Below, one piece after another: positions 1 to 64,000 of a DNA stretch of 64,000 nt. Below the pieces are notes generated by a model that saw only the letters and a program-made list of their open reading frames with translations, ran no database searches and was not told where the DNA came from. The position numbers were made by a program, and so were the translations under genes. Source of the DNA: Myxococcus sp. (GTDB taxonomy: Bacteria; Myxococcota; Myxococcia; Myxococcales; Myxococcaceae); contig JACSRE010000162.1 of the NCBI GenBank assembly GCA_014879945.1, positions 1-64,000 of the forward strand, read 5' to 3'. How positions within the stretch are numbered: position 1 is the first letter of the stretch; each line of letters opens with the position of its first letter.

Positions 1-944
1 TCACGACCTTCATGCCGGCCTGCTTCCACTTCTCGAGCGCCTCGGTGGCGATGCGGGGGAAGTCGAGGTGCGCGGGCAGCGGATCGATGGGCGGCGCGGG
101 CACCGGGCTCATCGCGTCCTCGAGGATCCAGATCTTCTGGGCGAGCTTCGGGTCTGACTGCATGACGTGCGCCTGAATGTCGTTCAGCGTCGAGAGCACG
201 CAGTGGCTCTTGGCCTGGCCGAAGACGTAGACGCGGTCGTACTCCATCAGCATCTTGAAGAAGGGCGTGTTGAACGAGCCGACCACCTGGCCGCCGAGCT
301 CGGTCACCTCGGGCGACAGCACCGAGTAGTTCTCGGTCATCGCGTGGGTGCCCTTGGTCTCGAAGTGCGTCTGGTGGCGGCGCGCGGCGGCGTGGAAGAG
401 CGAGGCCTCCATCATCGAGGGCACCAGGGCGTGCGAGAGGCCGCCGAGCAGGGTGTGGTACGGCCACACCGTCAGCACGTACTTGCCGCTGGCCTCGAGC
501 CGCTTGACGTACTCGAGCGACTCCTTCGGGTGGGCGACCGCCGTCCATCTTCCGGCGCGCACCTCTTCGTGGAAGATCGGCGTCAGCGGCGCCGGGTGCT
601 TGCCCTTCGCGTCGACCCACCACGCGGGGTGGAAGATCTGGAACATGCGGTGGGTGTCCATCGAGAAGAAGAGCGAGGTCACCTTGTCGAGGTTCCGGTA
701 GAGCCACTCGACGGTGCGCTGGGTGTCCTCGACGGCGCCGGGCACGAAGAGCGACGCCCCCGGGGTGCAGAAGCCGACCTGCACGTCGATGCCGAACGCC
801 GCCACGCGGAACTTGTCGGCCCCTGACGGCTTGATGCCGTGCTTCTGAGCCCACGCCTCACCCGCGTCGGCCACCAGCCCGGCGCGCTCGAGGAACAGCT
901 GGGGGACCTGCTTCGGCTCGTAGAAATCGGGCAACGGCAACATG
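1..944 (-). CDS. nicotinamidase/isochorismatase-like cysteine hydrolase (3' end outside window)
   Basis: At least 314 residues are visible and there is no stop before the window edge. The isochorismatase-fold landmarks are present: Asp53 in FGIDVQVGFC, a D-x-H pair in the SMDTHRMF segment followed by a further His in IFHPAWW (the usual metal ligands of nicotinamidases), and a nucleophile Cys near residue 247 in GQAKSHCVL. Family members hydrolyse nicotinamide to nicotinate, or related amides. The N-terminus is about 45 residues longer than in a minimal PncA. The ATG is preceded by GGAGGAG. It is the fourth gene of an operon headed by pncB, so nicotinamidase activity feeding PncB with nicotinate is a reasonable inference. 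Another amide substrate cannot be excluded. Confidence 0.8.
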
Positions 945-970
945 GGCTCCTCCTTCTTCGGGGACGGCGT

Positions 971-2749
971 TCACGACAACGACAGCTGAACCAACTCCTT
1001 CGAGGTGACGACGACGAGGCTGCCGTCAGACTGCGGGAGCAGCTCGTCTTGCGCGCTGACGAAGGGCTGGGTGTCGGCGAAGCAGGCGGCTTCGACCAGC
1101 ACGCCCGAGTCGAGCTTCAGCGCCACCAGCCCGTCGTCGGAGCCGATGACGACCCGGCCGCCCAGCAACGCCGCGTGCCCCGCTCGTCCGCCCTCACTCC
1201 GCGCCAGCAGCGCGCCGTCTTCCGCCAGCAGCCATCGGTGCACGACGTCTCTCCCGTCGAGCTCGGCCACCACCGTGAGCAGCGCGTGGCGGGCGTCGAA
1301 CACCGCGTCGGCAGCGACCACCCTGCCCCTCCACCGCACGTCGGCGAGCTGCTTGAGCCCCGCGCGCCCCGCCCGGAGGAGGAACGCCACCGTCACGGCG
1401 CCGGCCCGGTAGAAGCCCAGGCCCAGCCGCTCGCCCGTCCACAGCCAGGTCTGGCCCTCGAGCACCTGGCCGACCCGCATGCCGGTGCCCTGCTCGATGA
1501 GCCACTCGTGCTCGACGCGGTAGCTGACCGACGCGGCCGAGGCGAAGGTGGGCTCGGCGCCGCGCACGCCCGTCTGCGCCCGCTCCACCAACCGTCCGTG
1601 CTCGTGCCGCGTCATCTCGCCGCGCGCGGTGACGACCCACGTCGACGCGCCGGCGAGGCCCAGGCGCTCTTGAGGCAACAACGGCCGCTCCAACACCAGC
1701 GCGCCGTCTTCGCGACGCACCACGCCGTCAGCTTCGAAGACGTACTTCACGCCGCCCTGCATCGACGCAGCGAGCACCCGGCCCCGCGTCTCGAAGAGCA
1801 CCTTCGCGGTGCACCGCCCCTTCACCCGCACCGCAGGCTTCGTCGCCAGAGGACCGAGCGCGTGACACAAGGGGCACACGGTGCGCGCGTGCGCCGCTCC
1901 ACACCGGCAGGTGGACCAGGCCTGCTCGAGCAGCGATGGCGCAGGCGCCTGGCGAGCGTCGTGTTCGAAGGTCTGCGAGAACCAGTGCAGCGCCTCGTCA
2001 GACAACGTCTTCCACGACGTCGCCACACGCGGGAGCACGACGTCGTCCTTCAACACGGGGTGCCGGGCCTCGGCACGCCGGAGCATGGTGTTCAGCTTCG
2101 GGTGCGTGCCGCCGAAGGGGTGCACGTAGAGCAGCGACGAGAACCACATGATCGCGAAGGCGTACCAGTCGGAGCCTTCGTCGAAGCGCGGCGCGGTGGA
2201 GAGATCGACGCCGTACAGCCGTGGATCGAGGAAGCGCTCGTGGCCGACCGCGCAAGGCAGCCCAGAGAACTGCATCGAGTCTGCGTCGATGAGGAAGCTC
2301 TGCTTCGTCGCCGGGCGCACCAGCACGTTGCCGTCGTTCAAGTCGCCCACGATGACCTGCCGGGCGTGCAGCGCTGTCACCGTCTGGGCGAGATCTCGAA
2401 ACAACGTCATCACCAGGTCGTTCGAGACGCGCTGCTCCCTGAACTTGCGCTGGGCGAGGCGGCTCGCGTCGTCGACGTCCACCAGGGCCTTCATCACGAA
2501 GCCGACGACGTCGCCGCGCCCGTCCTTCGCGAGCTCCACCGGGCCCAGCACCGCGTCAGGCAGCCCCGCCGGAAACCGGGTGAGCTTCTCGAGCTTGCTG
2601 GCGCGCACCCGCGCTTCGGCGGCCGCGGTGACGGGGTGGAAGAGCTTCACCGCCCGGTCCTTCCAGCGAAAGACGCGCGCCTCGCCGCCTTCGCCGAGCA
2701 GGTCGCTGTCCTTCAGGCGCACGCGCGTGTTGGCGATGTAGACGTCCAT
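971..2749 (-). CDS. atypical protein kinase with zinc ribbon and C-terminal beta-propeller-like region (YegI-like)
   Basis: 592 residues. A glycine loop GEGGEARVF (19-27) and Lys35 in AVKLF mark the kinase N-lobe. The catalytic loop reads VGDLNDGNVL instead of HRDxxxxN, and the DFG equivalent is IDAD, so the Asp and Asn needed for catalysis and Mg binding remain although the His is lost. A CxC...CxxC zinc-ribbon pair follows near residues 290-305. The remaining 280 residues look like repeating beta strands, possibly a propeller used as a sensor. The divergent kinase with zinc ribbon beside a PP2C gene resembles E. coli YegI/YegK and the TerY-P triads (recalled, not searched). It starts 3 bp after the PP2C stop, so the two are probably co-translated. 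Confidence 0.82.
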   Translation of the reverse strand: MDVYIANTRVRLKDSDLLGEGGEARVFRWKDRAVKLFHPVTAAAEARVRASKLEKLTRFPAGLPDAVLGPVELAKDGRGDVVGFVMKALVDVDDASRLAQRKFREQRVSNDLVMTLFRDLAQTVTALHARQVIVGDLNDGNVLVRPATKQSFLIDADSMQFSGLPCAVGHERFLDPRLYGVDLSTAPRFDEGSDWYAFAIMWFSSLLYVHPFGGTHPKLNTMLRRAEARHPVLKDDVVLPRVATSWKTLSDEALHWFSQTFEHDARQAPAPSLLEQAWSTCRCGAAHARTVCPLCHALGPLATKPAVRVKGRCTAKVLFETRGRVLAASMQGGVKYVFEADGVVRREDGALVLERPLLPQERLGLAGASTWVVTARGEMTRHEHGRLVERAQTGVRGAEPTFASAASVSYRVEHEWLIEQGTGMRVGQVLEGQTWLWTGERLGLGFYRAGAVTVAFLLRAGRAGLKQLADVRWRGRVVAADAVFDARHALLTVVAELDGRDVVHRWLLAEDGALLARSEGGRAGHAALLGGRVVIGSDDGLVALKLDSGVLVEAACFADTQPFVSAQDELLPQSDGSLVVVTSKELVQLSLS

Positions 2750-2752
2750 GGG

Positions 2753-3469
2753 TCAGCGCTCCGAGACGTCGAGGGCCGCGAGGGTGGTGTCGTCGGTGAA
2801 GCGCTCCACCTCGTTGAGCACGTTGAGGCGCCGCTGCAGGTGCGCGGGGTTGGTCCACGCCAGCGGGTCATCGAGGAGCGTCGCGAGCGCGGTGGGCGTG
2901 CGGGTGAGCCAGCCGTCGACGCCGTCGGTCGCCAGCGCGACCCGCCGCGCGGGGCCGAGGTGGTGCACCTTTGGAGCGACGGGCGCCCCCCGCAACCGAT
3001 AGCCGAGGTAGGCCGGCGCGTTGTCGGCGCCCGAGTCGAGCCTGGTGAGGACGCCGTCGACGAAGACCGCGCCGTCGCCCGAGCCGAACACCACGCACTC
3101 ACCGCCGCGCTGCGCCGCGCACAGCACCGTGAAGAGGCCGTACTGCTCCAGCACGGCCGTGGCGTCGTCCACCTCGACCGCGCGCACCCACCGCGCGAGC
3201 CAGGCGCTCAGGTGGTCGCAGGCGACCTGCGGCAGGTCCTCGAGCGAAACGTGCACCAGCGCCGCGGTCATCACCGCCATCGCGCGCGCGCCCAGCCGCG
3301 CGCCCACCTCCGAGAACGGCTGGCTCGAGCAGCCGTCGGTCACCACCGCCACCGTGGTGTCACCGCGCGAGGTGACGAACACGCCGTCCTGGTTGTTGCG
3401 GCCGAGGCGGACGTGCTCGCGACCGATGAGCGACGCGGTGCACGAGGAGGGGCGGTGAGGGAGACTCAT
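2753..3469 (-). CDS. PP2C-family Ser/Thr protein phosphatase (YegK-like)
   Basis: 238 residues, a compact PP2C without extra domains. The metal-binding motifs are visible: GRNNQDG near residue 24, VVTDGCSS near 42, ALATDGVDG near 180, and the terminal FTDDTTLAAL. These are the Asp positions that hold the two Mn/Mg ions of PPM phosphatases. The ATG overlaps the pncB stop as ATGA, and the next gene is a divergent kinase. The pair is therefore probably an opposing phosphatase and kinase acting on the same substrate. No secretion signal is seen, so it should be cytoplasmic. Confidence 0.85.
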   Translation of the reverse strand: MSLPHRPSSCTASLIGREHVRLGRNNQDGVFVTSRGDTTVAVVTDGCSSQPFSEVGARLGARAMAVMTAALVHVSLEDLPQVACDHLSAWLARWVRAVEVDDATAVLEQYGLFTVLCAAQRGGECVVFGSGDGAVFVDGVLTRLDSGADNAPAYLGYRLRGAPVAPKVHHLGPARRVALATDGVDGWLTRTPTALATLLDDPLAWTNPAHLQRRLNVLNEVERFTDDTTLAALDVSER

Positions 3470-4905
3470 GCAAAGGCCTCTTTCGTGAGCCGGGTGATGA
3501 GCGCCTGCGTCTGCGGAGAGTGGACGAGGCGGAGGTCTTCGGCGCGCGCCGACCTCGCTTCGTCCAGGGCGGGCGAGGCAGCAGGAGGGGCGCCGGTGAG
3601 CAGCGCGTAGCCCTCGGCCACGGCCTCACCTTCCTGCGCGACGACGCCGAATGGGCCGCTGGCCCCCGCGCGACGCCGCCACAGCACCGGCCTTCCGGGA
3701 ACGCTCTGCTTGCCGCTGCCCGCTTCGTTCCCGAACTTCATGCACGGGCGCTTGCCCGTCTGCGTCAGCTTGTAGACGGCCGCGACGCGATCTCGGGTCA
3801 GCGGCGTGCCCGAGGGCTGCGCGACGATGAAGCCCCCGTAGCCGTACACCTGCTCCTCGGGCTTCCACCCGGCCTCGACCCGCAGCGCCTCGAAGCGCCT
3901 GGTGAGCTCGGTGTCGAAGCCGTCCTCGAGGATCTGCACGGGGCGAAGGCCCAGCTCGACCGCGAGCTTCGTGGCGAAGCGGTACTGGGCCTCTTTGTCA
4001 CCCGAGTCGTAGCGAATGGAGTCGCCGCGGCCCTGGCGCTCCTTGATGATGGCGTACGCCGCGGGGATGCCGCTCTTGATGGTGTCGAAGGTGTCGAGGA
4101 GGAAGCTGGAGCGGTTGGCCCGGCGCTCCACCATGGCCCGGAAGGCCGCGTCGTCGGAGCCGAAGCGCTGCACGTGCTCGTGCCCCATGGTGCCCACGGG
4201 AATGAGCCCCTTCTCGCGCGCGCCGTAGACGTTGCTGGTGCGGGTGAGGCCGGCCGCCTTGCAGCCGTCGAGCGCGAGCAGGTGTTGCTCGACACAGGTG
4301 GCCGCGCGCAGCCCGACCTCGAAGAGCCGCTCGGCGCTGCCCGTCACCTCGGCGAGCTCCTTCACCCGGGCGGTGACGCGCGCCACGTAGCCCTCGGAGT
4401 CCACCGTGATGGGAGGCGCCTTCACGCCCACCGCGTCGAGCGTCTCGAGCACGATGCGGCGCTGCGCCTCACAGGTGACGGTGGCCACCGACGCCGCGAG
4501 CTCGGCCGGGCGCAGCAGCGCCACCGTCGCCACCTGGATGCGGTAGCTCCACATCAGCACCAGCGGCTCGAGCCACGAGACGACGGCCGAGGGGCCGGTG
4601 ATGGAGAAGATCGGCTCGCGGTCGTGGAAGACGGCGTTGCGCGGCAGCGCGTCGATGCGCACCTGCTGGGCCCTTTCGATCGCCGCCTTGAACCCCGCGC
4701 TCATCTCGTAGTCGTGCTTCGCCAGGAACTCCCAGTCGCCCGGCTGCGGCACCGGCAACACCTCGCGCACCGCCTTCTCGACGTCGAAGGGCAGCACCTG
4801 CAGCCCGCCCCTGCGGTGCGAGGCGTAGAACGTCTCTTCGCGCAGCGGCCAGCCGGCCTCCGCCATCGAGAACTTGTACCCGTCCGTCAGCAGCAACCCA
4901 GCCAT
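3466..4905 (-). CDS. pncB: nicotinate phosphoribosyltransferase
   Basis: 479 residues. The enzyme makes nicotinate mononucleotide from nicotinate and PRPP in the Preiss-Handler NAD salvage pathway. Recognisable elements are LLTDGYKFSM at the N-terminus, GTMGHEHV near 210, LDTFDTIKSG, IRYDSGDK (the conserved Arg-Asp-Ser-Gly-Asp), GYGGFI and the KLTQTGKRPCMKFG phosphate-binding stretch. I chose the ATG at 4905 because GCGAGGTGAGG lies just upstream and the family N-terminus begins here; an in-frame ATG at 4953 would fall in the promoter. It is the first gene of an operon with a phosphatase, a kinase and a nicotinamidase-like hydrolase. Confidence 0.92.
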   Translation of the reverse strand: MAGLLLTDGYKFSMAEAGWPLREETFYASHRRGGLQVLPFDVEKAVREVLPVPQPGDWEFLAKHDYEMSAGFKAAIERAQQVRIDALPRNAVFHDREPIFSITGPSAVVSWLEPLVLMWSYRIQVATVALLRPAELAASVATVTCEAQRRIVLETLDAVGVKAPPITVDSEGYVARVTARVKELAEVTGSAERLFEVGLRAATCVEQHLLALDGCKAAGLTRTSNVYGAREKGLIPVGTMGHEHVQRFGSDDAAFRAMVERRANRSSFLLDTFDTIKSGIPAAYAIIKERQGRGDSIRYDSGDKEAQYRFATKLAVELGLRPVQILEDGFDTELTRRFEALRVEAGWKPEEQVYGYGGFIVAQPSGTPLTRDRVAAVYKLTQTGKRPCMKFGNEAGSGKQSVPGRPVLWRRRAGASGPFGVVAQEGEAVAEGYALLTGAPPAASPALDEARSARAEDLRLVHSPQTQALITRLTKEAFA

Positions 4906-4924
4906 GGCCTCACCTCGCAAGAGA

Positions 4925-4953
4925 GTTATAGACACCGCACAAAGAGTCGTCAA
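4925..4953 (-). promoter_or_regulatory. sigma-70-type promoter of the pncB operon
   Basis: Reading the minus strand, TTGACG (4953-4948) is followed after exactly 17 bp by TATAAC (4930-4925). The likely start of transcription is near 4918, giving a leader of about 13 nt before the pncB ATG. This is the best consensus-like promoter in the window. The rest of the 358-bp gap to the sigma-factor gene (4954-5183) is relatively AT-rich but shows no ORF or hairpin that I trust. Confidence 0.65.
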
Positions 4954-5183
4954 GACCTCATGTCGCCCGAATCCTCGAATTCGAAAGTCGTCCCTTGTTC
5001 CGGCGTCTTACGGTGTCGCTTTTCGTCCTGCACACTGGCGCGATCGGTCCGAGACACATGAATTAGCAATGATTTATCGAACATAAGAATTGGCAACGCC
5101 CGCAACATAGCCGTCAAGCACCTGAACTCACTTCTGTTCTCGAAATACTGTCAAGCATCGTGACCTGACTGGAGCCCCTCGTC

Positions 5184-5219
5184 GCAACGGGCCAAGCGCC
5201 CGGTGCGATGATGTAGGCA
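5184..5219 (+). promoter_or_regulatory. shared GCAAC / GATGATGTAGGCA promoter-like motif upstream of the ECF sigma gene
   Basis: A GCAAC box (5184-5188) lies 18 bp before GATGAT (5207-5212), which continues as GTAGGCA (5213-5219). Almost the same arrangement occurs before the genes at 30254 and 59591. If GATGAT acts as a -10 element, transcription would begin near A5219, about 45 nt before the sigma-factor ATG. The presence of the motif in front of a sigma factor suggests autoregulation, which is inference. Confidence 0.5.
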
Positions 5220-5263
5220 AACGTCGCCACTGCAGCGTCGCACAGCACTCTGGGGAGAACGCC

Positions 5264-5761
5264 ATGAAGAAGAACCTGAGCATCGAAGCGCTGTACGCCA
5301 AGTACGGGCCGACCATCTACGCACGCTGCCGTCGCCTGCTGAAGGACCCCGTGGCGGCGGAGGACGCGACCCAGGACATCTTCGTGAAGCTGATGCGCCA
5401 CATCGAAGCGGCGCCGACGGAAGACGCGGTGCTGCCGTGGATTCACCGCATCGTCACCAACCACTGCCTCAACGTCATTCGCGACACCAAGCGCCGCGCC
5501 GCGCCGGTCGAAGAGCTGCCCGAGCAGGTGGACGACGAGTTCGAGGACAGCGTGGTGACGAAGAACTTCGCGCAGAAGGTGCTCGAGTCGGCGCCCGAGG
5601 CGATCAAGGCCCCCGCGATGCTGTACCACGGCCGGGGCATGGAGCAGGCGAAGGTGGCCGAGACGCTGGGCTGCTCGCGCCGCACCGTGCTGTACCGCCT
5701 CTCGGAGTTCACCCGCCGCGCCATGAAGATGCACGCCGCGGCCGAAGCCGGGCTCCCCTGA
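5264..5761 (+). CDS. ECF-family RNA polymerase sigma factor
   Basis: 165 residues with both sigma domains. Region 2 carries AAEDATQDIFVKLMRH (about 29-45) and region 4 is a helix-turn-helix in AKVAETLGCSRRTVLYRLSEF near the C-terminus, with a variable acidic linker between them. The ATG has GGGGAGAA eight bases upstream. No anti-sigma factor is adjacent: the next gene encodes a small exported protein and the upstream gene is divergent, so activity control is unknown. A motif shared with two protease-like genes sits in its promoter region. A perfect terminator follows, so it is a single-gene transcript. Confidence 0.9.
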   Translation: MKKNLSIEALYAKYGPTIYARCRRLLKDPVAAEDATQDIFVKLMRHIEAAPTEDAVLPWIHRIVTNHCLNVIRDTKRRAAPVEELPEQVDDEFEDSVVTKNFAQKVLESAPEAIKAPAMLYHGRGMEQAKVAETLGCSRRTVLYRLSEFTRRAMKMHAAAEAGLP

Positions 5762-5790
5762 GCGACCCACGTCTTCAGTGACACCCTCGA

Positions 5791-5830
5791 ACGCCGTGGC
5801 GCGCTCCCCCGCCACGGCGTTCTTCTTTTT
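5791..5830 (+). terminator. Rho-independent terminator after the ECF sigma gene
   Basis: ACGCCGTGGCG (5791-5801) pairs perfectly with CGCCACGGCGT (5810-5820) around an 8-nt loop, followed by TCTTCTTTTT (5821-5830). This is the cleanest intrinsic terminator in the window. Confidence 0.88.
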
Positions 5831-5858
5831 GGTGGCGACGTGTACGACAGTGACGCGC

Positions 5859-6296
5859 ATGAAACGGCTCATCGCGCTCCTGCTGGTGACCGCCTCGGCC
5901 AACGCGCTGGCGGTCGGGTTCCAGGTCGACGCCGCGGGCGGCTACTGGTTGACGGGCACGCCCCAGTTCCAGCTGCGCCTGGGCGTGCACCAGCAAATCG
6001 CCAGACTCGGAGAGCGCTCCAGCCTCGTCGGGGCCCTTCGCAGCGGCGTCTTCTTGAACACCGCGGGCGCGCGCCTGGGCATTCCCGTCGACCTGGCGCT
6101 CGAGCTGCACTTCCACCCGGTGTCGTTCGGCCTCGTCGGCGGCCCCTGGTTCCACTTCAACGACGCCGAGCTGGTGCGGGCGCACCTCGGGGGCGAGTTC
6201 GCCGTGCGGCTGTCGAAGGTGGTGCGCCTGTCGTTCGAGGTGGGTTGGCTCCAGCCTTCGCCCCTGCTTTTGGCCCGCATCGGGTTCGTCTTCTGA
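5859..6296 (+). CDS. small exported protein, possibly outer-membrane beta-barrel
   Basis: 145 residues beginning MKRLIALLLVTASANALAVG, a signal peptide with a likely cleavage after ANA or ALA. The mature part alternates hydrophobic and polar residues, is rich in Gly and aromatic residues, and ends in Phe (ARIGFVF), as many outer-membrane barrels do. I do not recognise a family. The start was taken at ATG 5859, which gives a proper signal peptide, rather than an upstream in-frame ATG inside the preceding terminator. It overlaps the lptC reading frame by four bases, so a link to LPS export is possible but unproven. Confidence 0.7.
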   Translation: MKRLIALLLVTASANALAVGFQVDAAGGYWLTGTPQFQLRLGVHQQIARLGERSSLVGALRSGVFLNTAGARLGIPVDLALELHFHPVSFGLVGGPWFHFNDAELVRAHLGGEFAVRLSKVVRLSFEVGWLQPSPLLLARIGFVF

Positions 6297-6802
6297 GAGC
6301 GCTCTTCGCCCTCTGCGTGGTGGTGGTGGCGTGCGCGCCGGCGCCTGCGCCCATCGCGCCCAGTCCGCCGCCGCCCGCGCGGGCCGACGTCACCCTGCGC
6401 GACGTCACCGTGCGGCAGTACCGGGGCGGCGACCTGCGCATGGTGGCGACGGCGCCGACGCTCGAGCTGGCGCGGGGCTCCAACGACTTCGTGGCAGTCG
6501 ACGCGGGCGTCTTGCTGAAGCAGACCGGCGTGATGGTGCTGGCCCCGCGGGTGACCGGCAACAGCACCAGCCAGGTGGCCACCGGCTCGGGGGGCGTGCT
6601 GTTCCTGGGCAACGACGGCACGGTGGGCCGCACCCCGACCGCGACGTACGAGCGCGCCCTCGGGGAGGAGGGTGGCGCCTTCTCTGACGCTGGCGTGACC
6701 GTCGAGCACCCGCGCTTCCGGCTCGAGGCGACGGGCTTCTTCGCCGATCTCTCGCAGCAGCGCGTGTTGTTCGATCAGCCCGTCACCCGCACGCGGGAGT
6801 GA
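6293..6802 (+). CDS. lptC: LptC-like LPS-transport lipoprotein
   Basis: About 169 residues. The protein begins with a hydrophobic stretch and a lipobox VVAC, then shows the LptC/OstA-like beta pattern (LRDVTVRQYRGGDL, ATAPTLELARG, VTVEHPRFRLEATGFFADL). LptC is the inner-membrane-anchored link passing LPS from LptBFG to LptA, and lptA lies about 0.6 kb downstream. No ATG or GTG lies at a sensible place. The candidates are CTG at 6293, which overlaps the previous stop as CTGA, and TTG at 6245, which also gives a workable signal peptide. The start is therefore uncertain. The family call rests on pattern plus context. Confidence 0.75.
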   Translation: MRALFALCVVVVACAPAPAPIAPSPPPPARADVTLRDVTVRQYRGGDLRMVATAPTLELARGSNDFVAVDAGVLLKQTGVMVLAPRVTGNSTSQVATGSGGVLFLGNDGTVGRTPTATYERALGEEGGAFSDAGVTVEHPRFRLEATGFFADLSQQRVLFDQPVTRTRE

Positions 6803-6803
6803 G

Positions 6804-7358
6804 TCACCGCCCCGCGCGTGGCTTCTTGCCGCCGGCCGCGCGTCGCGCGACGCCCACCAGGTCCTTCACCGTCTTCGGGCTCGCGGCCTCGACGGCCCGA
6901 TCGATGCGCGCGTCGGTGACGAACTTCCCGTCTCGAGAGACGAGCACCTCGCCGGTGGGGAACTCCTGCGCCCCGGTGGGCCCCACGCCCGTCATGCACG
7001 AGAAGATGACGGCGAGATCGACCGCGCCGTCGCCGTTCACGTCGGGGAACGAGAGGGCGGCCGGCTCACAGGCCCAGGTGGGGGACTTCGTGGCGAGCGG
7101 ATCATCGAGCAGCTGAACGACCTCACCGCCCTTCGCCACCACGAGCCGGCAGCGCGGCGTCGCCTCGAGCGCGCAGGCGAAGCCGAGCTGCACCCGGCCC
7201 AGCGGCCCCAGCGTCACCGAGAAGGCCTGGGCGGCGTCGACCCGGGCGCCCGCGCCGGCCAGCCCCTCGAGCACCTTTGCCTCATCGGCCGTCAGGGGTT
7301 TCGGGGTGGGGCCGGGGGTGGCGCCCAGCAACATCAAGAGCCCTGCGAGCAGTCGCAT
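6804..7358 (-). CDS. exported protein with a DxNGDGxxD calcium-binding-like motif
   Basis: 184 residues with an N-terminal signal sequence (MRLLAGLLMLLGATPG) and a Pro-rich region after it. The central FPDVNGDGAVDLAVIF is a D-x-N-x-D-G-x-x-D calcium-type loop like those in FG-GAP/VCBS repeats, but only one copy is present. The C-terminus is basic (KKPRAGR). It is transcribed against lptC, with the two stop codons one base apart, and its start is 49 bp from that of the divergent lptA. Function unknown. Confidence 0.65.
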   Translation of the reverse strand: MRLLAGLLMLLGATPGPTPKPLTADEAKVLEGLAGAGARVDAAQAFSVTLGPLGRVQLGFACALEATPRCRLVVAKGGEVVQLLDDPLATKSPTWACEPAALSFPDVNGDGAVDLAVIFSCMTGVGPTGAQEFPTGEVLVSRDGKFVTDARIDRAVEAASPKTVKDLVGVARRAAGGKKPRAGR

Positions 7359-7407
7359 GGGCCGCGTCTACCGCCCGCATGAGCAGATGCACACCGAGAA
7401 CTCGGGT

Positions 7408-8274
7408 ATGGAGGCGCTCGTGTCGATGCTCCTCGCCCTGGTCTTCGCCGCCGCGCCCGACGCTGGCGTCCTCCTCTCTCGCCCGGTGCAGGTCAGCGCC
7501 GACAAGCTCGAGCTGCTCAACAAGGAGCAGAAGGCCATCTACACGGGCCACGCGAAGGCCATTCGCGACACCACGACGATGACGTGCGAGCGCCTCATCG
7601 TGGAGTACGGGGCCGATCGCGAGGTCAGCCGCATTCTCGCCCGCGGCAACGTCGAGGCCGTCGACGGTGAGCGCTGGGCCCGCGGAGACGAGGCCGACTA
7701 CGACAACCGCACCGGCACGCTGGTGATGCGCGGCAACCCGCAGGCGCGTCAGGGCAAGCGTGAGGTCCTCGGCCAGCTGGTCACCTTCGTCACCGGCACC
7801 GACCGCGTGGTGGTCGAGAAGGCCCGCACCCGGGTCGACGACGAGAAGGGCTTCTCGCGAGACGGTGGGGTGAGCTCGGGCCCCCAGCGCGTCACCATCG
7901 ACGCCGACCAGCTGGTGCTCGACGAGCAGAAGAACCTCGCGGTGTGGAAGGGCCACGTCGTCGCCAGGCGCAGCGCCACCACCATCACCGCGCCCGAGCT
8001 GACCGCCGTGTACGACGACCAGGGCACCATCACGAAGGTGCTGGCGCGCGGCGGCGTCGAGGCCACCGAGAAGGACCGCTGGGCCCGTGGGCAGCGCGGC
8101 GACTACGACGTGCAGACCGGCGTGCTGGTGGTGACGGGTCAGCCGCAGGCCAGGCAGGGCACCAACCGCATGAAGGGCACCCGGGTGACCTTCTTCACCG
8201 GCTCCGACTTCATCGAGGTGGAGAACGCCACCACCGTCATCGAGGTGGAGTCGAAGCGCCCGCCGAAGAAGTAG
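7408..8274 (+). CDS. lptA: LptA-like periplasmic LPS-transport protein with a duplicated OstA domain
   Basis: 288 residues with a short signal sequence (MLLALVFAAAP). Two OstA/LptA-type beta domains are visible. The first includes VQVSADKLELLNKEQKAIYTG and the second VTIDADQLVLDEQKNLAVWKG. The copies are clearly related over about 110 residues: each ends with RWARG, DY, TG.LV, G.PQARQG and a TFxTG block. LptA forms the periplasmic bridge carrying LPS to LptD and is usually a single domain of about 180 residues, so this gene has undergone internal duplication. The start ATG 7408 was chosen because the upstream in-frame codons add a non-signal-like tail. Confidence 0.8.
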   Translation: MEALVSMLLALVFAAAPDAGVLLSRPVQVSADKLELLNKEQKAIYTGHAKAIRDTTTMTCERLIVEYGADREVSRILARGNVEAVDGERWARGDEADYDNRTGTLVMRGNPQARQGKREVLGQLVTFVTGTDRVVVEKARTRVDDEKGFSRDGGVSSGPQRVTIDADQLVLDEQKNLAVWKGHVVARRSATTITAPELTAVYDDQGTITKVLARGGVEATEKDRWARGQRGDYDVQTGVLVVTGQPQARQGTNRMKGTRVTFFTGSDFIEVENATTVIEVESKRPPKK

Positions 8275-8297
8275 GAGTAGGCTCTCGGGCCCTGCTC

Positions 8298-9443
8298 ATG
8301 AGACCTCCCTGGCCCCTGCTCCTCCTGGCGAGCTGCTCGCCGCTGACGCCGTTTCAGCCCCCGCCGCCGCCCGGCCTGACGTGCGATCGCGTCATGGTGC
8401 CCACCGCGCTCGACGAGACGCTCAAGACGGCGCAGGCCGGAGACTGCGTCATCCTCCCCGCCGGCACCTACTCGGGCAGCTTCGTGTTGCCCGAAGACGT
8501 GACCCTCGCGGCCAGCGACGGCGCGATGGTGTTGCTGACCGGCGGCGACCCGGTGCTGACCGTCAAGGGCGGGGCCCGCTCCATCGTTCGCGGGGTGCGC
8601 ATCGTCGGCGGCAGCGGCAGCGGCATCGCCATCGACCCCGGCCCGGCGCAGCTGATCAGCGTCGCCGTCACCCAGACCCAGAAGAGCGGCCTCACCGCGA
8701 CCTGCTCGCGACCTGACTGCGCGGAGCGCCAGGTGCTGCTGAAGGACTGCGAGCTCACCCAGGGCGCGGTCGGCGTTCGGGTCGTGGGCGCGCGGGTGCG
8801 CATCGAGGGCGGGCGCATCGCCGAGCAGCAGGGCAGCTCGTTGTCCGCGGGCTCGGGCGTCGTCGCCAGCCACGGCGCGGCGCTCTCGCTGAGCGGCGTC
8901 GTCATCGAGCGGAACCAGAACATCGGGGTGCTGCTCGACGGCGCGGCCACCCGCGCCTCGGTGGACGGCTGCACCATTCGCGAGAACGCGGGCCGGGGCC
9001 TGTGGGCGCAGGGCCAGACGGCCGACGCGGGCGTCGAGACGGTCTCGATCACGGGCGGTGAGGTCAGCGGAAACGCGCTGGTGGGCATCGGGGCGCGCGA
9101 GGCCTCGGGGCTGGCCATTCGGCAGACGAGGGTGCTGTCGACGAAGGCGGTGCGGGTGCCCATCGACATCGCGACGACCGAAGACATCGGAGACGGCATC
9201 GGGCTCTTCACCGGCACGCGCTCGGCCACCGTCGAGGCGGTGGTGGTCGAGAACAACGCGCGCGCCCAGGTGCTCGCCGACGGCTCGGGCCAGGGCGTCA
9301 CGCTGTCGGGCACGGTGTCGGGCGGCCGCTTCCGCGTGGTGGTGCAGCGCGAGCAGGCCCCGGTGGCGGTGGAGCAGCGGCTGGTTGACGTCCCAGCCAA
9401 CGAGCTCGCCGTGAAGGCCGCCGCCATCGGTCTGGAGCCGTGA
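8298..9443 (+). CDS. right-handed parallel beta-helix lipoprotein
   Basis: 381 residues. MRPPWPLLLLASC is a lipoprotein signal with lipobox LASC, followed by a Pro-rich linker. The body repeats short strands with Gly/Asn turns (GVRIVGGSGSGIAI, GVVIERNQNIGVLLDGAA, CTIRENAGRGLWAQG), the pattern of pectate-lyase-like beta-helices (NosD/PbH1 type). No polysaccharide-lyase catalytic signature is apparent. It is probably anchored in the outer membrane and exposed. A TAGGCT -10-like hexamer lies 14 bp before the ATG. The stop overlaps the next gene as GTGA, so the two beta-helix genes are probably translated together. Confidence 0.78.
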   Translation: MRPPWPLLLLASCSPLTPFQPPPPPGLTCDRVMVPTALDETLKTAQAGDCVILPAGTYSGSFVLPEDVTLAASDGAMVLLTGGDPVLTVKGGARSIVRGVRIVGGSGSGIAIDPGPAQLISVAVTQTQKSGLTATCSRPDCAERQVLLKDCELTQGAVGVRVVGARVRIEGGRIAEQQGSSLSAGSGVVASHGAALSLSGVVIERNQNIGVLLDGAATRASVDGCTIRENAGRGLWAQGQTADAGVETVSITGGEVSGNALVGIGAREASGLAIRQTRVLSTKAVRVPIDIATTEDIGDGIGLFTGTRSATVEAVVVENNARAQVLADGSGQGVTLSGTVSGGRFRVVVQREQAPVAVEQRLVDVPANELAVKAAAIGLEP

Positions 9444-11971
9444 CCGGACTGCCCGCGGGGCCCACTCAGGGTGGACGACGGGTACGCGGCCGCCCCCCTG
9501 CCGGCGACCTGCAGCCGGTGCTCGAGAGCGCCTCGTCCCGTCGCCCACGGAGCGGCCGCGCCGTCACGCTCCTGCTCGCCGGGGCGCTGGCCGCGTGCCC
9601 CCCGCCGCCACCGGGCGAGGCCGGCTGTGACGCCGGCTGCGTGGACGCGGGGCCACCCGGCTGCGGGCCCGGCACCTTCGCGACCGCGCCCGGCCAGTGC
9701 CAGCCCGTCGGGTGGACGACGTGTGACGGGGGCTTCGCGGCCGACCCCACGGGGTGGACCTGCCGCGCGACGGTCGAGCGCTGCGCGCCGGGCTCCGCCG
9801 CGTTCCCGAACGAGGGCTGCGCGCCGCTGGGGTGGGCGCAGTGCCCGTCGGGGTTCGTGCGCACCACCACCGGCACCAGCTGCGCGCCGGTGCTCCCCGA
9901 GCGCCCCTGCACGGGGGCGACCCGCGCGGCGCTCGGCCAGGCCAGCTGCGTGCCGGTGGGTGACTGCGGCGCGCCCTTCCCTCCTCCCGCGGCCACCCTC
10001 TTCGTCGACGCCGACGGCGGGCTCGACGCGACGCACTTCCGCACCATCGGCGCGGCGCTGGTGGCGGCGCCCGCCGGCGCGACGATCGCGGTGTTCGACG
10101 GCGCCTACGCCGAGGCGCTGCGCCCCACGAGGCCGGTCACGCTGCTGGGCCGCTGCCCGTCACGCGTCACCCTCCAGGGTGACCCCGCGCTGGAGCTGGT
10201 GCGCACGCGCGACGTCGAGGTGGAAGGCCTCACCATCCAGGACTCCATTCTCGCGGCGCGGCTCGAGCTCGGCGCAGCGCTGACGCTTCGTCACGTCGTC
10301 CTCGAGCGCAACCTGCGCTCCGGAATCCAGGCGCTCGACCGCGGCACGCAGGTGACGCTCGACGACGTGGTGGTGCGCGGCACCGGGCCCGACCCCGCCA
10401 CTGGCACCTTCGGCCAGGGCCTGGCGCTCGGCGCGGGCGCGCAGCTCACCGCGAGCGACGTCGAGCTCCGAGGCAACGGAGAGACCGCGGTGTTCGTCAA
10501 CCAGGCCGGGACCAGCGCGACGCTCACCCGGGTGCTGATCGCCGACACCCGGCCGCGCGCGAGCACCGGCCGGCTCGGCTGGGGCGTCGCGGTGCAGGCG
10601 GGGGCCTCGCTGACCGCCACCGAGCTGGTGGTGCAAGACAGCCTTGGCGTCGGCATTCTCGTCGCGCAGACAGGCAGCTCGGCCACCCTCACCGACACCC
10701 TGGTGCGGCGGGTCGGCCCCAGCACCGACGCCGTCGGCGGCCCCTTCGGCTTCGGCGCGTCGGCGCAGCTGGGCACGATCACCTGGAGTGGCGGCGGCGT
10801 GGAGGACGTCGTGGGCGGCCTCGTCGACGTGCAGGGCGCGGGCGGCCGGGCGACGCTTCGAGATCTCACCGCCCGCGGCGTGCGCACGGGCGGCGGCGCG
10901 CCGCGCTTCGGGCTCGAGGCGCGCAACGGGGCGCAGCTCACCGTCGAGCGCGTGCGGCTCGAAGACACGGTGTCATCCGGCGTGTTGTCGGTCGACCGCG
11001 CCGAGGTGCGCCTCGATCACCTGTCGGTACAGGGGGCGGTGGGCGTCGGCGTACGCGCCCAGGGCGGCCGCATCGTCGGCGCCGCCGTCGAGGTGCGCGG
11101 CCACACCGAGGCCGGCGTCTTGTCGTCGGTCTCGGGGCGGGTCGAGCTGTCGCGGTGCGTGCTGGCCGACGCCGCGCCCTCGGCCGCCGACGCGGGGGCA
11201 GGGTTCGGGGCGAACGCCTCGGAGAACGGTGGGCTCCTGCTCGAGGAGTGCCTGCTCGCCAACAACATCACCGCGGGGCTCTACGCCCGCGACCAGGGCT
11301 CCTCGGTCACGGTGACGCGCACCGACATTCGGGAGACGCAGCTCGACGGCACCGGCGCAGCCGGCCAGGGCGTGGTGGTGGAGCACGGCGCGCGGATCAG
11401 CCTCGAAGACGTCGCGCTCTCGCAGAACCACACCGCCGGCCTCCAGGCGTCGGACCCCAACAGCGAGCTCTCCCTCAGCCGCGTCACCGTGGTGGGCACC
11501 CGGCCCCTTGGCACCGGCAGTCGTGGGCGTGGCGCCAACGTGGCCTTCGGCGCCCTGCTGCGGGCCACCTCGTCGGCCTTCGTCGACAACCAGCAGGTCG
11601 GCCTCTTCGCGCTCCAGTCGCGCATCGAGGCCACCGACACCCTGGTGCTGGGCACCCGCGCCGACCCCGACGGCCGCTACGGCAACGGGCTCGAGGCCCT
11701 CACCGACGCCGTCATCACCTTCGTGCGCGGCGTGGTCGATTCGAGCGCGGGCATCGGCGCGGTCTTCGCCGAAGGGGCGGGGGTCATCGACGGCGCCCGG
11801 CTGTCGCGGAACCCCATCGCCCTGCACGCGCAAGACGGCTCGGAGCTCGTGGAGCAGGCGACGGTGCCCACGCCGCTGGGCCCTCGACAGGTCATCGTCA
11901 CGCCCACCACCCGCTTCGAGGCCAACCAGTCGAAGACCAGCGCCGAGACCGTCACCGTTCCGCCTCCCTGA
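9440..11971 (+). CDS. large beta-helix lipoprotein with Cys-rich N-terminal repeats
   Basis: 843 residues. After an unusual Arg-rich leader there is a hydrophobic stretch ending LAAC, a plausible lipobox. A start at GTG 9518 would give a more typical signal than the GTG at 9440 that overlaps the previous stop. Residues 60-180 contain Cys-rich repeats around CQPVGWTTC, CAPLGWAQC and CVPVGDC, probably disulfide-linked. The remaining roughly 660 residues are right-handed beta-helix turns with the recurring elements TLTDTLV, SLTATELVV and GVLSSVSGRVELSRC. Likely an outer-surface or secreted protein. The binding target is unknown and no enzymatic residues are recognisable. Confidence 0.75.
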   Translation: MTGLPAGPTQGGRRVRGRPPAGDLQPVLESASSRRPRSGRAVTLLLAGALAACPPPPPGEAGCDAGCVDAGPPGCGPGTFATAPGQCQPVGWTTCDGGFAADPTGWTCRATVERCAPGSAAFPNEGCAPLGWAQCPSGFVRTTTGTSCAPVLPERPCTGATRAALGQASCVPVGDCGAPFPPPAATLFVDADGGLDATHFRTIGAALVAAPAGATIAVFDGAYAEALRPTRPVTLLGRCPSRVTLQGDPALELVRTRDVEVEGLTIQDSILAARLELGAALTLRHVVLERNLRSGIQALDRGTQVTLDDVVVRGTGPDPATGTFGQGLALGAGAQLTASDVELRGNGETAVFVNQAGTSATLTRVLIADTRPRASTGRLGWGVAVQAGASLTATELVVQDSLGVGILVAQTGSSATLTDTLVRRVGPSTDAVGGPFGFGASAQLGTITWSGGGVEDVVGGLVDVQGAGGRATLRDLTARGVRTGGGAPRFGLEARNGAQLTVERVRLEDTVSSGVLSVDRAEVRLDHLSVQGAVGVGVRAQGGRIVGAAVEVRGHTEAGVLSSVSGRVELSRCVLADAAPSAADAGAGFGANASENGGLLLEECLLANNITAGLYARDQGSSVTVTRTDIRETQLDGTGAAGQGVVVEHGARISLEDVALSQNHTAGLQASDPNSELSLSRVTVVGTRPLGTGSRGRGANVAFGALLRATSSAFVDNQQVGLFALQSRIEATDTLVLGTRADPDGRYGNGLEALTDAVITFVRGVVDSSAGIGAVFAEGAGVIDGARLSRNPIALHAQDGSELVEQATVPTPLGPRQVIVTPTTRFEANQSKTSAETVTVPPP

Positions 11972-12026
11972 CGCTGGAAGACTGGGCTACGAAGCGGCCT
12001 CCCTCGCTACCCGGAGCCTCACTCCC

Positions 12027-12557
12027 ATGCGCGTCGCCCCCTCCGTTCCCGCCCGCGTCACCCAGCCCACCTACGAGAAGCTCAAGGCGCAGCTGGCGAC
12101 GCTCGACAAGAAGATCGCGACCGCCGAGAAGGCCCTGCAGGACCACAAGGACGTGATGATGCGCTCGCGCTACACGCCCGAGGGCCTCAAGCTCGCGACC
12201 GCCAAGCTCAAGTCGCTCGAGAAGGACCTGACCAGGCTGCAGACCCAGCGCAAACACCTCGTGGCCCAGATGGCGGTGCTGCGCCCGGCCCCCAAGACGC
12301 CGACCGCCGCGCAGCTGACCGCCGTCATCGAGCGCCACCTCAAGGCCGACGATCTCAGGTTCGGCGCGAAGGCCCCGAAGAAGGAAGACATCCTCACGCA
12401 GACGACGGTGAACAAGCACCCGTTCTCGTACACGGCCATCGTGCTCAAGAACGACCCCTCGAAGGTCATCATCAAGAAGGTGCTGACGGGCGGCTTCGTG
12501 CCCGCCAGGCCGGGCGACGGCACCTACTCGTTCCCGGTGCCGCTGAAGGCGAAGTGA
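12027..12557 (+). CDS. coiled-coil protein of unknown function
   Basis: 176 residues with no signal peptide. Residues 17-85 form a long charged helix (LKAQLATLDKKIATAEKAL, LKSLEKDLTRLQTQRKHLV) with heptad-like Leu spacing, so a coiled coil is likely. The C-terminal 80 residues are a small basic domain (PSKVIIKKVLTGGFV) that I do not recognise. It lies 55 bp downstream of the beta-helix gene and converges on the GT39 gene with three bases between stops. The open frame extends far upstream, but ATG 12027 is the first sensible start. Confidence 0.65.
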   Translation: MRVAPSVPARVTQPTYEKLKAQLATLDKKIATAEKALQDHKDVMMRSRYTPEGLKLATAKLKSLEKDLTRLQTQRKHLVAQMAVLRPAPKTPTAAQLTAVIERHLKADDLRFGAKAPKKEDILTQTTVNKHPFSYTAIVLKNDPSKVIIKKVLTGGFVPARPGDGTYSFPVPLKAK

Positions 12558-12560
12558 GCC

Positions 12561-14225
12561 TCACGGCCGGGCGGTGAGCCACACCCGCACCAGCTTCAGC
12601 TCCATCAGCGTCTCGGCCCGCGTCGACGCGAGCAGGAAGCGCTGGGTGGGCCGGCTGGTGCCGAACGACGCGTACGTGCCCAGCACCTCGAACGAGATGC
12701 CCTGCTCGGCCAGCATCTCGACCGGGCCTTCGGGGCCCAGCACCGCCACCTTCGCGCGGCCGGCCTCGAGGGCGGCCTTGAGCCCGTCTGGCATCAGGTA
12801 GGTCGCGTCACGGCGCGCGTAGAACGAGTACGCGAACGACGGCGGCGCGAACACCACCGGCAGGAGCGTGCTCTCGGGGTCGGCTTGCCGCACCAGCGCG
12901 CACAGCTCCTTCGCGGGTTGGTACTCGAGCGTCGCCGGCTGCACGTAGCCTGCGACGAAGGCCATCACCCCGCCCAGCCCGACCGCCAGCGAGACGACCA
13001 GCCCGTCGGCCGGGGGCAGCCGCCGCGCCCACGCCATCAGCACCACCACCGGCGCCAGCACCACCGCGGCCCAGAGCGCCACCGTCGGCAGTGACGCGGG
13101 GAAGCCCAGCGAGAACACCAGCGCCGCGAACACCGCCCCCGCCGCCGCGAACCCCAGGAGCAGCCAACGCCAGCGCGAGGCCAGCGCGTCGTCGAGGCGC
13201 TCCAGCTCTTCGGCCACCAACAGCGCCGCCGCCGGCGTCAGCGGGTACAGGTACTGGGGCAGCTTGTAGGTGGACAGGGAGATGACGACGAAGACGAGCG
13301 AGAACCACCAGAGGGGCACGCGCGCGAGGGCGCCGGGCAGCCGACGCGCGGTGGCGAAGCCCACCACCCGGCGCCCCAGAGAGAACCCCAGCAGCGGCGC
13401 GAACGGCAAGAAGGCCCACAGCGCGGTGTGGGTGAAGAACAGCGGCGTGGTGTCATCGAGGAAGCCGCTCTGGCCCCACAGCCTTCCGAAGCCCTGGTAC
13501 CAGAGCAGGTAGAGCACGCCCTCATCGCCGGTGGTGTCGCGCGTAGCGGCGTAGAAGGGCAAGGCCACCAGCGCGGTGAGCACCAGGCCGAAGGGCCACA
13601 CGCTCCAGAGGCGGCGCAGCAGGGTGCTGGGGCCGTCGCTCCACGATGGGCGAACGACCTCGGGCAGGAGCGCCAACACGGGAATGCCCAGCCCGATGGG
13701 GCCCTTCGAGAGCACCGCGAGCCCCGCCACCGCCCACGCCAGCAGCCGGAGCACCGGCCGCCTTCGCCCCTCGAGCATGAGCGCGATGGCCAGCGACGTC
13801 ATGGCGGTGAGGGCGGTGTCCACCTTCGGGTCGAGCACCATCAGGTGGGTCGAGAGCGAGGCGCCCACCAGCACCGCGGCCGTCAGCCCCCGGCGCTCAT
13901 CCGCCAGCGTGCGGCCGATGAAGAAGGTCGACACCATGGTGATGACGGCGAAGAGGAGCCCGGGCAGCCGCACCGCGAAGGCGTCGACGCCGAAGACGGC
14001 CATGCCCGCCGCCTGCAGCCACATGGTGAGCGGGGGCTTGTTCCAGAAGGGGCCGTTCTGATCCTTCAGGTGCCACCAGTCGCCGCTCTCGAGCATGCGC
14101 CGGGCGACGTCGGCGTACTGGGCCGGGTCCACGTCCTGCACCTCGTTGGAGAGGCCGAGCACCGAGGGGCCGATGGCCGCGGTCAACAGAATCGCCCAGG
14201 TGGTGCGCGTCACGCAGGTGGCCAT
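12561..14225 (-). CDS. GT39/ArnT-like membrane glycosyltransferase
   Basis: 554 residues with about ten to twelve membrane segments. The first periplasmic loop reads DVDPAQYADVARRMLESGDW and then FWNKPPLTMWLQA, matching the conserved acidic residue and K-P-P-hydrophobic-W block of the ArnT/PMT_2 family. These enzymes move a sugar from a polyprenyl-phosphate donor onto lipid A or protein in the periplasm. Placement between lptA and lptB suggests modification of lipid A or LPS core, but the substrate cannot be read from sequence. The C-terminal 90 residues form a soluble domain. It is transcribed divergently from the membrane protein at 14345. Confidence 0.82.
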   Translation of the reverse strand: MATCVTRTTWAILLTAAIGPSVLGLSNEVQDVDPAQYADVARRMLESGDWWHLKDQNGPFWNKPPLTMWLQAAGMAVFGVDAFAVRLPGLLFAVITMVSTFFIGRTLADERRGLTAAVLVGASLSTHLMVLDPKVDTALTAMTSLAIALMLEGRRRPVLRLLAWAVAGLAVLSKGPIGLGIPVLALLPEVVRPSWSDGPSTLLRRLWSVWPFGLVLTALVALPFYAATRDTTGDEGVLYLLWYQGFGRLWGQSGFLDDTTPLFFTHTALWAFLPFAPLLGFSLGRRVVGFATARRLPGALARVPLWWFSLVFVVISLSTYKLPQYLYPLTPAAALLVAEELERLDDALASRWRWLLLGFAAAGAVFAALVFSLGFPASLPTVALWAAVVLAPVVVLMAWARRLPPADGLVVSLAVGLGGVMAFVAGYVQPATLEYQPAKELCALVRQADPESTLLPVVFAPPSFAYSFYARRDATYLMPDGLKAALEAGRAKVAVLGPEGPVEMLAEQGISFEVLGTYASFGTSRPTQRFLLASTRAETLMELKLVRVWLTARP

Positions 14226-14344
14226 GCCAGCGCCGCGGCGGAATGCAAGGGGCCGACGTCTTCACGCGCCGACGGAGCCTGCGCTGCGGCCCGCGCGGAG
14301 GTCTTCGCGCGCCGAGACGAGCTGGGCTTTAGTGCAGCCCCACC

Positions 14345-15085
14345 GTGGCCGACCTCATCCCCGTCTCGCTGTACACGCGCGCCGCCGAGCAGACCATCGC
14401 GACCCTCAAGCGGAGCCCGTGGATCGTCGGGGTGCCGATGGTGGCGCTGGGCCTGGGCACGCTGGCCGACTGGCTGCTCGCGCCGTTGCTCAACGTGGGG
14501 CTCATCATCGCCGCGCCGCTGAAGGCCGCGCTGTGGGCGAGCGCGCTCTACGTGTGGCGGCGAACGCTGCTCGAGGGCGCCGTCGACAGCGCCGAGGTGG
14601 AAGCGGAGCTGCTGGCCCGGGCGCGGAGCCTCACCGCCCTCGCCGTGCCGCTGCTGTTCGGCACCCTCGCCTTCTTGACGCTGGCGTGGGGCGGCGCGCT
14701 GGCGGGCCTGTTCGTGCTGCTGGTGGTGCTGACGCCGCTGCTCGAGGCCTCGCTGCTGGGCGCGCAGTCAGGGGTGGGGGCCTTCTTCAAGCAGCACGGC
14801 CAGGCGTGGGCGGCCTCGCAGCTCGTCTTCTCGTCGGTGCTGGTGGCGGTGTGGCTGGTGGTGGTGATGGTGGCCGGCGTCTTCCACGTGTTCGCGGGCG
14901 AGGCAGCCTCGGCCGTCATCGGCGGCCCGCTGCTGACGCTGCTGTGGCTGGTTCGAGGCCACGCGTGGCTCGCGCTCGACGCTCCGGCGCCCGTCGAGGC
15001 GCCCCCGCCCGCGCCGCGGAAGGCCCCCGGCGTGCGGAAGGCGGCGCCGAGAAGGCCAGCGCCCAGAGGCCCGCCCACCTCGTAG
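14345..15085 (+). CDS. multi-spanning membrane protein of unknown function
   Basis: 246 residues. Four to six hydrophobic segments lie between residues 25 and 220 (ALGLGTLADWLLAPLLNVGLIIA, LAGLFVLLVVLTPLL, LVFSSVLVAVWLVVVMVAGVF). The last 35 residues are Pro/Ala/Arg-rich and should be cytoplasmic. I do not recognise a family. The start is GTG 14345 with no clear Shine-Dalgarno; a TTTAGT hexamer (14328-14333) lies 11 bp upstream and could be a -10 element giving an almost leaderless mRNA. Confidence 0.65.
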   Translation: MADLIPVSLYTRAAEQTIATLKRSPWIVGVPMVALGLGTLADWLLAPLLNVGLIIAAPLKAALWASALYVWRRTLLEGAVDSAEVEAELLARARSLTALAVPLLFGTLAFLTLAWGGALAGLFVLLVVLTPLLEASLLGAQSGVGAFFKQHGQAWAASQLVFSSVLVAVWLVVVMVAGVFHVFAGEAASAVIGGPLLTLLWLVRGHAWLALDAPAPVEAPPPAPRKAPGVRKAAPRRPAPRGPPTS

Positions 15086-15171
15086 CGGTGCGTCAGGGGC
15101 CCCGCCTCTGCTTGCTGACGACGAAGGCCCGTGCTTTCTGGGCGACCGCAAACCCACCCCGGAGTCTCACC

Positions 15172-15822
15172 ATGCCCTTGCGCACCACTGCAGCCCAGGC
15201 CGTTGCTCCCCGCACCACCAAGCCGATGTCGAACGAGCGAAAGGCCTTCTGGCACTCGCCGTACACGAACGCCGACGCGCAGGTGGTGAAGACGAAGAAG
15301 AACCTGCCCACGCTCGACGCGGCCAAGGAGTTCATCGGCGCCTCGATCCTCAACAAGAAGGAAGCCGACCTCCAGAAGCTGGGCGTCACGCGCTACCGCT
15401 TCGACGATCACGACTGCATGAGCCGCTTCCAGCGCTCGGGCTTCACCGACTCCGACGTGAAGCAGGCGAAGAAGTCGTTCCCCTTCCTCAAGGGCTCCTC
15501 GGACAACGACGTCAAGGGCTACCTGGGCCTCAAGCTGCGCAACGTCGAGCTCGGCTACAAGGGCGGCATGGAGATGCTCGCCGAGGCCGGCATCACCGAG
15601 AGCAAGTACGACTCCCACGAGCAGCTCGACGCGTTCAAGGGCAGCGGCATGGGCGCCCGGCACGTCGCCGCCGCGAAGGAGAAGTACGAGTTCCTCGCCG
15701 ACTCGAGCGACAAGGAGATCAAGGAGTACCTCGGCCTGAAGGTGCTCAACGCCAAGGACGGCTACGGCTTCGCCAAGGACATGCTCAAGGACATCGGCGC
15801 CACCAAGGGCTGGGGCCGCTGA
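15172..15822 (+). CDS. protein with three tandem ~65-residue repeats, coupled to an amidoligase-like gene
   Basis: 216 residues, no signal peptide. Two and a half related units follow a 45-residue basic N-terminus. Unit 1 includes LQKLGVTRYRFDDHDCMSRF and ends FLKGSSDNDVK. Unit 2 begins GYLGLKLRNVELGY and ends FLADSSDKEIK. Unit 3 begins EYLGLKVLNAKDGYG and stops after KDIGATKGWGR. The units are charged and helical. It is soluble and probably cytoplasmic, with no recognised family. The stop overlaps the next reading frame as CTGA, so the two products are likely made in proportion. Confidence 0.65.
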   Translation: MPLRTTAAQAVAPRTTKPMSNERKAFWHSPYTNADAQVVKTKKNLPTLDAAKEFIGASILNKKEADLQKLGVTRYRFDDHDCMSRFQRSGFTDSDVKQAKKSFPFLKGSSDNDVKGYLGLKLRNVELGYKGGMEMLAEAGITESKYDSHEQLDAFKGSGMGARHVAAAKEKYEFLADSSDKEIKEYLGLKVLNAKDGYGFAKDMLKDIGATKGWGR

Positions 15823-16775
15823 CGCAGTCGCCGTTCCGTCGGGTCGGCCTCGAGCTCGAGCTGCTGGCCCCTGCCGGGCACTCGCGGGTGACGTTCGCTC
15901 GCGAGGTGGCCCGGCGCACGAGGGGCCGCGTTCAGTTCGGCTTCAAGTACTTCAGTGAAGGCAGGCTGCCCGACGGGCGGCCGTTGTGCCGGCTCTCGTT
16001 GGCCACCCGGGTGGTCGACTCGAAGGGCCGGCCGCTGGTGACGCTGGTCGATGACAACACCGTGCGTGACGGGCTGCCGAAGACGCCCGCGGCGCCGACG
16101 CTGCACGCCACCGACGATCTGCGGCTCGCGCTGTTGGCCGAGCGCGTGTCGTGGCGCGAGACGCCCGGGGCGCGACTCGAGGCGCTGCGCGCGGTGTTCG
16201 ACGGCTTCGTGGCGCAGGGCCAGGTGTTCGACGCCTTCGGCAACGCGCTGCTGGTGACGCTGCAGGAGCCGAAGTCGTGGCACCGGGTGTGCGAGGTGGT
16301 GACGCGGCCGCTGGTGGGCGCGCGGGAGCGGCGGGCGGTCGTCGCGCTGGTGCTCGCGGTGGCCAACGACTTCGGCTGCACCCTCCCCTCCACCGCCGCG
16401 CTGCACGCGCACTACGACGCGAAGCCGTGGCGTGAGGTGAAGGCGCTGTCTCGGCTGGTGCTGGAGCACGCGGTCCATCGCGAGGCGTGGTGGCAGGCGC
16501 TGGCGCCGAACCCCCGCTGCCTGAAGCTGGCGCCCTTCCCCGCTGACGTGGTGCGGGTGGCCCGAACGCCGGGCCGCGTGTCCTTCGCCACCTTCGCGGC
16601 GGCGCTGAAGCTCGCGGGGGCCTCGAAGGAATGCGACCTCAACCTGCTGGGGGTGATCGAGCCGCACCCCCGTCAACCGACGCTCGAGGTGCGGTGCCTG
16701 CCGATGGCGCTGGAGGCCGAGGCCGTGCTGGCGAGCCTCGCGCGGGTCGAGCAGCTCCTGGGGCGCGCGCGCTGA
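15819..16775 (+). CDS. amidoligase-like enzyme (Amidoligase_2 type, glutamine-synthetase-like fold)
   Basis: 318 residues if translation begins at CTG 15819. The first conserved strand, RRVGLELELLAPAGHSR, resembles the opening of amidoligases (G-x-E-x-E followed by AP), with a C-terminal block NLLGVIEP...TLEVRCLP like the NL...E-x-R of the family. A start at GTG 15888 would remove that first strand. No ATG, GTG or TTG lies before it, so the coupled CTG start is preferred but unusual. Amidoligases join carboxylates to amines using ATP and often modify peptides or cell-wall precursors. The substrate here is unknown, although the coupled repeat protein is a candidate partner. Family call moderate. 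Confidence 0.58.
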   Translation: MTQSPFRRVGLELELLAPAGHSRVTFAREVARRTRGRVQFGFKYFSEGRLPDGRPLCRLSLATRVVDSKGRPLVTLVDDNTVRDGLPKTPAAPTLHATDDLRLALLAERVSWRETPGARLEALRAVFDGFVAQGQVFDAFGNALLVTLQEPKSWHRVCEVVTRPLVGARERRAVVALVLAVANDFGCTLPSTAALHAHYDAKPWREVKALSRLVLEHAVHREAWWQALAPNPRCLKLAPFPADVVRVARTPGRVSFATFAAALKLAGASKECDLNLLGVIEPHPRQPTLEVRCLPMALEAEAVLASLARVEQLLGRAR

Positions 16776-16787
16776 ATCGCCTCGCGC

Positions 16788-16802
16788 GTGTCGCGGTGAC
16801 AC
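16788..16802 (+). promoter_or_regulatory. small inverted repeat upstream of the porin gene
   Basis: GTGTC (16788-16792) and GACAC (16798-16802) form a short dyad in the 105-bp gap before the porin. It could be an operator half-site pair, and porins of this family are often phosphate-regulated, but it does not match a full Pho box. Weak evidence. Confidence 0.2.
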
Positions 16803-16880
16803 GCTCGTCCCATCACGACACGGCGCGGCCGGGCCCCCGCCTCGGCGGTACGGGCACGGCGACTGCAGCCGCGGCCGGCC

Positions 16881-18062
16881 ATGCGCGCGCACTCCGTCGT
16901 GTGGTTGATGACCCTGCTGGGCGCGGCGAGCGCGCGGGCGGCGGCAGGTGAGCCGCCAGACGGTGGAGCGGTCGACGGCCCCACCGTGAAGGCCACCGCC
17001 TCGCTCACCGACGGCCTGAAGGTCGAGTCGTCGGACGGAAACTACGGCGTGCAGGCCGGCGCGCTGATGTGGGCGCGTGCGTCGCTCGGGGTCAGCCGCT
17101 CGGCGACCGGCGCCAACGAGGCGCTCTTCACCGACGAGTTCGCGGTGCCGCTGGTGCGCCCGTACCTCAAGGCCCACCTGCTGCGCCCGTGGTTCAGCGT
17201 CTTCCTTCAGCCCGAGATCGCCGGGCCCTCGCCGAAGCTGCTCGACTTCGAGGTCGACGTGCACCCCCTCGACGAGCTCGGCGTGAAGGTGGGGCAGTTC
17301 ATCACGCCCTTCGGCCGGAGCTTCATGTCGCCCGTGCCGAAGCTGCAGCTCCAGGGCTTCGCGCTGGCCAGCGAGGTGTTCCGCGCCAACCGAGACACCG
17401 GCGTGATGGTGTACGGCGCCGCGCTCGGCGGGCGGCTCGAGTACTTCGCGGGGGGCTTCAACGGCAACGGCATCGGCCAGCCGGGCAACGACGACAGCTC
17501 GCTGCTCTGGGTGGGGCGCCTCGCGGGCACCCTCTTCGGAAGGCCGCCCTCGACGAAGGGCCACGTGAAGTACGACGAGACCGTGGCGCTCGCGAATGAC
17601 TGCCCACCGACGCTGATGCTGGGCGTCAACGGGTACACCAACCGCACGACGCCTGCGGTGACGTCGGCGGCGCCGGTGCCCGCCAGCTCGACCGTCGACA
17701 CCGCCGGCGCCGACCTGGCCTTCGCGTGGCGACGGGTGTTCGCCCAGGCCGAGGGCTTCTTGCAGCGCACCACCCCCGACGGCGGCACCCTGCGCTCGCG
17801 CTGGGGCTGGGACGCGCAGGTCGGCGTCTTCGTGCTCCCCGGCCGGCTCGAGGTCGCCGCGCGCGCCTCGATGGTGCGCTTCGCCGTCGATGACCCGTCG
17901 AGCTGGTTGACCCAGGCCGACGCCCAGCTCGCGTGGTACCTCGCCGGCAACCACGTCAAGGCGCTGCTGCGCTACACCTTCACCGACGCGGGCTCGGCGC
18001 AGCGCGGCTTCTCGACGGGCCTGACGCACGGGGCGGTCGCGCAGCTGCAGCTGTGGCTGTAG
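16881..18062 (+). CDS. OprO/OprP-type phosphate-selective porin
   Basis: 393 residues with a signal peptide (hydrophobic core VVWLMTLLGAASARA). The mature protein is made of amphipathic beta strands and ends LQLQLWL-like with a terminal aromatic/hydrophobic strand. The blocks GVKVGQFITPFGRSFMSPV and LEYFAGGFNGNGIGQPG match the porin O/P family (K-x-G-x-F-K-x-P-F-G style and FNG-G). Such trimeric outer-membrane channels take up anions. Whether it selects phosphate or another solute cannot be decided. Two tandem hairpins follow the stop. Confidence 0.8.
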   Translation: MRAHSVVWLMTLLGAASARAAAGEPPDGGAVDGPTVKATASLTDGLKVESSDGNYGVQAGALMWARASLGVSRSATGANEALFTDEFAVPLVRPYLKAHLLRPWFSVFLQPEIAGPSPKLLDFEVDVHPLDELGVKVGQFITPFGRSFMSPVPKLQLQGFALASEVFRANRDTGVMVYGAALGGRLEYFAGGFNGNGIGQPGNDDSSLLWVGRLAGTLFGRPPSTKGHVKYDETVALANDCPPTLMLGVNGYTNRTTPAVTSAAPVPASSTVDTAGADLAFAWRRVFAQAEGFLQRTTPDGGTLRSRWGWDAQVGVFVLPGRLEVAARASMVRFAVDDPSSWLTQADAQLAWYLAGNHVKALLRYTFTDAGSAQRGFSTGLTHGAVAQLQLWL

Positions 18063-18092
18063 GGCGCCGAGCGCCCCCTTGGGCCACCAAGG
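18062..18092 (+). terminator. two tandem hairpins after the porin gene
   Basis: GGGCGC-cga-GCGCCC (18062-18076) is followed directly by CCTTGG-gcca-CCAAGG (18077-18092). Both stems are perfect 6-mers. There is no long T run, so it may be a weak or factor-assisted terminator. The upstream copy of the 40-bp direct repeat begins at 18091. Confidence 0.42.
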
Positions 18093-18130
18093 GCTTTGCG
18101 TCACGAGGCGCCCTCGGGCACCCTGCCCGC
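18091..18130 (+). repeat. 40-bp direct repeat, copy 1
   Basis: The 40 bases beginning GGGCTTTGCGTCACGAGG are identical to 19060-19099. Copy 2 ends one base before the lptB start codon. Beyond the perfect part, weak similarity continues (ATGCGCCTTCGACGAC here, GTGTCTTCCGACGAC at lptB), as if the very 5' end of lptB had been copied. The GT2 gene sits between the two copies. Confidence 0.95.
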
Positions 18131-18196
18131 GATGCGCCTTCGACGACGACGTCACCGACCAGCGCGCAAGCTGGCCCTGCCCGAGCGTGGGCCCGC

Positions 18197-19045
18197 GTGA
18201 GCGTCGGCGGCTTCATTCTCTCGAGGAACAGCCCGCGCATCGACCGCGCGGTGCGCAGCCTGGCAGCATGTTGTGACCAGGTGCTCGTCGTCGACACCGG
18301 CTCGACGGACGACACCGTCGAGCGCGCGGCGGCGAGCGGGGCCGAGGTGAAGACAGTGCCCTGGCTGGGCTTCGGCAACGCGCGACGACAGGCCGTCTCG
18401 GCGCTCGGCGAACGCGGGCACGACTACGCGCTCTTCATCGACTCTGACGAGTTCATCACCGACGACGACAGCGCGAAGCTTCGGGCCTTCTTCCGCTCGG
18501 GCCTTTGGTCCGCCGGCCATCGGCTGCGGTTGAACGAGTGGGTGACGACGCCACGGCGAAGGTTCCTCTTCCGAACGGGCTACCGGACGCGCCTCTTCCG
18601 CGTAGACGCGGCCCGCTACGAAGACTGGATGCTCATTCACGAGCGCCCCAGGGTCGAAGGGGCCCGGCCCGTCTCCATCGCCATCGAGCACGACTACCTG
18701 ACCGAGAACGCCTCGCGCTCGGTGAAGGCGCGCCGCTACGCCCTGCTGTGGGCGATCGTGCATCGCCAGCGCAGCGCCAAGCCCGAGGCGGTTCAGCTCG
18801 TCAGCCACCTCGTCAGGAACCTCCTCGTCAAGGGAGCGCTGTGGCGCGGCGGGCCTGACGCAGTCGTTCCAGCGCTCGTCGAAGCCCGGTACCACGCCGA
18901 GAAGCAGCGGGCGCTCCGACAGGTGCAGGCTGGGCTCCACGACGAGAAGGTGCGCGCGTTCGAGGCAGGAAACTGGGCCGAGGTGATCGCGGCCGTGGAG
19001 CAGTCGCTCGAGCCGGGCGCTCCAGCGGCGGCCCTCACCCGGTAG
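18197..19045 (+). CDS. family 2 glycosyltransferase (LPS-core type, WaaE/KdtX-like)
   Basis: 282 residues, no signal peptide. GT-A landmarks are GGFILSRNSPRIDRAVRSL at the N-terminus, VLVVDTGSTDDTVE near 34, and the DxD-like IDSDEF near 82. The later LFRVDAARYEDWMLIHERP block is typical of small LPS-core GT2 enzymes. It presumably adds a sugar to the core oligosaccharide on the cytoplasmic face before export. The GTG start overlaps the stop of a 22-codon Arg-rich ORF (18132-18200), which I do not regard as a proven gene. The whole gene lies between two 40-bp direct repeats, which suggests insertion next to lptB. Confidence 0.82.
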   Translation: MSVGGFILSRNSPRIDRAVRSLAACCDQVLVVDTGSTDDTVERAAASGAEVKTVPWLGFGNARRQAVSALGERGHDYALFIDSDEFITDDDSAKLRAFFRSGLWSAGHRLRLNEWVTTPRRRFLFRTGYRTRLFRVDAARYEDWMLIHERPRVEGARPVSIAIEHDYLTENASRSVKARRYALLWAIVHRQRSAKPEAVQLVSHLVRNLLVKGALWRGGPDAVVPALVEARYHAEKQRALRQVQAGLHDEKVRAFEAGNWAEVIAAVEQSLEPGAPAAALTR

Positions 19046-19059
19046 AGGCGAGGCAACTC

Positions 19060-19099
19060 GGGCTTTGCGTCACGAGGCGCCCTCGGGCACCCTGCCCGC
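19060..19099 (+). repeat. 40-bp direct repeat, copy 2 (abuts lptB start)
   Basis: Perfect copy of 18091-18130, 969 bp downstream. It lies between the GT2 stop (19045) and the lptB GTG (19101). Because it contains a TTG in the lptB frame, it could be read as an N-terminal extension of LptB, but the family start favours 19101. Confidence 0.95.
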
Positions 19100-19100
19100 C

Positions 19101-19838
19101 GTGTCTTCCGACGACTGCCTCCTCGCCACCGGCCTGATGAAGACCTACGCCAAGCGGCGGGTCGTCAACGGCGTCACGCTGTCGGTGAAGCCGGGCGAGG
19201 TGGTCGGGCTCCTCGGCCCCAACGGCGCGGGCAAGACGACCTCGTTCAACATGGTGGTGGGCCTGGTGCAGCCCGACGCGGGAGAGGTGACGCTCGCCGG
19301 GAAGCGCCTGACCGGCCTGCCGATGCACCAGCGCGCGCGCTCGGGCCTGGGCTACCTGCCGCAAGAGGCGTCGATCTTCCGCAAGCTGACCGTGCGCCAG
19401 AACATGCTGGCGGTGCTCGAGCTGCAAGGCGGCACCACCAGGGCTGAGCGTGAGGAGCGCGCCGCGCAGATCATCGGGGAGTTCGGGCTCACCCACGTGG
19501 TCGAGAGCCTGGGCGAGACGCTCTCAGGCGGAGAGCGCCGCCGCGCCGAGATCGCCCGCAGCCTGCTCCCCAAACCGCGCTTCATTCTCTTCGATGAGCC
19601 CTTCGCCGGCGTCGACCCCATCAACGTCGGCGAGCTCCAGAAAGAGATCGCCCGCCTGCGCACCAGGGGCCTGGGGGTGCTGATTACCGATCACAACGTG
19701 CGCGACACCCTGCAGATTTGTGATCGGGCGTACATCATCGCCATGGGGCAGATCCTCGAAGAGGGCTCCCCCACCGCCATCGCCCAGTCGCCCCGCGCGC
19801 GGTCGGTGTACCTGGGCGAGAACTTCACCCTCGGCTGA
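19101..19838 (+). CDS. lptB: LPS export ABC transporter ATP-binding protein
   Basis: 245 residues, close to the family length. Walker A is GPNGAGKTT, the Q-loop is in GYLPQEASIFRKLTV, the signature is LSGGERRR, and Walker B reads FILFDEPFAGVDPI with the characteristic LptB extension, then the H-loop in ITDHNVRDTL. LptB powers extraction of LPS from the inner membrane with LptF and LptG. The start at GTG 19101 gives the standard N-terminus. The usual neighbours follow (rpoN, hpf, ptsN), but lptC/lptA are about 11 kb upstream. lptF and lptG are not in the window. Confidence 0.93.
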   Translation: MSSDDCLLATGLMKTYAKRRVVNGVTLSVKPGEVVGLLGPNGAGKTTSFNMVVGLVQPDAGEVTLAGKRLTGLPMHQRARSGLGYLPQEASIFRKLTVRQNMLAVLELQGGTTRAEREERAAQIIGEFGLTHVVESLGETLSGGERRRAEIARSLLPKPRFILFDEPFAGVDPINVGELQKEIARLRTRGLGVLITDHNVRDTLQICDRAYIIAMGQILEEGSPTAIAQSPRARSVYLGENFTLG

Positions 19839-19873
19839 TTCCCGCCGAGCACGTCAGCACGCCGAATGCCAGC

Positions 19874-19896
19874 GTCAGGAACCTGACCAATTCCTG
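19874..19896 (+). promoter_or_regulatory. overlapping inverted repeats upstream of rpoN
   Basis: GTCAGG-AA-CCTGAC (19874-19887) is a perfect dyad. CAGGAA (19876-19881) also pairs with TTCCTG (19891-19896). They lie in the 149-bp gap between lptB and rpoN, about 95-115 bp before the rpoN ATG, and could be an operator or a weak hairpin. No clear -35/-10 pair was found in this gap. Confidence 0.3.
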
Positions 19897-19987
19897 AATA
19901 ACGGCGCCCATCTCGATTGATCGGGTTGTGTCTGCTCGACCATTCCCTTACCCTTGGCACGGCTTTTGACCGAAGGGGACCGACGAC

Positions 19988-21499
<1,512 letters not shown>

Positions 21500-21540
21500 G
21501 AGAAATTGCGGAGCGCCTCGCTTCGTGGGGGAGTCACCTC

Positions 21541-21921
21541 ATGTCTACGCCTGACGTGTTGATCGTCGACGACGATCGCCTGCTGCGCACCATGCTGAAA
21601 GACGCGCTCGACGACGTGCCCTGTCACGTGCGCGAGGCCGACTCGGGAGACGCCGCGCTCGCCGCCGTGGCCGAGAAGGCGCCCCAGGTGATCCTCCTCG
21701 ACCTGATCATGCCCGGGAAGAGCGGGCTCGATCTGCTCAAGACCTTCGCCGCCCACCGGCCGCCGATGCGCATCGTCGTCATCTCGAGCCTCGACACCGA
21801 GTCGCTGGTGCAGCAGGCGCTCAAGGACGGCGCCCACGGCTTCCTGGCCAAGCCCTTCCACCCGCTCGACGTGCAGAGCGTGGTGCGCGCGGCCCTCGAG
21901 GCCGCCGAGGGCGCTCCATGA
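21541..21921 (+). CDS. single-domain response regulator (receiver)
   Basis: 126 residues consisting only of a CheY-like receiver. The acidic pocket is in LIVDDDRL, the phospho-acceptor Asp is about residue 56 in ILLDLIMPGKSG, Ser/Thr is in VVISSLD, and the conserved Lys is in FLAKPF. No output domain is present, so it must act through protein contacts. Its stop overlaps the PilZ-domain gene as ATGA. No histidine kinase is nearby. Confidence 0.9.
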   Translation: MSTPDVLIVDDDRLLRTMLKDALDDVPCHVREADSGDAALAAVAEKAPQVILLDLIMPGKSGLDLLKTFAAHRPPMRIVVISSLDTESLVQQALKDGAHGFLAKPFHPLDVQSVVRAALEAAEGAP

Positions 21922-22733
21922 CGACCCAGTACTGGCTCGCCGACAGCGAGGCCCGCGTGCTGGGCCCGGTGAGCCTCGACGTGGTCCGTGATCTCGCGAT
22001 GCGCGGCAAGCTCAACGACGTGCGCGCGGTGTCGCGCGACGGCCGCCAGTTCGTGCCCCTGCGCGAGGTGCCCGAGATCCAGGCCGCCCTCGCGCCGCCC
22101 CAGGGCGACGAGGTGGCCCGCGCCCAGTACGACGCCACCCGGCAGATCCGCGAGTGGCTCGAGTCGATCAAGGACCGGCAGACCCACGAGGTGCTCCGGG
22201 TGCCCTCCACCGCCTCGAAGGAGGCCGCCCGCGCCGCCTTCTTCGCCCTGGTGCACCGCTACCTGCCCAGCCGGCTCCCCCCCGAGGCCACCCCCGAGCT
22301 CCGCCTGGCCTGCGAAGACGCCTTCCTCGTGCTGGCCGAGCGCATGGTCGAGTTCGAGAAGAAGACGCGCACGCCCCCGCCCTCGGTCGCGCCCCGCGCC
22401 CAGCCGCTGCCCAACACCACCGCCAGCGTCACCTGGCGAGGGGGCATGATTCACGTGAAGCTCACGCTCCCGCGCGGCGACGCCCGCCCCTTCACCATGG
22501 ACACCGAGGCCAGCTGGAAGGCCGACGCGCTCTTCGTCGTCTCGGCCGAGCGGGTGATGGTGGGCACCCCCGTCGAGATCACCCTCACCTTCGAGGGCCA
22601 CGTCACCCAGATTCACGCCACCGGGCGCGTCATCGGCGTCACCCCGAACGTCGGCTTCGGCGTCAAGATGCTCGACCTCGGCGAGCACCAGCGCAGCATC
22701 ATTCGCACCTGGGTCGCCCGCGCGCAGGGCTGA
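21918..22733 (+). CDS. PilZ-domain protein with N-terminal GYF-like domain
   Basis: 271 residues. The first 60 residues (YWLADSEARVLGPVSLDVVRDLAMRGKL) resemble GYF_2-type domains that bind proline-rich peptides. Residues 75-135 are helical and vaguely J-domain-like (VLRVPSTASKEAARAAFFALVHRYLP). The C-terminal 100 residues fit a PilZ-type beta domain (TFEGHVTQIHATGRVIGV, GFGVKMLDLGEHQRSII). A clear RxxxR c-di-GMP motif is not obvious, so nucleotide binding is uncertain. Its start overlaps the upstream receiver gene, so the two may signal together. Confidence 0.7.
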   Translation: MTTQYWLADSEARVLGPVSLDVVRDLAMRGKLNDVRAVSRDGRQFVPLREVPEIQAALAPPQGDEVARAQYDATRQIREWLESIKDRQTHEVLRVPSTASKEAARAAFFALVHRYLPSRLPPEATPELRLACEDAFLVLAERMVEFEKKTRTPPPSVAPRAQPLPNTTASVTWRGGMIHVKLTLPRGDARPFTMDTEASWKADALFVVSAERVMVGTPVEITLTFEGHVTQIHATGRVIGVTPNVGFGVKMLDLGEHQRSIIRTWVARAQG

Positions 22734-22779
22734 CCCGTCTCGAAGCAATTGCCTTTGCCGCCCGCGTGGCGTGGAATCA

Positions 22780-22800
22780 GCGACGAGGTCGCGGGTTTCT
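22780..22800 (+). terminator. possible weak hairpin between the PilZ gene and hpf
   Basis: GCGAC-gag-GTCGC (22780-22792) is followed by GGGTTTCTT. The stem is only 5 bp, so it may be a weak terminator or attenuator rather than a full stop. Confidence 0.25.
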
Positions 22801-22838
22801 TCGGCTCACCCTTCCCCGGACCCCAGGAGGTCAAACCC

Positions 22839-23429
22839 ATGCAGATGAACATCACCTTCCGGCACGTCGACCCGATCGAATCGCTCAAGACGTACTCGCA
22901 GGAGAAGGTGGACAAGGTGGACAAGTACCTCGACCAGGCCAGCGAGGCGCACGTCGTGCTCTCGGTCGAGAAGCACCACCACCAGGCCGACATCACCATC
23001 CACTCCGGCCCGTACATGCTGCGCGGCAAGGAGCGCAGCCAGGACATGTACGCGTCGATCGACCTGGCCATGGACAAGATCGAGCGCCAGCTCAAGCGCT
23101 ACAAGGAGCGCCTCAAGGAGAAGCACGGGCGCGACCGCGTGCACCACCGCCAGGAGCTGGTGGAGCAGATGAAGTGGCGCCACCAGGTCTTCGAGTCGGC
23201 CCACGACGAGGCCGCCGACCAGACGCCGAAGATCATCAAGAAGAACGAGTTCCTCGCCCGGCCGATGTCGATCGAAGAGGCCGTCGTGCAGATGGACCTC
23301 ATCAACAACGACTTCTACGTCTTCACCAACAGCACCTCGATGGAGATGAACGTCGTCTACCGCCGCAAGGATCACACCTTCGGGTTGATCGAAGCGTCGG
23401 CCGTCGATCGCCGCTCGCTGGTCGGCTGA
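22839..23429 (+). CDS. hpf: ribosome hibernation-promoting factor, long form
   Basis: 196 residues. The N-terminal S30AE domain (ITFRHVDPIESLKTYSQEKV, basic helix IERQLKRYKERLKEKHGRD) binds the 30S decoding site. A linker and the C-terminal dimerisation domain follow (KNEFLARPMSIEEAVVQM, NDFYVFTNSTSMEMNVVYRR). The length fits the long HPF type that forms 100S ribosomes in one protein. CAGGAGG eight bases upstream of ATG 22839 fixes the start; an earlier in-frame TTG/ATG would be non-conserved. Clustering with rpoN and ptsN is ancestral in proteobacteria. Confidence 0.95.
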   Translation: MQMNITFRHVDPIESLKTYSQEKVDKVDKYLDQASEAHVVLSVEKHHHQADITIHSGPYMLRGKERSQDMYASIDLAMDKIERQLKRYKERLKEKHGRDRVHHRQELVEQMKWRHQVFESAHDEAADQTPKIIKKNEFLARPMSIEEAVVQMDLINNDFYVFTNSTSMEMNVVYRRKDHTFGLIEASAVDRRSLVG

Positions 23430-23442
23430 CGACCGCGGCGCG

Positions 23443-25284
23443 TCAGGGTTGGCCCGGGGTGCTGGCCGGCAGCGACGCGCGCTCGGCCTGCACCGCCTCG
23501 GGCAACCGACGCCCGTTGACGTCGAGGCCGAAGCCGAACGGCATGCGCGGCATCGCCACCGGGAGCCTCCCGGTGGGCGCGAGCTCGCCCACCAGCGCCC
23601 GCACCGCCGCCTTGGCCATCGACGCCTGGTACGAATAGACGCTCAGCACCGCGGCCGCCGCCGGCAGCTGGGCGCTCAGGTACGGCGCCCCCATCAGCAC
23701 CACCACCACCGGCTTGCCCGACAGCTGCGCCAGCGTGGCCAGCTCGATCTGGTGCGAGTTCACCACGCCCACCACCACCACGTCGGCGCCGGCGGCCAGC
23801 GCCATCACCTGGCGCTTGAGGGCCAGGCGCTCCTTCGACTTCGGCCAGGCCGGCACCACCAGGGTCTGCAGCCCTGGCACCTTGAGGCCGAGCTGCGTCG
23901 AGAGCGCCGCCTCGGCCGTCACCACCGCCACCCTCCGGTGCTTCGGCAGGGGGAAGACCCGCGCGTCGGTGCGCAGCAGCGTGACGGCGGCGCTCGCGAT
24001 GCGGGTCACCACGTCGTGATCACGGCCCAGCGCCGCCAGCCGCTCCTCGCGCGGAGGCAGCGGCTCGAAGACGCCCCGCGCCTGCTTGGCGCGCAGCACC
24101 CGCGCCACCGCCTGATCGAGGCGCGCGCGCGACAGCCCCCCCGACGAGACCGCCAGCAGGAGCTCGCTGCGCACCTCGGCCACCTTCTCGGCGCGCCAGG
24201 GCACCAGCACCATGTCGGCGCCCGCGTTGATGGCCAGCACCGCCGCGTGCCCGACGCCGTAGCGCGCGTCGATGGCGTCCATCTCGAGCTCGTCGGTCAG
24301 CACCAGGCCGTCGAAGCCCAGCTCGTCGCGCAGCACGTCGCCCAGCACGTGCCGAGACAACGTCGCCGGCGTGGAGTCTCCATTCGAGAGCGTGGGCGTC
24401 GCGATGTGGGCCGTCATCATGCCGTCGAGGCCCGCTTGCATCGCCGCCACGAAGGGCCGCAGCTGGCCCCGCAGCACCGCCTCGGGCGCCGTCACCACCG
24501 GCAGCCCCTTGTGCGAGTCGGCCTCGACCGCGCCGTGCCCGGGGAAGTGCTTGGCCACGGTGACGATGCGCGCCGCCTGTTGCCCGCGGACGAACTGCCC
24601 CCCCAGCTCGCTCACCAGCCCCACGTCGTCGGAGAACGCGCGAACGCCGATGACGGGGTTGCGCGGGTTCGAGTTGACGTCGAGCACCGGCGCCAGGTTC
24701 ATGTTGAAGCCCAGCCGGCGCAGATCGTCGCCCTGCGCCCGGCCCGCCTCGTAGGCCAGGTGCGCGTCGCGGGTCGCCCCCAGCACCATGTTGCCCGGGA
24801 GCACCACGTTGCGGTCCGACAGGCGCACCACGTTGCCGCCCTCTTGATCGACCGCGATGAACGGCTGCACCGAGGGGAAGAGCGCGCGCAGGTCGTCGTT
24901 GAGCTTGGCCACCTGCTCGGCCGAGGCGATGTTGCGCTTGAAGAGGCAGACGCCGCCGACCTGGCCCTTCACCAACTCCGACACCGAGCCGTCGACGGTC
25001 AGCCCCGGGAAGCCGACCATCATCACCTGGCCGACCTTCTCTTCGAGCGACATCGCGGCCAACAGCGCGGCCTCGGGTGACGCCTTCGAAGGCGGCGCGA
25101 CGGCGGGCGGCGCCGCGGCGGGGAGCGCGTGCTGCACGGGCTTCGCGGCCGTCGCCGGCGCCCGCCTGGGCGTCTCCCAGTAGGGGCGGTCGGCCGCGGG
25201 CACGGGCGCTCGCTCGTGTGCGCACGACACCAGTACCAGGAGCCCCACCAGCGCTCGACGAGTCAGCATCGGTCGCGTCGCCAC
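23443..25284 (-). CDS. nagZ: glycoside hydrolase family 3 beta-N-acetylhexosaminidase, lipoprotein
   Basis: 613 residues. A lipoprotein signal ends in LVSC (Cys21), followed by an Ala/Pro linker. The GH3 domain carries AVDQEGG, the KHFPGHG motif followed by the DSH loop used by NagZ-type enzymes as general acid, and the nucleophile Asp in LTDELEMDAI. The C-terminal 200 residues are a second alpha/beta domain absent from minimal NagZ. The enzyme should remove GlcNAc from muropeptides or another GlcNAc glycan at the envelope. It is transcribed against hpf and interrupts the hpf-ptsN order. Confidence 0.88.
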   Translation of the reverse strand: MATRPMLTRRALVGLLVLVSCAHERAPVPAADRPYWETPRRAPATAAKPVQHALPAAAPPAVAPPSKASPEAALLAAMSLEEKVGQVMMVGFPGLTVDGSVSELVKGQVGGVCLFKRNIASAEQVAKLNDDLRALFPSVQPFIAVDQEGGNVVRLSDRNVVLPGNMVLGATRDAHLAYEAGRAQGDDLRRLGFNMNLAPVLDVNSNPRNPVIGVRAFSDDVGLVSELGGQFVRGQQAARIVTVAKHFPGHGAVEADSHKGLPVVTAPEAVLRGQLRPFVAAMQAGLDGMMTAHIATPTLSNGDSTPATLSRHVLGDVLRDELGFDGLVLTDELEMDAIDARYGVGHAAVLAINAGADMVLVPWRAEKVAEVRSELLLAVSSGGLSRARLDQAVARVLRAKQARGVFEPLPPREERLAALGRDHDVVTRIASAAVTLLRTDARVFPLPKHRRVAVVTAEAALSTQLGLKVPGLQTLVVPAWPKSKERLALKRQVMALAAGADVVVVGVVNSHQIELATLAQLSGKPVVVVLMGAPYLSAQLPAAAAVLSVYSYQASMAKAAVRALVGELAPTGRLPVAMPRMPFGFGLDVNGRRLPEAVQAERASLPASTPGQP

Positions 25285-25390
25285 GAGGCCGGCAGGCTAC
25301 ACGCGGGGGCCCACGGACGCACGAGAATGGCGCCGGTGGTGCTCGCGTGCCTTGCAGGTCACCGTGCGCCTCAGCTATCAGCCGCCAACG

Positions 25391-25852
25391 ATGCCCATCG
25401 CGGAGTTCCTCAAGGTCGAGGCTGTCACCCCGGCGATGAGCGCCACGACCAAGCCCGAGGTGCTTCACGAGCTGGCGAGGGCGCTGGCCCGCGCGTGGCC
25501 CGAGGTGAGCGTCGAGCGCTTCCTCCACGTGCTCGAGGAGCGCGAGAAGCTGGGCTCGACGGGCATGGAGAAGGGCGTGGCGATTCCGCACGGGCGCCTG
25601 GCCGAGCTGCCCACCCTCATCGCGTGCTTCGGCGTCTCGCGCGAAGGCGTGGACTTCGAGGCGCGCGACGGCCGCCCCTCTCAGTTCTTCTTCGCCCTGG
25701 TGGCCCCCGAGAACTCGGCGGGGCTGCACCTCAAGGCGCTCTCGCGCCTGTCGCGCCTGTTCCGCTCCGATGCCCTCAAAGAGAACATCTTGTCGGCGGG
25801 CGACGCGGCGACCGTGCACGCCCTGCTGCTCCAGGAAGACGCGAAAGCGTAG
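25391..25852 (+). CDS. ptsN: PTS EIIA-type nitrogen regulatory protein
   Basis: 153 residues of the EIIA-Ntr fold. The phosphorylatable His is in GVAIPHGRL (about residue 67), preceded by EEREKLGSTGMEKG. The C-terminal LKALSRLSRLFR block is typical. PtsN is phosphorylated by PtsO and regulates potassium, nitrogen and envelope functions. ATG 25391 gives the standard N-terminus; the frame extends upstream from TTG 25352 without conserved sequence. No PTS transporter genes are in the window. Confidence 0.88.
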   Translation: MPIAEFLKVEAVTPAMSATTKPEVLHELARALARAWPEVSVERFLHVLEEREKLGSTGMEKGVAIPHGRLAELPTLIACFGVSREGVDFEARDGRPSQFFFALVAPENSAGLHLKALSRLSRLFRSDALKENILSAGDAATVHALLLQEDAKA

Positions 25853-25911
25853 CCCGCGGCCACTCGTCGGATGACGGCGAGGCCCCCGGCCCCCTACACT
25901 TCGGTCGGCTC

Positions 25912-26775
25912 ATGGAAGTCGTCCTTCGCCCGATCAACGATCAGTTTCTGAGGCAGGTGGTGTTCCCCGCGTTCGAGCTGGGCGTGGTCGACGCCGTGCC
26001 CGCCATCGAACACCTGCTGCGCCACCTCAACGACGAAGGCACCCGGGTGCTGCTGGAGCTGGTGCTCGAGCACTCGGCCGACGGCAGCTTCTTCGGGTTG
26101 ACCGACGAGCGCTGGAGCGAGGCCGTCTACCGCCTGCTCTTCCACGAGTGGTTCCGGGACAGCGACGGGTGGAGCATCTCGCACCAGTACGTCGGCTACG
26201 CGGGCCCCTGGGAAGAGACGTTTCACCTCGCGCTGATGCTCGAAGACCCGCAGTACCCCTACGCCGAAGACGACAAGGCCGACCAGTTTCGCCGCGCCTT
26301 CTGGGGCACCCCTCGCAAGAAGTTCGGGCTGGCGACGCTCCTGACCGGCACGTGGGACCCGCTGCCGACCTTCCCCCCCGACCAGGTGCTCACCGTCGAC
26401 GGCAACGGCCTGTACAACCCCAAGGCCGGCCTCGCGCGCGCCGACTGGGCGTGGCGGCCGATGATCACCGTCAGCGAGTGGGCCGCGCGCATGCCCTCGG
26501 CGCTCAACAACCTGCTCGATCGCGAGTCGCGGCGCCTGCGCCCGGTGTCGGCCCCCGAGAAGCACGAGGTGCTCGACTACTGGCTCGGCCGCACCCGTGA
26601 GCCGCCCCTGTTGGCGGTCAGCTTCTCGGGCCTGGGCCCCCGCGCCCACGAGTGGATTCGAGAGATCGGCGCGCTGGCCCACGTGGTGCGCGACGCCGCC
26701 GACGCCCAGCAGGGCCTCACCGCCGTCATCAGCCGCAAGGGCAAGACCATGGACAACCTGGTGGACGATCGCTGA
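25912..26775 (+). CDS. conserved-looking soluble protein of unknown function
   Basis: 287 residues, no signal or membrane segment. It is rich in Trp and aromatics around residues 60-190 (WFRDSDGWSISHQYVGYAG, WEETFHLALML, ADWAWRPMITVSEWAARM), with a basic C-terminal tail. I do not recognise a family. TACACT (25895-25900) lies 11 bp before the ATG as a possible -10. It is followed 37 bp downstream by the cystathionine beta-synthase gene on the same strand. Confidence 0.6.
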   Translation: MEVVLRPINDQFLRQVVFPAFELGVVDAVPAIEHLLRHLNDEGTRVLLELVLEHSADGSFFGLTDERWSEAVYRLLFHEWFRDSDGWSISHQYVGYAGPWEETFHLALMLEDPQYPYAEDDKADQFRRAFWGTPRKKFGLATLLTGTWDPLPTFPPDQVLTVDGNGLYNPKAGLARADWAWRPMITVSEWAARMPSALNNLLDRESRRLRPVSAPEKHEVLDYWLGRTREPPLLAVSFSGLGPRAHEWIREIGALAHVVRDAADAQQGLTAVISRKGKTMDNLVDDR

Positions 26776-26812
26776 TCAGTTCGCGCGTGAAGTTGGGTAT
26801 ACGCAGCCCACC

Positions 26813-28174
26813 ATGAAGCGCGTCTACGACTCCGTCCTCGATGCCATCGGCAACACCCCGATGGTCAAGCTCAACCACGTCGTCGGTCCCAACGACGCGA
26901 CCATCTACGTGAAGCTCGAGTTCATGAACCCGGGCGGCGCCGTCAAAGATCGCATGGCCGTTCACATCGTGAACAAGGCCGAGAAGGACGGGCGCCTCAA
27001 GCCGGGCGGCACCATCGTCGAGAACACCTCGGGCAACACCGGCTTCGGCCTGGCGATGGTGGCCGCGGTGCGCGGCTACAAGACGATCTTCACGATGCCG
27101 GACAAGATGTCGTCCGAGAAGATCAACCGCCTCAAGGGCATGGGCGCGCAGGTGGTGGTGACGCCGACCAACGTGCCGGCCGAAGACCCGCGCAGCTACT
27201 ACGAGACGGCCAAGCGCATCGTCAAAGAGACGCCCAACTCGTTCTACCCGAACCAGTACCACACGCCCGACAACATCGAGGCGCACTACCTCTCGACCGG
27301 CCCCGAGATCTGGGACCAGCTCGACGGCAAGATCGACTACTTCGTCGCGGGCCTGGGCACCGGCGGCACCATGAGCGGCGCCGGCAAGTACCTCAAAGAG
27401 AAGAACCCCAAAGTGCAGAACATCGGCGTCGACCCGATCGGCTCCATCTACACGGGCTTCTTCAAGACCGGCAAAGTCGGCGACTCGCACGTCTACAAGG
27501 TCGAGGGCATCGGCGAAGACATGGTGTGCGGCGCGATGGACTTCAAGGTGGTCGATCAGGTGCGCCAGGTGGACGATCGCCAGAGCTTCGTGATGGCCCG
27601 CCGCCTCGCGCGTGAAGAGGGCATCTTCGCGGGTGGCTCCTCGGGGTCGGCGGTGCACGTCGCGGTCGAGCTCGCGAAGGAGCTCGGCAAGGGCAAGACC
27701 ATCGTCGTGGTGCTGCCCGACTCGGGCAACTCGTACGTCACCAAGTACTTCTCCGACGAGTGGATGCGCGACAACGGCTTCCTCGAAGAGAAGGGCCCCG
27801 GCACCGTCGGCGACATTCTGGCGAAGAAGCCGCAGACGCTGGTGACCGCGAAGAAGGGCGAGCCCATCGGCCGCGTCATCGAAGACATGAAGCGCCACGG
27901 CATCTCGCAGATGCCGGTGCTCAAGGACGACGGCTCGGCGCTCGGCATGATCCACGAGTACGATCTGCTCAACGGCCTGGTGAGCGGCGCGGTGAAGAAG
28001 GCCGACAGCATCGACGCGCTCATCGCCCCGCTCGACGGCGTGGTGACCAAAGAGATGACCATTCCCCAGCTGCGGCAGGTCTTCGCGCAGGACAACGTGG
28101 CGGTGGTGCGCGACGGCCAGAAGATCGTGGCGGTCGTCACCAAGCTCGACCTGATCGAGTTCCTCGCGGGCTGA
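26813..28174 (+). CDS. cbs: cystathionine beta-synthase with C-terminal CBS domains
   Basis: 453 residues. The PLP-binding Lys is in NPGGAVKDRM (about residue 44), the substrate loop is in VENTSGNTGFGLA, the phosphate-binding loop reads GLGTGGTMSG, and GGSSGSAVHV follows. Residues about 335-450 form two CBS motifs (IGRVIEDMKRHGISQMPVL and MTIPQLRQVFAQDNVAVV). The enzyme condenses serine and homocysteine to cystathionine, or acts as an O-acetylserine sulfhydrylase. The CBS pair implies adenosyl-ligand control. TATACG (26798-26803), nine bases before the ATG, could give a near-leaderless transcript. Confidence 0.92.
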   Translation: MKRVYDSVLDAIGNTPMVKLNHVVGPNDATIYVKLEFMNPGGAVKDRMAVHIVNKAEKDGRLKPGGTIVENTSGNTGFGLAMVAAVRGYKTIFTMPDKMSSEKINRLKGMGAQVVVTPTNVPAEDPRSYYETAKRIVKETPNSFYPNQYHTPDNIEAHYLSTGPEIWDQLDGKIDYFVAGLGTGGTMSGAGKYLKEKNPKVQNIGVDPIGSIYTGFFKTGKVGDSHVYKVEGIGEDMVCGAMDFKVVDQVRQVDDRQSFVMARRLAREEGIFAGGSSGSAVHVAVELAKELGKGKTIVVVLPDSGNSYVTKYFSDEWMRDNGFLEEKGPGTVGDILAKKPQTLVTAKKGEPIGRVIEDMKRHGISQMPVLKDDGSALGMIHEYDLLNGLVSGAVKKADSIDALIAPLDGVVTKEMTIPQLRQVFAQDNVAVVRDGQKIVAVVTKLDLIEFLAG

Positions 28175-28216
28175 CGTCGCGGGCGCCTGGGCCCTCGCGC
28201 TCGGGGTGAAGCCGTC

Positions 28217-28232
28217 GGGGCTCCACAGCCCC
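28217..28232. terminator. hairpin between convergent cbs and the methyltransferase gene
   Basis: GGGGCT-ccac-AGCCCC is a perfect 6-bp stem in the 70-bp gap between two convergent genes, with more C/G-rich dyads beside it. There is no T run. It is possibly a bidirectional stop. Confidence 0.3.
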
Positions 28233-28244
28233 CACCCGCGGGGG

Positions 28245-28895
28245 TCAAGAGAGGCGTCGCACCGCCACCCGCCAGTCCACCGAGCCGCGCGGGTCTCCGT
28301 CGAACGGCGCCGCGTGTTCGCCCACCGCCACGAAGTCGGCGGGCAGGCCGACCCGGCCGGCGTCACCCACCAGCACCTCGCGCCCCAGCGCGCGGTGGGC
28401 CCGGAGCCAGGGCACCAGCCGTGCGGTGATCGCCTCGTCGAAGGTGAGATCGCCGACGAGCACCACCGCGCACGCCACCGCGCCGGCGGGCCGCGAGAGC
28501 AGGTCGTCCGTGAGCGTCTCGATGGTGACGCCGTTCGCCGCCGCGTTCAGCCGCGCGCACACGTTCGCGACGGGGTCGACGTCGGCGCAGGTGACGCTGA
28601 GCGCGCCGGCCCGCAGCGCCGCGAGGCCCTCGAGCGCCCCGCCGCTGCCCACGTCGAGCACGGGCTTTCCGCGCACCGCCTCGGGGTGGTCGAGCACCCA
28701 GCGCGCGAGCGCCTGCCCGCCAGGCCAGGCGAAGGCCCAGTACGGCTGCTCGAGCCCGTGCGCCCTGGCCTCCTCGGGCGTGGCGGTCCACAGCGGGTGG
28801 GTCGGCGGCAGCAGGTGGAGCCGCACCTCGGGGACCAGCGGCACCGAAGCCACCTGCGTCACCGAGCGCACCAGCGCCTCGGCGGCCGCGGTCAC
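28245..28895 (-). CDS. class I SAM-dependent methyltransferase (protein-lysine methyltransferase-like)
   Basis: 216 residues. The SAM-binding glycine loop is VLDVGSGGALEGLAAL and the acidic loop is TCADVDPVANV. The block YWAFAWPGGQALARWVL is the hallmark of the ETFB-KMT/PrmA-related group, which methylates protein lysines. The usual NDL/DPPY motif is replaced by LVGDLTFDEAI. The GTG start overlaps the riboflavin-synthase stop as GTGA. The substrate cannot be told. Confidence 0.8.
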   Translation of the reverse strand: MTAAAEALVRSVTQVASVPLVPEVRLHLLPPTHPLWTATPEEARAHGLEQPYWAFAWPGGQALARWVLDHPEAVRGKPVLDVGSGGALEGLAALRAGALSVTCADVDPVANVCARLNAAANGVTIETLTDDLLSRPAGAVACAVVLVGDLTFDEAITARLVPWLRAHRALGREVLVGDAGRVGLPADFVAVGEHAAPFDGDPRGSVDWRVAVRRLS

Positions 28896-29527
28896 GCGAT
28901 GAAGCCCGCCAATCGCAGCTGGGCCTCGGTCAGGCCGCCGCGCTGGCCGATCATCTTCGCGACGAACTTGCCTACGATGTCGGCCTCGAGGTTCACTTGG
29001 GCGCCGACGCGCTTGGTCGACAGCGACGTCTTCTCCCAGGTCTCGGGGATCAGCATCACGCCGAAGCGGGTGGCGTCGACCGTGGTGAGCGTCAACGAGA
29101 CGCCGTCGATGCAGACCGACCCCTTCTCGACGAAGAAGGGCGAGAGCGCCGGCGGGAGGGACACCGAGAGCCGCCACGAGCCCCCGTCCGCCGTCACCGC
29201 GAGCACCTCGCCTACGCCATCGACGTGGCCCTGCACCCAGTGCCCGCCGAGCCGGTCGCCGACCTTCAGCGCCTTCTCGAGGTTCACCGTCGTGCCGGTG
29301 CGCCACCCCGACAGGGTGGTGCGCGCCAGGGTCTCGGGCGCCGCCTGCACCCGAAACGACGCGCCCTTCGACTCGACCACCGTCAGGCACACGCCGTCAC
29401 AGCTGATCGACTCGCCGTGCTGGTACCCCGGCGTCTCGAAGGCCGCGCGGATCCACACATCGACGACCCCGCCGACGGGCGTCACGCGCTCCACGGTGCC
29501 CTGCGCCTGCACGAGCCCGGTGAACAT
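28892..29527 (-). CDS. ribE: riboflavin synthase alpha chain
   Basis: 211 residues made of two homologous lumazine-binding halves, beginning MFTGLVQAQGTV as in the family. Conserved blocks are SCDGVCLTV in the first half and CIDGVSLTLT in the second, with GHWVQGHVDGVGEV between. It dismutates two 6,7-dimethyl-8-ribityllumazine molecules to riboflavin. Other rib genes are absent from the window, so the pathway is split. It lies 3 bp after the cNMP-binding gene and overlaps the methyltransferase gene. Confidence 0.94.
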   Translation of the reverse strand: MFTGLVQAQGTVERVTPVGGVVDVWIRAAFETPGYQHGESISCDGVCLTVVESKGASFRVQAAPETLARTTLSGWRTGTTVNLEKALKVGDRLGGHWVQGHVDGVGEVLAVTADGGSWRLSVSLPPALSPFFVEKGSVCIDGVSLTLTTVDATRFGVMLIPETWEKTSLSTKRVGAQVNLEADIVGKFVAKMIGQRGGLTEAQLRLAGFIA

Positions 29528-29530
29528 GGG

Positions 29531-30058
29531 CTACTTCTTCTTGCTCTTCGGCTTGCTCTTCTTCGCCTTCGAGACGCCGGCCTCGTCGAGCATGTCGAGG
29601 AACTCCACGATGCGCCCGTCGGCCTTGCGCAGGCGGCGCGAGAGCATGCGGCAGATGTTCTGGAGGATGATGATGTAGGCGTAGTTGTCGGCCTTGTAGA
29701 GGTTCCACAGGTCGAGGTTGGTGAGCGCGTAGGTGGTGGTCTTCTTCTTCACCAGGCACGTCGCGCTGCGCGGCTGCAATTCGACCAGCGTCATCTCGCC
29801 GAAGGTCTCTCCGGGGCCCAGGCGCACGATGGGCACCTCGTTGCCGCGGCTCGACTTGCGGGCCACCTCGACCTCGCCGTCGCGAATCACGTACATCGTC
29901 CGACCCAGCTCGCCCTCGCTGAAGATGGTGTCGCCGGGGCCCCACGTGCGCTCTTCGAGGAAGTCGAAGAGGATGTCGAGGCTGGCGCCCTTCAGATCAT
30001 GAAACACGGGCACGCTGCGCAGGAAGGTCGCTACCGAGGCGTCGCGTTTGACGTTCAT
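29531..30058 (-). CDS. cyclic-nucleotide-binding-domain protein
   Basis: 175 residues. A cNMP-binding beta roll occupies residues 10-125 (LFDFLEERTWGPGDTIFSEGE, MYVIRDGEVEVA) with the phosphate cassette LGPGETFGEMTLVELQPRSATC, including the Gly-Glu and Arg-Ser-Ala residues. The C-terminus is a helix and a Lys-rich tail (SKAKKSKPKSKKK) instead of a DNA-binding domain, so it is not a Crp-type regulator and may bind nucleic acid or a partner through the tail. ATG 30058 matches the domain start. Confidence 0.82.
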   Translation of the reverse strand: MNVKRDASVATFLRSVPVFHDLKGASLDILFDFLEERTWGPGDTIFSEGELGRTMYVIRDGEVEVARKSSRGNEVPIVRLGPGETFGEMTLVELQPRSATCLVKKKTTTYALTNLDLWNLYKADNYAYIIILQNICRMLSRRLRKADGRIVEFLDMLDEAGVSKAKKSKPKSKKK

Positions 30059-30146
30059 GCGCGCGAAGCTGCCACAGCCCCCCGGCGCCACCTACCGGAT
30101 TTCGACGAGCGCCAAGCCGCTGAAAACGCTCCAGTCTTCGGCGGGC

Positions 30147-30181
30147 GCAACCGGGGCGCCAGCTGTGAGACAATGTAGGCA
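30147..30181 (+). promoter_or_regulatory. shared GCAAC / GACAATGTAGGCA promoter-like motif upstream of the calpain-like gene
   Basis: GCAAC (30147-30151) is followed after 17 bp by GACAAT (30169-30174) and GTAGGCA (30175-30181), nearly identical to the motif before the ECF sigma gene. A start of transcription near 30181 would leave a 73-nt leader, which is AU-rich compared with the rest of the window. Confidence 0.5.
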
Positions 30182-30253
30182 GATTCTTATTTCACCCTCA
30201 AAAATCCCTACGCTTCTGCTTAGCTCCTGCGGTCTCCCTCGAGGAACTCCGAC

Positions 30254-32005
30254 ATGCCGATTCGTTTCAACGACGCGAAGTTGGGCTCGCTCTACACGAA
30301 CTTCGAAGCGCAGCGGCGCACCAACCCGAACCTCAAGCTCGGGCAAGAGCAGGTGCTGCAGCTGGTCGCGCTGGTCGGCGACGGCAACCGGGGCTGGTCG
30401 GCGTCGAAGGTGGCGACCGAGCTCCAGAAGCCGGGCATGTCGCGCGAGCAGCAGATCGCCCTCGTCAAGGGCGGCATGACGGCGAACGAGAAGAAAGACC
30501 TCGCCGCCATCCTCGACCAGGGCTCGGTGCCGCTCGACCCGAGCGCCAAGCAGTTCCTCGAGGCGGTGCTCGATCGCAGCGCTCCGCTCCCGCCACCGCC
30601 TCCCGTGAACGGCCTCTCGATCTCCGGCGACCAGAAGAACGGGCTCTCGGGCCTCGCGAAGGCCGGCGCCAGCATCGAGGCCATCAACATCTCGACCGCG
30701 CCCGGCGGCCGCCTGCACATGGACGACACCACCGTCATCGGCAAGGCCGACGCCAACGGCGCCTTCACCATGGCGAAGCTCACCGGCGACCAGGCCATGC
30801 GCGAGGGCGACCTCATTCGCATGCGCGCGCGCAACGCCGACGGCACCACCACCGACTGGGTGACCATCAAGGCCACGGGCATCGCCAGCAAAGACACCAA
30901 CAACGCCACCGTCGCGCTCTTCCGCATCGGCCTGGCCGACGCCGGCAACGGCAAGATCTCGGTTAGCAACATCAACGCCAGCCGCCAGGTCTCGGAGCCC
31001 GGCGCCCAGCTCGAGCTCACCAACAAGCGCACCGGCGAGAAGACGAAGGTCACCATCACCGAGACCGGCGGCTTCCCCGAGGGCTTCACGGTCAACGGCA
31101 AGCCGGGCGACTCGTTCTCGGTGGCGGCCTCGGACGGCGTCAACAACACCTCGTTCACCCAGTCGGTCGGCAACGTCACCGTGCCCGGCGGCGCGCCCTC
31201 GAACACCGACCTCATCCCCGACCCCGCGCTCCACAAGGACGAGCTCGACTCGGCCGGCAAGCCCCGCTTCAGCAAGGTCAACTTCACCGGGCCGCTCTTC
31301 GTCGACGGCGCCAAGCCCGAAGACGTGCAGCAGGGCCAGATCGGCGACTGCTACTTCCCCGCCGCCATCGCGGCCATCGCCAAGGCCAACCCCGAGGCCA
31401 TCAACAAGCTCATCAAGGACAACGGCGACGGCACCTACACGGTGACCTTCAAGCAGCGCGACTGGAACAGCCAGGGCTTCAAGGACGTCGCGGTGAAGGT
31501 CGACGGCGATCTCTGGGCGCGCTCCTACGGCGGGGCGCTCTACGGGCGCAGCGCGAACAGCTCCGACCCCAGGAAGATGGAGCTGTGGTTCCCGCTCGTC
31601 GAGAAGGCCTACGCCCAGTGGCAGGGCAGCTACGACACCATCGGCAACGGCGGGCACTCGAGCGACGTCTTCGAGGCGGTGCTCGGCCGCGACGGCGCCA
31701 GCATCAACATCTCGGCGGGAAACCTCAACCGGGTGTTCGACACCATCAAGCGCAACATCGACGCCAACCAGCCGGTCGCGGCGGGCACTTACCACGACGA
31801 GGCGCGCTACACGAACACCGGCGTCTACGGCGACCACGCGTACTCGGTGCTCGGCTACGAGCAGCAGGGCAACGACCGCTTCGTCATCCTCCGCAACCCG
31901 TGGGGCGAGTCGGAGCCGGCGGGCAACGGCGCCAACGACGGCGTCTTCAAGCTCAAGCTCGAAGAGTTCGCGAAGCTCTACCAGAACCTGATGTACACGA
32001 ATTGA
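30254..32005 (+). CDS. calpain-family (C2) cysteine protease with N-terminal beta domains
   Basis: 583 residues. The C-terminal 250 residues carry the complete calpain triad: Cys366 in QGQIGDCYFPAA, His528 in YGDHAYSVLGY and Asn548 in LRNPWGESEP. Residues 1-115 are helical (LKLGQEQVLQLVALVGDG) and 120-320 are repeated beta strands, perhaps Ig-like, of unknown role. There is no Sec signal, so it is cytoplasmic or exported by a non-Sec route. No calcium-binding EF-hand is evident. A 117-residue gene follows after 9 bp and may encode a partner or inhibitor. It shares a promoter motif with the ECF sigma gene. Confidence 0.85.
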   Translation: MPIRFNDAKLGSLYTNFEAQRRTNPNLKLGQEQVLQLVALVGDGNRGWSASKVATELQKPGMSREQQIALVKGGMTANEKKDLAAILDQGSVPLDPSAKQFLEAVLDRSAPLPPPPPVNGLSISGDQKNGLSGLAKAGASIEAINISTAPGGRLHMDDTTVIGKADANGAFTMAKLTGDQAMREGDLIRMRARNADGTTTDWVTIKATGIASKDTNNATVALFRIGLADAGNGKISVSNINASRQVSEPGAQLELTNKRTGEKTKVTITETGGFPEGFTVNGKPGDSFSVAASDGVNNTSFTQSVGNVTVPGGAPSNTDLIPDPALHKDELDSAGKPRFSKVNFTGPLFVDGAKPEDVQQGQIGDCYFPAAIAAIAKANPEAINKLIKDNGDGTYTVTFKQRDWNSQGFKDVAVKVDGDLWARSYGGALYGRSANSSDPRKMELWFPLVEKAYAQWQGSYDTIGNGGHSSDVFEAVLGRDGASINISAGNLNRVFDTIKRNIDANQPVAAGTYHDEARYTNTGVYGDHAYSVLGYEQQGNDRFVILRNPWGESEPAGNGANDGVFKLKLEEFAKLYQNLMYTN

Positions 32006-32014
32006 GCGTGCCCC

Positions 32015-32368
32015 ATGGCCAAGCCTCCTGAACCAATCGAAGAAGTGATGCCGAACGCCGCCTGGGTCGTCGAGGCCGAGGTGAAAGAGGTCGTCTCGAC
32101 CGGCCCGACGCCGCCGCAGCCCGCCAACGCCAAGCCCGGCGCCACCAGCGTCGGCTACACCTCGGCGTCGCAGACGGTGAAGCTCACCATCACCAACGTG
32201 CTCAAGGGCGACCAGGCGACCGAGCTGGTCGTCGAGAAGCCGGTGGGCCCCTACTCGCTGCGCCCAGGCAACAAGGGCCCGTTCCTCATCGACAAGAGCC
32301 GCACCATTCTGGGCCGCTACGGCCCCGACAGCTGGCACCTCGACCGCGTCAAGGGCGCCCTCGAGTAG
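32015..32368 (+). CDS. small soluble protein downstream of the calpain-like protease
   Basis: 117 residues, no signal peptide or membrane segment. A Pro-rich middle (STGPTPPQPANAKPG) separates an acidic start from a beta-rich part (TVKLTITNVLKGDQATELVVEK). No family is recognised, although the NVLKG-x(n)-V-V pattern recalls single beta-sandwich domains. It starts 9 bp after the protease stop and a terminator follows, so the two form an operon. An inhibitor, chaperone or co-secreted partner are all possible. Confidence 0.65.
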   Translation: MAKPPEPIEEVMPNAAWVVEAEVKEVVSTGPTPPQPANAKPGATSVGYTSASQTVKLTITNVLKGDQATELVVEKPVGPYSLRPGNKGPFLIDKSRTILGRYGPDSWHLDRVKGALE

Positions 32369-32384
32369 TCGACGGACGACCGAA

Positions 32385-32435
32385 CGACGCGCCAGGGCCA
32401 CGCCGCCCTACCAGGGTCGCGTGGCCGTCGTGTTT
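32385..32435. terminator. intrinsic terminator between convergent genes
   Basis: GGCCACGC (32396-32403) pairs with GCGTGGCC (32419-32426), with an outer ACGAC/GTCGT pairing and a TGTTTTC tail on the plus strand. It ends the calpain operon and probably also serves the opposing gshA. Confidence 0.68.
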
Positions 32436-32436
32436 T

Positions 32437-33759
32437 CTAGAGCGCGAACTTCGAGACGAAGGCCTCGTTCGAGGTGCGCGCCGCGAAGGCCTCACGCACC
32501 AGGACGGCGGGCGCGCGCCCGCTTGCCACGACGGCCTCGAGCGGCTCGAGCAGCGGCACGTCTTCGGGGTCGAGCCGGGTGAGGCCTGCCTTGGCGATGC
32601 CCACGACGTCGCGGGCCAGCTCGAGCAGGCCTTCGGCCTGGAGCCCGTCTCGCTGGGCGGCGCGGTGCAGCGCGTGGTGCTGCTCCACCGACATGGCGGT
32701 CGCGCGGGTGAGCGCGTCGAGCGCCTGGGCGTCGTAGAGCAGCCCGCGCATCATCGCCGCCAGCGCGCCCGTCATCGGCCCGTCCACCGCGTCGGCGCTG
32801 CGCACCTCGAGCACCCGCTTGATGCGCACCTCGGGGAAGAGCGTCGAGAGGTGATCGACCCAGTCGGTGCCGAGGGCCGGCTGGCCATCGAAGCCCTGCT
32901 CGAGCAGCTGGCCGAAGGTGAGCTTCGGCGTCAGGTAGCGGCCGTCGCGGCGCAAGAAGAGCAGCGGCGCCGCCAGGGCCCACTCGACGTAGCGGCGGTA
33001 CGAGAAGGAGCCGTCAATCATGAAGGCCGGCGTGCCACAGCGGGCGGGGTCGACGTCGTTCCACACCCGGCTGCGAAACGACTGAAAGCCGCTGTCGGCG
33101 CCCTCGACGATGGGGCTGTTGGCGAAGAGCGCCACCGTCACCGGCGTCATGCGCGCCGCCGCCGTCACCTTGCGCGCGCAGTCGGCCTCGTCGCGCCAGT
33201 CGAGCGAGACCTGCGCGGTCGTCGTCATCAACATCATGTTGAAGGCGTGGGAGCCGCGGGCGCCCAGGGTCTGCTTCATCGCGCCGTAGCGCGACTTCGG
33301 CATCCACGGCATCTGGTCGAGCGAGAGGAAGGGCCGATAGCCCAGCCCCACCACCTGCTGCCCCAGCGCCGCGGCGTGCGCCTTCAGCCGCGCGAGGTGG
33401 GCGAGGTTCTCGAGGTGCCCTTCGCGCGCCGTCGGGTGGGGCGCGCCCGAGAGCTCGAACTGCCCGCCCGGCTCGAGCGAGACGGTGACGCGGCCCTTCA
33501 CCAGCGCGATGATCGGGAGCCCGGGGCCTTCGTGAAAGGCCTCCCACCCCTCGGGGAGGAAGGCCTCGAGCAGCGCGCCGACGCCCGAGGGCCCGTCATA
33601 GGGCACCGCGCCCGCGCCGCCGGCGGGGAAGAGCAGCTTCTCGTGCTCGAGGCCCACCAGGCCCGGCCCGTCCCGGCGCTCCGCCGAGCGGAAGGTGTCT
33701 TCGAGCGCCTGGGCCGTGGTCATCGGCTGCACTTCGGTCTGGCGAGCGTCGAGCGACAT
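32437..33759 (-). CDS. gshA: glutamate-cysteine ligase (plant/proteobacterial GCS2 type)
   Basis: 440 residues. The start of the domain VGLEHEKLLF, the ALVKGRVTVSLEPGGQFELSG strand and GLGYRPFLSLDQMPWMPKSRY are the characteristic GCS2/GshA blocks of the plant-like class, with MMLMTTTAQVSLDW following. The enzyme makes gamma-glutamylcysteine from glutamate, cysteine and ATP. gshB is not in the window. ATG 33723 is an alternative start 12 codons in. A TATAAC/TTATAG dyad near 33776 may be the -10 of this gene or of the divergent one. Confidence 0.9.
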   Translation of the reverse strand: MSLDARQTEVQPMTTAQALEDTFRSAERRDGPGLVGLEHEKLLFPAGGAGAVPYDGPSGVGALLEAFLPEGWEAFHEGPGLPIIALVKGRVTVSLEPGGQFELSGAPHPTAREGHLENLAHLARLKAHAAALGQQVVGLGYRPFLSLDQMPWMPKSRYGAMKQTLGARGSHAFNMMLMTTTAQVSLDWRDEADCARKVTAAARMTPVTVALFANSPIVEGADSGFQSFRSRVWNDVDPARCGTPAFMIDGSFSYRRYVEWALAAPLLFLRRDGRYLTPKLTFGQLLEQGFDGQPALGTDWVDHLSTLFPEVRIKRVLEVRSADAVDGPMTGALAAMMRGLLYDAQALDALTRATAMSVEQHHALHRAAQRDGLQAEGLLELARDVVGIAKAGLTRLDPEDVPLLEPLEAVVASGRAPAVLVREAFAARTSNEAFVSKFAL

Positions 33760-33828
33760 GCAATGGGGGCGGCTCTATAACGTGGCCTCCCTGCGTGCCC
33801 ACCTAAACAACGCCGCGCCCGAGGTGCC

Positions 33829-34620
33829 GTGAGCTCCGTGATCCCCACCCTCCCCGCCGAGGCCCGACTCGGTGACTTCTTCCGCGGCCTGGCCCTGCCC
33901 TTCCGCGCGGTGAAGGTGATGGTGGCGTCGCCGCGGCTGGTCGGCCTGTCGCTCCTGTCGGGGCTGGTGACGGCCGGGGTGCTGGTCGGCCTCGTGGTGT
34001 TCTGGTGGCCCCGCGCGTTCGGGTGGGCCGAGGCGCTGATCGGCACCGGCTCGTGGCGCACGGCGCTCTCGGCGGTCGTCGGCTTCCTCTTCTTCGGCCT
34101 GACCTACTTCCTCAGCGCGCTCACCGTGCCCAACCTCGTGCTGGCGCCGCTGCAAGACCCGCTCTCCGAGGGCACCGAGGTGCAGTGTGGCGGCTTCACC
34201 GCGACGCCGTTCACCGTCAGCGCGACCGCGCGCGGCACGCTCCACTCGCTGGGCCACACGCTGCTGCGCCTCTCGACGCAGCTGGTCGGGGTCGGCCTGC
34301 TGCTGCCGCTCAACCTGGTCCCCGGGGCGGGGAGCGTGCTCTTCGCGATCGCCGGCTCGCTGTGGAGCATGTTCTGCCTCTCCATCGAGCACCTCTCGAA
34401 CCCCATGGCCCGCCACCTCTACCCCTTCGGACAGGTGGTGCTGGTGCTCCGGCGCAGGCTGACGCTGGCGCTGGGCTTCGGCGCGGCGCTGTACGTGATG
34501 CTATGGGTGCCGGTGCTCAACTTCTTCCTGATGCCGGTGGCCGTCGTCTCGGGCACGCTCTTGTTCCGGGCCCTGCGCGCCGTCGAGGCCCTCGGCCCTC
34601 CGCCGCCCGTCACGCCCTGA
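33829..34620 (+). CDS. EI24/CysZ-like multi-spanning membrane protein
   Basis: 263 residues, GTG start. It begins with FFRGLALPFRAVKVMVASPRL and has about five membrane segments, including LVGLSLLSGLVTAGVLVGLVVF. The YFLSALTVPNLVLAPLQDPLSE loop after the second or third segment is typical of the EI24/CysZ family. CysZ members import sulfate, and EI24-like proteins in other bacteria have unknown roles. Divergent from gshA by 69 bp, so a link with thiol metabolism is possible but weak. Confidence 0.72.
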   Translation: MSSVIPTLPAEARLGDFFRGLALPFRAVKVMVASPRLVGLSLLSGLVTAGVLVGLVVFWWPRAFGWAEALIGTGSWRTALSAVVGFLFFGLTYFLSALTVPNLVLAPLQDPLSEGTEVQCGGFTATPFTVSATARGTLHSLGHTLLRLSTQLVGVGLLLPLNLVPGAGSVLFAIAGSLWSMFCLSIEHLSNPMARHLYPFGQVVLVLRRRLTLALGFGAALYVMLWVPVLNFFLMPVAVVSGTLLFRALRAVEALGPPPPVTP

Positions 34621-34757
34621 CGACCCTCTCCAGTCGGCCTGTGTCCGCCAGGGAACGTGGAGCGCCCGCCTCGTGTTGGGCTTCCTTGAAGGGCCAGACC
34701 CCGGTGATTAGGCTCGCGCCCATCGCTTCGCAGGATTCATCGAGGAAACTCCACATC

Positions 34758-37700
34758 ATGCACATGCTCCGCAGGGTCGTCGTCGTCGCCGCGCTGATCG
34801 TCGCGTGGGCGCTGGCGGGCAACGACCGCGCACCGCTCACCCTCACGATGGTCAAGCAGGTCGAGGCCGCGCCGACCAGGGCCGGCAGCGACGACGGAGC
34901 CAAGGCGCCGCACGAGCTGTCGGCGCTGCGGGTGCTCACCAAGGTCATCCTCTACGTGAAGGACAACTACGTCGACCCCAAGCGCGTGCGCCCCAAAGAG
35001 ATGATGGTGGCGGCCCTCGAGGCGGTCGAGAAGTCGGTGCCCGAGGTGATGGTCGACGGCTCGGCCGAGTCGGGCAAGCTGCGCCTCAACGTCAACGGCA
35101 AGGCCAAGGAGTTCGACATCTCTCACGTCGACACGCTCTGGCGCATGTCGTTCACCATGAAAGACGTCTTCGACTTCATCGCCAGGAACATGCGGCCCAC
35201 CGACGACACCCGCGAGATCGAATACGCGGCCGTCAACGGCATGCTCAACACCCTCGACCCGCACTCCATTCTGCTGCGGCCCGAGATGTACCGCGAGATG
35301 AAGCTCTCGACGAAGGGCGAGTTCGGCGGCCTCGGCTTCGTCATTCAGATGCGCGAGGGCATTCTCACCGTCGTCAAGGTGCTCCCCAAGACGCCCGCCT
35401 TCCGCGCCGGCATCAAGAAGGACGATCAGATCACCCGCATCGGTGAAGAGTCGACCGTCAACATGGACCTCAACGAGGCGGTCGGGAAGCTGCGCGGGCC
35501 CGTCGACTCGCGCGTCACCATCACCGTCAACCGCAAGGGCTGGGACAAGGCGCAGGCGATGACCCTGACCCGCGGCATGATCACCATCGACTCGGTGCAG
35601 TCGAAGCTGCTGTCCTCGGGCGTCGGCTACGTGCGGGTGAAGAACTTCCAGGGCAACACCACCAAGGACCTCAGCCAGGCGCTGCAGCAGCTGACCACCG
35701 AGGCGAAGGCGGGCGGGAGCCCTGGCGGCCTCAAGGGCGTGGTGCTCGACCTCCGCGGCAACCCCGGCGGCCTGCTCGACCAGGCCATTCAGGTGTCTGA
35801 CCTCTTCGTCAGCAGCGGCACCATCGTCGCCACCGTCGGCCTCTCGGACAAGCTCCGCGAAGAGAAGCGCGCGCACGAAGACGACAACGACGAGGCCTAC
35901 CCGGTGGCGGTGCTGGTCAACGCCGGCAGCGCCTCGGCCTCTGAGATCGTCGCGGGCGCGCTCAAGAACCTCAACCGCGCCGTCATCATCGGCCGGCAGA
36001 CCTTCGGCAAGGGCTCGGTGCAGGTGCTCTACGACTTCCCCGACGAGAGCGCGCTCAAGCTCACCATCGCCAAGTACCTCACGCCCGGCGACATCTCGAT
36101 TCAAGAGATCGGCATCACGCCCGACATCCAGCTCATCCCCACCCGGGTCTCGAAAGATCGCGTCGACGTGTTCGCGCCGCGGCGCTCGATGGGCGAGGCC
36201 GACCTCGATCACCACTTCGGCAACCCGTCGAACGACAAGGCCGCCAAGAAGCGTGAAGAGGTGGTGGTGCGCGAGAAGCCCGCGATGACGCTCAAGTACC
36301 TCAAGGAGGAGAAGGAGAAGGTCGCGGTCGCGCCCAGGCCCGACGAGAAGAAGGACCCCAAGGCCCCCGCGACGAAGGGGAAGGCGCCGGCGGGCAAGAC
36401 CCCCCTCACCGACGCCGACGCCGCGCCCCCCGAGGAAGACCTCGACGACCAGCTCGACGCCGAGTCGCAAGACGAGGTGCGCGAAGACTTCGAGGTGTCG
36501 TTCGCGCGCGACTTCCTCTTGAGCGCGCCGCAGCTGCGCCGCGACAAGATGCTCGAGGCCGGCGCGAAGTTCGTCGCCCAGAAGAGCAAGTCGGAGGAGG
36601 AGCGAATCGCCGGCGCGATCTCGAACCTCGGCATCGACTGGAGCCCCGGCGAGACCCCGAAGAAGATCTCGATCGAGAGCAGCCTCAAGCCCAACGCCGA
36701 GCGGAAGATCTCGGCCGGCGAGACCGTGGAGCTCGAGCTCACCGCCGAGAACAAGGGCGCCGAGCCCCTCAAGCGCCTGCGCGCGTGGGTCGAGAGCGAG
36801 AACGGCTTCCTCGACCGCCGCGAGTTCCTCTTCGGCGCGCTCAAGCCCGGTGAGAAGCGCGCGTGGACCGTCAGCGTGAAGCTCCCGAAAGACCTGATCT
36901 CGCGCCGCGACGGCGTCACCGTGAAGTTCCAGGACGACTCGGGCGACGTGCTCCAGGACACCGTGGCCGGCGAGCTGAACTTCGTCGAGCTGCCCCGGCC
37001 CCGCTTCGCCTACACCTACCAGCTCGTCGACGACTGCCAGGCCTGCAACCAGGACGGCCAGGCCCAGCGCAACGAGACGGTGTCGCTGCTCCTCGACGTC
37101 ACCAACGTCGGCACCGGCAAGGCCCTCGACACCTTCACCATCATTCGCAACACCGGCGAGCCCAACATCTTCATCGAGAAGGGCCGCTTCAAGCTCGGCG
37201 AGCTCGACGTCGGAGAGACCAAGACGGCCCGGTTCAGCCTCGGCGTGAAGAAGGGCCTGAAGAACGACGAGTTCGCCCTGCGCATCAACGTCATCGACGA
37301 GCCGCTCGAAGAGTTCCTCGCCGACAAGCTGATGGTGCCGGTCGCGCCCGAGGGCGCGGCGCCGTTCGTGCTCGAGCCCCGCAAGGGCGTGGCCCGCGTC
37401 GCCGACAAGGCCGAGCTGTTCAGCAGCGTCGACCCGCGCTCCAACGTGATCGCGAAGCTCCCCAAAGGCGCGGTGGTGAACGAGCAGGCCCGCGGCGCCA
37501 ACATGGCCCGCGTCGAGTGGGGCGAGGGCCGGTTCGCCTTCGTCAGGGTCTCTGATCTGCGCGACGCGCGCGGCCAGAAGGCGGCGCTCCCCAAAGGCAA
37601 GGACTTCGAGTCGGTGCCCTTCCGCGCCCCGGCGCAGATCAGCGTCAACGTCGACTCGGCCACCGGCGGCACCGCCGTGGACTCGCCCACCTTCACCCTC

Positions 37701-37967
37701 TCGAGCGTCATCACCGACCCGTCGCTCCTCGACGTCTTCGTGCTGGTGAACGACCAGAAGGTCTTCTTCAAGAGCCGCTCGGCCGACGACGGCGACAAGC
37801 TGAAGTTCACCACCGAGTTCCCGCTCAAGGAGGGCAACAACTTCGTCACCGTCGTCGCGCGCGAGACCGCCGACTTCGCCAGCCGCAAGACGGTGGTGAT
37901 TCGTCGCCGCGCGCCGGCCGTCGCCCAGAAGGTGAGCGACGAGCCGCCCCGCTCGGCCAAGCCCTGA
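34758..37967 (+). CDS. S41 C-terminal processing protease with PDZ and long C-terminal extension
   Basis: 1,069 residues, about twice a normal CtpA. The N-terminus has a signal/anchor (VVVVAALIVAWALAG). A PDZ domain is at about 190-270 (GGLGFVIQMREGILTVVKVL). The catalytic Ser is in NAGSASASEIVAG (Ser393 by spacing) and the base is Lys418 in RQTFGKGSVQ. From residue 480 there is a Lys/Pro/Asp linker, then CARDB-like beta domains (VELELTAENKGAEPLKRL; ETVSLLLDVTNVGTGKAL), an SH3b-like segment (VADKAELFSSVDPRSNVIA) and a last beta domain. Most likely a periplasmic processing protease with its own substrate-docking modules. The start could also be ATG 34764. Confidence 0.88.
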   Translation: MHMLRRVVVVAALIVAWALAGNDRAPLTLTMVKQVEAAPTRAGSDDGAKAPHELSALRVLTKVILYVKDNYVDPKRVRPKEMMVAALEAVEKSVPEVMVDGSAESGKLRLNVNGKAKEFDISHVDTLWRMSFTMKDVFDFIARNMRPTDDTREIEYAAVNGMLNTLDPHSILLRPEMYREMKLSTKGEFGGLGFVIQMREGILTVVKVLPKTPAFRAGIKKDDQITRIGEESTVNMDLNEAVGKLRGPVDSRVTITVNRKGWDKAQAMTLTRGMITIDSVQSKLLSSGVGYVRVKNFQGNTTKDLSQALQQLTTEAKAGGSPGGLKGVVLDLRGNPGGLLDQAIQVSDLFVSSGTIVATVGLSDKLREEKRAHEDDNDEAYPVAVLVNAGSASASEIVAGALKNLNRAVIIGRQTFGKGSVQVLYDFPDESALKLTIAKYLTPGDISIQEIGITPDIQLIPTRVSKDRVDVFAPRRSMGEADLDHHFGNPSNDKAAKKREEVVVREKPAMTLKYLKEEKEKVAVAPRPDEKKDPKAPATKGKAPAGKTPLTDADAAPPEEDLDDQLDAESQDEVREDFEVSFARDFLLSAPQLRRDKMLEAGAKFVAQKSKSEEERIAGAISNLGIDWSPGETPKKISIESSLKPNAERKISAGETVELELTAENKGAEPLKRLRAWVESENGFLDRREFLFGALKPGEKRAWTVSVKLPKDLISRRDGVTVKFQDDSGDVLQDTVAGELNFVELPRPRFAYTYQLVDDCQACNQDGQAQRNETVSLLLDVTNVGTGKALDTFTIIRNTGEPNIFIEKGRFKLGELDVGETKTARFSLGVKKGLKNDEFALRINVIDEPLEEFLADKLMVPVAPEGAAPFVLEPRKGVARVADKAELFSSVDPRSNVIAKLPKGAVVNEQARGANMARVEWGEGRFAFVRVSDLRDARGQKAALPKGKDFESVPFRAPAQISVNVDSATGGTAVDSPTFTLSSVITDPSLLDVFVLVNDQKVFFKSRSADDGDKLKFTTEFPLKEGNNFVTVVARETADFASRKTVVIRRRAPAVAQKVSDEPPRSAKP

Positions 37968-37971
37968 GGCC

Positions 37972-37999
37972 TTTGGGCCATCGGTTTTGGGCCATCGGT
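37972..37999 (+). repeat. 14-bp tandem duplication
   Basis: TTTGGGCCATCGGT occurs twice without a gap (37972-37985 and 37986-37999) in the short gap between the S41 protease stop and the outer-membrane protein gene. A simple slippage duplication or a pair of binding sites. Confidence 0.9.
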
Positions 38000-38038
38000 T
38001 TGTTGCCCCTGCGAGGGGCGGCGGGTAGCGTCGGCGCC

Positions 38039-38932
38039 ATGCAGACGCGCCTCTTCGCGTGCGCTTTCACGCTCGCCGCCCTGTTGGCCGCTGGTCCTGC
38101 CCTGGCGCAGGGCTTCTCCAACGACTTTCAGATCTCGAAGCTGGGCAACCCGCAACCCGACGGCACCGGGTTCGACCCGCGCGCCAACGGGAACTTCCGC
38201 GTCTTCGCGCGCCAGTTCGCCGCGGTGATGACCTCGGTCAACGGCATGCCGCCCGAGACGCTGGGGCACTCGGGCTTCGCCTTCAGCGCCGACTTCACCT
38301 ACTACGCCGTGGACACGGCCTCGCTCCCCACCCTGGGCTCGTTCCGCGGCGCCACCTGGTTCCCCAGCGTGCACCTGCGCAAGGGCCTGCCGTTCTCGTT
38401 CGAGGTGGGCGCCCGCGCCTCGTGGCTCCCCGAGAGCCGCATGGGCACCGGCGGGCTCGAGCTGAAGTGGGCCCTCAATGAGGGCTTCACCTACCTGCCC
38501 GACATCGGCGTGCGCGGGTTCGTGAACAAGATCGTCAACTCGCGCGACTTCGATCTCACCGCCGGCGGCCTGGACCTCGGCATCGGCAAGCAGTTCGCCA
38601 TCGCCGGCATGATCACCCTGACGCCGTACGCCGGCTGGAGCCTGGTGTTCGTCGGCTCGTCCACCGGCAACATCGACTTCCGCCCCAGCCGCACCGTGGC
38701 CGAGGCCGACACCGAGCTCTTCAAGGACTACTACGTCTTCACCTCGCTGCAGGCGGTGCAGAACACCCACAACCGCTTCTACGGCGGCCTGCGCTTCATC
38801 GGCGGCCACGCGCTCATCAACGCCGAGGTCTCGTACTCGGTGTTCCCCAGCTTCCGCGACACTGGCGCCAACGAGACCCGCACCATTCCAGGGGTGCTGG
38901 CGGTCACCGGCTCGCTGGGCCTCGACTTCTAG
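38039..38932 (+). CDS. outer-membrane beta-barrel-like protein
   Basis: 297 residues with a clear signal peptide (core AFTLAALLAAGPALAQ, cleavage after ALA). The mature protein alternates aromatic and small residues in strands such as WFPSVHLRKGLPFSFEVGARASW, and ends GSLGLDF with a terminal Phe, as expected for BamA-inserted barrels. No family is recognised. TAGCGT (38026-38031) lies only 7 bp before the ATG, so the transcript may be leaderless. It overlaps the end of the convergent GDPD gene by four bases. Confidence 0.75.
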   Translation: MQTRLFACAFTLAALLAAGPALAQGFSNDFQISKLGNPQPDGTGFDPRANGNFRVFARQFAAVMTSVNGMPPETLGHSGFAFSADFTYYAVDTASLPTLGSFRGATWFPSVHLRKGLPFSFEVGARASWLPESRMGTGGLELKWALNEGFTYLPDIGVRGFVNKIVNSRDFDLTAGGLDLGIGKQFAIAGMITLTPYAGWSLVFVGSSTGNIDFRPSRTVAEADTELFKDYYVFTSLQAVQNTHNRFYGGLRFIGGHALINAEVSYSVFPSFRDTGANETRTIPGVLAVTGSLGLDF

Positions 38933-39657
38933 GCCACCCCTCCCGAGAGGGCCCGCTTCATCGCGGCCGGCCGGTTGGTGATGAGCCACTCGACGCCCAT
39001 GGCGCGAAGGCTCCGCGCCTCGTTGCCGTCATCCACCGTCCACGCGGCCACCTGCCAGCCCCGCTCGTGCCAGCCGTTGACGCGCGCCTGGGTGCAGGCG
39101 CTGAAGTGCGGGTGCACCGAGGTCTTCGCCACCACCGGCAACCACCCGTAGGCCTGGGGCCACCACGCCTTGTCGGGGTCGAGCAGCAGCCCGCGCGGGC
39201 AGTCGGGGTACGCGCGCGCCAGGCGCACCAGACACAGCGGGTTGAAGCTCGAGACGAACGCCCGCGCCCCCGCCTGGCGCTGGTGCAGCAGCGCGCCCAC
39301 CGCCACGGCGAGCCCCCGGTCGTCGACCGTCTCGCACTTGAGCTCGACGTTGACGACGAAATCCGAAGGCAGCGCGTCGAACACCTCGGTCAGCAACGGA
39401 ATGCGCGCGGGCGCGAAGCCCAGCCTGGTGCCCACGTCGGCCTGCCGCAGCTTCCGCCAGGGCGTGGTCGCCACCTCCCAGGCCTTGCCCGCCAGGCGCT
39501 CGAGCCGCTCGTCGTGACACACCACCAGCTCCCCCGAGCCGCACACCATCACGTCGAGCTCGACGCCATCGGCGCCCTGCGCCACGGCCCCCTCGAAGGC
39601 CTCGAGCGTGTTCTCGGGAAAGTCGGCGCTCGCGCCGCGGTGCCCCAGGATGCGCAT
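38929..39657 (-). CDS. ugpQ: glycerophosphodiester phosphodiesterase
   Basis: 242 residues with a minimal GDPD domain. The opening ILGHRGASADFPENTLEAF carries the catalytic His, Arg and Glu-Asn. VELDVMVCGSGELVVCHDERL holds the metal-binding Glu/Asp and second His. The C-terminal half has VNVELKC and VAAWTVDDGNEA, which are conserved. It hydrolyses glycerophosphodiesters to glycerol-3-phosphate and an alcohol. No signal peptide is seen, so the enzyme is cytoplasmic, like UgpQ. Confidence 0.92.
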   Translation of the reverse strand: MRILGHRGASADFPENTLEAFEGAVAQGADGVELDVMVCGSGELVVCHDERLERLAGKAWEVATTPWRKLRQADVGTRLGFAPARIPLLTEVFDALPSDFVVNVELKCETVDDRGLAVAVGALLHQRQAGARAFVSSFNPLCLVRLARAYPDCPRGLLLDPDKAWWPQAYGWLPVVAKTSVHPHFSACTQARVNGWHERGWQVAAWTVDDGNEARSLRAMGVEWLITNRPAAMKRALSGGVA

Positions 39658-39729
39658 GACCGGGTGATGCTGCCCTCAGGGCCAGTCGTCAAGTTGCGCC
39701 GCCGCCGGTCTTCAGACAGGGTGAAGGCC

Positions 39730-39951
39730 ATGGGCCCGTTCGGTGTCGGCGAAGTGGCGATGATCGCCGCGATTCTGGTGATCGTGTTCTCGGCCTCGCG
39801 CATGGGGCAGCTCGGCAACTCGCTCGGCAAGTTCGTCTATTCCTTCAAGAAGGCCTCGAAGGGCGACGATCTGGTCGACGGCAAGGCGAAGCGGCTGGAG
39901 CGCGGCGACGAAGACGCCCAGGTCGTCGACGGGCGCGTCAAGCGCGACTGA
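39730..39951 (+). CDS. tatA: TatA/TatB-family twin-arginine translocation protein
   Basis: 73 residues. A single N-terminal membrane helix (GVGEVAMIAAILVIVFSAS) is followed by the amphipathic helix RMGQLGNSLGKFVYSFKKA and a charged tail, the standard TatA layout. The usual F-G hinge after the helix is replaced by FSAS. ATG 39730 is preferred over GTG 39721. No tatB or tatC is adjacent. Confidence 0.85.
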   Translation: MGPFGVGEVAMIAAILVIVFSASRMGQLGNSLGKFVYSFKKASKGDDLVDGKAKRLERGDEDAQVVDGRVKRD

Positions 39952-39955
39952 GGCC

Positions 39956-40702
39956 TCAGCGCCTCGCGGCAGCCAGCAGCACCAGGGCCTGCTCCTTGAG
40001 GCTCGGGTGAACGCTGGAGTCCTTCGAGAGCTCGAGCAGATCGGCGCGCGAGAGCAGCGGCACGATGCGCGCCCCCACGTCGACCGGCAGGTACGGGTTG
40101 AACACCAGCGCGCGCCGCACCCCGGGCCGCGTCGTCCACCGGTCGGAGCGCCAGATCTCGACCAGCGGCTCCGGGCGCGCGGGCCGGCGGGCCGCGATGC
40201 GCACCACCACCTCTTCGGTGAGGCGCGCGTTCCGCAACAGCTCCCGCACCACCGCGGCGTTCGAGGCCACCGCGAAGCGCGCCATCTCGTCGGGGTTCTG
40301 GGTCAACCGCGCGCGTGACTTGAGCACCCCCAGCGGCTGGTTGAAGAGCTTGGCGTCGGCGCGCGCCGCGGCGTTGGCGTCGTAGGCCATGGCGGCCTCG
40401 CCCTCGGAGAACAGCAGCTCGACCGTGGTGGCGCCCATCAGGCTCGCCGCGCGGCGGAGCAGCTCGACGTGGGGAATCGTCAGCGCCTCGAGCTCGAGGG
40501 CCCGCGAGAACGCCAGCATCGCCTCGGCGGCGGCGGCGCTCCCGGTGCGCGCCAGCACCTGCACCTCGTGCAGCAACATCGTCGCGCCGGTCGGGTCGAG
40601 CTGCGCGAGCAGGCGCGCCGCGGCCTTGCGTCGAATGTCGTCGCCGCCCGACAGCACCACCAGGCGCTGCACCACCTGCAGCGTCGGCTCGCGCTCGCTC
40701 AC
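39956..40702 (-). CDS. helical repeat protein of unknown function
   Basis: 248 residues, almost entirely alpha-helical with Ala/Leu/Arg bias (IRRKAAARLLAQLDPTGATMLL, AAEAMLAFSRALELEALT), resembling HEAT/leucine-rich variant repeats. No signal or membrane segment. The start overlaps the stop of the upstream zinc-ribbon membrane protein as ATGA, so the two probably act together, perhaps as a cytoplasmic adaptor. Function unknown. Confidence 0.65.
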   Translation of the reverse strand: MSEREPTLQVVQRLVVLSGGDDIRRKAAARLLAQLDPTGATMLLHEVQVLARTGSAAAAEAMLAFSRALELEALTIPHVELLRRAASLMGATTVELLFSEGEAAMAYDANAAARADAKLFNQPLGVLKSRARLTQNPDEMARFAVASNAAVVRELLRNARLTEEVVVRIAARRPARPEPLVEIWRSDRWTTRPGVRRALVFNPYLPVDVGARIVPLLSRADLLELSKDSSVHPSLKEQALVLLAAARR

Positions 40703-42252
40703 GGCGTCGCGGGCACGACCGCCGCCGTCGGAGCGCCTTCGGGCGTGGCGGTGACGCGCACCCGAAACGCCTTCAGGTCGGGCGGGTACTCCGAGAACGC
40801 CACCAAGAACGGCACCGCGCCCCGGGGCTCGACGGGCGGCGCCTTGGTCGAGGTGCGCTCCATCAGCGTCTCGAGCTGAGACACCTCGGCCAGGCGGTAG
40901 AGCTCTTCGGGGCTCGGCGGGGCGCCGGCGGTCACCTCGGCGGCGCGCACCAGCGTCGCCCCGTCGAGGATCTCGGCGCGCACCCTCACCCGGGTCGCGG
41001 CCGCGCTGCGGTTCGTCACCACGCCGCGCACGAAGAACACCGGCCGGCCCATTCGCGTCTCGTAGAGCCCGTTCGAGATGTCCTCGGCGGTGAACTCGCT
41101 CTCGGGCGTCACCAGGGTCTTGAGCGTCGCCACCACCGACTGGAGGTCGAGCTTGCCTTCGTTGAGGGTGGCGGTGCCGACGACGACCAGGCCGATCACC
41201 AGCACCGCGGCGATCAGCACGTTCACCACGATGCCGAGCACCCGCCGGCCGCGCTCGGTCGCCGGGTCCGGCGGGCGGGGCACGGCCACGACGTTCGACG
41301 GGCTCGACGCGGGGAAGTGTGGCGGCAGCGGCTCGGGGGCCGGCGCGGGCATCACCGGCGCGGGCGCCTCGGGCGGCGCGGCCACGCTCATGTCGAAGAG
41401 CGCGTTGCGGGCCTCTTCTTTCGTCGCGTCGGGCGCGACCGACGGCAGCGGGCCGGTCTGGTGCTGCGCGGGGCCCGACGCGAAGAAGTCGTCGCCCAGC
41501 GGTGGCGGCGCCGCTGGCCCCTGGGGGGGAAACGCGTCTTGCAGATCCGGCAGCATCGCCACCTGCGCGGTCGGCGCCTGGCTGGGCTCCGGCGCGCCCA
41601 GCGAAGAGAAGTCGAACGACATCGCCGGCGCGTCGACGGGCCGCGCGGGCGCCGACATGCGCGGCGCGGGCGCGGGGGCCGCGGGCGGCTCCACCGGAGC
41701 CGGCGCGGTGAGGGCCGAGAAGTCGAAGGGGGCCGGCCCGGGCGGGCGCGCCGCGGCCGCCGGCGGTCCACCCGGAGGCGGGCCCATCAGGCTCGCGAAG
41801 TCGAACGGCGACGCCTCCGCTCCGGGCGCGGCGGCTGGTCCGGCCGGCGGCGCGAGGCTCCCGAAGTCGAACGGTGAGGCGCCTCCTTGGGGCGCGGCGG
41901 GCGGCGCGGGAGGCGCGGGGACCGGGCGCCCGAGCTCGGGCATTCGCGAGGCCTCGACCCCGAGGGCGAAGACGCCGGGGCGGGTCTGCTCCTCTTTGGG
42001 CACGCGCTGCGTCTCGCCGAACTTGCTGAACGGGTCGGCGCTGTCGAGCGTCACCGGCTTCGCCAGCGGAGGCACCCGCACCGTGGCCGCGTCAGCAGGC
42101 GCCGCAGGGTGCGCCCCCGAGGGTGTGCCCGAGGCCCTCGTCACCCGGAACGTGTGGCTGCACTTGGTGCAGCGCACCTTCACGCCCTTGTCCGTGACCT
42201 TGTCGTCAGGGATCTTGAACTTGGTCTCGCACTGCTCGCACTTGACGATCAT
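40699..42252 (-). CDS. zinc-ribbon (MJ0042-type) protein with FDF-repeat linker, one membrane segment and DUF3426-like domain
   Basis: 517 residues. The N-terminus MIVKCEQCETKFKIPDDKV ... VRCTKCSHTF is a CxxC-CxxC zinc ribbon typical of myxobacterial MJ0042 proteins. Residues about 100-320 are Pro/Ala-rich and contain four short repeats: SPFDFGSL, SPFDFASL, APFDFSAL and MSFDFSSL. One membrane helix follows (VLGIVVNVLIAAVLVIGLVVVG). The C-terminal 160 residues (GRPVFFVRGVVTNRSAAATRVRVRAEI) match the extracytoplasmic FxxxxG-V-x-N type domain. The start is ATG 42252; TATACT (42285-42280, minus strand) is a good -10 candidate. Confidence 0.75.
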   Translation of the reverse strand: MIVKCEQCETKFKIPDDKVTDKGVKVRCTKCSHTFRVTRASGTPSGAHPAAPADAATVRVPPLAKPVTLDSADPFSKFGETQRVPKEEQTRPGVFALGVEASRMPELGRPVPAPPAPPAAPQGGASPFDFGSLAPPAGPAAAPGAEASPFDFASLMGPPPGGPPAAAARPPGPAPFDFSALTAPAPVEPPAAPAPAPRMSAPARPVDAPAMSFDFSSLGAPEPSQAPTAQVAMLPDLQDAFPPQGPAAPPPLGDDFFASGPAQHQTGPLPSVAPDATKEEARNALFDMSVAAPPEAPAPVMPAPAPEPLPPHFPASSPSNVVAVPRPPDPATERGRRVLGIVVNVLIAAVLVIGLVVVGTATLNEGKLDLQSVVATLKTLVTPESEFTAEDISNGLYETRMGRPVFFVRGVVTNRSAAATRVRVRAEILDGATLVRAAEVTAGAPPSPEELYRLAEVSQLETLMERTSTKAPPVEPRGAVPFLVAFSEYPPDLKAFRVRVTATPEGAPTAAVVPATP

Positions 42253-42364
42253 GGGGCGCCGACCCGGGGCGGCCGCGCAAGTATACGTCATTCAAGGTGC
42301 TTGCCCCGTTCCTTGCTCGGGTGGTAGGGCCGTTTCGCACTGCGTCAGATTTCCGGGGAAGCCG

Positions 42365-42973
42365 ATGAGCGAAGCCGAGCAGACCACGCGCGAGCCGAAG
42401 GTCATCAAGCGCTACACGAACCGCAAGCTCTACGACACCGTCGAGAGCCGCTACGTCACGCTCGACGAGATCGCCGAGATGGTGAAGCAGGGCGTCGAGG
42501 TGCAGATCGTCGACAACCGCACCAAGGAAGACCTGACGTCGGTGACGCTGGCGCAGATCGTCTTCGAAGAAGAGAAGAAGAAGAACCAGATGCCGCTGTC
42601 GGTGCTGCGCGAGATCATTCGCCGCCCGCAGGACTCGCTCAACGAGATCACCGCCACCGTCACCCAGCGGGTCGCCACCTTCCGTGAAGAGGCCACCAAC
42701 CGCATCGACAAGCTGCTGGGCCGCGAGGCCGAGGCCGAGCCGCTGACGCCCGCGGCGCTGCTGACGCAGTCGCAGAAGGTGGTCGAGGCGTGGCAGGCGA
42801 AGATCGACGAGCGGGTGAAGCACGCCATCGAGAACGTGCTGGGCAACCTGCCGGCGCTGGGCCGCGACCTCAACACCCTGGTGCAGCGCATCGAGCAGAT
42901 GGAGAAGCGGATCTCGGAGATCGAAGAGAACCGCCGGTCTGACGAGCCCCGCAAGCGCGACCGCGAGCGCTGA
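42365..42973 (+). CDS. phaR: PhaR-like polyhydroxyalkanoate accumulation regulator
   Basis: 202 residues. The N-terminal 65 residues (VIKRYTNRKLYDTVESRYVTLDEIAEMV) are the signature PHB/PHA-accumulation DNA-binding domain, followed by the accumulation domain and a long coiled-coil C-terminus (IEQMEKRISEIEENRRS). PhaR binds DNA and PHA granules and represses phasin genes. No PHA synthase lies in the window, but a ParA and a phasin-like protein are encoded next to it on the other strand. Confidence 0.88.
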   Translation: MSEAEQTTREPKVIKRYTNRKLYDTVESRYVTLDEIAEMVKQGVEVQIVDNRTKEDLTSVTLAQIVFEEEKKKNQMPLSVLREIIRRPQDSLNEITATVTQRVATFREEATNRIDKLLGREAEAEPLTPAALLTQSQKVVEAWQAKIDERVKHAIENVLGNLPALGRDLNTLVQRIEQMEKRISEIEENRRSDEPRKRDRER

Positions 42974-42981
42974 GGCGGGCG

Positions 42982-43752
42982 CTACCGGCCGGCCTTGTCG
43001 ACGGCCTCGGCGATGGACTGCAGCATCGTCGCGCCGCGGCTCCACGGCGCGTACTCCCAGATGGTCTTGCCGTGGCTCTGCGCCTCGTCGACGGTGACGC
43101 TCAGCGCGAAGGGCTCGGCCGTGCGCCGCGGGAAGTACTGCCGGAGCTTGGCCAGCACCTCGTCGGCCAGCTGCGTCTTGCGATAGAGGGTCGGCACCAC
43201 CAGGGTGATGCGCAGCGCCTGGTGGCCGTAGGTGGCCTTGACGTCGTCAACGGTGGCCACCATCTCGGCGCAGCCGTCGAGCGCCAGGTAGGTCGTCGCC
43301 ACCGGCACCACCACCTCTTCGGCGGCCAGCAAGATGTTGGTGGTGGTGAGCCCCAGCGACGGCGGCGCATCGAAGAGGACGAAGTCGTAGTGGTCGAGCG
43401 CGGGGCGCAGCCGGCGGGCGAGCAGGCGGGCGCGCTCGGGGTCGCTCGCCGCCAGCGTGGGGAACTCGGCCATCTCTTTCCACGACGGCACCAGGCTGAG
43501 GTTGGCGGTCGCGGTCGGGAGCGTCACCTGCTCGAGCGTGACGGCGGCGTCGGTCAGCAGGTGAAAGACGTTCTTCGAGAGGCCGCGCGGGTCGACGCCC
43601 AGCGACTTGCCGGCGTGCCCCTGGGTGTCGAGGTCGACCAGCAGCACCCGCTTCTTCTTCTTCTCGGCCAGGTACGCCGCGACGTTGACCGCCAGGGTCG
43701 TCTTGCAGGTGCCACCCTTCTCATTGATGAAGGCGACGCGACGGGCAGACAT
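42982..43752 (-). CDS. parA: ParA-family ATPase
   Basis: 256 residues. The deviant Walker A is NEKGGTCKTTLAVN, Walker A' is LLVDLDTQGHAGKSLG, and Walker B reads DFVLFDAPPSLGLTT. No N-terminal HTH is present, so it is the short chromosomal or cargo-type ParA rather than a plasmid repressor. No ParB is nearby. Its upstream partner is a 99-residue phasin-like helical protein, and it converges on phaR, which suggests positioning of a non-chromosomal cargo. Confidence 0.9.
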   Translation of the reverse strand: MSARRVAFINEKGGTCKTTLAVNVAAYLAEKKKKRVLLVDLDTQGHAGKSLGVDPRGLSKNVFHLLTDAAVTLEQVTLPTATANLSLVPSWKEMAEFPTLAASDPERARLLARRLRPALDHYDFVLFDAPPSLGLTTTNILLAAEEVVVPVATTYLALDGCAEMVATVDDVKATYGHQALRITLVVPTLYRKTQLADEVLAKLRQYFPRRTAEPFALSVTVDEAQSHGKTIWEYAPWSRGATMLQSIAEAVDKAGR

Positions 43753-43759
43753 CAGCGCG

Positions 43760-44059
43760 TCACTTCTTCTTCTGCTCGACCAGCACGTCGATCTTCGACT
43801 CGAGCTGCGCGAGCACGCCCTCGAGGTCGTCGATCTTCTCTCGCAGGGTGTCGAGATCGCCGGTCGACGGCAGGTTCATCGCCGACAGGGTGCTCTTGAT
43901 CGACTTGTCGAGGGTGCCCTTGGCCGAGAGCGCGCGCGAGACGAGCGTCTGCACGCCGGCGACGAACTTCTCGTTCGACATCAGCTGCTGAACGAGCTTG
44001 CCGACGCGCTCCTCGCCGGTCGCGACGAGCTTCTTCATCACAGGGTTGTCTTTCAGCAT
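43760..44059 (-). CDS. small phasin-like helical protein, coupled to parA
   Basis: 99 residues, no signal. The N-terminal 60 residues are amphipathic helices (KLVQQLMSNEKFVAGVQTLV, SRALSAKGTLDKSIKST) and the C-terminus is a coiled coil with Lys tail (LREKIDDLEGVLAQLESKIDVLVEQKKK). The pattern is like the small granule-associated (PhaI/PhaF) proteins, although too short to be certain. It lies 7 bp upstream of parA, so it could be the ParA adaptor. ATG 44059 is chosen over a longer frame that lacks conservation. Confidence 0.65.
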   Translation of the reverse strand: MLKDNPVMKKLVATGEERVGKLVQQLMSNEKFVAGVQTLVSRALSAKGTLDKSIKSTLSAMNLPSTGDLDTLREKIDDLEGVLAQLESKIDVLVEQKKK

Positions 44060-44157
44060 GGGCCAGAGGCTTTTCCGCGCGCGGCGACAAGTCAACGAAT
44101 GCCTGATGCTCCCCTGCCCGCGGGTTGATAGAGCCCTGTCGCAAAGGACCGTCCGTC

Positions 44158-45060
44158 GTGAACCCCGCCCTGCTCGACAAGCGACTGCTGATCGTCACCG
44201 GCAAGGGTGGCGTCGGGAAGACGACGATCGCCACCGCGCTGGCCCTCGAGAGCGCGCGCTCGGGCAAGCGCACGCTGATCTGCGAGGTGAACACCAAGGA
44301 GCGCGTCACCCAGCTCCTCGGCAAGCCCGAGGCCGGGCCCACGGTGACCTCGCTGGAAGAGAACCTGTGGGCGGTGAACGTGCGGCCCGAAGAGGCGATG
44401 CGGGAGTACGCCCTCATGGTGCTCAAGTTCGAGAGCATCTACAGCGCGGTCTTCGAGAACCGGGTGGTGCGCTACTTCCTGCGCTTCATCCCCTCGCTGC
44501 AGGAGCTGGTGCTGCTGGGCAAGATCCTCTTCCACCTCAAAGAGAAGCGGCCCGACGGCTCGTTCAGGTTCGATCGGGTGATCATCGACGCGCCCGCGAC
44601 CGGCCACGCCATCACCTTCCTCTCGGTGCCCCAGGTGATCGTCGACACCGTGCCGCCGGGCGCGATGTCCACCGACGCCCAGTGGATGCGCGATCTGCTG
44701 GTGGACGCGAAGACGACCGCAGTGGTGCTGGTGTCGTTGCCCGAGGAGCTGCCCGTCAACGAGACGCTGGAGCTGCACCAGGCGCTGAAGGACCGGGTGA
44801 AGCTCACCTCGCAGCTGGTGGTGCTCAACGGCTTCATTCCCACCCGCTTCACCGACGCCGAGCTCGCCGCTGAGCAGTCGTCGCTGGTGTTCGACACCAT
44901 GCGCGCCCACCAGGCCCGCTCGAAGCTCTCGCTGGCGTCGCTGCAGACGCTCGAGAAGCTCGGCCTGCCGGTGCAGCTGGTGCCGCGCATCTTCAACGGC
45001 GAGTTCGGGCGCAGCGCCATCGAGCAGGTGGTGGCGAAGCTGAGCGGAGCCGACGCATGA
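44158..45060 (+). CDS. ArsA/GET3-family ATPase, first of a tandem pair
   Basis: 300 residues. The P-loop is LLIVTGKGGVGKTTIATALA, switch I contains CEVNTKERV, and VIIDAPATGHAITFL is the conserved switch II-like D-x-PATGH of this family. The catalytic Asp normally in FDTAPTGH-like motifs is present. No CxxC zinc motif or arsenite Cys triad is seen, so it is not an arsenite pump. GTG 44158 is the start. Its stop overlaps the second ArsA-like gene as ATGA, so a heterodimer is likely. Confidence 0.85.
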   Translation: MNPALLDKRLLIVTGKGGVGKTTIATALALESARSGKRTLICEVNTKERVTQLLGKPEAGPTVTSLEENLWAVNVRPEEAMREYALMVLKFESIYSAVFENRVVRYFLRFIPSLQELVLLGKILFHLKEKRPDGSFRFDRVIIDAPATGHAITFLSVPQVIVDTVPPGAMSTDAQWMRDLLVDAKTTAVVLVSLPEELPVNETLELHQALKDRVKLTSQLVVLNGFIPTRFTDAELAAEQSSLVFDTMRAHQARSKLSLASLQTLEKLGLPVQLVPRIFNGEFGRSAIEQVVAKLSGADA

Positions 45061-46190
45061 GCACGCCCATTCGCGACGCCATGGCCAGCGCCGACGTGCT
45101 CATCACCGTCGGCTCGGGCGGCGTGGGCAAGACGACCGTGGCCGCCACCCTCGCCCTGCGCGCGGCCATGGAGGGCACCGGCTCGATGGTGTGCACCATC
45201 GACCCCGCCAAGCGCCTGGCGAACGCGCTCGGCCTCGAGGCGCTGGGCAACAAAGAGGCGCGCATTCCCGCCGAGACGTTCGCGGCCGCCGGGCTGAGCC
45301 CGCGGGCGCCGATGTACGCGATGATGCTCGACATCAAGCGCAGCTGGGACGAGCTGGTCGAGCGCCGGGCGCCGGCCGACAAGCGCGAGAAGATCCTCAA
45401 CAACCGGTTCTACCAGGCGCTCTCCACCGCCCTGGCCGGCTCGCAGGAGTACATCGCGATGGAGAAGATGTGGGAGCTGCACGGCCAGGCGAAGTACCCG
45501 CTGCTGGTCGTGGACACGCCGCCCACCGCGCACGCCCTCGACTTCCTCGACGCGCCCAACCGCATCCTCGACTTCCTCGACAACGACGCCGCCAAGTGGC
45601 TGCTGACGCCGGCGCTGGCGGCGGGGAAGTTCGGGCTCAAGCTCTTCAACCTCGGGGGCAGCTACGTCGCCAAGACGATCGCCCGCTTCACCGGCACCGA
45701 GACCCTGCAGCAGCTCGCCGACTTCATGCTCAACATCACGAGCCTGACCGAGAGCTTCCGGGAGCGCGCGCACCAGACGCGCAGCCTGCTCCAGGCGCCG
45801 ACGACGGCCTTCGTGCTCGTCACCGGCCCCATGCCCGAGCGCCTCGACGAGGCCGTCTACTTCCACACCCTCTTGCAGCAGAACAAGATGCGGGTGGCGG
45901 CGGTGGTGGTGAACCGCATTCACGCCCCGGTGCCCGCCGCGCTGTGGGACGAGGTCGCCCGAATGAGCGGGCCGCTCCAGGCGAAGCTGGAGCAGACGCT
46001 GAAAGAGAACGACCTCCTGGCGACCCAGGACGCGAAGGGAATCGAGCGGTTGCGCGAGCTGTGCGCCCCCACGCCGCTGGTGCTGGTGCCCCGCTTCGAG
46101 CTCGACGTGCACGACCTGAAGGGCGTGTGGGAGACCAGCCGATACCTCTGGGGAGACGCCCAGGTCGATGCGGCGAAGGCCACGCGTTAG
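45057..46190 (+). CDS. ArsA/GET3-family ATPase, second of a tandem pair
   Basis: 377 residues. The P-loop is VLITVGSGGVGKTTVAATLA, and DTPPTAHALDFLDAP is the family motif with Pro instead of the usual Ala/Gly-His order. It is longer than the first copy, with a helical insert (WLLTPALAAGKFGLKLFNLGG). Substitutions in the two copies differ, which suggests specialised rather than redundant subunits. The gene is coupled to the first by ATGA. Confidence 0.85.
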   Translation: MSTPIRDAMASADVLITVGSGGVGKTTVAATLALRAAMEGTGSMVCTIDPAKRLANALGLEALGNKEARIPAETFAAAGLSPRAPMYAMMLDIKRSWDELVERRAPADKREKILNNRFYQALSTALAGSQEYIAMEKMWELHGQAKYPLLVVDTPPTAHALDFLDAPNRILDFLDNDAAKWLLTPALAAGKFGLKLFNLGGSYVAKTIARFTGTETLQQLADFMLNITSLTESFRERAHQTRSLLQAPTTAFVLVTGPMPERLDEAVYFHTLLQQNKMRVAAVVVNRIHAPVPAALWDEVARMSGPLQAKLEQTLKENDLLATQDAKGIERLRELCAPTPLVLVPRFELDVHDLKGVWETSRYLWGDAQVDAAKATR

Positions 46191-46231
46191 AGTCGGGAAC
46201 CCCCCGCACCTCGCCGCTGTCCCTTCTGCCC

Positions 46232-47380
46232 ATGCGCCTCCACTCGTTGCTCGCCCCCACCGCCGCGCTGCTCCTGAGCGCGGGCTGCGCGCACGTTCGC
46301 TCGCCCCCGGTCGTGCAGCAGGTCCGCTTCGACGACGTCGTGATCACCGGCGACCTCGAGCTCGACAAGCTCAACGACGAGGAGCTCTTCGCCGCCGGCA
46401 CCAGCTTCTACGCCGCCGAAGACTGGGCCCAGGCCGCGCGCTACTTCTCGCGCATCTGCGACTTCCACCCCGACAGCAAGCACCGCCGGCTCGCGCTCTA
46501 CAACGCGGGGCTCTCGTTCGAGAAGCTCAAGGCCTGGGACGAGGCGTACGCGAAGTTCCTCGAGCTGTCAGACCCCGCAAAGGGCACCGGCGACACGCTC
46601 GACGCGGCCTTCCGCGTGGCCGAGGTGCTCTACCACATGGAGCGCTTCGCCGACGCCGCCGAGGTGCTGCAGGTGCTGGGCGATCGCACCGATCTCTCGG
46701 TCGACAAGCGCATCGAGGCGCGCACCCAGCAGGGCATCTGCCAGCTCGAGACCGGCGACCTCGACGCCGCCGAGAAGACGCTGCGCTCGGTGCTCACGCT
46801 GTACTCGGAGCACCCCGACAAGGATCTGATCGACGAGTACTTCCCCGGCCAGGCGCAGTTCTTCGTCGGTGAGATCTTCAGGCTCCGCTACGAGTCGATC
46901 GTGCTCGACGCGAACAAGAGCACCGAGAAGCTGGCCGAAGACCTCGAGTACAAGTCCGAGCTCCTGCTGTCGGCGCAGGGCCACTACCTGCGCGCCATTC
47001 GCCTGGGCAACGGCTACTGGGCCACCGCGGCGGGCCAGCGCATCGGGCAGCTCTACGAGAACCTGTACGAGCACATGGTGAACGCGCCCGCGCCGGCCGA
47101 CCTCGCCACCGACGAGCAGGAGATCTACCGGAGCGAGCTGCGAAAGAAGATCCGGGTGCTCATCGCCAAGGCCATCACGGTCTACGAGCGCACCCTCGAG
47201 GCGGCCGAGCGCATCGGCTCGCAGAGCCCGTTCGTGGAGGAGACGCGCGCGAGCCTCAAGCGCATGAAGGAGCTGCTGCTGGCAGAGGCCAAGGCCGAAG
47301 AGGACGCCCCGCAGCCGCCGCCACCTCCCCCGCCGGCGACGAACGGCAAGGCCAGGGGCAAGGGCAAGCCGCACAGCTGA
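46232..47380 (+). CDS. TPR-repeat lipoprotein
   Basis: 382 residues. The lipoprotein signal ends LLLSAGC. Helical TPR-like units cover residues 45-330 (FYAAEDWAQAARYFSRICDFHP, AFRVAEVLYHMERFADAAEVL, QGICQLETGDLDAAEKTL), followed by a Pro-rich, basic C-terminal tail. It is probably an inner-face outer-membrane or periplasmic scaffold, similar in layout to BamD/gliding-machinery TPR lipoproteins. I cannot assign it further. TAGAGT overlaps the stop of the upstream ATPase gene and may be its own -10. Confidence 0.78.
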   Translation: MRLHSLLAPTAALLLSAGCAHVRSPPVVQQVRFDDVVITGDLELDKLNDEELFAAGTSFYAAEDWAQAARYFSRICDFHPDSKHRRLALYNAGLSFEKLKAWDEAYAKFLELSDPAKGTGDTLDAAFRVAEVLYHMERFADAAEVLQVLGDRTDLSVDKRIEARTQQGICQLETGDLDAAEKTLRSVLTLYSEHPDKDLIDEYFPGQAQFFVGEIFRLRYESIVLDANKSTEKLAEDLEYKSELLLSAQGHYLRAIRLGNGYWATAAGQRIGQLYENLYEHMVNAPAPADLATDEQEIYRSELRKKIRVLIAKAITVYERTLEAAERIGSQSPFVEETRASLKRMKELLLAEAKAEEDAPQPPPPPPPATNGKARGKGKPHS

Positions 47381-47392
47381 ACCTCGAGCGGC

Positions 47393-47401
47393 TAAGGTCG
47401 C
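47393..47401 (+). promoter_or_regulatory. TAAGGTCGC element 6-9 bp before the Ste24 gene
   Basis: TAAGGT (47393-47398) lies 9 bp before the GTG start with no Shine-Dalgarno between. The identical 9-mer TAAGGTCGC occurs at 53063-53071 before ruvX. If it is a -10 element, translation would begin at or near the 5' end of the mRNA. Confidence 0.35.
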
Positions 47402-47407
47402 TCGCGC

Positions 47408-48571
47408 GTGGAGCCCCTCTACACGGCCGAGCAGCTCGCCGAGGTGAAGGCCTACCACCAGCCTCGCTACGTCGCGTCCTTCGTGGACTTCGTGCTGACG
47501 CCGCTGGTGCTGGCGCTGATGGTGCGGTTCGCGACCCGGCCGCTGTGGCGGCTGAGCGAGCGCGTGGGCGGGGCGGTCGATCGCCTGGGGTTGAAGCTCC
47601 CGACGCGGCTGTGGGGCGGCACCGGGTGGGCCGCGGCCCTGGCCTTCGCGACGCTCTTCTTCGGCGCCTACGGCCTCCTCGACGTGCCGCTCGAGATCGG
47701 CTTCGGGTACTTCCACGAGCACGCCTACGGCCTGTCGCGCACCAGCCCCGCGGTGTTCATCGTCGACTTCCTGAAGGGGAAGCTGTTGTTCGCCGGCGCG
47801 GTCGGCGCGCTGGTGTTCGGGCTCTTCGGGCTCGCCCGGCGCACACGGCACTGGTGGTGGCTGCTCGGCGTGACGGCCTCGGTGTTGATGCTGCTGTCGA
47901 CGGCGATCGACCCGTACCGCAGCCGCGTCTACGTGGAGCAGACGCCGTTGACTGAGGGCTCGCTGCGGGAGCGGATCACCTCGTTGATGGCGAAGGCCGA
48001 CATCGACTTTCGTGACGTGCTGGTGGAGCACACCGCGTCACGCTCGGTGCGCCTGCAGGCGTACTTCGCCGGCTCGGGCCCGACGCGCACCATCGTGTTG
48101 AACGACGCGTTGCTCGCCGCGCTGACGGAGGACGAGGTGCTGGCGTCGGTGGCGCACGAGGCCGGGCACGTGAACGAGCCCCGGTGGCCGGGGCGGCTGG
48201 CGTCTTCAGGGGTGTTGGTCGCGTTCTTGTTCGCGGTGGAGCGCCTGTTCCGTCGCGCCGTCGCCCGTGGGTGGTTCGGCATCACCGAGCGCGCCGACGT
48301 GCGCACCCTGCCGGTGATCGTGTTGACGTTCACCCTGGGGCTGATGCTGGGTAACCCGGTGAGCGGCGCGGTCAGCCGGGAGCGGGAGTACGCCGCCGAT
48401 CGCTACGGCGTCGCGCTCACCCAGGACGTGGGGGCCTTTCGCGCGATGCTGGTGAAGGCCGCGCGCACCAACAAGATGGACCCGGACCCGCCGCGGTGGG
48501 CGGTGCTGCGCGGCATGTCACACCCGCCCATCGGAGAGCGCATCGCGGCGCTCGAGTTCTTGAAACCTTGA
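47408..48571 (+). CDS. Ste24-type (M48) zinc metalloprotease, CAAX protease-like
   Basis: 387 residues, GTG start. Several membrane segments lie in the first 180 residues. The zinc motif HEAGH is in VLASVAHEAGHVNEP, and the third ligand Glu is in SREREYAADRYGVAL. A long loop with FDYGK-like features is absent, but the order of segments and the closing HPPIGERIAALEFL are typical of M48A. It cleaves membrane or prenylated-type substrates in eukaryotes and membrane proteins in bacteria. The substrate here is unknown. Confidence 0.88.
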   Translation: MEPLYTAEQLAEVKAYHQPRYVASFVDFVLTPLVLALMVRFATRPLWRLSERVGGAVDRLGLKLPTRLWGGTGWAAALAFATLFFGAYGLLDVPLEIGFGYFHEHAYGLSRTSPAVFIVDFLKGKLLFAGAVGALVFGLFGLARRTRHWWWLLGVTASVLMLLSTAIDPYRSRVYVEQTPLTEGSLRERITSLMAKADIDFRDVLVEHTASRSVRLQAYFAGSGPTRTIVLNDALLAALTEDEVLASVAHEAGHVNEPRWPGRLASSGVLVAFLFAVERLFRRAVARGWFGITERADVRTLPVIVLTFTLGLMLGNPVSGAVSREREYAADRYGVALTQDVGAFRAMLVKAARTNKMDPDPPRWAVLRGMSHPPIGERIAALEFLKP

Positions 48572-48635
48572 GCCGCGCGCGGCGCCGTGACGAGCGCCCC
48601 CCGCCCGTCACGTGCCGCGCACGGCTCCCCGCCCA

Positions 48636-49094
48636 TCACGCCGCCCGAGACGTCGCGAGGATCGACTTCGCACGCGCGACCAGCTCAGCGTTGTCTGCGC
48701 GCGCGTCGTTGGCGACCTTGCGCAGCGCCTCCAGCCCCGCCCCGTCCCCCCGCTTCAGCTTCAGCAGCCCCAGGCGCATCCACGCGTCGAGGTTGCGCGG
48801 GTCGCGCGCGGTGGCCTGCGAGAAGGCCTGCTCCGCGTCGTCCACCAGCTCCTGCTTCTCGTACACGGCGCCCAGCGCGTACCAGTAGCCCGGGCTGCGC
48901 GGGTTGAGCGTCACCAGCCCTTCGAGGATGACGCGCGCTTCGTCGAGCCGCCCTTCACGCGCCATCTCGAGCCCCTGCTCGGCCCACTCGACGCCCTGGT
49001 CGAAGGTGATGCCGTAGGTCTGCGCGAAGGTGGGGCCGTTGCCGTCGAGACCGATGAGGTTCTTGAGATCGAGTCGCATGGTGGCCTCGGTCAC
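48636..49094 (-). CDS. TPR protein resembling SycD/LcrH-class secretion chaperones
   Basis: 152 residues. After an N-terminal helix there are about three TPR units (EQGLEMAREGRLDEARVILEGL, SPGYWYALGAVYEKQELVDDAEQAF, LDAWMRLGLLKLKRGDG). The order resembles class II T3SS chaperones, which bind translocators. The GTG start overlaps the stop of the upstream needle-like gene as GTGA; an ATG at 49079 is five codons further in. A plain TPR adaptor is the alternative, so the secretion link is inference from layout and neighbour. Confidence 0.72.
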   Translation of the reverse strand: MTEATMRLDLKNLIGLDGNGPTFAQTYGITFDQGVEWAEQGLEMAREGRLDEARVILEGLVTLNPRSPGYWYALGAVYEKQELVDDAEQAFSQATARDPRNLDAWMRLGLLKLKRGDGAGLEALRKVANDARADNAELVARAKSILATSRAA

Positions 49095-50110
49095 CGCATG
49101 TTGCGGATGGCGGAGCTGGCCATCTCGGAGAACATCTTCGACATGTTCGACTGCATCTCCTGCAGCTGTTTCATCATCTGCATGATGGCGGAGAACGCGT
49201 TCTGGACTTGCTGCATCTTGTACTGGATCGCCATGATCTCGGCCTGGTTCGGCGGGGTAGCCGTCGATGCCGCGATGAGATCCTCCTGCAAGCCGTCGAT
49301 GCCCTTCTGAATGTGGCTTGCCGCACTCTGCAGCCGACCCTCTGGAGATGTCGCATCAGACGTGAACGCGCCGACCTTGTTGTAGTTCGCGAAGATCCGG
49401 GCCTCGGCTTCAGTAGGAGTCTTCGGCGTGCCGGTCTGATCGTTACTCGCCGTGCTTGGCTGCGGCGGCGTTCCACCATTGGTGCCGGTGGCAGCCGATT
49501 GGGTCGACTGAGGCGCAGGCACCTCGATGAGCGGCTTGAGCATCTTCTTCTGTGCGGAGATCTGAGCAGCAAGCCCTGCCACGAAGTTCGCGGAGGCATC
49601 GACGTCGATGCCCGTGCCTCCGAAACCGGCGATTGCACCGTCCCCGCCCAACGCCGTCCCCTTCTTGGGAAGCGTCGGGTAGATGTCGCCTCGCCCGAGC
49701 AGCCAGAGCGCTGCTTCTCTCTGAGCCGGGTCTGTGGACTTATTGGCGAGCCACCGCAATTCGGCTTGAGTCAGGACCCCATCGCCCCTCGCCAAGTCGT
49801 GGGAGAAGAGCTTCTGGAGGTGCCTCTGTTGCGTCTCCAGTTCGGCGATCGCGGCCTCGGTCGGTGCATTGCTCGCCCGAATCGCGGCGTTCTGCTGCTC
49901 CGGGGTGAGCTCAGCGTGACCTGCGTCGCTCATCGCAGCCTTCACCAGGGCGGCGTCAGCAGAGCGTCGACCAATCGGTCCGATGAAGGCGCCGGCCTGA
50001 TTTCCAGAGTCGGTTGGTTCTTGCTGGACGTTCTTGAGCGGCACCAGCGGGGCAGTCTGCGGCGAGCCCAAGAGTAGTGACGGTACTGTTCCAAGAATTC
50101 CGAGACCCAT
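49091..50110 (-). CDS. protein with C-terminal needle/filament-like helical domain
   Basis: 339 residues, no Sec signal. The N-terminal 200 residues include a short acidic EF-like turn (DLARGDGVLTQAEL) lacking two ligands, then a Thr/Pro/Gln-rich linker (NGGTPPQPSTASNDQTG). The last 55 residues are one amphipathic Met/Gln helix pair (IMAIQYKMQQVQNAFSAI) followed by KQLQEMQSNMSKMF and a short tail, reminiscent of T3SS needle or filament subunits. Codon use is less GC-biased than in neighbours. It is coupled to a TPR chaperone-like gene. Homology is suggested by eye only. Confidence 0.6.
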   Translation of the reverse strand: MGLGILGTVPSLLLGSPQTAPLVPLKNVQQEPTDSGNQAGAFIGPIGRRSADAALVKAAMSDAGHAELTPEQQNAAIRASNAPTEAAIAELETQQRHLQKLFSHDLARGDGVLTQAELRWLANKSTDPAQREAALWLLGRGDIYPTLPKKGTALGGDGAIAGFGGTGIDVDASANFVAGLAAQISAQKKMLKPLIEVPAPQSTQSAATGTNGGTPPQPSTASNDQTGTPKTPTEAEARIFANYNKVGAFTSDATSPEGRLQSAASHIQKGIDGLQEDLIAASTATPPNQAEIMAIQYKMQQVQNAFSAIMQMMKQLQEMQSNMSKMFSEMASSAIRNMR

Positions 50111-50366
50111 TGTTGCCTCACGGGGTGAGTCGGCGTGATTGCCGGTGCCATGCCCTTGTGCAGCGAGCAGGCCAGCGGGCGTCACCACTCGATTCGCCCG
50201 CTTAGGCGACGCAATCCCCCCCGCGAGACGCCGCGCTCGATCCCCGGTCCTCGAGCCGAGACGCGCGGGTCCACTCGCGCAGGCAACCACTCGATTCCTC
50301 TCTCCTCACCGTCTGGCACTGCGCTCGCTCATGCGCCCTCCAACTCGACTTCTCCCTGGAGGCCTC

Positions 50367-51815
50367 ATGTCCGTCGGCGCCGTTGGACCCGCAGCTCCCG
50401 TTGCTCCTCAGCAAGACACCACCACGCAGTCGCCTGGCCGCTCCAACGCCCAGTCCGACGCCTTCCTGAACAGCGTCGCTCCTCACCTCGCACAGTCGGC
50501 GCTCGAGGCCGCCACAGCGAAGCCGTTCGATCTCGCGAGCCTCGGCGCTGATGCCCCCCGGCTCCTCCTCGGGCTGATTCCAATCGTCGGGCCGTTCATT
50601 CTCCTCGGGCCGCTGTTCTCGAAGGTGGCTGGCTTCGCCTCGCAGCACGACGCGAAGCCGGCGAACCCGAACGCTCCCGTCATTCCCAACCGCGCGCCCG
50701 CTGCAGGCCAGAAGGACGGCGAGCTGCGCGCCTCGGCGAAAGAAGAGACCTCCGTCGAGCACACCGAGAGCGGCAGCTTCGGCGACGAGAAGAACGGCGG
50801 CAGCGGCAAGCTGACGGCGCGCGCTCGAGCGGGGGCGCGCGCTGACGCCGTCGCCACCACCACCGCGACCGGCGCGCGCGCCGCGGCCGGAGCCGTCGTC
50901 GAGGCCGAGGCCCGGTGCGTGGTCGAGGGCGAGATTCACGGCTCCGCCGGAAAGGCGAAGGGCAAGGCCCAGGCGTACGTGCGCGCCCACGCCGAGGCCC
51001 AGGGGTCCGCCGAAGTCGATGTGACCAAGGGTGCCACCCTCAAGGCCGGAGCCTCGAGCGGCGCCGAAGCCGGAGCCGACGCGTTGGTCTGCGCTGAGAC
51101 TGCGCCCATCGCCTCGCTCGGCGGCTACGACCTGAAGGCCGGCGCCAACGCCTCGGGGTACGCCGTCAGCGGCACCGGGGCGAGCTGCAGCGCCGAGGCG
51201 ACCGCGACCTTCAACCCGCCCGAGGTCGTCGGCCAGGTCGGCGCGCGCGCCTTCGCGGGCGCCCGCGCGGGAGCCCACGCCAGCATCGGCACCGGCCCCT
51301 TCAAGCTCGACGTGGGCATCGACGCACGGGCGGGCGCGGGCGCCGAGTACGGCCTCGACTTCAGCTTCAAGGACGGGAAGCTCAGCATGAAGGGCTTCGC
51401 CGGCGTCGCGGCGGCCGTCGGCCTCGGCACCAACTTCAACCTCGCCATCGACTTCAACGACCTCGGCGCGCTCGTCGCCGGCATCTTCGGCCAGGTCGCG
51501 ATGGACGCCCCCAAAGGGAGCCCCGGTCAGGCCGTCGCGTCAGGCATCTCCGACTTCGTGAAGCTGGCCACGCCCTTCGTGGCCAGGGCCGCCGACAAGT
51601 ACTCCAACTTCGATCTCCTCAACGGCACTGGCGGCGCCACGGAGGAGCGCACCGGCTCGGTGCGGCGCGACGACCCCGACTCGGCGCAGCTGAGCCAGAG
51701 AGACCGCGACGCGCGTCAGGAGGCCGATCTGAAGCGCGGCCAGCAGCGGCTCCAGAGCGACTTGAACAACCTCGGCGCCAACAGCGGCTCGCGCCTCGAC
51801 CGCTCCGTCGTCTGA
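50367..51815 (+). CDS. Ala/Gly-rich protein with one hydrophobic hairpin, translocator-like layout
   Basis: 482 residues, no Sec signal. A hydrophobic segment LLLGLIPIVGPFILLGPLF lies at about residues 58-76. Residues 150-370 are unusually Ala/Gly-rich and repetitive (GARAAAGAVVEAEARCVVEG, AGASSGAEAGADALVCAE) with a beta-like core FKLDVGIDARAGAGAEYGLDFSF. The C-terminus is charged, with DxRQEADLKRGQQRLQ. I do not recognise a family. It is divergent from the needle-like gene across 256 bp, and TGGAGG lies just upstream of the ATG. It could be a secreted pore protein or a storage-like structural protein. Confidence 0.62.
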   Translation: MSVGAVGPAAPVAPQQDTTTQSPGRSNAQSDAFLNSVAPHLAQSALEAATAKPFDLASLGADAPRLLLGLIPIVGPFILLGPLFSKVAGFASQHDAKPANPNAPVIPNRAPAAGQKDGELRASAKEETSVEHTESGSFGDEKNGGSGKLTARARAGARADAVATTTATGARAAAGAVVEAEARCVVEGEIHGSAGKAKGKAQAYVRAHAEAQGSAEVDVTKGATLKAGASSGAEAGADALVCAETAPIASLGGYDLKAGANASGYAVSGTGASCSAEATATFNPPEVVGQVGARAFAGARAGAHASIGTGPFKLDVGIDARAGAGAEYGLDFSFKDGKLSMKGFAGVAAAVGLGTNFNLAIDFNDLGALVAGIFGQVAMDAPKGSPGQAVASGISDFVKLATPFVARAADKYSNFDLLNGTGGATEERTGSVRRDDPDSAQLSQRDRDARQEADLKRGQQRLQSDLNNLGANSGSRLDRSVV

Positions 51816-51836
51816 CGCACGAAAGGACCCACGCCC

Positions 51837-53030
51837 GTGAACCTCACGCCCGCCATGAACGCCCTGATGTCCCAGGCCGAGACGTACGTCACCCAGCGAG
51901 ACTTCGACCGCGCCGTCGCCATCGTCGCCGAGGCCAAGAAGCTCGAGCCGCAGTCGCTCGAGCCCGACGTGATGATGGCCAGCCTCGCGCTGCACCTCGG
52001 CAAGTTGAACGACTCGAAGACCATTCTCGACGGGGTCATTCAGCGCCAACCGAAGCACGCCCGGGCCCGCATGCTGCGCGGCCTGGTGCACGAGGCCCAG
52101 GAGGAGTTCCCCGACGCCCTCGACGCCTTCGAGCTGGCGACCCGCTTCGCGCCCGACTCGATGCCGGCGTGGTTCAACCGCGGCCGGCTGATGCTCAAGC
52201 GCGACCGCACCGCCGAGGCCGCCATCGCGTTCGAGAAGGCCGCCGACCTGGCGCCCGACAACGTCGCGGTGCTGGCGGCCTGGGCGCAGTCGCTGGCGAA
52301 GCTGGGCCACGCGCGCCGCGCCGCGAACGTCTACCTGCGCTGCGTCGAGCAGAACGTCGCCAACCCGTTCTTCCTCGTCGAGCTCGCCGATCTGCTGGTG
52401 AACGCCGGAGAGCGCCCGCTCGCCGAAGAGGTGCTGGCCGCTGGCTCCCGCGCCTACGAGAGCCAGGGGTTGTTCGAATCGAAGCTCGCCGCGCTGGCCC
52501 TCCAGCGCTCCGAGCCCGAGACGGCCTCGCGCCACGCCAAAGAGGCGGTGCGGCGCCAGCCCGACTGCGTCGAGTTCCTCCTCGCCGTGGCCGCCATCGA
52601 GACCATGCGCCTGAAGCTGGACGACGCCCGGCTGGCGGCCGAGCGGGTGCTCAAGCTCGAGCCCACCAACTGGCGCGCCCACCACCAGCTGGGCATCGTC
52701 TTCGAGGCCGCGAAGCTGAAGGAGAAGGCCATGTCGTTCTACCGGCGCGCGGTCGAGCTGGCGCCTGGCGAGTGGGCGCCGCGCAACAACCTCGCGGTGC
52801 TATTGCTCGAGCAGGGGAGCCTCACCGCGAAGCACGAGGCGCGCGCGCTGCTCGAGGAGGCCGTGAAGCTGGGCATGCGCGAGGCGGCGGCGCACTTCAA
52901 CCTGGCGCTGGCGCAGCTGGCGACCGGGCAGAGACAGCAGGCGCAGGTCACCGCGAAGCGGGCTGCGACGCTCGTGGTGCGGGGCCGCGTCACCCTGCCC
53001 GCAGGTGAGCTGGCGGCCGCCCTGGCCTGA
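51837..53030 (+). CDS. TPR-repeat protein
   Basis: 397 residues of consecutive TPR units (AETYVTQRDFDRAVAIVAEA, ARMLRGLVHEAQEEFPDALDAF, AWFNRGRLMLKRDRTAEAAI, AHHQLGIVFEAAKLKEKAM). No signal or membrane segment, so a cytoplasmic scaffold. GTG start, 21 bp after the Ala-rich gene, so the two may form an operon. No catalytic domain. Confidence 0.8.
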   Translation: MNLTPAMNALMSQAETYVTQRDFDRAVAIVAEAKKLEPQSLEPDVMMASLALHLGKLNDSKTILDGVIQRQPKHARARMLRGLVHEAQEEFPDALDAFELATRFAPDSMPAWFNRGRLMLKRDRTAEAAIAFEKAADLAPDNVAVLAAWAQSLAKLGHARRAANVYLRCVEQNVANPFFLVELADLLVNAGERPLAEEVLAAGSRAYESQGLFESKLAALALQRSEPETASRHAKEAVRRQPDCVEFLLAVAAIETMRLKLDDARLAAERVLKLEPTNWRAHHQLGIVFEAAKLKEKAMSFYRRAVELAPGEWAPRNNLAVLLLEQGSLTAKHEARALLEEAVKLGMREAAAHFNLALAQLATGQRQQAQVTAKRAATLVVRGRVTLPAGELAAALA

Positions 53031-53062
53031 ACGGGAATCGTCGCCAGCCGCACGCCTCAGGG

Positions 53063-53071
53063 TAAGGTCGC
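53063..53071 (+). promoter_or_regulatory. TAAGGTCGC element before ruvX
   Basis: TAAGGT (53063-53068) is 8 bp before GTG 53077 with no Shine-Dalgarno between. It repeats the exact 9-mer found before the Ste24 gene. A -10-like role with a leaderless transcript is possible. Confidence 0.35.
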
Positions 53072-53076
53072 CGGGC

Positions 53077-53496
53077 GTGCGTGCGATGGGCCTCGACGTC
53101 GGGACGAAGACCGTGGGCGTCGCGGTGGCCGACGAGCTGGGCATCACCGCGCAGCCCATCACCGTGGTGCGCCGCTCCAACCTGAAGGCCGACCTCGCCG
53201 AGCTGATGCGCCTGGCCGCGGACCGGTCAGTCGATCGCTTCGTGCTCGGCCTGCCCCTCAACATGGACGGCTCGGAAGGCCCGCGCGCGGCCGCGACCCG
53301 GAAGTTCGGCGACGCGCTCGCGAAGGCCTCGAACCTGCTCATCATCTACCAGGACGAGCGGCTCACGACGGTCGCCGCTGAGCGCTCACTCCTCGAGGCC
53401 GATGTCTCTCGGCAGAAGCGCCGCGAGGTGATCGACCAGGTCGCGGCTTCCCTCATCTTGCAGGGCTGGCTCGACGCCCAGCCAAGGAGTCCTTGA
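53077..53496 (+). CDS. ruvX: YqgF/RuvX-type pre-16S rRNA nuclease
   Basis: 139 residues, the family length. MGLDVGTKTVGVAVAD is the RNase H-like first strand with the catalytic Asp, VLGLPLNMDGSEGPRA the second motif, and YQDERLTT the third with the conserved Glu-Arg. The protein matures 16S rRNA ends or resolves Holliday junctions. It starts at GTG 53077 (VRAMGLDVG); ATG 53086 would cut the first strand. It overlaps nothing but lies 3 bp before mltG. Confidence 0.92.
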   Translation: MRAMGLDVGTKTVGVAVADELGITAQPITVVRRSNLKADLAELMRLAADRSVDRFVLGLPLNMDGSEGPRAAATRKFGDALAKASNLLIIYQDERLTTVAAERSLLEADVSRQKRREVIDQVAASLILQGWLDAQPRSP

Positions 53497-53499
53497 GCC

Positions 53500-54534
53500 G
53501 TGAAGAAGGTCCTCATCGGGTTGGTGGTCGTCCTCGTGTTGGGAGCCGTCGGCGCCGCGGGCGTCTGGTACGTGCTCGAGCAGCGCCTCACCGCGTTCTC
53601 GCAGACGGCCTTCGGAGCGCCGGCGCCGAAGGTGGTCGAGATTCCACCAGGCACCAACCCCAGGGGCGTCGCCACGCTGCTGGCCAGGGCCGGCGTCGTC
53701 AGCGACGGTGACCTGCTCTACGGCTGGCTGCGCCGCGAGAAGCTCGGCCCGAAGCTCAAGGCCGGGGAGTACGAGTTCGTCGGGCCGCTCACGCCGCCTC
53801 AGGCCGTCGAGAAGCTCATCAAGGGCGAGGTGAAGGTCTACCGCTTCACCATCGCCGAGGGCCTGCGGTGGGATGAGATTCTGCCCCTGGTGGCCGAGAG
53901 CGAGCTCAAGCTCGACCTCGCGAAGCTCAAGCTGCTGGCCACCGACAGGGCCTTCCTCAAGCGCGCGGGCGTGCCCGCCGACGTCATCGAGGGCTTCCTC
54001 TTCCCCGACACCTACACGTTCCCTCGCACCGCCACCGAGGAGCAGGTGCTGCGCAAGATGGTCGAGAGCACGCTCGAGGCGGTGAAGAAGTCGCCGCGAA
54101 AGGCCGGCGTCACGCTCGACCTGCTGCAGACCGTCACGCTGGCGTCGATCATCGAGAAAGAGACCGGCGCCGTCGAAGAGCGCCCGCGCATCTCGTGTGT
54201 GTTCCACAACCGGCTCAAGCAGGGCGGCAAGCTCGAGACCGACCCGACGGTCATCTACGCGAAGATGCTCCGCACCGGCACGTACTCGAAGAGCATCACC
54301 CGCGACGACCTGTTCACGCCGCACCCGTACAACACCTACAAGATCAAGGGGCTCCCCCCCGGGCCGATCGCCAGCCCCGGCGGCGCCGCCATCACCGCCG
54401 CGCTCAACCCGCTCGACTGCCCCGACTTCTTCTTCGTCTCGCGCAACGACGGCACGCACGTCTTCTGCCCCGACTTCGAGTGCCACACCGCGCAGGTGCA
54501 GAAGTGGCAGGTCGAGTTCCACCGCAAGAAGTAG
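53500..54534 (+). CDS. mltG: endolytic murein transglycosylase
   Basis: 344 residues. One N-terminal membrane helix (VLIGLVVVLVLGAVGAAGVW) anchors it. A LysM-like region carries EIPPGTNPRGVATLLARAGVV. The catalytic domain has the Glu in LASIIEKETG and the PNPIxxPG-like block LPPGPIASPGGAAI. MltG cuts nascent peptidoglycan strands and limits their length. ruvX-mltG pairing is common. The stop abuts the convergent GT39 gene. Confidence 0.94.
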   Translation: MKKVLIGLVVVLVLGAVGAAGVWYVLEQRLTAFSQTAFGAPAPKVVEIPPGTNPRGVATLLARAGVVSDGDLLYGWLRREKLGPKLKAGEYEFVGPLTPPQAVEKLIKGEVKVYRFTIAEGLRWDEILPLVAESELKLDLAKLKLLATDRAFLKRAGVPADVIEGFLFPDTYTFPRTATEEQVLRKMVESTLEAVKKSPRKAGVTLDLLQTVTLASIIEKETGAVEERPRISCVFHNRLKQGGKLETDPTVIYAKMLRTGTYSKSITRDDLFTPHPYNTYKIKGLPPGPIASPGGAAITAALNPLDCPDFFFVSRNDGTHVFCPDFECHTAQVQKWQVEFHRKK

Positions 54535-55965
54535 TCAGGGCGCCCGCTCCAGCAGCGTGATGGGCCCCGCGCGCTCGACGGTGAGCCAGCGCCCCTCACC
54601 AAACGAGGGGGTCAAGACGCCGCCCTCGAACAGCACCAACCAGCGGGGGCCGCGGGCGGCGACCACCTCGAACGACGGGCTCCGGCGCCGCGCCAGTTGG
54701 GCCAGCGGGAGCCGCGACTCGAAGGCCAGCTGCAGGTCGTCGAAGCCCCGGGGGTCCACGTCCACCGCGATGACGTCGCCGGGCTGCGCGCGCGCGCGGA
54801 GCACCTTCGCCACCGCCCGCACCTCGTCGGGGTTGAGCGACAGGGCGCTCACCGCGCGAAACGAGTTCGCCCAGCGCCACGGCGCGCGGGCCGCGAATTC
54901 ACCCAGCGGCAGCCACAGCAGCAGCGCCAGCGCGCTCGCCCTCGCCGCCCACCGCCAGCGGACCTCGAGCGCGGCGAGGCCGGCGCCGACAAAGACCACG
55001 AAGACCGACAGCTCCTTCATGGTGAAGCGGGACAGCGGCACGAAGGAGCCGAGCACCGCGCCGCGCAGCGAGAGCACCACGATGGGCACCACCGTCAACA
55101 CCACCAGCCACCGCGCCGGCGTGCGCCACGCGCGAACCAGGGCCACGGCGCCGACCGCGGCCACCATGGGCGTGAACGTCACCGCCGCCGTGAGCGGCCA
55201 GAAGCCCAGCACGATGAAGCGGTAGGCCGGCTCGCCCCACAGCGCCAGCTCCGAGCGGAACCAGCCGCGGTGGTAGTCGTCGATGAGCCGCAGCGGCGAG
55301 AGCCAGTCGCCGGTGTCGACCAGGTGCCCCGCCAGCCACGCGACCGGAAACGACGCCGCGATGGCGCCGAAGACGAAGGCCCGGCCGAAGGAGCCCGTGC
55401 GCCACCACACCAGGAGCGCCAGCAGCGGCACCCACAGCCACACGTCGTACCGGACGGCCGCGGCGAGCGTCAGCGACAGCCCGCCGAGCAAGAGCACCTG
55501 CCGCTCCCCGGTGCCGAAGGCCCGCGCGATGGCCGCGACCGCCACCAGGACCAACAGCCCGCTGAGCGCCTCGCTGGCCGCCGTCGTCGAGGCCTGGAGG
55601 TGGAGCGGCCAGAGCGCGAAGACGACGACGCTCCACCACGCCGCGCGCACGCCGACCAGCCGCTGGGCCAACGCGAACAGCGGCCACGCCGAGAGCGTTC
55701 CGACGACGAGGCTCGAGAGCCGACCTGCGAGGTGCACGCTCCCCGTCAGCCACTCCACGAACGCCACCAGCACCAGGTGCAGCGGGCCGAACTGAAGGCA
55801 GCCCTGGGAAGAGGCGCCGATGAGGTGCGGGTGCTCGAGCCACGCGTGTGCGAGCCAGCTGCGCACCACCGCGTCACCGGCGACGTTCTCCGCGAAGGGA
55901 AAGAGAAGGAGCCTGGGCGCGGCCGCGAGCGCGAGCACCAGGAGCACCGTCTGCCGAGCCGTCAT
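54535..55965 (-). CDS. membrane glycosyltransferase, GT39/PMT_2-like
   Basis: 476 residues with about ten membrane segments and a short soluble C-terminus. The acidic/aromatic first-loop pattern is less conserved than in the GT39 at 12561 (ENVAGDAVVRSWLAHAWLEHP, then FGPLHLVLVAFVEW). It starts 11 bp after the stop of the kinase-ATPase gene with GTGAGG as ribosome-binding site, so the two are co-transcribed. Acceptor unknown. Confidence 0.72.
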   Translation of the reverse strand: MTARQTVLLVLALAAAPRLLLFPFAENVAGDAVVRSWLAHAWLEHPHLIGASSQGCLQFGPLHLVLVAFVEWLTGSVHLAGRLSSLVVGTLSAWPLFALAQRLVGVRAAWWSVVVFALWPLHLQASTTAASEALSGLLVLVAVAAIARAFGTGERQVLLLGGLSLTLAAAVRYDVWLWVPLLALLVWWRTGSFGRAFVFGAIAASFPVAWLAGHLVDTGDWLSPLRLIDDYHRGWFRSELALWGEPAYRFIVLGFWPLTAAVTFTPMVAAVGAVALVRAWRTPARWLVVLTVVPIVVLSLRGAVLGSFVPLSRFTMKELSVFVVFVGAGLAALEVRWRWAARASALALLLWLPLGEFAARAPWRWANSFRAVSALSLNPDEVRAVAKVLRARAQPGDVIAVDVDPRGFDDLQLAFESRLPLAQLARRRSPSFEVVAARGPRWLVLFEGGVLTPSFGEGRWLTVERAGPITLLERAP

Positions 55966-55976
55966 CGCAGCCGGCC

Positions 55977-58900
55977 TCACGTCGCCGGGAACCGCGCCAT
56001 GGTGGCCTTGAGCGTGCGCAGCGCGGCGCGAACGTGCTCGCTGCGATCGGCTGGGCTGGGCGCGCCGCTGGGGTGCCGGTCGTCGGCGGGCCCTGCGCGG
56101 GTGGCGTGCTCGATGCGCTTGTTGACGCGCGTCTCGAGGGTGCGCGCCTGCGCCGGCGAGCGGGTGTGCACGATGTGCCCCCACTCGACCAGGCCCCGAT
56201 AGACGTCCACCGCGTCGAGCAACCCCACGTCGTTCACCTCGGTCAGGCGCGCGGTCGCGTCGGCGATCAGCCCCTCGGCCTGCCCCAGGCGCCCGCGCAG
56301 CGCCTCCACCGCGGCCAGCCCCGCCAACGCCAGCCCCGCGTAGCGGGACTCCTCCAGCGCTTCGAGCACCTCGAGCGCGCTGGTGTAGTGGGCGGCCGCG
56401 GCGGGCAGCTCGATGAGCTCCTGGTGCAGCGCCCCCAGCGAGACGAGCGCGATGCCCTCGTGACGGCGCGCGCCGACCTCTCGGAGGATCTTCAGCGCCT
56501 GCTCGTACTCGGCCAGCGCGGGCCCGGGCTGCTCCTGATCGCGGAAGAGGTCACCGAGGTTGATGCGTGAGATGCCCTCGGAGCGCCGGTTGCCGAGCTC
56601 GCGGTGAATCGCGAGCGCCTGGCTGTAGTTCGCGCGCGCCTGCTTGAGCAGCCCCATGGCCTGCTGGGTGACGCCCATGTTCGCCAGCGAGATGCCCTCG
56701 TAGCGGCGGTCGCCCACCTCGCGGTGAATCTCGATGGCGCGCTCGTACGACTCGAGCGCCTCGTTCTCGAGCCCCAGCTCGTTGAGGAGCGTCCCCTGGG
56801 TGGACAGGCAGCGGCCCTCCATGCGCCGGTCGCCAGCCTTCTTCAGGAGCGTCAGCCCCCTGGCGAAGTGCCGCCGGCTCTCGCCGCGGTGGCCGAGCAG
56901 CCGGTAGACGACGCCGAGGAACGACTCGATGCGGCCCTCGCGCGAGAGGTCGCCGAGGTCGCGCGAGAGGCGCCAGGCCTCTTCGAAGTCGAGCAGCGCC
57001 TCGGCGGGCTTTCCACGCGCGAGCCTCGCCTTCGCGCGCGCCTCGAGCCCCTCGGAGCGCCGCGCGGCGTCGTCGCCACACCTCTCGAGCGCGGCGTCGA
57101 GCATGGGCAGGTGGGGCTTGAAGGGCCCGCGCAGCGACAGCAGCGGGTCGAGCGCCAGCACCGCGTGGAGCGAGACGGACGACGGCGCCGGCTCGAGCAG
57201 CCCCCGCTGATAGACGCCCAGCAGGTTCTCGCGCTCCAGGTCGAGCCGCGACAGCTGCGCGGCGCTCGACTCGGCGCCGTCTGACAGCTTCGCGCCCAGC
57301 GAGAGGAAGTAGCGGGTGTGCCGCCGGGCGGCGTCGCCCTCGGCCTGCAGCTGGCCCAGCTTCTCCTTCGCGTACTCCCGAATGCTCTCGTAGAGCCCGA
57401 AGCGGGTCTGCGCCTCGTCGCCCAGTGGAAAGTACGCGCGCACCAGGGACTTGGCGCGCAACGTCATCAAGACGTTCAGCGTCGACGCCGCCGGGTCGAG
57501 GTGCTCGAGCCTGACGACCGCCTCGGCGGCCTCGGTGGTGAAGCCGCCGCTGAAGACCGAGAGCTGCCCGAGCATCGACTGCTCGGTCTGGCCCAGCGTC
57601 GTCCACGACCAGTCGATGGCCCCGCGCAGCGTCGCCTGTCGGTCGGTCACACCCTTCTTGCCGACGAGCAGCTCGAACCGGCGCGGCAGGCGCTGCACCA
57701 GCTGGCCTGGGCTCAGCAGCGACATGCGGGCGGCCGCGAGCTCGATGGCCAGGGGCATGCCGTCGAGCTGACGCACGATCTCGGCGATGGCCTCTTCGTC
57801 GGCGGGGGTCGGCTCCCAGCCGGCGCGCACCGCGCGGGAGCGCTCGATGAACAGCTCGACCGCCTCGGCCGAGCGCACCGCCTCGTTGGGCCTGGGGGTG
57901 CGCAGCGGCGGCACCTCGTAGACGGTCTCGTGCGGCACGCGCAGGAGCTCGCGCGACGACACCATCACCCGCGCGTTGGGCGCGGCGCGCATCCACTTCT
58001 CGACGGTGTCGGGGGCGTGCTCGACGACCTGCTCGAAGTTGTCGAGCACCAGCAGCGTCTCGCCCTTCGACGCGATGACGTGGCCGAGCTGGGCGACGGC
58101 GTCTCCGGGCGACAGGGGCACGTCGAGCCCCCGTGACATGGCCGCGCAGATGCCGTCGACGTCGCGCGCTTCGGTCAGGTCGACGAACCACACCCCACCG
58201 CGAGGGCGCCCTCGCTCGTCGGCCGCTTGAAAGTGGCTCACCAGCTGGGTGCCGAACTGGAGCGACAGGCGCGTCTTGCCCGTGCCGCCCGGCCCGAGGA
58301 GCGTGACCAGGCGCGTGCCCTGCCGGAAGAGCTGGTGCAGGTCGGCGAGCTCTGCGACACGGCCGACGAAGCTGGTCGCCTGGGGGCCGATGTTGGTGGG
58401 GCGCTGCGAGAGCTGGCCCAGCAGCTTCTTGGTCTCTTCGATGCGCTCACTCGAGACGTTGGCGCGCAGGCGGTCGGAGCGGGTCAGCGGGCTCTGCGAG
58501 ACGACCGCGCCCTCGTGCGAAAGGTCGTCGCCCTCGATGACGGTCTGCTCTTCGGCGCCTTCGCTCGGCGCCGAGTCGACGTGGAGCTCGAACAGCCCTG
58601 AGTCGTCGAGCCCGGGAATGTCGTCGTACTCGCGGAACCACCGCTGAAAGTCGAAGGGCTCGAGGCCGGCGCACACCACGGCGAGGGCGTCGTGCAGCTC
58701 GCGCGCCGACTGGTAGCGCTCGCTGGGCCCCTTCCGCAGCGCCTTCATCACGATGCGCTCGAGCGCCGGCGGGCAGTCGAGGCGCCGCTCCGTCACCAAG
58801 GGCACCTCGCACGCGCGCACGGCCTTCACCGTCATCGCGTCGGTCTTCCCGCGGAACAGGTAGCTGCCGGTGAGCGCCTCCCACATCACGATGCCGAGCG

Positions 58901-59555
58901 CGAAGACGTCGGTGCGACCGTCGACCGCCTTGGCGCTCGCCTGCTCCGGCGCCATGTAGGGGAACTTGCCCTTCAAGATGCCGGTGGCGGTGTGCATCGA
59001 CTTGTTCGCCGCCTTGGCGACGCCGAAGTCGATCAGCTTCACCGTGCCGTCGGGCGTGACGAGGATGTTGTGGGGCGAGACGTCGCGATGGACGATGCGC
59101 AGGCTCCGGCCCTGGGCGTCGGTGGCCGCGTGCGCGTGCTCGAGGGCGGCGGCGATCTGCAGCGCCATCTTCGCCACCACCTGCACCGGAATCGGGTGCT
59201 CGACGTCGCGGGCGCGCTTGAGCAGCTCGCGCAGGTCCTTCCCCGGCACGTACTCCATGGCCACGAACCAGGTGCCGTCGACCTCGTTGAACTCGGTGAT
59301 GCGCGCGATGTTGGGGTGCACCAGCCGCGAGGCGATGCGCGTCTCGTCGAGAAAGAGCCTGAGGAAGCGCGGGTTCTCGGTGAGGTGCGGGAGAATTCGC
59401 TTCAGGGTGACGAGCTCGCCGCCCCGCTGCTTGGCCAGAAACACCTCGCCCATGCCGCCGGCTCCGAGGCGCTTGAGCAGCGAGAAGTGGCCGAAGGTCT
59501 CCAACGCAGGGCGCACGCTACCGGAAACAGCCGTGATTCCAGACGTTTTCCCCAC
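55977..59555 (-). CDS. Ser/Thr protein kinase fused to NTPase and TPR domains
   Basis: 1,192 residues. Kinase domain at about 20-290: GAGGMGEVF, Lys in LVTLKRIL, HRDVSPHN, LIDFGVAK, YMAPEQ; all key residues are present. A STAND/AAA-type ATPase follows, with P-loop LLGPGGTGKTR near 420 and Walker B LLVLDNFEQ, and a winged-helix-like part (GAIDWSWTTLGQ). From about 850 to 1110 there are TPR units (GRCLSTQGTLLNELGLENEALESY, GISLANMGVTQQAMGLLKQA). This is a single-chain sensor/kinase with a switch ATPase. GTG start; the gene is divergent from the papain-like gene by 35 bp. Confidence 0.92.
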   Translation of the reverse strand: MGKTSGITAVSGSVRPALETFGHFSLLKRLGAGGMGEVFLAKQRGGELVTLKRILPHLTENPRFLRLFLDETRIASRLVHPNIARITEFNEVDGTWFVAMEYVPGKDLRELLKRARDVEHPIPVQVVAKMALQIAAALEHAHAATDAQGRSLRIVHRDVSPHNILVTPDGTVKLIDFGVAKAANKSMHTATGILKGKFPYMAPEQASAKAVDGRTDVFALGIVMWEALTGSYLFRGKTDAMTVKAVRACEVPLVTERRLDCPPALERIVMKALRKGPSERYQSARELHDALAVVCAGLEPFDFQRWFREYDDIPGLDDSGLFELHVDSAPSEGAEEQTVIEGDDLSHEGAVVSQSPLTRSDRLRANVSSERIEETKKLLGQLSQRPTNIGPQATSFVGRVAELADLHQLFRQGTRLVTLLGPGGTGKTRLSLQFGTQLVSHFQAADERGRPRGGVWFVDLTEARDVDGICAAMSRGLDVPLSPGDAVAQLGHVIASKGETLLVLDNFEQVVEHAPDTVEKWMRAAPNARVMVSSRELLRVPHETVYEVPPLRTPRPNEAVRSAEAVELFIERSRAVRAGWEPTPADEEAIAEIVRQLDGMPLAIELAAARMSLLSPGQLVQRLPRRFELLVGKKGVTDRQATLRGAIDWSWTTLGQTEQSMLGQLSVFSGGFTTEAAEAVVRLEHLDPAASTLNVLMTLRAKSLVRAYFPLGDEAQTRFGLYESIREYAKEKLGQLQAEGDAARRHTRYFLSLGAKLSDGAESSAAQLSRLDLERENLLGVYQRGLLEPAPSSVSLHAVLALDPLLSLRGPFKPHLPMLDAALERCGDDAARRSEGLEARAKARLARGKPAEALLDFEEAWRLSRDLGDLSREGRIESFLGVVYRLLGHRGESRRHFARGLTLLKKAGDRRMEGRCLSTQGTLLNELGLENEALESYERAIEIHREVGDRRYEGISLANMGVTQQAMGLLKQARANYSQALAIHRELGNRRSEGISRINLGDLFRDQEQPGPALAEYEQALKILREVGARRHEGIALVSLGALHQELIELPAAAAHYTSALEVLEALEESRYAGLALAGLAAVEALRGRLGQAEGLIADATARLTEVNDVGLLDAVDVYRGLVEWGHIVHTRSPAQARTLETRVNKRIEHATRAGPADDRHPSGAPSPADRSEHVRAALRTLKATMARFPAT

Positions 59556-59590
59556 GCAACCTGCACCCCCAAGCGTGCGACAATGTGGGC
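59556..59590 (+). promoter_or_regulatory. shared GCAAC / GACAATGTGGGCA promoter-like motif before the papain-like gene
   Basis: GCAAC (59556-59560) is followed after 18 bp by GACAAT (59579-59584) and GTGGGC (59585-59590), then directly by the ATG at 59591. If GACAAT is the -10, transcription would start at the A of the start codon, a leaderless mRNA. It is the third copy of the motif found at 5184-5219 and 30147-30181. Confidence 0.5.
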
Positions 59591-61090
59591 ATGCCCTACC
59601 GCGTTCGTGGGAACTTCAACCTGCCTCCCGTCGTCACCACGCCCGTCAACCAGCCGGTGACGACGCCGGTCGTCGACCCGAACGCGCCCAAGAACCTCTC
59701 CATCGACCCCGGCACCTTCAAGCCGCTCGCGCCCAAGCCCGAGAGCAGCTTCGAGAGCATTCGCAGCACCATCAAGCGCACCGGCACCGACGACGACTCG
59801 TTGGGCGGCGGGGCGGTGCTCAAGCAGAAGGGCATCTACGACGCGGTGAACGACGGCGTGGTGGGGCCCGATCGCGACGCCGACCGCCTCGCGCTGCGCG
59901 ACGCCATCTGGGACCGCCTCGAGACGCCGTCGTACCTGCGCGAGTCGGCGCCGGCGCAAGCGGTGGACGGCAAGAAGCTCGCGGCGTCGTTGTCGGCGAC
60001 GACCTCGAGCAAGCAGGCCGCGACGCTGACGAAGCTGGCGCAGACGAAGCCCGAGGTGGGCGCGCGCCTGGCCTCGCTCCTGGAGCACACCAGCGCGCTG
60101 CCTGGCGCGACGAGGGCTTCGCTCCTGCAGACCCTCGCCACCGACCCGGGCGGCGTGGCGGGCGCCGTCACCGCGGGCATCGCGGGCTCGAAGGCCTTCT
60201 CGAGCTTGAACGCCGAGCAGCAGGCGCAGCTGGCGACGGTGCTCGCGCGCCTCGACGAGAAGGGCCTGAAGGTGCTGGGCGCGCTCGTCGAGAACGTGCC
60301 CGAGGCGCTGACGGAGCACGACACCGCCGGGGGCACGCTGCTGTCGAACCTCTCGACCCTCGCGGCGCAGCCCCTCAACGCCACCCTCACCGGCCACACC
60401 ACCACCGAGGAGCTGCTCTCGAGCGTGCTGGCCGACGTGATGAACCCCAACCGCGTCGAGCAGGGCACCGCCTCCACCTGCACCGTGGCCTCGATGCAGT
60501 TCGAGTTGGTGGCTGACGAGCCGGCCGAGTACGCGCGGCTGATGGCGGGGCTCTCGGGCCCCAAGGGCTCGGTGGCCATGCGCGGCGGCGGCGTGCTGCG
60601 CATCGGCCCCGGTGATGCCGATGAGCGCGCGCGCGAAGGCCGCTCGGTCAGCCAGACGCTCTTCCAGTCGGCGGCCATGGAGTACGCGAACGGCCGCTTC
60701 TCGAACTACGACCCGGTGCTCGGGGTGTCGGTGAACACCCGCACCGGCGAAGAGCGCATGGGCCTCAAGCCCGACAACCAGCAGGCGCTCCTCGAGAAGC
60801 TCTTCGGCGTGAACTACTCGATCAACCGGCTCTTCACCGAGAAGGAAGCGGCGGGCGCGCTGGCGAAGCTGGTCGGCTGGGACTCGCGCGGCTATCGCAA
60901 CCGGCCCATCGTGGTGGACATCGACCAGGGCAAGTTCAACCACGCGGTGACGCTCGAGTCGGTCACCAAAGAGAAGGTCGTCTTCCGCGACCCGTACGGC
61001 GTGCTGCGCTCGATGTCGGCCAGCGCCTTCCCCAGGGTGGCGGTCGCGCTGCACATGCCGATGGACGTGAAGCGAGACGGCGTCGGCTGA
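59591..61090 (+). CDS. papain-fold-like cysteine peptidase candidate
   Basis: 499 residues, no Sec signal. A possible catalytic triad resembles the calpain gene: Cys297 in VEQGTASTCTVASM, His451 in GKFNHAVTLESV and Asp467 in FRDPYGVL. The spacing His-Asp is 16 residues, against 20 in the calpain-like protein. Residues 1-60 are Pro/Thr-rich and 110-280 helical (SATTSSKQAATLTKLAQT, LLQTLATDPGGVAGAVTAG). No family is recognised by name; a transglutaminase/C39-like fold is equally possible. GTG 59585 is an alternative start. Confidence 0.65.
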   Translation: MPYRVRGNFNLPPVVTTPVNQPVTTPVVDPNAPKNLSIDPGTFKPLAPKPESSFESIRSTIKRTGTDDDSLGGGAVLKQKGIYDAVNDGVVGPDRDADRLALRDAIWDRLETPSYLRESAPAQAVDGKKLAASLSATTSSKQAATLTKLAQTKPEVGARLASLLEHTSALPGATRASLLQTLATDPGGVAGAVTAGIAGSKAFSSLNAEQQAQLATVLARLDEKGLKVLGALVENVPEALTEHDTAGGTLLSNLSTLAAQPLNATLTGHTTTEELLSSVLADVMNPNRVEQGTASTCTVASMQFELVADEPAEYARLMAGLSGPKGSVAMRGGGVLRIGPGDADERAREGRSVSQTLFQSAAMEYANGRFSNYDPVLGVSVNTRTGEERMGLKPDNQQALLEKLFGVNYSINRLFTEKEAAGALAKLVGWDSRGYRNRPIVVDIDQGKFNHAVTLESVTKEKVVFRDPYGVLRSMSASAFPRVAVALHMPMDVKRDGVG

Positions 61091-61100
61091 CCGCGCCCTC

Positions 61101-62747
61101 GTGGTGAGGCGCGACCTCTTCATTCTGCTCGCGCTGCTGCTGGTGACGTCGTGTCAGCGCTGCCGCGGCGCGCACCAGGCCGACGCAGGCGCGCCGCTCT
61201 CGACCGCGTGGCTGGAGGGCCGGGTCGAGCCCGAGGCGCTGGAGCCTCGCCGCGGCGGAGCGCTCACCGTTCGCGCCATGGTGGAGCCGGCGACGCTCAA
61301 CGGCCTCGAGGGGGCCACCTCGCGCGAGACGTGGACGCTGCGCATCACCCGCAACCTCGTCACCGAGTCGTTGATCGCCATCGATCCTTCGACGCTCGCG
61401 CTGGTGCCGCAGCTCGCCGAGCGCTGGAGCGACTCGCAGGACCACCGCACCACGACCTTCCACCTGCGCCGCGACGCGAAGTTCCACGACGGCACGCCCT
61501 TCACCGCCCGCGACGTCCTCGCCACCTTCGCGGCGGTGATGGACACCAGCCGGCCGACCGGCGCCGTGCGGCAGGACTTCGGGGCGCTCGAGGCGTTCGA
61601 GGCGCCTGACGACTTCACCGTGGTGCTCCGGTGGCGGGCGCCCTCGCCCTTCGCGCTGCGGCAGGTGGCCAAGCTGCCGATGCTCTCGGCGGCGCAGCTG
61701 GCCGGCGACTGGAGGGCGCTGGCGAAGGCGCCCCTGGGCACCGGGCCCTACCGCGTCGAGGGCTGGGACAAGGGCGCGCAGGTGACGCTCGCGCGGGTCG
61801 GCGACGCCTCTCTCGACCGCATCGTGTTTCGCTTCGTGAAGGACCACACCCTCGCGGCCAGCATGTTGGAGCGCGGCGAGTTCGACCTGATGACGACGGT
61901 GCAGCCGACGTTGTGGCGGGCGCTCGAGGCACCGACGACGCAGAACGCCTGGGCGCAGCGGGGCTATCGGCGGCTGGTCTCGGTGGACAACAGCTACTCG
62001 TACGTCGCGTGGAACCAGGCGCGGCCCGTCTTCGCCGACCTGCAGGTGCGGCGCGGGCTGGCCCACCTCTACCCCTCGGAGCTGATCGCCCGCAGCGTCG
62101 ATCTCGGCCTCGAGCCGCCCACCACCTGCCCGTACTGGGTGCTGGGGCCGCAGTGCGCGCCCGACGTGCAGCCGCTGCCCTTCTCGATCGACGCGGCGCG
62201 CGCGCTCTTTCAAGACGCCGGCTTCATCGACGCCGACGGTGACGGGGTGCGTGAGCGCGACGGGGTGCCGCTGCGCTTCTCGTTCCTGGTGCCCTCGAGC
62301 TCGGTGCGGCTGGGCAAGGTGGTGCCGCTGCTGCAGGAGCAGGCCAGGCAGGCGGGCGCCGAGCTCGTCATCGAGCAGGTCGACGTCGCGACCTTGAGCG
62401 CGCGCGTCAACGCCCGAGACTTCGACGTGGTGTCGCGGGTGTGGACCGAGTCGGATCTCGAGAGCGATCAGTTCGGCACCTTCCACTCGTCGGCGCGCGA
62501 CGGCGGCAGCAACTTCGTCGGGTACGCCAGCGCAGAGGCCGACCGGCTGATGGAGGCCATTCGCAGCGAGTGGGACGAGCCCAGGCGCCGCGAGCTCGAG
62601 CGCGCGCTCCACCGCCGGCTCTACGCCGACCAGCCGTACCTGTTCATGACGTCACGACGTTCGCTCGACCTGGCCAGGCGCCGCGTGCACGGGCTGGCGC
62701 CTTCGCTCATCTGGTACGACCTGCGCCGTGTGTGGGTCGACGACTGA
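61101..62747 (+). CDS. ABC-transporter oligopeptide-binding lipoprotein (SBP family 5)
   Basis: 548 residues. Lipobox VTSC near residue 18. The family landmarks are VRAMVEPATLNGLE, TLALVPQLAERWSDS (L-V-P-x-L-A-x-x-W), FHLRRDAKFHDGTPFTARDVLATF and KAPLGTGPYRV. It binds peptides or similar solutes outside the inner membrane for a permease that is not in the window. It begins 10 bp after the papain-like gene, so the two are likely one transcript, perhaps linking a peptidase to peptide uptake. Confidence 0.9.
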   Translation: MVRRDLFILLALLLVTSCQRCRGAHQADAGAPLSTAWLEGRVEPEALEPRRGGALTVRAMVEPATLNGLEGATSRETWTLRITRNLVTESLIAIDPSTLALVPQLAERWSDSQDHRTTTFHLRRDAKFHDGTPFTARDVLATFAAVMDTSRPTGAVRQDFGALEAFEAPDDFTVVLRWRAPSPFALRQVAKLPMLSAAQLAGDWRALAKAPLGTGPYRVEGWDKGAQVTLARVGDASLDRIVFRFVKDHTLAASMLERGEFDLMTTVQPTLWRALEAPTTQNAWAQRGYRRLVSVDNSYSYVAWNQARPVFADLQVRRGLAHLYPSELIARSVDLGLEPPTTCPYWVLGPQCAPDVQPLPFSIDAARALFQDAGFIDADGDGVRERDGVPLRFSFLVPSSSVRLGKVVPLLQEQARQAGAELVIEQVDVATLSARVNARDFDVVSRVWTESDLESDQFGTFHSSARDGGSNFVGYASAEADRLMEAIRSEWDEPRRRELERALHRRLYADQPYLFMTSRRSLDLARRRVHGLAPSLIWYDLRRVWVDD

Positions 62748-62870
62748 CAAGGGCCCGCTGTCAAGTCGCCGCCCCCATTCGGTCCGGTCAAGCCCGGTCG
62801 AGGGCATGCGCGCTCGAGGCGGTGTGACATACTCGCGGTGACGTCGCTGGCCCTGAGCAGCACTTTGAAT

Positions 62871-62889
62871 CCGCGGTCCGAGTCCGCGG
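62871..62889 (+). other. CCGCGG dyad in the 206-bp gap before prkA
   Basis: CCGCGG (62871-62876) and CCGCGG (62884-62889) can pair around TCCGAGT. The gap also has CATACT (62828-62833) as a possible -10 with no convincing -35. No ORF or sigma-54 site was found here. Confidence 0.25.
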
Positions 62890-62953
62890 CGGGGGCAGAC
62901 GCCGGTTTCCTGGCCACGAACCCTCACCCTTTCTTCGAGGATTGAAGGACACC

Positions 62954-64000
<1,047 letters not shown>

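Follow-up and report, generated by a model that had tools for sequence, protein, structure and literature searches.

A predicted NAD-salvage operon of Myxococcus sp. with a proposed TerY-P/YegIKL-type phospho-switch under probable NrtR control

The locus and its continuation beyond the contig end

The window, i.e., the whole stretch of 64,000 nucleotides of Myxococcus sp. DNA that was analysed, opens with four neighbouring genes on the minus strand (Table 1), and re-reading of the open reading frames from the sequence confirmed that these are real, as the original prediction had them. The ATGA overlap of pncB with the PP2C phosphatase gene at 3466-3469 and the 3-bp spacing between the phosphatase and kinase genes were likewise found as described, and the TTGACG-17-TATAAC promoter is present at the place assigned to it and has aligned promoters in relatives. 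Two details required correction: the spacing between the kinase gene and that of the hydrolase (hereafter HYD), given as 26 bp, measured 27 bp, and position 4953, which had been taken for the start of pncB, falls on the TTG with which the -35 box opens, whereas the ATG at 4905 agrees with the pncB starts of the relatives.

Table 1. Coordinates of the genes and other features at the locus, in window positions.
Feature	Position	Strand	Remarks
pncB-like nicotinate phosphoribosyltransferase	3466..4905	-	479 aa; start ATG at 4905
PP2C-type phosphatase	2753..3469	-	238 aa; PF13672 match
YegI-type protein kinase with zinc ribbon and C-terminal all-beta domain	971..2749	-	592 aa
Kinase zinc ribbon	1865..1909	-	residues 281-295, CxC-x8-CxxC
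Kinase C-terminal beta-strand domain	974..1837	-	secondary structure of AlphaFold model, ~28 strands
HYD, nicotinamidase-like cysteine hydrolase	1..943	-	incomplete, runs off contig at position 1
pncB promoter	4925..4953	-	-35 TTGACG 4948-4953, 17-bp spacer, -10 TATAAC 4925-4930
Putative NrtR-type operator TGAGGTC-TTGAC-GACTCTT	4942..4960	-	covers -35 box; right half intact, left degenerate

The HYD gene is incomplete, since the window begins at the first base of contig C438, one of the 448 contigs of this genome. It was here that the original prediction went astray, for it had the kinase and phosphatase partnered by NAD enzymes rather than by a VWA protein, and a VWA gene belongs to the set: the search for a TerY/VWA gene past position 1 found one directly after HYD wherever the contigs of relatives go on. 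The VWA protein of a same-genus relative matches PF00092 over the cut-off (E 4e-7), and the sole VWA homologue of the present genome (G000:C216:18906-19688) lies some 40 bases short of where its 19,729-bp contig stops. The gaps between HYD and the VWA gene in the closest relatives (28-73 bp) fit a junction at this point, from which we infer that position 1 of C438 almost certainly abuts the end of C216. Based on this homologue and on the order in relatives, the full operon would read pncB-PP2C-KIN-HYD-VWA (KIN, the kinase).

A kinase-phosphatase pair among predicted enzymes of NAD salvage

The likeness of the phosphatase and kinase to YegK and YegI, put forward in the original prediction, was borne out by hhalign against the E. 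coli proteins. The phosphatase aligned with PphC/YegK at 97%, it matches PF13672 (PP2C_2) at E 9e-16, and its residues D28, D45-G46, D182-G183 and D226-D227, which include the catalytic aspartates, are invariant in 11 relatives. The kinase matches the Pkinase profile weakly (E 3e-5), and its K35, D136, N141 and D155 are intact and invariant in the alignment of relatives; its AlphaFold model (pLDDT 88) has a kinase fold, and its match to YegI (E 1e-21) runs through the zinc ribbon, the four cysteines of which (C281, C283, C292 and C295) are invariant in 14 sequences. In the model, the ribbon is followed by about 28 beta strands (window 971-1837) for which YegI has no aligned counterpart. This modelled all-beta C-terminus would be compatible with a seven-bladed propeller; in a structure search with the whole kinase model, kinases filled the match list.

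A TerY-P triad consists of a TerY-like VWA protein, a PP2C phosphatase and a kinase with a zinc ribbon (PMC11090510), and all three proteins, including the C-terminal zinc ribbon of the kinase, are common to it and to the locus described here. The differences are that here a nicotinamidase-like enzyme is encoded between the kinase and the VWA protein, so that the three triad genes are not directly adjacent, that the kinase has a large additional all-beta C-terminal domain, and that the partners are NAD genes and NrtR. No ter genes or genes for DNA restriction or processing were recognised among the clustered neighbours, of which part were profile-scanned. The YegL-PphC(YegK)-YegI operon of E. 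coli likewise unites VWA, PP2C and kinase genes, but it has no NAD genes nearby, unlike the present locus, and YegL bears a weak similarity to the VWA protein found here. To our knowledge, the roles of triads of the YegI and TerY-P types are poorly understood, and their substrates mostly unknown.

That HYD is a nicotinamidase-like hydrolase was supported by its predicted structure and its active-site residues, but not by profiles, since no model in Pfam or NCBIfam matched it, even at E 1. The Asp-Lys-Cys catalytic triad (D53, K197 and C248) and the metal ligands of the Pnc1 type (D96, H98 and H163) are invariant in 40 relatives, and in the alignment with M. tuberculosis PncA the aspartate and cysteine of the triad line up, as does the WPxHC motif. 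The best match of the AlphaFold model of HYD (pLDDT 89.6) was yeast Pnc1 (3v8e; Z 21.2, rmsd 2.9, 208 residues aligned), the 16 best structure rows were all annotated nicotinamidases or their relatives, and most other cysteine hydrolases scored lower (Z 13 to 15.5). In PncA structures, the metal-ligand set of the bacterial enzyme includes an extra histidine, at the place of which HYD has Q102. Set against the PncA of bacterial PncA-PncB salvage, HYD belongs to a longer, divergent family of about 320-355 aa, and the HYD of the window, like most scanned relatives, falls below Pfam PF00857. Fold, residues and context thus point to a nicotinamidase-like enzyme, whose activity is a prediction. The canonical PF00857 protein of this genome (C234:50450) was considered for the same role and rejected, since by eye it has no WPxHC-like motif and resembles a general cysteine hydrolase, leaving HYD as the better candidate for the predicted nicotinamidase.

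By its sequence, PncB is a divergent nicotinate phosphoribosyltransferase (NAPRT). It matches NCBIfam TIGR01513 at E 1e-33, yet its 117 bits lie under the curated cut-off of 297, so the name given to it originally holds by similarity and not by the family threshold; it is also similar to the solved NAPRT 2f7f (E 6e-12), to which it aligns at the GTxxH and DSGD motifs. It is the only NAPRT found in this genome, and its gene heads the operon in 18/18 relatives of the pncB-first type. Preiss-Handler (PncA-PncB) salvage under NrtR resembles the locus here in its nicotinamidase-type and NAPRT-type enzymes, in the presence of NrtR and, going by the relatives, in a likely palindromic operator, of which the window has a degenerate copy; it differs in that a protein kinase and phosphatase lie inside the present operon.

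Recurrence of the gene order and its predicted repressor

The order of the genes is not unique to this genome, for it recurs in other myxobacteria and in several phyla, and the kinase-phosphatase pair of the relatives does not sit among unrelated neighbours, as NAD genes recur there as well. The kinase was found in 83 of the 147 genomes of the class, every one of which (83/83) also has HYD. As far as contigs allow, one arrangement, pncB-PP2C-KIN-HYD-VWA, is that of 18 fetched loci from 10 genera; the other, NrtR-PP2C-KIN-HYD-VWA, is that of 22 further fetched loci of the Myxococcaceae type, two of them fragments with no visible NrtR, and the genomes with this second arrangement hold a separate pncB-HYD2 pair, the HYD2 of which is closer to the HYD of the window. 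In Myxococcaceae there is one copy of the locus, and the genes on its flanks are conserved. Most pncB-first genomes keep, at the place where the window has it (5264-5761, plus strand), a sigma-factor-like gene that diverges from pncB, which argues that the pncB-first locus is chromosomally stable. One locus titled Comamonas sp. KCTC 72670 (L073) is myxobacterial, with 98% identity to a Myxococcus-type HYD, and is probably a mislabelled or contaminated record.

Beyond the family, a scan of named genomes found PP2C-KIN-HYD-VWA in Sorangium, Polyangium, Elusimicrobia, Acidobacteria, many Cyanobacteria and candidate-phyla bacteria. Phyla with this order therefore include Myxococcota, Cyanobacteriota, Elusimicrobiota and Acidobacteriota, besides members of candidate phyla. 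The recurrent NAD neighbours of the cassette are pncB, nadE (its product, PF02540, being among the neighbourhood genes), nadB, genes for ADP-ribosylglycohydrolase (ARG) and the gene of the NAD repressor NrtR; most copies of the cassette lie next to this repressor gene or under its predicted control. Where HYD occurs without the triad, it adjoins pncB, nadE or nadB in Acidobacteria and in Myxococcus-type genomes. In the HYD tree, such proteins make up 44 of 133 rows, which implies that HYD does not need the triad switch. Proteins linked to the triad are found in each of the two deep clades, and on well-supported branches there were at least five changes of this link, so the association has arisen, disappeared or been retained more than once and is not one frozen accident. 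The HYD of a MAG labelled Candidatus Gracilibacteria (L126) is nested in the cyanobacterial clade of this tree, and the MAG is likely misbinned. An NAD-kinase-like translation near loci L107 and L086 had no Pfam match and was not used.

Cyanobacterial loci have one or two ARG genes (PF03747, E 6.5e-39) between the PP2C and kinase genes, together with a divergent NrtR gene, and this position ties the cassette to ADP-ribose removal. The ARG genes were seen at L120:3197-3991 and at L113, L121, L123-L125, L127, L134, L142 and L149, and in the Pseudanabaena loci a conserved 198-aa protein with no Pfam match is encoded between the kinase and HYD (L123:5365-5961). ARG-centred systems with a Nudix regulator and a VWA chaperone are treated in section 3.8 of Iyer et al. 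2022 (PMC9503650), and the grouping of ARG, an NrtR-like regulator and a VWA protein is one that the cyanobacterial loci share. The phosphatases given there are of the rhodanese and other types, not PP2C, and that section does not name a kinase, a nicotinamidase or an NAPRT; conversely, there is no ARG gene in the operon studied here or in the other myxobacterial operons, such genes having been seen in the cyanobacterial relatives only.

The cyanobacterial intergenic regions between NrtR and PP2C contain the palindrome TAGTGT-N7-ACACTA, in several cases exactly between the -35 and -10 boxes. With up to 2 mismatches, it gave 155 matches over the fetched loci, compared to about 20 in shuffles, and within 350 bp upstream of PP2C it was present at 46 of 59 loci having both PP2C and kinase, as opposed to 17 of 2,315 control windows (0.7%). 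The sites are often in tandem, 22-28 bp apart, and some loci have them ahead of NrtR, HYD or pncB too. A related palindrome, up to TAGAGTC-TTGAC-GACTCTA, covers the -35 box of pncB in relatives of the window, and this GAGTC palindrome, at up to 2 mismatches, is unique genome-wide in four relatives with genomes of 7-13 Mb; the window copy has 3 mismatches and one good half-site. Among the Myxococcus-type pncB-HYD2 loci, the GAGTC palindrome was found at the pncB promoter of all three that have NrtR2 next to them (L173, L176 and L178) and at none of the four that do not (L172, L174, L175 and L177). The genome studied here has an NrtR2 at G000:C216:4369-4557, some 15 kb past the VWA gene; it contains a Nudix box, and its 48 bits lie over the cut-off. 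Such co-occurrence suggests that regulator and palindrome are paired, and the palindromes are put forward as predicted NrtR operators. According to the literature cited in PMC9503650, NrtR responds to ADP-ribose in other bacteria.

Predicted phospho-control of salvage and the copies in huge phages

Gene order, recurring NAD neighbours, the operator pattern, catalytic residues and the nicotinamidase fold, all of them seen in sequence or predicted structure, are the basis on which we interpret the locus as what it probably is, an NrtR-controlled NAD-salvage operon with a TerY-P/YegIKL-type phospho-switch built into it. As predicted from folds, residues and context, HYD would convert nicotinamide to nicotinate, and PncB would convert nicotinate to nicotinate mononucleotide for the synthesis of NAD. 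NrtR, a Nudix-type repressor, would bind and hold the promoter closed, letting go when NAD is consumed. The kinase, PP2C and VWA proteins would form a triad of the TerY-P/YegIKL type, in which phosphorylation may adjust a protein of this very route, HYD or PncB being the likeliest candidates and the VWA protein a possible scaffold, and salvage would thus be controlled both at transcription and after translation. The central idea of the original prediction, that a YegI/YegK-like pair is linked to NAD salvage, has gained strong support from a conserved order over several phyla, from NrtR with its likely operator, and from the fold of HYD. We found no description of the PP2C-kinase-nicotinamidase-VWA set in the openly licensed literature; triads and ARG-centred systems have already been described, and what would be added here is the incorporation of a triad like TerY-P or YegIKL into NAD salvage. 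In several phyla, the triad keeps company with a single defined pathway whose metabolite sensor is known, and this offers specific candidates for its substrates together with an output that can be measured (NAD level, salvage flux). Should the salvage enzymes be targets of the kinase, this would be a case of bacterial NAD synthesis controlled by protein phosphorylation.

An unlikely, but serious, alternative is that the triad is merely co-regulated with salvage, i.e., NrtR would switch the operon on upon consumption of NAD, the kinase and phosphatase would act on other proteins (e.g., ADP-ribosylated or stress proteins), and HYD and PncB would refill NAD. It is in keeping with the occurrence of TerY-P and YegIKL triads where there are no NAD enzymes, with the pairing of HYD and pncB in many genomes that have no triad beside them, and with the addition, in the cyanobacterial versions, of ADP-ribosylglycohydrolases, which act on modified proteins. 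However, HYD lies between the kinase and VWA genes in nearly all bacterial loci, and its link to the triad is seen in two deeply separated HYD clades, both of which suggest a direct partnership of HYD and the triad. That unrelated genes came to be adjacent by chance within one lineage has next to no probability, and was ruled out by the conservation of the order across several phyla and in huge phages; the operator pattern is shared as well.

A further alternative is a conflict module, for defence or counter-defence, in which the triad would respond to a loss of NAD or to ADP-ribosylation when a phage attacks, and NAD would be restored by HYD together with PncB or a related transferase. The PP2C-KIN-HYD-VWA set, whole or partial, was found on IMG/VR contigs of 42-436 kb, and a PF04095 phosphoribosyltransferase is also present on 7/9 of those with the cassette; terminase and tail-sheath profiles gave one weak match each, so that the viral status of these contigs rests on IMG/VR. 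Two published huge-phage genomes, LR756500 (462 kb) and LR745208 (485 kb), have relatives of HYD, VWA, PP2C and the kinase clustered in that order. These cassettes, and the known or proposed participation of TerY-P modules in anti-phage defence (PMC11090510), are the points in favour of such a conflict module. Against it, huge phages may have captured the cassette as metabolic genes, neither an effector nuclease nor a toxin was recognised, and the single copy and conserved flanks of the Myxococcaceae locus are not those of a variable island. Nor was there a strong match in PADLOC-DB 2.0.0, in which only weak general kinase and PP2C matches were obtained, the best being PD-T4-6 at 37 bits. We consider this alternative improbable, more so than simple co-regulation, and the suggestion of a stress or defence system in the original prediction did not find support for the bacterial copies in view of their stable chromosomal synteny and the PADLOC result. 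A role in conflict between phage and host over NAD is nevertheless kept alive by the presence of the cassette in huge phages.

Extended beyond this genome, the preferred reading of a phospho-switch built into salvage would become that of a widespread and hitherto undescribed signalling system. In it, NAD salvage, and in cyanobacteria also the removal of ADP-ribose, would be governed by the triad of kinase, phosphatase and VWA protein, with an NAD-sensing repressor above them, and huge phages would have taken the system over to control the NAD of the host during infection. We offer this wider view tentatively, as somewhat short of an even chance. The phage copies suggest that the control of NAD is contested between huge phages and their hosts.

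The cassette copies in viral and huge-phage loci are those of L189-L198, L199:4655-7756 and L200:3440-9786, and in L194 and L195 a nicotinate/nicotinamide phosphoribosyltransferase gene is located just upstream of the cassette.
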